IMG/VR virus record: IMGVR_UViG_3300042691_005693
Span: 1-22,192 of that record
Reading direction: 5' to 3' (one strand)
Origin: a virus
DNA length: 22,192 nt
The notes under the pieces are model-generated. The model worked only from the letters and a program-made list of their open reading frames with translations, was not told where the DNA came from and did not search any database. Positions 1 to 22,192 of this stretch are shown here, piece by piece (positions within the stretch are counted from its first letter, which is position 1; each line of letters opens with the position of its first letter). A program made the position numbers and the translations under genes.

Positions 1-2122
1 TCTCGAGTTTAGCAATAGACACCAAGAACAACTCATCGTGCCCTGTGCCTGTCAAGCTGTAAAAACCTTCTTTACGCAACTCAACACGCATCTCATCAAC
101 AAGTAACCTGCGTCCAGTATACTCTCCTGGAGTGTTATCAGCACGACCAAGATTATCGTGGCAGAACTGCTCAAGGATACGCTTACTATTACGCAAGACA
201 TGGAAGCCAACCACTGAGCAGTTGAATCTATCACGAATGATATTCAACAACACTGGAGTATGGTTGTAACGTCCTAGCGCATACTCTTTGCGAGTGATAG
301 GATCACGCATGTAGTTTTTAACTTTGATAGACTTGTGAGTTTCATAGTTGTAGTCTGATTCTTGGATAGAACCACCCAAAGTATTCAGGCTACTACCCTG
401 ACCATCCGTCAGCGTAATCAAAGAAAACTTCTCTACATTGTTTGTCTTCAAGAATTTTGAAATCTGAGTTTCAATCATATACAACAATGCTTCGTTTAGT
501 GGCGTACCACCCATTCCATAGGAACTGCCGTAGCGATAGGGTTGGTCTAACATAAACTGAACCATGCGATTAAATTCACTTGTGCTCATTTTGTTGTTGA
601 AGAATTCAATCAAATTAAATGATTCACAGCCACGGAATTTGTTTTTGTTTTGCTCAGCCTTGTTTACCTCATACAAGTTAATGCGTGTAGTATGATCGCT
701 ACGTTTTGCTTTGTCATAGTCACTAGAGAAAGCAAACACCTGATATGGAATCATAGCACGTTGGCAGAACATAGCCAAGCTGATTACTTGTTTGATAGTG
801 TCGTCAATACATTCAGTCATTGAACCTGACCAATCAAGCAAGAACAACATACCGTGATTCTTAGCATCAGGAACAACATGTATGCGACGGAACAAGTCAT
901 CAGTCAGTTGATATACAGCAAGTTTGCGTGTATCTAGTTGACCAATCTTAGCAGTCTGCGTACGCTTATATTGTGTAGCGGACTTGCGCATTTCAAATTC
1001 TTTTACAAGGTAGTTAACCACACGACTGGTTTCGTTCTTAAATGAGTCAACATTTTTCTGTGATTTTTCATAATGTTTTTTCACAGCGTCTTTGTTGACT
1101 ACACCTGTGGTATGGTCATAGAACCATTTTTCGTCACGCACTTTGCGTTCGACTTCAAGTTCAGCAAGGACACGTTTGTATCCAATCACGGTATCATCAA
1201 AGATATTATCAGCCAGCACTGGCTCATAGGTACGAACCTGCGTATTAGTATCTGCATATTCCTCTACTCTGCGGTAGAATGCTTCGTCCGTATGGGATGT
1301 AATTTCTTCATCCTCAGTTGGCTCAGGGACTGGCTCAGGTTTTTCCTCTTCTTTATAGGGGTCGCCTGCACCCTTGCCCTGTTTTTCTTCAAAGTCATCG
1401 AGTTCGTCTTCGTCAAGTTCTTCGTCATCAATTGGCGATGTGTCCCAGTCGTCCTCATCGCCTTGTTCTTCACCCAAGAGGTCGAGTGCTTCCTCAAGTT
1501 CTTCCTGAGCATCTTCTGAATCAAGATTTAATTTTAGACGATCTTCTTTCATCTGCTGACGGAATTTCTTGCGCTCTTCTTTGGTGAAGGCATAAATTTC
1601 CTGCGCAACTGCCAACACGTCTGCCATGGTGTCCGTCATTTCAACTTTGCGAACCAAGTCCATTTCAGCTGGCGTAAAACGAACGCCACAGTTGATACCG
1701 CACTTGTAGTATAGGTTGATACGGTCAATCAGTAGAAGTTTAGAGAGATCGCGACCCTGCAAGTCAAAGAAGTCTTTTTGATTGAGTTCTTTGTAGCCTT
1801 GGATAAAAGTGCGACGTAGACCTGGATACTTGTTTTTAATTTTCTTTTCAATGCGTACGTCTTCACATACGTTCATGTATCCATGAAAAGAGTGAGTATA
1901 ACCTTCTTGTTTGATATACTCATTAGTAGTGAACAGTGCGTGACCCACTTCATGACCAATCAGCATTTCTTCTACTGATTCTGACATGTCTTTCCATTGA
2001 GGAAGTGTGAGAGTACGGGACTCAACATCAAACGATGCGGTACGCACTGGTGCCCTAAGAATCATCAGATTCTCGCTGGCGAGCAACTTTGCTAGTAAGT
2101 CTTTTGAATTGTTTGTCATCAT
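1..2122 (-). CDS. CobT-like protein with HExxH metallopeptidase-like motif and VWA domain (partial, C-terminus beyond window)
   Basis: The frame stays open from ATG 2122 to the window edge, giving at least 707 residues with no stop. The N-terminal domain has HEVGH at residues 57-61, followed by an NxCEDxRxE element (E87, D88, R90, E92), a pattern of putative zinc metallopeptidases and of CobT-type proteins. Residues about 200-270 are a long Asp/Glu-rich linker, also typical of CobT. A VWA domain follows: the MIDAS motif DWSGSM is at 430-435 (GAT 835-833), with a later GGTPLNEAL threonine segment and a TLTDG aspartate segment. Proteins of this family usually work with a MoxR/CobS-type AAA+ ATPase, and T4-like phages of aquatic bacteria often carry cobS. 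The partner may lie just left of the window (inference). Two ATGs occur in tandem at the start. Shorter frames seen on both strands between 1070 and 1590 are shadows of the acidic linker. Function in the phage is unknown; cobalt chelation is not shown. Confidence 0.85.
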   Translation of the reverse strand, partial: MMTNNSKDLLAKLLASENLMILRAPVRTASFDVESRTLTLPQWKDMSESVEEMLIGHEVGHALFTTNEYIKQEGYTHSFHGYMNVCEDVRIEKKIKNKYPGLRRTFIQGYKELNQKDFFDLQGRDLSKLLLIDRINLYYKCGINCGVRFTPAEMDLVRKVEMTDTMADVLAVAQEIYAFTKEERKKFRQQMKEDRLKLNLDSEDAQEELEEALDLLGEEQGDEDDWDTSPIDDEELDEDELDDFEEKQGKGAGDPYKEEEKPEPVPEPTEDEEITSHTDEAFYRRVEEYADTNTQVRTYEPVLADNIFDDTVIGYKRVLAELEVERKVRDEKWFYDHTTGVVNKDAVKKHYEKSQKNVDSFKNETSRVVNYLVKEFEMRKSATQYKRTQTAKIGQLDTRKLAVYQLTDDLFRRIHVVPDAKNHGMLFLLDWSGSMTECIDDTIKQVISLAMFCQRAMIPYQVFAFSSDYDKAKRSDHTTRINLYEVNKAEQNKNKFRGCESFNLIEFFNNKMSTSEFNRMVQFMLDQPYRYGSSYGMGGTPLNEALLYMIETQISKFLKTNNVEKFSLITLTDGQGSSLNTLGGSIQESDYNYETHKSIKVKNYMRDPITRKEYALGRYNHTPVLLNIIRDRFNCSVVGFHVLRNSKRILEQFCHDNLGRADNTPGEYTGRRLLVDEMRVELRKEGFYSLTGTGHDELFLVSIAKLE

Positions 2123-2128
2123 AATATA

Positions 2129-2157
2129 ATTATACCTCAGTCATGAATTAATGTCAA
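2129..2157 (-). promoter_or_regulatory. Perfect sigma70 promoter before the CobT-like gene
   Basis: On the minus strand TTGACA (2157-2152) is followed by exactly 17 bases and TATAAT (2134-2129), both hexamers being full consensus. The predicted start of transcription, seven bases after the -10, falls on 2122, which is the A of the first ATG. The nearest Shine-Dalgarno-like sequence (GAGG, 2138-2135) overlaps the start of the -10 region and would not be in that transcript. It would be present only in read-through mRNA from the promoter further upstream. Confidence 0.8.
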
Positions 2158-2306
2158 GCGAATGCTAGATCGTGTTCATACTCAGTCAAGATACGCTCGA
2201 CTTGAGAACGATTCATCAAGACACCGTCTTGGATCATCAAACACGCATCAAGGCAGTAGTCATAAGCCAAACGAATAAGGTCGGTATCAGAAAAGCCATT
2301 CCACAT
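2154..2306 (-). CDS. Small hypothetical protein, 50 aa
   Basis: A 50-residue frame starts at ATG 2306 and stops with TGA at 2156-2154, inside the -35 hexamer of the next promoter. An AGGA Shine-Dalgarno lies seven bases before the ATG, and a sigma70-like promoter lies just upstream. The product begins MWNGFSDTDL and reads as a small acidic, probably helical protein with no membrane segment; it has two cysteines (residues 18 and 22). I do not recognise a family. Its position between a terminator and the CobT-like gene suggests it is the first gene of a short two-gene transcript. Confidence 0.6.
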   Translation of the reverse strand: MWNGFSDTDLIRLAYDYCLDACLMIQDGVLMNRSQVERILTEYEHDLAFA

Positions 2307-2339
2307 AATTCAGTCCTTTTTTCATCAATTTATAGAATA

Positions 2340-2368
2340 ATTATACAGGATTTCTGAATTAAAGTAAA
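2340..2368 (-). promoter_or_regulatory. Sigma70-like promoter before the 50-aa ORF
   Basis: On the minus strand TTTACT (2368-2363, 4/6 to consensus), a 17-base spacer and a perfect TATAAT (2345-2340) precede the 50-residue ORF. The predicted start is near 2333, leaving a leader of about 27 nt that contains the AGGA ribosome binding site. It begins directly after the terminator hairpins of the gp46 operon. Confidence 0.65.
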
Positions 2369-2370
2369 GC

Positions 2371-2387
2371 CCCTCTCCAGCAGAGGG
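2371..2387 (-). terminator. Second terminator hairpin after gp46
   Basis: A 6-bp perfect stem (CCCTCT / AGAGGG) with a 5-base loop is followed on the minus strand by GCTTTACTTT, a weak T-rich tail. It lies about 40 bases beyond the gp46 stop codon and next to another hairpin, so the pair probably ends the gp46 transcript. Confidence 0.5.
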
Positions 2388-2405
2388 TTTCCAAGGGTTT
2401 TAATC

Positions 2406-2422
2406 CCCTACAGGTTGTAGGG
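2406..2422 (-). terminator. First terminator hairpin after gp46
   Basis: A 7-bp perfect stem (CCCTACA / TGTAGGG) with a 3-base loop begins 3 bases beyond the gp46 stop codon. It is followed by GATTAAAA rather than a run of T, so alone it would be a weak intrinsic terminator. It may instead protect the mRNA 3' end. Confidence 0.5.
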
Positions 2423-2425
2423 TTA

Positions 2426-4144
2426 TTATGGAGCGACGATGACGGAAAAGTCGTTACGTTTCTCAAATTTGATCACGCTACGGAATTTATCGAACAGCTG
2501 ATCGCCTTTGTGACTGATAACGAAGGTGTTGGTCTTTTCGCCAAGTTGTGACATGACAGATAGGAAGTAGTCAGTTCCTGAGGTGTCAAGAGAAGAATCA
2601 AAAATTTCATCAAGAATTAGAAGGTTGGTGTTTACAGAGTTTTTCATCTTTGCAATCTGACGCCATGTAAACAAGATTGCCAAGTCAATACGCATCTTCT
2701 CACCTTCAGAGAAACTCGCATAGGTAAACTCGTCACGATAACGGGACTTGATAACTTCATTGAAAGACTCATCAAGTTCAAAGTGAACAAAGAAGTCCAT
2801 CGCTTGCAGATACATATTGATTAACTTATTCATGGCAGGAAGATACTCACGAATGATTGCTGTCTTAATGCCAGTGTCTTTTAATAGTGTTGCTGCAACT
2901 TCCTCTAAGTTCCTTTGTTCCATCAGTTCAGTTTTTCTGTTGATGTCTTCAAGTGCTTTTGAGGCAAGTTCTTTTAGTTTGATTTTCTCAGCGTCAATAT
3001 TAGTTGTGTTTTCTTTAACGTCTTCAATCTCTGTTTGCAACGCAGTGTTCTGCTTGTTAAGTAATGTGATAGATGAGTTGAATGAAGACACTTCTGCGCT
3101 TAGTTGTAAAATCTCAGACTGAGTAGTCTCAATTTCTTTAGTACGTTTACGGAGGTTGACCAAAGCATCTTCAATCTTTTGAATAAATTCTTCGTTACTC
3201 TTTGTTTCCTGCTTCATCTTTTCAACAATACTGGTCTTATGTTCATGTGGAATATTTTGAGCACAAGAAGGACAGCTATCGTTGTTCAGGAAAAACTCAA
3301 CTGAAGTTTCAATCTCTTCATTCTTTTCAGTTTTTCTGTTTAGAGTGTTGATGAGTTTGTCAAGGTTTGTAGATACCTCATCCTTATCAACTATACTTGC
3401 TCGTAGTTCCTCAACTCTTGCATTAGTTGCCTCAATGCTTGCTGAGATGGTTGAAATCTCCAGATTATTTGCCGAGATTTTTTGTTGTATAGAATCGACA
3501 AATTCGTTTTTGGATTGAACCAAGGATTTGATAAGTTTTTGTTGAGCATCGACTTCTGCTCTTGATCGCAGTATTGTAGATTCAACATCGAGTAACTCCA
3601 TTTTAGATTTTGCGCTCTTCTCTTTTAGAAGACTGTTCATTGTGGAGAAGATACGGATATCAAGGATGTCTTCAATAACATCCCTACGCTGAGTACTAGG
3701 AAGTTGCATAAAAGGCACAAAGGATGCACTACCCAATATCACTACCTGTGTAAAGGTCTTATAATTTAATTTTAGGATTTGTTGTTCAAGGATCTTCTGA
3801 TAGTCACGATTAGCAGAATCTTGATTAAGTAAAGTGGTGCCCTGATAAATTTCAAAGAGGTTTGGTTTAATACCTCTAATAATTTTGTATGGTGTTGCGC
3901 CAATATCAAACTCAATTTCTACAAGACAGTTCTTGAGGTTGATACTATTGATTAGTTGATTCTTATTGATGTTGCGGAATGGCTTACCAAACAATCCAAA
4001 GCATAATGCGTCCAGGATTGTTGACTTACCCTCACCATTCTTACCCACAATTAGTGTAGTAAGAGAACGATTCAGTTGAACCGTATTAGATGAATTGCCA
4101 GTTGATAATAAGTTCTTCCATGATACAGACTTCAATGTTATCAT
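2426..4144 (-). CDS. 46: Recombination endonuclease subunit gp46 (Rad50/SbcC-like)
   Basis: This 572-residue protein matches T4 gp46 in length (about 560). The Walker A motif GKNGEGKST is at residues 34-42. Two long coiled-coil arms flank a zinc hook CPSC at 291-294, and the C-terminal ATPase half has an ABC signature SFSEGE (477-482) and a Walker B region ending LILDEIFDSSLD. With gp47 it forms the nuclease that resects DNA ends for recombination-dependent replication, and in T4 it also degrades host DNA. Its ATG overlaps the stop of the preceding 100-residue ORF (ATGA), so translation is probably coupled. The pair of hairpins after its TAA indicates the end of the operon. No key residue appears to be missing. 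Confidence 0.96.
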   Translation of the reverse strand: MITLKSVSWKNLLSTGNSSNTVQLNRSLTTLIVGKNGEGKSTILDALCFGLFGKPFRNINKNQLINSINLKNCLVEIEFDIGATPYKIIRGIKPNLFEIYQGTTLLNQDSANRDYQKILEQQILKLNYKTFTQVVILGSASFVPFMQLPSTQRRDVIEDILDIRIFSTMNSLLKEKSAKSKMELLDVESTILRSRAEVDAQQKLIKSLVQSKNEFVDSIQQKISANNLEISTISASIEATNARVEELRASIVDKDEVSTNLDKLINTLNRKTEKNEEIETSVEFFLNNDSCPSCAQNIPHEHKTSIVEKMKQETKSNEEFIQKIEDALVNLRKRTKEIETTQSEILQLSAEVSSFNSSITLLNKQNTALQTEIEDVKENTTNIDAEKIKLKELASKALEDINRKTELMEQRNLEEVAATLLKDTGIKTAIIREYLPAMNKLINMYLQAMDFFVHFELDESFNEVIKSRYRDEFTYASFSEGEKMRIDLAILFTWRQIAKMKNSVNTNLLILDEIFDSSLDTSGTDYFLSVMSQLGEKTNTFVISHKGDQLFDKFRSVIKFEKRNDFSVIVAP

Positions 4145-4443
4145 TTACCCATCCATTTCATACCGAAAATATACTTCATAAAAAATTTCTGTAACTTGTT
4201 TGGCTTTTTCTCGCCACTTTCAATTTCCCAATTACCAAGTCTAGTGCTATTATTCCAGTCGATAGCATTTGTTGTTAGAGTAATTGCGCTAGTAGTTCCA
4301 TTATAAGATGATAGTGTTATGGTACTACCACTAAGATATTTTTGTCTTGTTTCTTGTTCATACTCATGCGTTTTGGTATAATCAAGATCGAGCGGAATCT
4401 GTTCCGTCAACGGATAAAAATATTGAATCTCAAGTTGTTGCAT
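4141..4443 (-). CDS. Hypothetical protein between gp47 and gp46, 100 aa
   Basis: I do not recognise this family. The frame can be opened at TTG 4446, but ATG 4443 fits better: it overlaps the gp47 stop as TGATG and sits seven bases after a GAGG ribosome binding site. The N-terminal part (MQQLEIQYFYPLTEQIPLDL) is followed by a Thr/Ser-rich, probably beta-strand segment around residues 40-65, then a basic C-terminus with MKYIFGMKWMGK. It overlaps gp46 by an ATGA. Being locked between the two subunits of the Mre11/Rad50-type nuclease, it should be made in the same amount and time as they are. A role as an accessory to that complex is only an inference from context. Confidence 0.75.
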   Translation of the reverse strand: MQQLEIQYFYPLTEQIPLDLDYTKTHEYEQETRQKYLSGSTITLSSYNGTTSAITLTTNAIDWNNSTRLGNWEIESGEKKPNKLQKFFMKYIFGMKWMGK

Positions 4444-5504
4444 CAAACTACCTCTACGTTGATTGCCTCAGTATAAAGTGTTTTGACGAATGTTTTGATT
4501 TTCTCTTTATCAAGATCTGTCTCGATGGAATCAATATACTCGCTCAAAACTGTTTGTGTATCTTCTAAATTTATTTCAGAAGAAACTTCCCCTTCATTGA
4601 AAGCAGAAAAATCTTCAATGATTTTCACTTCAAAAGGTGGAGGACTATAAGTATACATCCTTGATAGGAATTTGTCAAACTTGTAAAAGTCAGCCTTGTT
4701 TACAACAACGACTTTAACAAATTTTTCAGAGAAGACAGATACATCAACGGTATCGGGATCACAAGTTGCGTCATCATATTCATAACGTGCAAACATTGTG
4801 TATGGGTTTACCACGAAACTAAGCTGACGATTGCTAAGATCAAAGGTGTTGAAACCACGAGGATCATTATAATCCTGCCAAGTAAGTTCATATGGGTTTC
4901 CAACATAGGTAATATTATCATTACTACTGCGATGATGATAGTGCCCAGAAAAAACACAGTCAAACTTCTTAAATAGAGAAGGATCAAGTCCGTCATGGCT
5001 TTCCATTCCTTTGTACATGGCAAACCCTGCGATCTCAAAGTGTCCCATACAAATTTCAGCTCGAGTAGACTTCAGTGTTTCAATGGAATCAGCATAGTTC
5101 TCAGCGCAGATCCATGGCATCATACAGATAGGTATATCATCCACATAGATTGTGGTGGGGCTGTCAATAACATTAATGTTGGTATATTCTGCCAACAACA
5201 AATCAACAGAGTTTACATCGTTGGTGTTTTTAAAATAGGTGTCGTGATTACCAGCAAGCATGTGCACAGTGACACCCAGTTCTTCTAATTTATCGAAGAA
5301 CATTTCTTTCGCTCTTTTTAGAGACAGAAAGTTTACATACTTACGTCGGTCAAATGTGTCGCCGAGAATAAGTACTGTGTTGATTCCTTCCTCTTTTAAC
5401 TTAGGAAAGAAAACATTTTCATAAAACTTTTCATAATAATTTAAGAACGCCACTGAATCGTTACGAGCACCAAAGTGCTGATCAGTTATAATCGCAATCT
5501 TCAT
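4443..5504 (-). CDS. 47: Recombination endonuclease subunit gp47 (Mre11/SbcD-like)
   Basis: This is a 353-residue calcineurin-type phosphoesterase close to T4 gp47 in length (about 339). The metal-binding motifs are in the expected order: D8 and H10 in TDQHFGAR, D49 in GDTFDRR (48-54), N86/H87 in GNHD, H155 in MGHFEIAG, and H188/H190 in SGHYHH. It is the nuclease partner of gp46 in end resection for recombination-dependent replication. The start is ATG 5504, six bases after an AGGA ribosome binding site. It follows the 61-residue acidic ORF after 17 bases and overlaps the next ORF by one base, so it belongs to a gp55 - 61 aa - gp47 - 100 aa - gp46 operon. Confidence 0.96.
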   Translation of the reverse strand: MKIAIITDQHFGARNDSVAFLNYYEKFYENVFFPKLKEEGINTVLILGDTFDRRKYVNFLSLKRAKEMFFDKLEELGVTVHMLAGNHDTYFKNTNDVNSVDLLLAEYTNINVIDSPTTIYVDDIPICMMPWICAENYADSIETLKSTRAEICMGHFEIAGFAMYKGMESHDGLDPSLFKKFDCVFSGHYHHRSSNDNITYVGNPYELTWQDYNDPRGFNTFDLSNRQLSFVVNPYTMFARYEYDDATCDPDTVDVSVFSEKFVKVVVVNKADFYKFDKFLSRMYTYSPPPFEVKIIEDFSAFNEGEVSSEINLEDTQTVLSEYIDSIETDLDKEKIKTFVKTLYTEAINVEVV

Positions 5505-5521
5505 AATATATCCTGACTTAA

Positions 5522-5707
5522 TTATTCAGTAATTCTTACTTCGCTCTTCAAGAAATTTGTTGTACGTTCAACTGCTTCTTTTGGTTCGCCATCTTCATCG
5601 TCTTCAACGTGCATGTATGACAAGAAAACACGGTCATCATCTGCGTCTCTTACAAACGTAGCAGGGATCCACTCATCACGATGGTAAACTTCATAAGTTG
5701 TAGCCAT
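5522..5707 (-). CDS. Small acidic hypothetical protein, 61 aa
   Basis: The longest frame would begin at 5734, but the likely start is ATG 5707 (MATTYEVYHR), because an AAGGAG ribosome binding site lies about six bases before it. With this start the gene overlaps the end of gp55 by 17 bases. The middle is strongly acidic (HVEDDEDGEPKE) and the predicted structure is mostly beta, with EWIPATFV and RVFLSYMHV strands. I do not recognise a family. Its position between the late sigma factor and gp47 suggests co-expression with both; function unknown. Confidence 0.75.
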   Translation of the reverse strand: MATTYEVYHRDEWIPATFVRDADDDRVFLSYMHVEDDEDGEPKEAVERTTNFLKSEVRITE

Positions 5708-6230
5708 TGACATCTCCTTCAGTAAAGTCTTCAAGCGTAGAACGCTTTTTGGTTTTTTTAGGTTTTAGAGGAACAACAGTATTATTGTTCATCTGCAAAT
5801 AATCAAGATATGGGTTATTATATATGCCGTCTTCATCGTGCTCCTGTAACTCAAATGAGTCGAAGGGCATATCTTGAATTAGTTTTTGTTTCACATAATT
5901 TTGCTTTTTCTCTTTTTGAATTCTTCGCAAAAAAGCATACCATATAATTTGTGTAAAGTAAGCGAAGGGGTTTTTTGATTTATCAGGATCAAAGTTTTTT
6001 ACATACTGGATGCAATTTTCAATCCCATCGCTAATCATCTCTTCTCGGTAAGTATAGTTTAAAAAGTTTGGTTTGTATGATAGGTGAGTTGCAATCTGCA
6101 AAATACACTTACCAACATATTCAGGAACTCTCGGTTCAGGTTCACCTGACTCTTGCGCTTCTGCTATCTTTTTTCTAAACTCAATTAGTGCTGCTAGTAA
6201 CTCAGCATTGTTTACATAATGTGTTGCCAT
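5691..6230 (-). CDS. 55: Late-gene RNA polymerase sigma factor gp55
   Basis: This 179-residue protein fits T4 gp55 (185). Residues about 63-108 (EEMISDG, FDPDKSKNPFAYFTQI, IIWYAFLRRIQ) look like a compact sigma region 2, and there is no region 4. In T4, gp55 replaces host sigma70 to recognise TATAAATA late promoters, helped by gp33 and the gp45 clamp. The C-terminus has a basic KKTKKRS stretch and then TLEDF (165-169), resembling the short hydrophobic-acidic clamp-binding motif at the T4 gp55 end, but ten more residues follow it here. A sigma70-like promoter and inverted repeats lie upstream. Exact TATAAATA boxes elsewhere in this window (9575-9582 and 12047-12054) are its plausible targets. 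Confidence 0.92.
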   Translation of the reverse strand: MATHYVNNAELLAALIEFRKKIAEAQESGEPEPRVPEYVGKCILQIATHLSYKPNFLNYTYREEMISDGIENCIQYVKNFDPDKSKNPFAYFTQIIWYAFLRRIQKEKKQNYVKQKLIQDMPFDSFELQEHDEDGIYNNPYLDYLQMNNNTVVPLKPKKTKKRSTLEDFTEGDVNGYNL

Positions 6231-6260
6231 GTTTCAGTACCTTTTTTATTAACTACAGTC

Positions 6261-6289
6261 ATTATACTTTATACATTTATAAAAAGCAA
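6261..6289 (-). promoter_or_regulatory. Sigma70-like promoter before gp55
   Basis: On the minus strand TTGCTT (6289-6284, 3/6), a 17-base spacer and a perfect TATAAT (6266-6261) place the start near 6254, 24 bases before the gp55 ATG. An AAAGG ribosome binding site follows. The spacer contains TATAAATG, one base off the T4 late box, so a second, self-activated late start is possible. Confidence 0.6.
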
Positions 6290-6299
6290 GTATGTTTTA

Positions 6300-6322
6300 T
6301 TGGAAAATATATTTGCTTCCAA
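6300..6322. repeat. Inverted repeat upstream of gp55 promoter
   Basis: TTGGAA (6300-6305) and TTCCAA (6317-6322) form a 6-bp stem with an 11-base AT-rich loop. On the minus strand it is followed by TAAAA. It could be a weak terminator for the uvsY-uvsW transcript or a protein site next to the gp55 promoter. Confidence 0.35.
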
Positions 6323-6323
6323 A

Positions 6324-6354
6324 CTTGACAACAGGCATAATAGACGGTGTCAAG
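6324..6354. repeat. CTTGACA / TGTCAAG inverted repeat
   Basis: Seven-base perfect arms at 6324-6330 and 6348-6354 are separated by 17 bases. Each arm holds a TTGACA hexamer pointing inward, but neither has a -10 at the proper distance because the other arm occupies that place. It lies in the 140-base gap between the Sm-like gene and gp55 and could be an operator or a loose RNA hairpin. Confidence 0.4.
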
Positions 6355-6370
6355 GATGATCAGTTAACAG

Positions 6371-6832
6371 TTAATGCATTGTATCATTACCTAGAACGAA
6401 AGTAAATGGTTCTTCTTCTACCTCTTGCTTCTGTTCTTTCCTTTGTTTGGCTTTCTCGAAAATGCTATGGAGGTGATCTACTGCCTTCGAAATATTTTCA
6501 ACAGTATCATCCCCTGCCAACTCTGGCTCATCAATCCCTTCTTGTTCAGAAATCATTCTCTCATAGTGAGGAATCATCATCGTATGTAATCTTTTTGTAA
6601 AGAGCACATCTTTTTTCTGAAAAGTAAAAGTACGTTCTTCAGTAAACTGGCAATATGGTCCAGATGTAATTTGTTCCACCAACCCAGTTGGTTCTAATCT
6701 TGGGAACATACGAATCAACATTGGCGACTCGATTGTAATTATTTCATTATTCTCAAACACTTTAGTAGCCATAATATTTTCACCATTCTGCATTTTCAAG
6801 TAAACGTACTTGTCTTCGTCTTGTGTACTCAT
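6371..6832 (-). CDS. Hypothetical protein with Sm-like N-terminal pattern
   Basis: This is a 153-residue protein whose start overlaps the uvsW stop (ATGA). Residues about 10-45 (VYLKMQNGENIMATKV, EIITIESPMLIRM) follow the strand pattern of Sm/LSm folds: a strand, an N-G turn, a second strand and then an 'I..ESPM.I' strand. An Sm-like protein of putative cyanophage origin has been solved by structural genomics, and small proteins of this kind are common near uvsW or gp55 in aquatic T4-like phages. Residues about 95-140 form a charged helical tail (AVDHLHSIFEKAKQRKEQKQ) and the end is FVLGNDTMH. The Sm assignment rests on pattern only. RNA binding or a role beside gp55 is inference. Confidence 0.7.
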   Translation of the reverse strand: MSTQDEDKYVYLKMQNGENIMATKVFENNEIITIESPMLIRMFPRLEPTGLVEQITSGPYCQFTEERTFTFQKKDVLFTKRLHTMMIPHYERMISEQEGIDEPELAGDDTVENISKAVDHLHSIFEKAKQRKEQKQEVEEEPFTFVLGNDTMH

Positions 6833-8319
6833 GGCTTTAACTCTACCTCCACTAACTTGTAATCAAATTTTTCTTCTGAATAAATCTTAACTCTTTCTGC
6901 AAAGTGATGCAGTGTGTGATTTTTCCAGGACTTCCATGACAAATCATCTGCGATATCATATAAGTTGCATTCAGTCTTACCGTCTTTCAATCTTAATCCA
7001 CGACCTATACTTTGTAGGTTTCTAATCTTGCTTTTACTTGGCGAAGCGAAGATAACATTTTCAATCGAGGGAATATTAATCCCTGTAGAGAAAGTTCCAA
7101 ACGATGCGATAATAATAGCATCTGTCTCCCCTTCAGTAATATGTCTAATCGCTTCACGATCAGTTGTCTCGGTACCACCATAGACGAAAAACACTTTTCG
7201 TTCAGAGTGAGTCTTTTCCTTAATAAGATCATAAAGTATCCTACCGTGTTTTTCAACATACTGGAAAAGAACTAATGTGTTGCCTTCAGACTTTACTGCA
7301 AGATTACGTATAAAATTATTTCGTTTATCGTTGGAGACTAGGAAATCCATTTCATCTTGATACTGATTGTTCTTCCTACCCTGCCTTGTTATATCGTCAT
7401 ATTTCAACAGTATACATGTTATATTTAGGTTAGCAAGTCTCTGACTATCCATCAATTGCTTGGTTGTAGTCACTCGGTGCATCGGTCCAAAGATTCCCTC
7501 AAGAACCAGTTTGTGGACTTTCTTATTGTCTAGTGTTCCTGTAGTTCCAACCCTATACCTTACCTCTGTTAATTTTTCCATTACAGTAGTCAAGGACTTG
7601 GCTTTAAATTGATGCGCTTCGTCGCCAAAAATTACTTCAAACTGATTAAACCAGCTTTTTGGTTGTTTGTAGATAGATTGCCAAGTAGTAATAAGGATAT
7701 CAGAACTAAAGTCTTTGGGAAAGCCAGAGTATAATTTCTGGCAGTGTTTGTCAACCCTCCAACCATTAGCTGAGGAATAATCAGCAAAGTCCGCATACAA
7801 CTGTTCTACTAAAGAAGTTGTGGGGACTATGATAATTTGTTTACGTCCTTCATTTAGATGCCAGCGCATCGTAGTATAGATAATGAAAGACTTACCTGAG
7901 GCAGTTGGTGATAGCAATAATACACGCTCATTATGAATGGCTTTGTGTACTGCTTCTAATTGATAGTCACGTATCTCGATAGGTTGTCCGTGACCCATTG
8001 GCGTAAGCCATGTAGCAAACTCTTGTACTGTAGATAATTCTACATTAGTATGCGTGATAACTTGATTGACATATTCAATTTCATATCCACGTTCTAATGC
8101 GAAGTTTTCAACATATCCAACTAGACCTACGTATAAAGTCTTACGCATAATATCATACATACGGACTTTACCATCCCAAAGTCTAGCACGATACTGTGGC
8201 GTAAACCTTGCTCCTGGATATTCGTATGTAAAAAATTCAGAAAGTTCATAAAGCAAACCTTCATCTTCAGATAAGATTCTTACATAGACGTTATCTAGTT
8301 TTTCAATTTTTAACTTCAT
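6829..8319 (-). CDS. uvsW: UvsW RNA-DNA and DNA-DNA helicase
   Basis: This 496-residue SF2 helicase matches T4 UvsW (503). The N-terminal about 110 residues are the small UvsW DNA-binding domain. Then come IRDYQ (116-120), Walker A SPTASGKS (137-144), DEAH (233-236), the TTGTL motif III (259-263), and the motif VI QSIGRGLR (436-443). UvsW unwinds R-loops and branched recombination intermediates, shifting T4 replication from origin use to recombination-dependent initiation. Its ATG overlaps the uvsY stop as TAATG, with only a weak ribosome binding site, so it is probably translated by coupling from uvsY. This fits a uvsY-uvsW-(Sm-like) operon. Confidence 0.96.
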   Translation of the reverse strand: MKLKIEKLDNVYVRILSEDEGLLYELSEFFTYEYPGARFTPQYRARLWDGKVRMYDIMRKTLYVGLVGYVENFALERGYEIEYVNQVITHTNVELSTVQEFATWLTPMGHGQPIEIRDYQLEAVHKAIHNERVLLLSPTASGKSFIIYTTMRWHLNEGRKQIIIVPTTSLVEQLYADFADYSSANGWRVDKHCQKLYSGFPKDFSSDILITTWQSIYKQPKSWFNQFEVIFGDEAHQFKAKSLTTVMEKLTEVRYRVGTTGTLDNKKVHKLVLEGIFGPMHRVTTTKQLMDSQRLANLNITCILLKYDDITRQGRKNNQYQDEMDFLVSNDKRNNFIRNLAVKSEGNTLVLFQYVEKHGRILYDLIKEKTHSERKVFFVYGGTETTDREAIRHITEGETDAIIIASFGTFSTGINIPSIENVIFASPSKSKIRNLQSIGRGLRLKDGKTECNLYDIADDLSWKSWKNHTLHHFAERVKIYSEEKFDYKLVEVELKP

Positions 8320-8756
8320 TAAGCACCACTAATAAATTTCTTCCAGTCAATAGCACCTTTAATCTGAAAGTCTCTTGATTTAATTTGATTCAAGATAGAC
8401 TCACAGAAAAACACGATTGCTGAAATATATTCCATTTTTATGTATTCTTTATTCAGGTCTGAATCTCCTGCTAGAAATTCATCCATCTCATTCTTCAATG
8501 GCTTTGCCCCTTGCCATTGTTCCCAATTATAATCTGACAACTCTTGCTTGCCCATCTCGCCACGATAGTAACGAAACTTTGCTTGTCTAAGTGTGTTGTA
8601 GTCTGCCTTAACTTTAGCAAGTTTTAATTTGTTTGCGATTAGGATGTTTAGATATTTTGAGTGGAGGTTGGGTGTTCTAACTGCTTCTTTGTCAAGACGG
8701 TCATCGTCTATCTTGCAATCACCAGCCCACATCTCCTGTAATTGTTCAATGTTCAT
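8319..8756 (-). CDS. uvsY: UvsY recombination mediator
   Basis: This 145-residue protein corresponds to T4 UvsY (137), which loads the UvsX recombinase onto gp32-coated single-stranded DNA. Family traits seen are the start MNIEQLQEMWAGDCKID, the conserved TPNLHSKYL element (28-36), a basic helical centre and the end FQIKGAIDWKKFISGA. The start ATG 8756 is preceded by GGAG at a spacing of seven. It has its own sigma70-like promoter in the 58-base gap after gp3. The gene is immediately followed by uvsW, as in T4-like phages generally. Confidence 0.93.
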   Translation of the reverse strand: MNIEQLQEMWAGDCKIDDDRLDKEAVRTPNLHSKYLNILIANKLKLAKVKADYNTLRQAKFRYYRGEMGKQELSDYNWEQWQGAKPLKNEMDEFLAGDSDLNKEYIKMEYISAIVFFCESILNQIKSRDFQIKGAIDWKKFISGA

Positions 8757-8769
8757 AATATTTCTCCAT

Positions 8770-8789
8770 AGGTATATATTACTATACCT
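8770..8789. repeat. Palindrome over the uvsY -10 region (operator candidate)
   Basis: AGGTATA (8789-8783) and TATACCT (8776-8770) on the minus strand are 7-base perfect inverted arms with a 6-base centre. The palindrome covers the -10 hexamer and the predicted start site, the usual place for a repressor or activator. One arm (AGGTATA) also overlaps the -10 of the promoter at 2129-2157. Confidence 0.45.
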
Positions 8790-8809
8790 TAAATGTCAAT
8801 TATTGTAAA
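8781..8809 (-). promoter_or_regulatory. Sigma70-like promoter for uvsY-uvsW
   Basis: On the minus strand TTTACA (8809-8804, 5/6), a 17-base spacer and TATAGT (8786-8781, 5/6) put the start near 8774. This leaves a short leader with the GGAG ribosome binding site of uvsY (8767-8764). A TTGACA also occurs within the spacer (8799-8794), but its matching -10 would be TATACC with a start inside the ribosome binding site, so it is less likely. Confidence 0.6.
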
Positions 8810-8814
8810 GTAGT

Positions 8815-9348
8815 TTACAAGAACTTGTAGTACGAGAATTTAAACGTAGCTGTTGCTCCAATATATTGCACATCTTGGTTTTGCGCTTGGAACAGCATAG
8901 AAGAAATAGCAGTAGGGAAACAATCGTGGAACTGAATAATTTGATTGTCAGTATTCACGTTAGTTAAGATTTGCAATGTAGCATCTGAATAGTTTGCAGC
9001 CAACTCGCTAATTTTATCTAATTCTGCTTCATCAACTAGATTTACGTATTGACTATATGACTCTGGGAATCCTAGCGCAACCATCCAGTTGTAGATCGCT
9101 TTATAGTTTTTCATTTTCTCATCAACCATAAAACGTATTTCAAATGAATCATATGTTAGTGTTTCTCCAGGAACAGGAACACGTGAGAATGGAGTACCAA
9201 ACTCTGGTTCGCCTAATTGAAGTCCAGGAAGGTTTACTTCTGTAGCAAAAAATGTTAACTCGGGTAACTTATCAATAGAAAGTTTAAATCCATTAGGACT
9301 TAGGAAATTTATATTTTCTGGTACAGGACAGGTTAATACTTGCGCCAT
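8815..9348 (-). CDS. 3: Tail tube terminator gp3-like protein
   Basis: This 177-residue protein is the same size as T4 gp3 (176). It has the tail-tube-family pattern of an N-terminal loop, then LPGLQLGEPEFGTPF, then a VPGETLTYDSFEIRFMVDE strand-turn-strand (about 57-76), and an IYNWMVALGFPES helix, ending in a beta strand ATFKFSYYKFL. In T4, gp3 caps the head-proximal end of the tail tube and helps fix tail length. Gene 3 is found between gene 23 and uvsY in marine T4-like phages, which fits this position. Its start overlaps the stop of the coiled-coil ORF (TAATG). A paralogue of gp19 or gp54 is the alternative, as these share the fold. Confidence 0.7.
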   Translation of the reverse strand: MAQVLTCPVPENINFLSPNGFKLSIDKLPELTFFATEVNLPGLQLGEPEFGTPFSRVPVPGETLTYDSFEIRFMVDEKMKNYKAIYNWMVALGFPESYSQYVNLVDEAELDKISELAANYSDATLQILTNVNTDNQIIQFHDCFPTAISSMLFQAQNQDVQYIGATATFKFSYYKFL

Positions 9349-9569
9349 TATTCATCTCTCAGGTTATTAAGGTGTTCACGCATATCTAAAACTTTTTCGT
9401 GTTTTATCATGTCAATAATATCGTTAGTCAGTTTGATCTCTTTTTGAATGAAAAACATTCTCTTCTGCAATTCGTCTAGCTGTTCAGCATAGAATCGCAA
9501 CTCTTTTTCTTTTCTTGCTTTCACATCGAGCAAGTCAGAAAGAATGATGACCTTGACTTTATCGTTCAT
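9348..9569 (-). CDS. Small coiled-coil hypothetical protein, 73 aa
   Basis: A helical, highly charged protein (DVKARKEKELRFYAEQLDEL and further heptad-like residues to the end) with no recognised family. It begins at ATG 9569 and overlaps gp3 by one base as TAATG. There is no ribosome binding site at a good distance, and a T4-type late promoter predicts transcription starting at the ATG itself. It is the first gene downstream of the gp23 terminator. It may be a structural or assembly protein expressed late with gp3 (inference). Confidence 0.75.
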   Translation of the reverse strand: MNDKVKVIILSDLLDVKARKEKELRFYAEQLDELQKRMFFIQKEIKLTNDIIDMIKHEKVLDMREHLNNLRDE

Positions 9570-9574
9570 ACATC

Positions 9575-9582
9575 TATTTATA
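9575..9582 (-). promoter_or_regulatory. T4-type late promoter TATAAATA
   Basis: An exact TATAAATA on the minus strand lies just after the gp23 terminator T-run. With T4 geometry (box at -13 to -6) the start is at 9569, the A of the next ATG. It is one of only two exact copies noticed in the window, both in gaps before late genes. Confidence 0.65.
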
Positions 9583-9584
9583 TG

Positions 9585-9613
9585 AAAAAAAAGAGGAGAC
9601 CGAAGTCTCCTCT
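9585..9613 (-). terminator. Intrinsic terminator after gp23 with UUCG tetraloop
   Basis: On the minus strand a 9-bp perfect stem (AGAGGAGAC / GTCTCCTCT) closes a TTCG loop, giving the very stable C(UUCG)G tetraloop. It runs directly into a tract of eight T (9592-9585). It lies about 33 bases beyond the gp23 stop and ends the capsid gene transcript. Confidence 0.92.
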
Positions 9614-9645
9614 CTAAATGCCACTCTTATCGGTGACTCAACCAA

Positions 9646-10977
9646 TTACATTAGGTTGTTTACACGTACCTTACGGTAGTAGTAGTTTTCGCCAGCAACC
9701 ATGTTGCCAGAACCGTCCAATTGAACGAATGGATTTGAGACCATGCCGTAGCGAGTCTTGAAACCAATCTTTGGTTGGAAAGTAGCTGGATCGATTGCAC
9801 GAACCAATTGTAGAGGAACGTATGGGCAGTAGAACACGCCAGCGTCAAAAGCGGATGCGCCTTTGTAGCCAACAACGAAGAACTGTTGACCAGTACCTGC
9901 AGATGCGTTAGCAACAGTATATGGATCAACATATACTTTGTAACGACCATTTAGAACACCAGCGAAAGTTGTTGAAGACTCATCAACATTCAAACCGTTG
10001 TTGCCAGCAAGAGCTGGAGTGTAATCTAGAACACCAGCCATAGCCATTGCAGAAGCAACGTCGCTAGAGCAGATGATGAAGTTACCACGACCACGACGAG
10101 TTTGTTGAGCAATAGCATTTGCTTCACGCTCGATTTGGAATAGTAAGCCTTTGAATTTCTCAACAGACCAACGACCATTTGCATCAACGTCTAAGTCGAA
10201 CACACCTGCAGCTGCAGTACCAGCTTGAGCACCAACCTTAGCAGATTGATAAACTGTACGCACAACTTCACGGTTGATTTCAGCAAGAATTTCTGTAGAA
10301 AGAATGCTGCTTAGTTCGCCTTCAGCATCAAGACCATGAACTGACTTCAAGTCTTGTGCTAGTTCGACTGTGTACTCAGCTTTTAGAGCACGAGTCTTAG
10401 CAGTTACAGAAGTCTTTTCGATGCTGAATGCCATTTCGTTAAATGTATTAGCACCACCTAGATCTTCAGCAGTAGCTGTAGTCATACCACGACCTACGTC
10501 ATAGTTAGCGTCATATGGGTTATTGCCACGTTGACCTTGGTAGCCAGCAGTACCGCTGTCACGGTCACCAGTACCAGAGAACAATGTGTCAGCTTCGTTG
10601 TAAAGAGCCTCAGTACCGTTTTGTGCACTGTATTTGCTCTTCATTGCGAAGATTAGACCTGTTGGTTGTGTCATTGGCTGAACACCGCAAATGTCATAAG
10701 CGATCATTTGTGGAGCAGCACGACGTACTAGGCTGATAAGAACTGGGTCATAGCCAGCCATGTTAGCGTTTGTACCAGCACCGCCAAGAGCGATACCAGA
10801 GCCACCAGCGTTAACTGGTGTTGTTTCAAACAATTGTTGACGCTCTTCTTTAAGAGCCTTTTCTTGGTTTTCTAAAAGAACAGCAGTAACTTCTTTACGA
10901 TACTGGTCTTTAATTGCAGGCATCGAATCATGTTCTAGAATCGGTGCCCATTTTTTTAATAGATCATTGCGGTCCAT
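9646..10977 (-). CDS. 23: Major capsid protein gp23
   Basis: This 443-residue protein has the gp23 N-terminus (MDRNDLLKKW) and a conserved gp23 body with YDPVLISLVRR, APQMIAYDICGVQPM, TEALYNEADTLFSG, LAQDLKSVHGLDAEGELSSI, GRGNFIICSSDVASA and a C-terminal GFKTRYGMVSNPF. It is shorter than T4 gp23 (521), as in many aquatic T4-like phages. A candidate gp21 processing site fits the [I/L]xE rule: QQLFE at 47-51 followed by TTPVN, so about 51 residues would be removed during head maturation. AAGGAG precedes ATG 10977. It lies 25 bases after gp22, without an exact late promoter in between, and is followed by a strong terminator. Confidence 0.97.
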   Translation of the reverse strand: MDRNDLLKKWAPILEHDSMPAIKDQYRKEVTAVLLENQEKALKEERQQLFETTPVNAGGSGIALGGAGTNANMAGYDPVLISLVRRAAPQMIAYDICGVQPMTQPTGLIFAMKSKYSAQNGTEALYNEADTLFSGTGDRDSGTAGYQGQRGNNPYDANYDVGRGMTTATAEDLGGANTFNEMAFSIEKTSVTAKTRALKAEYTVELAQDLKSVHGLDAEGELSSILSTEILAEINREVVRTVYQSAKVGAQAGTAAAGVFDLDVDANGRWSVEKFKGLLFQIEREANAIAQQTRRGRGNFIICSSDVASAMAMAGVLDYTPALAGNNGLNVDESSTTFAGVLNGRYKVYVDPYTVANASAGTGQQFFVVGYKGASAFDAGVFYCPYVPLQLVRAIDPATFQPKIGFKTRYGMVSNPFVQLDGSGNMVAGENYYYRKVRVNNLM

Positions 10978-11002
10978 TTGTTAACTCCTTGTGGATTGAT
11001 TG

Positions 11003-12010
11003 TTATTTCTTGATACTGTTAAACGCAGTTAGATAAGCCTTAACCGATGGGTCAACGACCTTCTCTTCTGTTAATTCTTCTACTGCACTGTCTGTTACAA
11101 CAGACTTAACATCCGAAGTTGCCTTCTTAGTAAAGTAGTTTTCACGGATTGTCTGAAGTTTTGTCTTGAATGATTCAGCATCATCATATGACAATTCTTC
11201 TGCTAAAGACTTAAACTTTTCTACGTCAGTGTCAGCCATGTCTTTTACATAAGCATCAATTGTTGACTGACGAGCAGACTCATTGATTGCTTTTGTTAAT
11301 TCAACATTCTTAGCGACAGTTTCGTCTAGTTTGGACTCAAGCGATTGTAGTTTCTCTTCCATATCTGCCAATACATCAAATCTCTCTTCAGGGATTTCAA
11401 TGTAAGACTCTTGGAATGCAACTTTAATCTTCTCGATAAAGTCTTCCATAATTTCAGACTTAATACCAGATTCAAGGGCAAGTTCATTATCAGCAATCCA
11501 CTGCTCAACCATATAGTTGAGATATCCATCAACCTTTTCAACAAGACCCTCTTTGAAGCCTTCAACTTGCTCAGCAAGCTGTGTTTCAAACTCTTCCTCG
11601 AGTTTAGCCACTTCTGACTTAACACGAGCAACTACAGCTGCTTCAAAAATAGTTGCAGCTTTAGTTTTAAATTCTTCTGAAAGATCTTCGCCATTGACTA
11701 GTGCAGCAACGTCTTCGCTGACATCAATAGCATATTCTCTTTCTTTCTTTTCGGTAACGACTTCGTCTTCAACGATTTCTTCTTCTACAAGTTCTTCGTC
11801 TTGAACAGTTTCGTCTTCCTCTTTCATACCTTTAAGGTTAGATGCTTCAGCTGCTGACGCATTGCTTTTCACATCACCTTTCTTAGTAGTTGGTGCTGTA
11901 GGCTCACGAACATCGTTTCTCTTATTATCGGGATTCTGTTCTTCGCCCAATGACGCTTGTAGCTTTTGTGATTCAGCTAGCATCTCGGCAATTTTCTTTT
12001 CAATTGACAT
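11003..12010 (-). CDS. 22: Prohead core scaffold protein gp22
   Basis: This 335-residue, very acidic and mostly helical protein has the composition of the T4 prohead scaffold gp22 (269). An N-terminal helix (EKKIAEMLAESQKLQ) is followed by a disordered segment and an Asp/Glu-rich patch (about 66-90, QDEELVEEEIVEDEVV). A long coiled-coil body follows, with the family-like KVDGYLNYMVEQWIADNELA in the middle and VKAYLTAFNSIKK at the end. The scaffold shapes the prohead and is then cut to pieces by gp21; the many LxE-like sites agree with this. It lies between the protease and capsid genes. An exact late promoter and a GGAG site seven bases before ATG 12010 indicate strong late expression. Confidence 0.92.
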   Translation of the reverse strand: MSIEKKIAEMLAESQKLQASLGEEQNPDNKRNDVREPTAPTTKKGDVKSNASAAEASNLKGMKEEDETVQDEELVEEEIVEDEVVTEKKEREYAIDVSEDVAALVNGEDLSEEFKTKAATIFEAAVVARVKSEVAKLEEEFETQLAEQVEGFKEGLVEKVDGYLNYMVEQWIADNELALESGIKSEIMEDFIEKIKVAFQESYIEIPEERFDVLADMEEKLQSLESKLDETVAKNVELTKAINESARQSTIDAYVKDMADTDVEKFKSLAEELSYDDAESFKTKLQTIRENYFTKKATSDVKSVVTDSAVEELTEEKVVDPSVKAYLTAFNSIKK

Positions 12011-12046
12011 CTTTGGTCTCCTGTAACTGGATGAGTTCTATGTAAT

Positions 12047-12054
12047 TATTTATA
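12047..12054 (-). promoter_or_regulatory. T4-type late promoter TATAAATA before gp22
   Basis: An exact TATAAATA on the minus strand sits in the 46-base gap between gp21 and gp22. The predicted start is near 12041, giving a 30-base leader with GGAG at 12021-12018. It would drive gp22 and gp23, the two most abundant head proteins, until the terminator at 9585-9613. Confidence 0.75.
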
Positions 12055-12056
12055 AA

Positions 12057-12710
12057 TTATTTGATTTTACTCAAAAAATTCTGGAAAGCACGGATCTTGG
12101 CTTCCGTTAAATTTTTAGATGAAGTCTTACGTATTGCTTGCTTGACTGCATCGATATGTTTCTCCACAAATTTCCCATCAACGAAAACCCACTCCTTACC
12201 TTCCATGATGCCACGAACGAATGCATCTGGGGCTGAAGGGTCGGCGACGATATCTGCTGCTGTGGACAGCATGAAATCGTCTTGAACAATCTGAACACCA
12301 TTTTCATCTTCTTTTAGTGATCCCATTGCTCTACTAGAAACTCCAAGGTTTGCTCCACCTTCCAACAAGCCTCGAGCAATATTACCGTTTGGTGTTTCTA
12401 AAATCTTTGCTTTACCGATATAGTTACTACCTTCTTTGCGCAATGATGTAATCATATGCGAAACAAGATGTAGATTAATACCTGGACCATCTGGATGGCC
12501 AAGTTCACCGAAAGCACGATTACTTTCTACATACTCTTTGTTGTAGCGTTCGACTTCTCTATCCATAATTTCAGAACGATACATTCTGCCATTACGGTTT
12601 TTAATATCAGCTTGTAAAAAAATTCCTTCGATAAAGTAGTCTTTTTTCTTTCCTACTTTTTCTTCAACGATAAATTTTACGTCTTGAACTTCTTCTCTAA
12701 TAAGTTTCAT
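12057..12710 (-). CDS. 21: Prohead core protease gp21
   Basis: This 217-residue protein agrees with T4 gp21 (212), a serine protease of the herpesvirus-assemblin-like fold. The likely catalytic elements are histidine in FGELGHPDG (H72) with a second histidine downstream in INLHLVSH (H81, H85), and serine in LGVSSRAMGSL (S125 or S126). The start motif YFIEGIFLQADIKNRNGRMY is typical. It cleaves scaffold and capsid proteins after [I/L]xE inside the prohead. Its ATG follows the stop of the 143-residue ORF by two bases, with GGGAG as the ribosome binding site. Confidence 0.95.
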   Translation of the reverse strand: MKLIREEVQDVKFIVEEKVGKKKDYFIEGIFLQADIKNRNGRMYRSEIMDREVERYNKEYVESNRAFGELGHPDGPGINLHLVSHMITSLRKEGSNYIGKAKILETPNGNIARGLLEGGANLGVSSRAMGSLKEDENGVQIVQDDFMLSTAADIVADPSAPDAFVRGIMEGKEWVFVDGKFVEKHIDAVKQAIRKTSSKNLTEAKIRAFQNFLSKIK

Positions 12711-12712
12711 TC

Positions 12713-13144
12713 TTAGCTCCCTACTACAGTAGTATCATCTTTAATACCGAATGCGCCTGTTTCAATCTTAGTATCGTAACCAGAAACCTTGCGCAATTTT
12801 AGGTATAACTCAACATACCCTGTACCTGTTTGGGCTACTACTATATCAGAAGTAGACTCAGTATTTTCTGGAGGTAACTCTTGACCATCAAATGCAATAT
12901 AGTCTGCAGTTTCAGTCGGTAAAGTTAAAACACGAACACCATTTCGTGTAATGGTAAGTGTATTAGAATTTTCGCCACCGTGACGAACGGCAGTAATAGT
13001 AACTGTTTGATTGCCAGATGCAAGAGCCTCAGTGGATGCGAGTAAATCTGTTTGTAAGTCAACTGTTGCTGATCCACCATTACCTGCTATCTTAACAACA
13101 GCTTCGGTTTGGGTCAATCTTAAAACGCTTTTGGTCAGAGCCAT
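12713..13144 (-). CDS. Hypothetical protein within the prohead cassette, 143 aa
   Basis: I do not recognise a named family. The protein begins MALTKSVLRLTQTEAVVKIA and is rich in beta-prone Thr/Val segments (ATVDLQTDLL, NQTVTITAVRHGG, NTLTITRNGVRVLTL), with a C-terminal YVELYLKLRKVSGYDTKIET. No signal peptide or membrane segment is seen. It sits one base after the gp68-like gene and two bases before gp21, so it is part of the head-assembly operon. T4 itself has nothing between 68 and 21. A beta-rich virion or decoration protein is a reasonable guess, but only from composition and place. Confidence 0.8.
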   Translation of the reverse strand: MALTKSVLRLTQTEAVVKIAGNGGSATVDLQTDLLASTEALASGNQTVTITAVRHGGENSNTLTITRNGVRVLTLPTETADYIAFDGQELPPENTESTSDIVVAQTGTGYVELYLKLRKVSGYDTKIETGAFGIKDDTTVVGS

Positions 13145-13145
13145 G

Positions 13146-13688
13146 TTATTCCTTAATTTCTCTTACAATACGCATAAAGTTTTCTTTAGACTCTCTCATA
13201 TATTCTACAATTTCAGGACGGTCTTTCAATAACATATTTAGTGTTGATTGAGTACTATTATCAATAGCAACTACTGCACCGTCTTGTAGCGTATAGTCTA
13301 ATTTACCTGCGATTAGAGATCCAGATTTCATTTCAAGAATAACTGGATCTACAGTAAAAATGTTAGAAGAAGCCAATTCAATATATGACTCGATTAAAGT
13401 ATCGGTGATCTTTTCTATATTGTAGTGTTTCTTAATATATGACGCTACTCTATTTTCTGGTATTGTTATATCGATACTCTCTAGTAGTTCTTGTGTAGAT
13501 ATATGCTCTTTAACGTATTCTCTGGCTTCTTCTAAACTCGTAAATTCTAGATCTAATTTTTCGTCATCAATATATACGGTCAAGTCTTTTGCAATTGTAA
13601 CATTAGACTTTTGTATACCAAACTGAAATGATTCCAAGACGTTTGTGACGTCTTGTATTTTCTTCCTTAATGACGAAAAATGAATCAT
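13146..13688 (-). CDS. 68: Prohead core protein gp68-like
   Basis: A 180-residue protein at the place of T4 gene 68 (141 residues), between the gp67-like ORF and gp21, with one extra gene before gp21. It begins MIHFSSLRKKIQDVTNVLES and has many charged helical parts (EEAREYVKEHIS, YIKKHYNIEKITDTLIESYI, EYMRESKENFMRIVREIKE). The assignment is mainly positional, supported by the basic N-terminus and helical character; sequence similarity to T4 gp68 is not obvious by eye. It starts one base after the stop of the gp67-like gene. Confidence 0.6.
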   Translation of the reverse strand: MIHFSSLRKKIQDVTNVLESFQFGIQKSNVTIAKDLTVYIDDEKLDLEFTSLEEAREYVKEHISTQELLESIDITIPENRVASYIKKHYNIEKITDTLIESYIELASSNIFTVDPVILEMKSGSLIAGKLDYTLQDGAVVAIDNSTQSTLNMLLKDRPEIVEYMRESKENFMRIVREIKE

Positions 13689-13689
13689 A

Positions 13690-13866
13690 TTATTCTTCGG
13701 CTACGGATTCAGCTTCCTCTGCGTTCTGGAACATTCCAGCAGCAAGATCAGCCTTCATCTGTGTCAATTTACCTGCGACTCTTTCAGCTACGCAAGCATT
13801 GAATGCGTTTTCCATATCAACTGCTTTACCTGCAACCATCGCATCAACTAATTGTCTAGTATCCAT
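13690..13866 (-). CDS. 67: Small prohead core protein gp67-like, 58 aa
   Basis: A short frame directly after the portal gene, with GGAG eight bases before ATG 13866, encodes MDTRQLVDAMVAGKAVDMEN and ends with an acidic tail (NAEEAESVAEE). T4 gp67 (80 residues) is likewise a small protein with an acidic C-terminus encoded just after gene 20, and is part of the prohead core, where it is cleaved by gp21. The size, composition and place all fit, although this copy is short. It follows gp20 after three bases. Confidence 0.75.
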   Translation of the reverse strand: MDTRQLVDAMVAGKAVDMENAFNACVAERVAGKLTQMKADLAAGMFQNAEEAESVAEE

Positions 13867-13869
13867 TTA

Positions 13870-15426
13870 TTACTCTCCTTGTGGAACATTCTGTGATTCA
13901 CCGTCAGCTTCAGGTTCAACTTCATCAGGTTGCTGCGTAACTGGTGTTGGCGCAAATTGCAACTGAGAAATTTTCTCTTGTTCGTCATCAATCTCACCAT
14001 CGATCTCTTCGATCTCTTCGTCAGTTTGATGCAACACATTCTTACGAACCCAATCAACTGAATAGTATTTACCAATATAAGGTTCGATTGCTTGTAGCAT
14101 ATTCAATCGACCTTGTAAAATTTCAGTACCCTTTAACTCTGCGAAGAAGTTATCCTTCATAAAGTCAAATTTAATATCTTGCTCTAATGATAGGTTATCC
14201 CAGTCATCAGGACTAATAATCGACTTAGCGATTAACTGTACTCTCAAAGTATCTAAAAATACTTTAGAAAACTTTTTACGTAGACGATTAATAAATTTAC
14301 TAAACTTAACTTCGTCTCGTGTAATCTCTGATGCTTTACCTAGTGTAAACCCAGTATCTTGTCTTAGACGTGTTACTGGAACACTTAATGCTTGATATAA
14401 TTTATTTTGGAAATAATTGACATCGTCAATATTCGCTAAACTTTGACCACCTTGTAATGTAGTAATCTCAGTTCCCTTACCACCTTCACGACGTGGCATC
14501 CAAAAGTCTTCAAGCATACTTAGGTGTTTTCGATCATCCTTGACCTCACCTGTTGTAGCATCATATACAATCTTGTTCTTAAACTTATTCATGATATCGT
14601 TAACATACTGCTCAGCTTTTAACTTTGGCAAGTTACCGACATCAATATAAAACACCCTACGTTCTGGTGCTCTAGTAATTCTATAAATGACCAAAGAATC
14701 TTCAATCATCTTTAGTTGATTCACAGGTTTAATTGCTTTATGCAAATGACTCAATGTCATACCAGTGTTATTATCAACTACACCTGAAGGCACAAAAATT
14801 ACGGAATCTAACGATAGTCTGATTCCCTGTGTTCTTCCTTCAGTAATACCTTTGTCGTTATAGATGTAGTATTCTTCTACGCCTGTAACAATATCTGCGC
14901 CATTTGGTCCACGCTCTTTCACAAGTTCTTTAATCTTGCGAATCTTGCGAGGATCAATAAATCTTAATTCATGAATGCCATCTTTTGGCTTATTGACATC
15001 TAGTAGAATGTGGTAGTAGAGTCTGCCATCTATATACCATGATCTAAACATGTCATTGCATCTGTCCTCAAATTTTAAAACTTTTAGAACATTTGCAAAT
15101 TCATCTTGAATCTTATTCTTAATAGCTGGCGAAAGTCTAACATGGTCTAAGACAATGTTAACTGGAGATTTATTATCTTCAGAAACAATCGCTTCGTTTA
15201 CAATATCTTCGATCGCTGCATCGCAATCTGGATATCCTGCTATTTCTCTATACTTCTTAATAAGATCGTTCTCGTTCTTGATTATAGAATCTAGATCGAG
15301 AACCATCCCATAGTAACCACCAGCACTATTAACAATCGTGCTGCCATCATCGGGAGAAGGCAAGACAACGCTTGCCAACTCTTTATCTTTCTTTCGCTTT
15401 ATTTCAAAACCAAATAATTCAGCCAT
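13870..15426 (-). CDS. 20: Portal vertex protein gp20
   Basis: This 518-residue protein matches T4 gp20 (524), the dodecameric portal through which DNA enters the head and which nucleates prohead assembly. Conserved segments include CNDMFRSWYIDGRLYYH (123-139), LRFIDPRKIRKI, an APERRVFYIDVGNLPKLKAEQY region and the SVPVTRLRQDTGFTLG / SEITRDEVKFSKFI stretch used in environmental gp20 surveys. The C-terminal tail is acidic and low in complexity (EEIEEIDGEIDDEQEK). It lies 36 bases after gp19. Confidence 0.97.
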   Translation of the reverse strand: MAELFGFEIKRKKDKELASVVLPSPDDGSTIVNSAGGYYGMVLDLDSIIKNENDLIKKYREIAGYPDCDAAIEDIVNEAIVSEDNKSPVNIVLDHVRLSPAIKNKIQDEFANVLKVLKFEDRCNDMFRSWYIDGRLYYHILLDVNKPKDGIHELRFIDPRKIRKIKELVKERGPNGADIVTGVEEYYIYNDKGITEGRTQGIRLSLDSVIFVPSGVVDNNTGMTLSHLHKAIKPVNQLKMIEDSLVIYRITRAPERRVFYIDVGNLPKLKAEQYVNDIMNKFKNKIVYDATTGEVKDDRKHLSMLEDFWMPRREGGKGTEITTLQGGQSLANIDDVNYFQNKLYQALSVPVTRLRQDTGFTLGKASEITRDEVKFSKFINRLRKKFSKVFLDTLRVQLIAKSIISPDDWDNLSLEQDIKFDFMKDNFFAELKGTEILQGRLNMLQAIEPYIGKYYSVDWVRKNVLHQTDEEIEEIDGEIDDEQEKISQLQFAPTPVTQQPDEVEPEADGESQNVPQGE

Positions 15427-15462
15427 GTTTGACCTACTCTCAAATAATTATAAAAAATTGTA

Positions 15463-16056
15463 TTAGATACGGATAGGTAGTGAACCGATCGGTGTATCGA
15501 TCGAGACGTTCACACCAACACCAGATGCTGTCGCAGTATTAGATGACCAGAAGTTGTATGTAAATTCTACTTCGAACTCTTCGATAGCATTTGTTGTATC
15601 AAAACTTAACGCAATCGCTCCAATGTTTGTTGGATATGCATCCACAAACTTATACGTCTTGATAATACCACCATTACGATCTAACTGATGAACAATTAAA
15701 TCAGTTTGATAGTCACGTGGATTGGTTCTACCGTTTGTAGTTGTTAGGTTCTGAACGCCATTTGACCATTGTTCGAACGCATTTCTAATATTGAATGTTG
15801 TGTCATTAATAATAGAAACAGTCCATGGTGCAAAGGTACGCTCACCAGCAAAGTGAACTGCACGACCACGATATTGGACAGGAATGTCTTCAATCGTAGC
15901 AGCAGGTAACTGAGCAGCTTTACATAAAAACTGAGCACGAGTACCTGCGATAATGCCAGCGGTAACGTAAGATGGGAATCCTAGTTCTACACGGAACTGA
16001 TTAGGGCGAGCACCACCACCAACCAGTTGCGCTTTAAAATCAGCAATATTTGCCAT
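15463..16056 (-). CDS. 19: Tail tube protein gp19
   Basis: This 197-residue protein (T4 gp19: 163) has the tube-protein start MANIADFKAQLVGGGARPNQ, then LCKAAQLPAATIEDIPVQYR, RTFAPWTVSIIND, FEQWSNG and the diagnostic YPTNIGAIALSFDTTNAIEE followed by a final VEFTYNFW strand. It stacks as hexamers to form the inner tail tube through which DNA is delivered. It follows the sheath gene after 38 bases with an AAGGAG ribosome binding site, and a CTAAATA late-promoter-like box lies in that gap. The last 30 residues are an extension rich in Ser/Thr/Ala. Confidence 0.95.
   Translation of the reverse strand: MANIADFKAQLVGGGARPNQFRVELGFPSYVTAGIIAGTRAQFLCKAAQLPAATIEDIPVQYRGRAVHFAGERTFAPWTVSIINDTTFNIRNAFEQWSNGVQNLTTTNGRTNPRDYQTDLIVHQLDRNGGIIKTYKFVDAYPTNIGAIALSFDTTNAIEEFEVEFTYNFWSSNTATASGVGVNVSIDTPIGSLPIRI
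15484..15504. repeat. Adjacent palindromes at the gp19 3' end
   Basis: ACCGATCGGT (15484-15493) and TCGATCGA (15497-15504) are perfect palindromes. Together the two CGATCG cores can form a 6-bp hairpin with a 6-base loop (15486-15503) in the gp19 mRNA, about 20 bases before the stop. It is inside codons and not followed closely by a T-run. Confidence 0.35.
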
Positions 16057-16084
16057 TTAATATCTCCTTAATTCTTTCTTCTAT

Positions 16085-16091
16085 TATTTAG
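16085..16091 (-). promoter_or_regulatory. Late-promoter-like CTAAATA before gp19
   Basis: CTAAATA followed by ATA lies in the gap immediately after the gp18 stop, about 29 bases before the gp19 ATG. Late promoters of some marine T4-like phages include this variant of TATAAATA. The same heptamer occurs by chance inside several coding regions here, so support is limited. Confidence 0.4.
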
Positions 16092-16094
16092 GTA

Positions 16095-17816
16095 TTATCC
16101 ACCAATTTCGTTGAAATTCACTGAAGAACGTGAAGCAACGAAAGTTAGAGTGATAAAGTTAATAGAACGATTTGGTTTAACGAAGATCTCGGCAACGAAT
16201 TCATTGCGATCAATTACCTCGCCAGTGTTATTTGTGTCATCACACTTAACACGGAAGTCAGTCACACCACGACGTCCTTGAACATCTCTTAGGAATGGCT
16301 CAACTAGGTTACGGAACTGAGCACGAGTAAACGAATCGTTGAACTCGAACAATTGGAATTTCGCAGCAGTTGCAATCGCTTTTTCAAGAACGATAAACAA
16401 GCGACGTACGTTAATTCTATCAAATGCGCTTGGCGCAGACAATAGAGTCTTGTCACCAAATAGAACAGTACCTTCTCCTGGGAATGTAACAACTGGGTTA
16501 ACACCTTTCTTGTAAAGAGTGTCACGTTGTGTTTTTCCTGGGTTCACAGCCAATTTAACTACGTTCTTAATTTGACCACGATTTAGACCACCTGGAGAGA
16601 ACCATGGGTCAGTTGTATAATCAGTACGTGCGCATAGACCAGCGATATCACCATTTAGTGGGACATAGCGGAACTTGTCGTTGTAACGATCATATTGATA
16701 TTTGAAACCAGTATCAAGAACAGCATATGATGTGCTTGGTAGCGCATCACGGTATGTTGTAATCTTAGAGATAGCAGCTGCGTCAGAGCCAAGGATGATA
16801 GAACCATCAGTATCTTCTGGAGAAATAAACGCAACGCAATCTTTACGTACTTCAGCAACATTGTTGATAATGTAAGTAGCAACAGTAGAAGATGCCTTAC
16901 CTGCGATTACTAATGAAATGTCATACAATTCATCGTTAGCGAAGATTGAGTATGCTGTTTGTTGATTACCTGCAGTTGGAGTGAAATCATCAGCACCACC
17001 TGTTAGAGTAATATCTAGAGCAGCAGTAAGTGCTTTGTATTGTGTTCCTGATGCTAATGAAGTAATAGCAGTACCCCAGTTGCCACCAGTTGCGCCAATA
17101 GCAGTTGAGTGATCCATCCACCAGATATACTTAGATTGGCTGTTAAGCACATCTTTGTAGAAGTTATTTGATCCATCTAATTTCTTAGCATCAGATGCTT
17201 TTGATAGACCAACGAATTTTTCTAGAACAGTTCCTGCTGTACCAGACCATGCGCCATCCTTATCGAGGATAAGAACGTGCACTTCGTCTTCTGCTGCAGT
17301 TTTACCTGCGTTCTTTGCATAAGGTGAAGTGTCTGGGCTAAAGTCGAACTGTGCAGCGATTGCTGGTTGAGCAGTTTGAAATCCGCTCCAAGAGTCTTTA
17401 TCGACCATGATGATTTGTAGCGAATTACCCAATGTTCCTGGATATTTTGCAGCAAATTCACCTACAGCTGCTTGACCAGTTGAGTAGCTGGTAGCATATT
17501 GGTCAGCATTTTTTACTACGAGTGGTGTGCCAGATGACACAGCATTTTTTAAGTTTGTACCATCAGTACGGGCAACCAATAGGTTATTTGCGTATGATAG
17601 AAAGTTTGCTGCTGTCAAGAAAGGGATAAAGTTGTTGTCAGTCGGCTTACCGAATCTGTCAACAAGTTCATTTTCAGAAGCGATCTGAACAGGATCCTCT
17701 ACAGGACCCCAAGCAAATGCGCCAGCAAAAGCACCAGCAGAAGTTGAAACTGCTGGAACGATTGAAGTGAAATCTTTTTCTACGACTGCAACGCCAGGAC
17801 TAAGTTGGAAAGGCAT
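16095..17816 (-). CDS. 18: Contractile tail sheath protein gp18
   Basis: This 573-residue protein (T4 gp18: 659) begins MPFQLSPGVAVVEKDFTSIV and has GAFAGAFAWGPVEDPVQI, both sheath hallmarks. The C-terminal sheath domain contains YVPLNGDIAGLCARTDY, WFSPGGLNRGQI, VFPGEGTVLFGDKTL-like (VTFPGEGTVLFGDKTL), SAFDRINVRRLFIVLEKAI and the closing PNRSINFITLTFVASRSSVN. It forms the contractile outer tail. The shorter length is in the variable outer domains. AAGGAG precedes ATG 17816, and a CTAAATA box lies in the 84-base gap after gp17. Confidence 0.97.
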   Translation of the reverse strand: MPFQLSPGVAVVEKDFTSIVPAVSTSAGAFAGAFAWGPVEDPVQIASENELVDRFGKPTDNNFIPFLTAANFLSYANNLLVARTDGTNLKNAVSSGTPLVVKNADQYATSYSTGQAAVGEFAAKYPGTLGNSLQIIMVDKDSWSGFQTAQPAIAAQFDFSPDTSPYAKNAGKTAAEDEVHVLILDKDGAWSGTAGTVLEKFVGLSKASDAKKLDGSNNFYKDVLNSQSKYIWWMDHSTAIGATGGNWGTAITSLASGTQYKALTAALDITLTGGADDFTPTAGNQQTAYSIFANDELYDISLVIAGKASSTVATYIINNVAEVRKDCVAFISPEDTDGSIILGSDAAAISKITTYRDALPSTSYAVLDTGFKYQYDRYNDKFRYVPLNGDIAGLCARTDYTTDPWFSPGGLNRGQIKNVVKLAVNPGKTQRDTLYKKGVNPVVTFPGEGTVLFGDKTLLSAPSAFDRINVRRLFIVLEKAIATAAKFQLFEFNDSFTRAQFRNLVEPFLRDVQGRRGVTDFRVKCDDTNNTGEVIDRNEFVAEIFVKPNRSINFITLTFVASRSSVNFNEIGG

Positions 17817-17880
17817 TGTAATTCTCCTTATTACATATACATGTTATTTTGTTTGCTGAGGAGCACGGACTGCATAGTAT

Positions 17881-17887
17881 TATTTAG
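17881..17887 (-). promoter_or_regulatory. Late-promoter-like CTAAATA before gp18
   Basis: CTAAATAATAC on the minus strand lies 13 bases after the gp17 stop in the 84-base gap before gp18. It shares CTAAATAATA with the box before gp19. The predicted start would give a leader of about 59 bases. This is the second-largest gap among the late genes of known order, which supports a regulatory role. Confidence 0.45.
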
Positions 17888-17900
17888 TAATTTCGCATTT

Positions 17901-19481
17901 TTAGAAATTCAACGGTGCAACTTCCTCTTCCCTTCCATCCGAAATAAACCCGAATGGAGTTAACTGTTCTTCTATTGCTTGTATTTGCTTTTCGTATATA
18001 ACAGTTCTCATGTTAATATCAGTTAATTCTTTAAAATATGGCTGGGTTGTTAACCACCCAAAAAGAACCAAAGTCATGACAAGATCGTCATTATAACCAT
18101 CATCTGCAGCGAAGGAACCCTTCGATTCGATAAAGGTCGAAATTTCAGAAATTGTATCATAATCAGTGACTAACAATTTCTTTTCTTCAATCAAAGTTTT
18201 CAGATTCATACAGCCACGTCTTTTGACTGCTTTATCTGTAAAAACTCCTAATTGAGATTTACCACCACCAAAACCACCAGAAATAAATTGACCTTTGGTA
18301 GTTCTATTGACGAACAATAAATTTTCGTATTCTAATTCGTTGTATAAAATATCTGTGACTTGGTCGCTAGTATTTTGCTCAACCAAGACAAAGGCATTAT
18401 TATATTCCCTTGCAACCTTTTCAATAATAGAAGGGTAGAACATGGGACTAACAGTATTATTTCTATATTTAGCTACAATGCGATATGGCACTTCTGACAC
18501 ATCTGTTACGGTAAAGGCTGAATAGTCGCCTTCCACCCCTCGCCCAATATCAGCTACTAATGTATAGACGTGCCCTTCTTTTGGAACGTCTATTACGTCA
18601 AAGCCATCTTTTCTAAACACCCATGGCATTGGCGACATTTGCGCAATAGTATCGGCAGCGATGAGGGTAAGGGCAGAACCCAAAAACTTACAAAGAACTT
18701 CTTGGTTAAACTTAATTTCGCCAAGCTGCCTTCTTTGTTCCTCAGCCCATACTTCATCCCTTCCAGGAATTTTCCAGTAGGGGATAAACAAACTCTTAAA
18801 GTCATTTCTTCCCTGCTCAGCATCATTCCAAAATTTCCAGAAATGATTATAGCCAAGTGGCGTAGATGTAATCAGAATCTTAGTAGTTTTACCAGCAGAA
18901 ATAGTAGGGTATACAGATGTAAAAAACGATTCAGCAATCTGATTAGGAATAATTGCTGCTTCGTCAATATACAGTAAGTTGACCGACTTAGAACGAATAC
19001 CTGAGATAGTAGTCGCTGCAGTAAAAACCTTGCTACCGTTTTCTAATTCAATATCACCTTTGTTCCAAGTGGTTACGCCTTGTTGTAACCAGATAGGCAA
19101 GTTCTCAAACATTAACTGATAACGTGATAAAATCTCTTGAGCTGTCTTTGCTTTGTTAGCCAGAACAGCAACAGTCTTACTATCGTTAAATATCGTGTAC
19201 CATAGAATATATGCAGCAGAGGTAGTTGTCTTTCCTTGCTGACGACCTTCCATCAAAATAACCTTACGGTGATTATGGATTAGATCAACTTTTTCTTTTT
19301 GACATTCATATAGTTTAAATGGTTGTAACCCTTCATCGAGGGTTACAATATAGCAATAATTATCAATAAAATAAATTGGGTCTTGTGAGCATTTTACGTA
19401 TTCTTGTATCTGCTCAGGTGTAAACTGTAATTTTACACCAGCAGCTTTTAACGAAGAATTCGAATTATAATGCTCAGCCAT
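17901..19481 (-). CDS. 17: Terminase large subunit gp17
   Basis: This 526-residue packaging motor (T4 gp17: 610) has the ATPase Walker A GRQQGKTT (79-86), Walker B LLYIDEAA (169-176) and a coupling motif ITSTPLG (204-210). The RNaseH-type nuclease domain has D311 in VADIGRG, E368 in LVEQNTS and the paired DD at 465-466 in YNDDLVM. It cuts concatemeric DNA and drives it into the prohead through gp20. Its ATG overlaps the stop of the fibre-like ORF (TAATG). A 10-bp perfect hairpin lies in its early coding region. No gene for the small terminase gp16 is next to it, which is unusual. Confidence 0.97.
   Translation of the reverse strand: MAEHYNSNSSLKAAGVKLQFTPEQIQEYVKCSQDPIYFIDNYCYIVTLDEGLQPFKLYECQKEKVDLIHNHRKVILMEGRQQGKTTTSAAYILWYTIFNDSKTVAVLANKAKTAQEILSRYQLMFENLPIWLQQGVTTWNKGDIELENGSKVFTAATTISGIRSKSVNLLYIDEAAIIPNQIAESFFTSVYPTISAGKTTKILITSTPLGYNHFWKFWNDAEQGRNDFKSLFIPYWKIPGRDEVWAEEQRRQLGEIKFNQEVLCKFLGSALTLIAADTIAQMSPMPWVFRKDGFDVIDVPKEGHVYTLVADIGRGVEGDYSAFTVTDVSEVPYRIVAKYRNNTVSPMFYPSIIEKVAREYNNAFVLVEQNTSDQVTDILYNELEYENLLFVNRTTKGQFISGGFGGGKSQLGVFTDKAVKRRGCMNLKTLIEEKKLLVTDYDTISEISTFIESKGSFAADDGYNDDLVMTLVLFGWLTTQPYFKELTDINMRTVIYEKQIQAIEEQLTPFGFISDGREEEVAPLNF
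19323..19348. repeat. 10-bp perfect hairpin inside gp17
   Basis: TTGTAACCCT (19323-19332) and AGGGTTACAA (19339-19348) are perfect 10-base inverted arms with a 6-base loop. They lie 133-158 bases into the gp17 coding sequence and encode part of IVTLDEGLQP. No T-run follows, so it is not an ordinary terminator. Confidence 0.6.
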
Positions 19482-20422
19482 TATACTACAGTAATAGTCC
19501 CTAGCATTGTTGCTGGGTTTGATTTACTGCGATACTTAAATGTAGCTCCTGTAGCTGCGTCCATAGGAATGGTAAATGTAACAGTTTCGTTTTGGTCAGC
19601 TTCGTTTCTTGTTGCGCCAGTAGAAGAAATATAGGCTGTAGCAGGTGCTACGTTAGAACTATCTAGTATTTCTAAAATTTGACCAGCACGTGTATTTGTG
19701 AAACGATAAGTAAATCCACGGTACACAAATAGAGTTGGGTCAGAAAGACCAGCTGTAGGCATACCAGTGCCTGTAACAACATATTCAGTAGTGGTCGCAC
19801 CACCAAAACTAAATGTTATAGCAGGTTGTAAAAATAAATTACCCTTTGCACCATTTACTGTTCTAACACCATCGTTGTTAATTTGATATGCTGTATTTAC
19901 AGAAGATGTTAAGGTAATACCGTCGCCAGCAATAACAGCTAAGTCATTGTTTGCAGATGGATTTAAAGACGCTAATCTTAATGTAATTTGGTTAGCGAAT
20001 AATGTTTCTGCAGTTAAATTGTATGTAGTATTGGTGTCAGTAGAGTTTAACGTAATAGTATCAGCATCAGTTCTAACAACAGTCATGTTAGTTCCTGAAG
20101 CGAGTTTTACGTTATCTTGAGATGCATCGGTACCAGTCAAACGTAAGTTAACACCACCTGTTGCAGATTCTGCTGATAGAGCATACTGCGTATTGGTATC
20201 GGTTGCGATACTTTGCGCAACAAAAGATGTTCCGTTCCAACGCAGAGCATCGCCTGTGCTCGCTCCTGCAGTATTAACTTTTAAAGTAGTTGCGCCAGCA
20301 GAACCACCAAGAGCATCATACAGTTCTGTCAATGTACTGTTAACTTTAATACCAGCATCACGGAGTGTATCACCAGTACCATCGTTTGGTGTAGTACCAA
20401 CATTAATTAGTTGTTTTGCCAT
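19481..20422 (-). CDS. Fibre-like virion protein with beta repeats, in the gp16 position
   Basis: A 313-residue Thr/Ser/Asn-rich protein. Residues 5-36 (INVGTTPNDGTGDTLRDAG and VNSTLTELYDALG) are a motif known from the N-termini of phage fibre and structural proteins, thought to anchor them to the virion. Two imperfect repeats follow at about 74-125 and 128-172, each with TDTNTxY, an LRL strand, a SxNDxxL-like turn and DTITL or GITL. The end (230-313: LFVYRGFTYRF, VTFTIPMDAA, TFKYRSKSNP, LGTITVV) resembles a small beta-sandwich domain common at the C-terminus of marine phage structural proteins. It has AAGGAG before ATG 20422, lies 14 bases after gp15, and overlaps gp17. Gene 16 is normally here. 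A neck or head fibre is a possible role (inference). Confidence 0.8.
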   Translation of the reverse strand: MAKQLINVGTTPNDGTGDTLRDAGIKVNSTLTELYDALGGSAGATTLKVNTAGASTGDALRWNGTSFVAQSIATDTNTQYALSAESATGGVNLRLTGTDASQDNVKLASGTNMTVVRTDADTITLNSTDTNTTYNLTAETLFANQITLRLASLNPSANNDLAVIAGDGITLTSSVNTAYQINNDGVRTVNGAKGNLFLQPAITFSFGGATTTEYVVTGTGMPTAGLSDPTLFVYRGFTYRFTNTRAGQILEILDSSNVAPATAYISSTGATRNEADQNETVTFTIPMDAATGATFKYRSKSNPATMLGTITVV

Positions 20423-20436
20423 TTTCGTCTTACTCC

Positions 20437-21189
20437 TTAGAAATTATCCTCATCCCAATTCTCATTTACAGTAGCAATTGGGGTTGCTTGTTCAGCAGTA
20501 TATAGTGGTTTAACATCGCCCACAGTTTGCACATATACTTTCTTAATTGGTCCACCAGTATCGGTAGGTCCAAACAAATTAACTTTTAAACTAAAGGTAA
20601 GAGTATAAGTCACAAACCTTCTAGTTTGAAAATCGCCATCATAGTCATCTTGAACTGAAACCGAATTCAAAATAACTGGAACATCTGTTACAACATTCAT
20701 CTCAGGCACAGACTTCAGCGATAGCGTAAACTCTGGCGTAAAATATGGAAGAATCTGCTCTACAATTTGCATAGCATCTTCTTGTGTTTTTGTCAATACA
20801 TATAGAGATATATCTATATTGTATGGAACTGGCGTATACATTCTTGTATATGATTCTGGTGTAGCGCCAGGACCAGTGGTTGCTGGTTTATAGCAAGCCA
20901 ACTGGTTCATCCTATTCAGTTTTCTGGTAGCATCATATGAGATACCAGTAATCTCAAAAGACATTCGAGGCAGTGTTATATAGGTTGAGTTTTCCAGCGT
21001 TGGATCTTGCTCAATACGCACTAACCACTTTTCTTTTGGTGCATACGCAATAGGAACTTTAAGAGTCTGCGCAATCGCATCAGTCCCGTCTTTCATCTTG
21101 CGTTCAATTTTAATGTTACTAAACAGACTACCGAAGGCTACGATAGTCTTACGTATAATACCATGATAGAATGTATCACCGACTAACAT
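20437..21189 (-). CDS. 15: Tail sheath terminator / stabilizer gp15
   Basis: This 250-residue protein (T4 gp15: 272) has the family traits MLVGDTFYHGIIRKTIVAFG at the start, ITLPRMSFEITGISYDATRK, YTPVPYNIDISLYVLTKTQE and ILPYFTPEFTLSLK, and then a final strand-rich part (RFVTYTLTFSLKVNLFGP). In T4 the gp15 hexamer caps the contracted-sheath end of the tail and joins it to the gp13-gp14 neck. Its ATG overlaps the gp14 stop as TAATG. The charged C-terminus ends NENWDEDNF. Confidence 0.95.
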   Translation of the reverse strand: MLVGDTFYHGIIRKTIVAFGSLFSNIKIERKMKDGTDAIAQTLKVPIAYAPKEKWLVRIEQDPTLENSTYITLPRMSFEITGISYDATRKLNRMNQLACYKPATTGPGATPESYTRMYTPVPYNIDISLYVLTKTQEDAMQIVEQILPYFTPEFTLSLKSVPEMNVVTDVPVILNSVSVQDDYDGDFQTRRFVTYTLTFSLKVNLFGPTDTGGPIKKVYVQTVGDVKPLYTAEQATPIATVNENWDEDNF

Positions 21190-21845
21190 TAGTTTACATC
21201 TCCAAACGGATTGTTCTTATCAAATAACGCTGTCGCTGCTTCTGTCTTAAATCTGGTGTTATCACCATATGAATCAGACTTCTGAACATCTGAGTTAACT
21301 GTGATGTCAAAAGACTTCAATGATTCAAACGCATCAAGTGTCGGCAATCCTGTATCAATCTTCTCAGAAGCATATTGAAACAACTCAACTTGTAATTTAT
21401 AAACATACAATTTTCCAAGTTGATAGAATGGATCTTGGTGTTGAACAAATTTGATTTCAAACATACCCTTTGTTAAAGGGAAATATAATAGATCCCCTTC
21501 GTTTGGTCTGTTTGGAATAGTGGTCTGACCAAATCTTCCAACAAGTTGCTCCCAACGACGACGTGCTACGGTAAGCGTAGCAGACTGCTCATTCATTAGT
21601 CCAAATTTCTGAATGAATGGACCTTGTCCATCAAAGTTATCCACATTCTCGAAATACATCTCTATTGGATATGCAGTTTTAAACTTGCTCAAACGATCTT
21701 CACCAAGAATCTCATCTTTAGCGATAAGTGTTCTTGGAATGTAGTAAAGGTCTTGTCCGTAAATAGACAAGGACTCAACAATCAGATCTTCAATTAGATA
21801 CTGTTCGTTTTTAGTACCATGGCTGAAGTATACATTTCTAGCCAT
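21189..21845 (-). CDS. 14: Neck protein gp14
   Basis: This 218-residue protein (T4 gp14: 256) shows the conserved start MARNVYFSHGTKNEQYLIED, then IYGQDLYYIPRTLI, DEILGEDRLSKF, a MYFENVDNFDGQGPFIQKFG segment and RRRWEQLVGR, with a C-terminal DAFESLKSFD. In T4, gp14 and gp13 form the neck that closes the filled head and accepts the tail. It starts three bases after the gp13 stop, with a GGGG-type ribosome binding site inside the gp13 end, and overlaps gp15. Confidence 0.95.
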   Translation of the reverse strand: MARNVYFSHGTKNEQYLIEDLIVESLSIYGQDLYYIPRTLIAKDEILGEDRLSKFKTAYPIEMYFENVDNFDGQGPFIQKFGLMNEQSATLTVARRRWEQLVGRFGQTTIPNRPNEGDLLYFPLTKGMFEIKFVQHQDPFYQLGKLYVYKLQVELFQYASEKIDTGLPTLDAFESLKSFDITVNSDVQKSDSYGDNTRFKTEAATALFDKNNPFGDVN

Positions 21846-21848
21846 AGA

Positions 21849-22192
21849 TTACCCCATAAAGAATTCAAGTGGTGCCGATTTATTTCTTAGGTCTTCTTCT
21901 AAGTTGCGCATTTCTTCAATGGCTTCTCTATAGAGTCCATCGCCATCTACCGTTACACCACCTGGAAGTTGAAGACCATTAAATTTCTTTAGATTAGTAC
22001 CCCATTGTTTTTTAAACAATGCTGTTGTGTAATGTTTTAACCATTGCTCACCCCACATTTTAGTGAACACAGTTGGATCGAGCACACGATATGCTTCTAC
22101 TAGAACAAATTGTCCTTCTTGCACTTCTGTACCCCAATCAATATCGATGTATAATCTGTCTTGCAATCTATTGAACCTATACATTACTGAAC
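21849..22192 (-). CDS. 13: Neck protein gp13 (C-terminal part)
   Basis: The frame is open to the right edge of the window: the codons before the methionine at 22184 (GTA, TCA) contain no stop, so this is the C-terminal about 114 residues of a longer protein (T4 gp13: 309). The visible part has a DRLYIDIDWG strand, VLVEAYRVLDPTVFTKMWGE, KHYTTALFKKQWGTNLKKF and LPGGVTVDGDGLYREAIEEM, all typical of the gp13 end, and stops with LEFFMG. gp13 connects portal and gp14 in the neck. The methionine at 22184 should not be taken as the start. Confidence 0.9.
   Translation of the reverse strand, partial: SVMYRFNRLQDRLYIDIDWGTEVQEGQFVLVEAYRVLDPTVFTKMWGEQWLKHYTTALFKKQWGTNLKKFNGLQLPGGVTVDGDGLYREAIEEMRNLEEDLRNKSAPLEFFMG

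Follow-up and report, generated by a model that had tools for sequence, protein, structure and literature searches.

The DNA analysed here, called the window throughout, is a 22,192-bp IMG/VR fragment of a viral genome, the remainder of which lies outside it. Near one end of the window, a late operon on the minus strand encodes gp13, gp14, gp15 and gp17, and the slot between gp15 and gp17, canonically occupied by gp16 in T4-like phages, holds a gene for a 313-residue protein, as an earlier note on this DNA had recognized (Table 1). The ORF has an ATG start 14 bp beyond the gp15 stop codon, served by the ribosome-binding site AAGGAG; its own stop codon overlaps the gp17 start in the sequence TAATG. 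The N-terminal motif PNDGTGD singled out in the earlier note occupies residues 12-18, and two beta repeats of the DTNTxY type were read by eye at about residues 73-125 and 130-175, a region modelled at a pLDDT of 30-40. Compared with three relatives, the gene gives a dN/dS of 0.115-0.158, and the same measure gives 0.039-0.085 for gp14, gp15 and gp17, all of these figures being rough because dS is near or above 1. The ORF is a real gene under purifying selection. Its GC3 is 0.204, versus 0.30-0.32 for gp14, gp15 and gp17.

Table 1. Features at the gp13-gp17 end of the window (window coordinates).
Feature	Position	Strand	Evidence
gp9-type baseplate wedge/tail-fibre connector-like protein, 313 aa	19481..20422	-	phrog_677, PF07880, T4 gp10/gp9 matches, dN/dS
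N-terminal gp9/gp10-type module with PNDGTGD, about residues 1-46	20285..20422	-	T4 gp10 match, profile, PF07880
Two DTNTxY-type beta repeats, about residues 73-175	19898..20206	-	read by eye, low confidence in model
Predicted C-terminal cupredoxin-fold domain, about residues 199-313, Gln/Ser/Asn/Met	19484..19828	-	VIA-align, Foldseek, ligand columns
gp17 terminase large subunit	17901..19481	-	PF03237, PF17289
gp15 tail sheath stabiliser	20437..21189	-	phrog_227 6e-81, PF16724
gp14 head closure	21189..21845	-	phrog_460 1e-74
gp13 neck protein, truncated by window end	21849..22190	-	phrog_211 7e-18

Two further regions of the window are recorded here. Between the portal and head protease genes, at 12713-13688 (-), are ORFs of 143 and 180 residues that have no PHROG match below 0.04 and, by position, could be gp67/gp68-type core proteins. 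A 153-residue protein encoded beside the late sigma factor, at 6371-6832 (-), matches phrog_471 and, weakly and below the cut-off, Pfam Sm_like (E 5.9e-4).

The 313-residue protein is, judged by its sequence matches, a gp9-type baseplate wedge/tail-fibre connector. In PHROGs, it matches phrog_677 ('baseplate wedge tail fiber protein connector') at E 3.7e-40, in two stretches that comprise the N- and C-terminal domains, and its sole Pfam match is to PF07880 (T4_gp9_10_N), at 29.8 bits against a cut-off of 25. A phmmer search matched T4 gp10 to residues 3-61 (E 1.4e-5) and also the N-terminus of T4 gp9 (E 0.025), and a 29-row profile matched the same two proteins at E 1.5e-13 and 1e-8, respectively; the similarity to T4 gp9/gp10 is restricted to the N-terminal part, the rest having no sequence match to them. 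PF07880 is matched in all 29 aligned members of the family alignment (A2), cyanophage gp9 proteins cover residues 1-313 in two pieces (tblastn), and, among viral structures, the protein is matched best (E 2.1e-14) by a baseplate wedge tail fiber connector from a cyanophage. Because of the matches to T4 gp9/gp10, PF07880 and cyanophage gp9, PNDGTGD is identified as the gp9/gp10 N-terminal signature. The earlier description of the protein as fibre-like was right in kind and is refined by its family, the gp9/gp10 baseplate wedge. No terminase family in PHROGs or Pfam matches the protein, which has no homology to PF11053 or phrog_445. The gene lies away from the usual address of phrog_677 beside gp7/gp10/gp8, although an address is not a defining biochemical feature. 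Of the nine records over 78 kb, eight gave no PF07880 match; hence not every member of the clade has a gp9-type protein.

The C-terminal part of the protein was modelled with AlphaFold2 on 29 aligned relatives, superseding a single-sequence model with a pLDDT of 40.5. The whole model is of low confidence (pLDDT 59.8, pTM 0.40), and its sole reliable part spans about residues 199-313, confidently modelled with block means of 79-93. This domain, described as sandwich-like in the earlier note, is predicted to adopt a cupredoxin fold: it aligns with 2dv6_A (VIA-align Z 10.9, rmsd 1.9, 94 residues aligned) and matches 6tfo_B in Foldseek (E 8.7e-7). A C-terminal profile built from 16 relatives, with the window's lineage left out, matched copper nitrite reductase (E 1.4e-4) and amicyanin (E 4.4e-4), and the CxxHxxM copper loop of these proteins aligns with a QCTxHxxM motif in the relatives. 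Pfam Copper-bind is matched by the C-termini of 5 of the 16 relatives, at best at 1.7e-7.

Four alignment columns, which we take to be copper ligands from these alignments and from the general make-up of type-1 copper sites, hold His, Cys, His and Met in 24 of the 29 rows of A2. The same columns read Gln, Ser, Asn and Met in the window, L005 and L006; Glu, Ser, Asn and Met in L008; and Asn, Asp, Asn and Lys in L011. Of the His-Cys-His-Met set that defines type-1 copper proteins, the window protein retains Met alone. All five ligand-losing rows have their address between gp15 and gp17, and they are not independent, because four of them form one clade; the gene of L231, also located after gp15, retains its ligands. 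The other 23 rows adjoin gp10/gp8-type baseplate genes, and every one of them retains the four positions. The nitrite-reductase fold match prompted a possible link to viral nirK, which was dropped since the NirK described there is a separate gene (PMC8115048). In the literature searched, mostly outside subscription papers, we found neither a phage tail protein described as having a cupredoxin domain nor a relocated gp16.

The slot was compared across 89 loci, in 87 of which both flanks could be measured; these represent 86 distinct contigs, L002 and L043 being on the same one. In 70 of the 87, gp15 and gp17 are separated by 17 bp or less with no gene between them. The slot contains gp16 at five loci and a gene of the 313-residue type at 11, the latter arrangement being found in ten distinct contigs besides the window. 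L086 stands by itself (1/87), with a 571-bp insert where its close relatives have no sequence at all. Because gp15 abuts gp17 in most relatives, loss of gp16 from the slot and gain of the fibre gene are separate events. On a TerL tree of 77 rows, the three slot states together require five label changes. Rows with the fibre gene in the slot fall in two places, the window, L043 and L009 grouping at 100/100 and L011 lying apart; rows with gp16 in the slot (L073, L097, L109, L117) are nested among closed-slot rows, and a single move of gp16 is therefore not proved on gp17. The gp17 proteins of L073, L097, L109, L116 and L117 are 70-73% identical to that of the window, and their gp14/gp15 proteins 35-45% (L109 has no gp14 match), a pattern that looks like horizontal exchange of gp17. 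The neighbouring interval, between gp14 and gp15, is a second slot for gp9/gp10-N-type proteins: ORFs of 90-893 residues with such an N-terminus are located there in seven of the 89 loci (L055, L057, L059, L063, L080, L088, L095).

Gp16 itself was sought with an HMM that combined the gp16 of S-PM2, Syn1 and Melnitz with 40 distinct gp16 sequences of the relocated kind. Run against the window in six frames, it gave no match at E values up to 10, in agreement with the earlier note, which saw no gp16-like ORF. Nine of 13 related records contain a PF11053 gp16; the remaining four, at 31-60 kb, are the shortest of the set. The gene is remote from gp17 in eight of the nine and lies immediately upstream of it in G011. 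In the close relative G002, identity to the late proteins of the window ranges from 84% for the connector to 98% for gp19, and the record, of 105,573 bp, was covered whole. The G002 gp16 (phrog_445, 1.1e-38) occupies 102446-102724 (+), some 40 kb away from gp17 (-), between a gp19-like tube gene (gp19.2) and a gp26-type hub gene, with gp2 and a tape-measure-like gene as further neighbours. A search with G002 gp16 found 80 loci, chosen by similarity and some of them near-identical, none of which has gp17 less than 6 kb from gp16; the hub gene adjoins gp16 in 78, the contig stopping short in the other two, and the tube gene is near gp16 in 79. In the Sinorhizobium phage phiM12, the order gp48(-), gp4, gp2, gp19.2, gp26, without gp16 between, represents the empty site, and its relative phiN3 has the order gp15-gp16-gp17. 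The hub site of cyanophage S-RIM14 is also without gp16, and gp16 is still between gp15 and gp17 in S-PM2, Syn1, S-RIM8, S-B43 and Melnitz. In the seven records common to two of the searches, several of which share a species, gp16 is on the strand of gp17 and 1.3-7.2 kb away.

These data support the conclusion that gp16 has moved, as is clear in G002, and the window's own genome presumably carries it at the same gp19.2-gp26 address. Of the possibilities listed in the earlier note, relocation has thus been traced to a site in a close relative, and the ideas that gp16 is dispensable or replaced lack support, as gp16 is intact elsewhere and most related slots are empty. A functional replacement, in which the 313-residue protein would act with gp17 in packaging, draws on the position of the gene and its translational overlap with gp17; we rejected it as nearly refuted, given the lack of any terminase match, the presence of gp16 elsewhere in G002, and the 70 of 87 related loci with neither gene in the slot. 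The late-promoter motif TATAAATA has one match in L145, three in L005 and two in the window, none above chance, and we therefore make no claim on the expression of the moved gp16. As a separate observation on tube genes, the window encodes a second tail-tube-type protein after the major capsid gene, at 8815-9348 (-) (phrog_45, 9e-37); counting gp19 (15463-16056) and the gp19-like neighbour of G002 gp16 as well, the lineage has three genes of this type.

The gene content of G002 also bears on where the 313-residue protein may sit in the virion. In this whole record, it is the sole protein with a gp9/gp10-type N-terminus. Genes for gp6, gp7-like, gp8 and VrlC-like proteins are present, the VrlC label resting on position and on naming by synteny with Syn19, and the gp7-like and gp8 genes are 17 bp apart with no gp9 between them. 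The earlier note suggested a neck or whisker-like appendage, and a gp9-type N-terminal module could have been reused as the anchor of a short neck or collar fibre, its gene travelling with gp13-gp15 as their products assemble there. The gene's position in the ten other contigs and the seven loci with gp9-N-type ORFs between gp14 and gp15 are consistent with this arrangement, which we nonetheless find unlikely: the family and the best structural match are those of the baseplate, and the 23 A2 rows located away from the neck genes all adjoin gp10/gp8-type genes. Moreover, fibre and virion-protein genes directly precede gp13 in G002, and because tail-fibre genes in this lineage run into gp13-gp14-gp15, the neighbouring neck genes argue only weakly for a neck site. 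Fibritin_C (PF07921), the mark of fibritin/whisker (wac) proteins, is absent from the window protein and from all nine records searched, where absence from fragments is in turn weak evidence. A baseplate connector is favoured over a neck appendage. As background, virion proteomics of S-CREM2 includes baseplate wedge proteins as well as a short tail fibre (PMC10665884).

It might also be asked whether the protein is an accessory receptor-binding or host-range factor, acquired in an insertion hotspot and dispensable as a connector. The g15-g18 interval is described as a hyper-variable region in cyanomyoviruses (PMC2984593), the gene is patchily present, and its low GC3 sets it apart from its neighbours; we regard this origin as decidedly improbable in view of the full-length gp9 architecture, the purifying selection and the status of the protein as the only one of gp9/gp10 type in G002.

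For the locus as a whole, we consider it fairly probable that a gp9-type connector has relocated to the gp15-gp17 slot, that its cupredoxin domain is without type-1 copper, and that gp16 has been translocated. The N-terminal module would most likely dock on the baseplate wedge in the manner of T4 gp9/gp10, and would be followed by a short beta-repeat shaft and by the cupredoxin-fold domain, which may carry or contact the tail fibre or the host surface. In the window lineage, this domain has lost three of the four type-1 ligand positions and should consequently act simply as a beta-sandwich adaptor devoid of type-1 copper. The connector gene lies at gp15-gp17 of the late operon instead of the relatives' usual gp7-gp8 place, in a slot that would have been vacated when gp16 moved, by itself, into the gp4-gp2-gp19.2-[gp16]-gp26 cluster on the other strand. 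Its product, the small terminase, would work in trans from that site. It is conceivable, if doubtful, that the blue-copper (cupredoxin) domain of the fibre connector, with its full set of type-1 ligands in most relatives, serves metal- or redox-dependent host recognition or tail triggering, and that in the window lineage the gene moved to the slot vacated by gp16 with its metal site disabled, gp16 alone having passed to the gp19.2-gp26 junction.

The finding is mostly explained: a known protein family occupies an unusual address, and a small-terminase gene has moved. Since gp16 has changed its address, TerS and TerL need not adjoin in T4-like phages, and in annotation gp16 should not be called missing from the state of the slot alone. 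The points of interest are the predicted cupredoxin tip with its lost ligands and the clean translocation of gp16. As most members retain the putative copper ligands and one lineage has lost them, whether a phage tail protein can bind copper is open to direct testing.

Among known systems, the cyanophage gp9 connector of Syn19 shares with the window protein both the N-terminal module and the predicted C-terminal cupredoxin-fold domain, as reflected in the match over residues 1-313. However, Syn19 gp9 has 412 residues and the window protein is about 100 residues shorter; the cyanophage gene adjoins gp10/gp8, whereas that of the window is at gp15-gp17; and the window protein is without three of the four copper-ligand residues. 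T4 gp10 and gp9 (PDB 2fl8, 5iv5, 1s2e) share the N-terminal module with its DGTGD-type motif. The cupredoxins, namely amicyanin, plastocyanin and the domains of copper nitrite reductase, resemble the C-terminal domain in their beta-sandwich fold, as predicted, but carry His/Cys/His/Met in place of Gln/Ser/Asn/Met, and the window domain belongs to a virion protein. T4-like gp16 (PF11053, phrog_445), finally, is the canonical occupant of the slot and is not homologous to the 313-residue protein now found in it.
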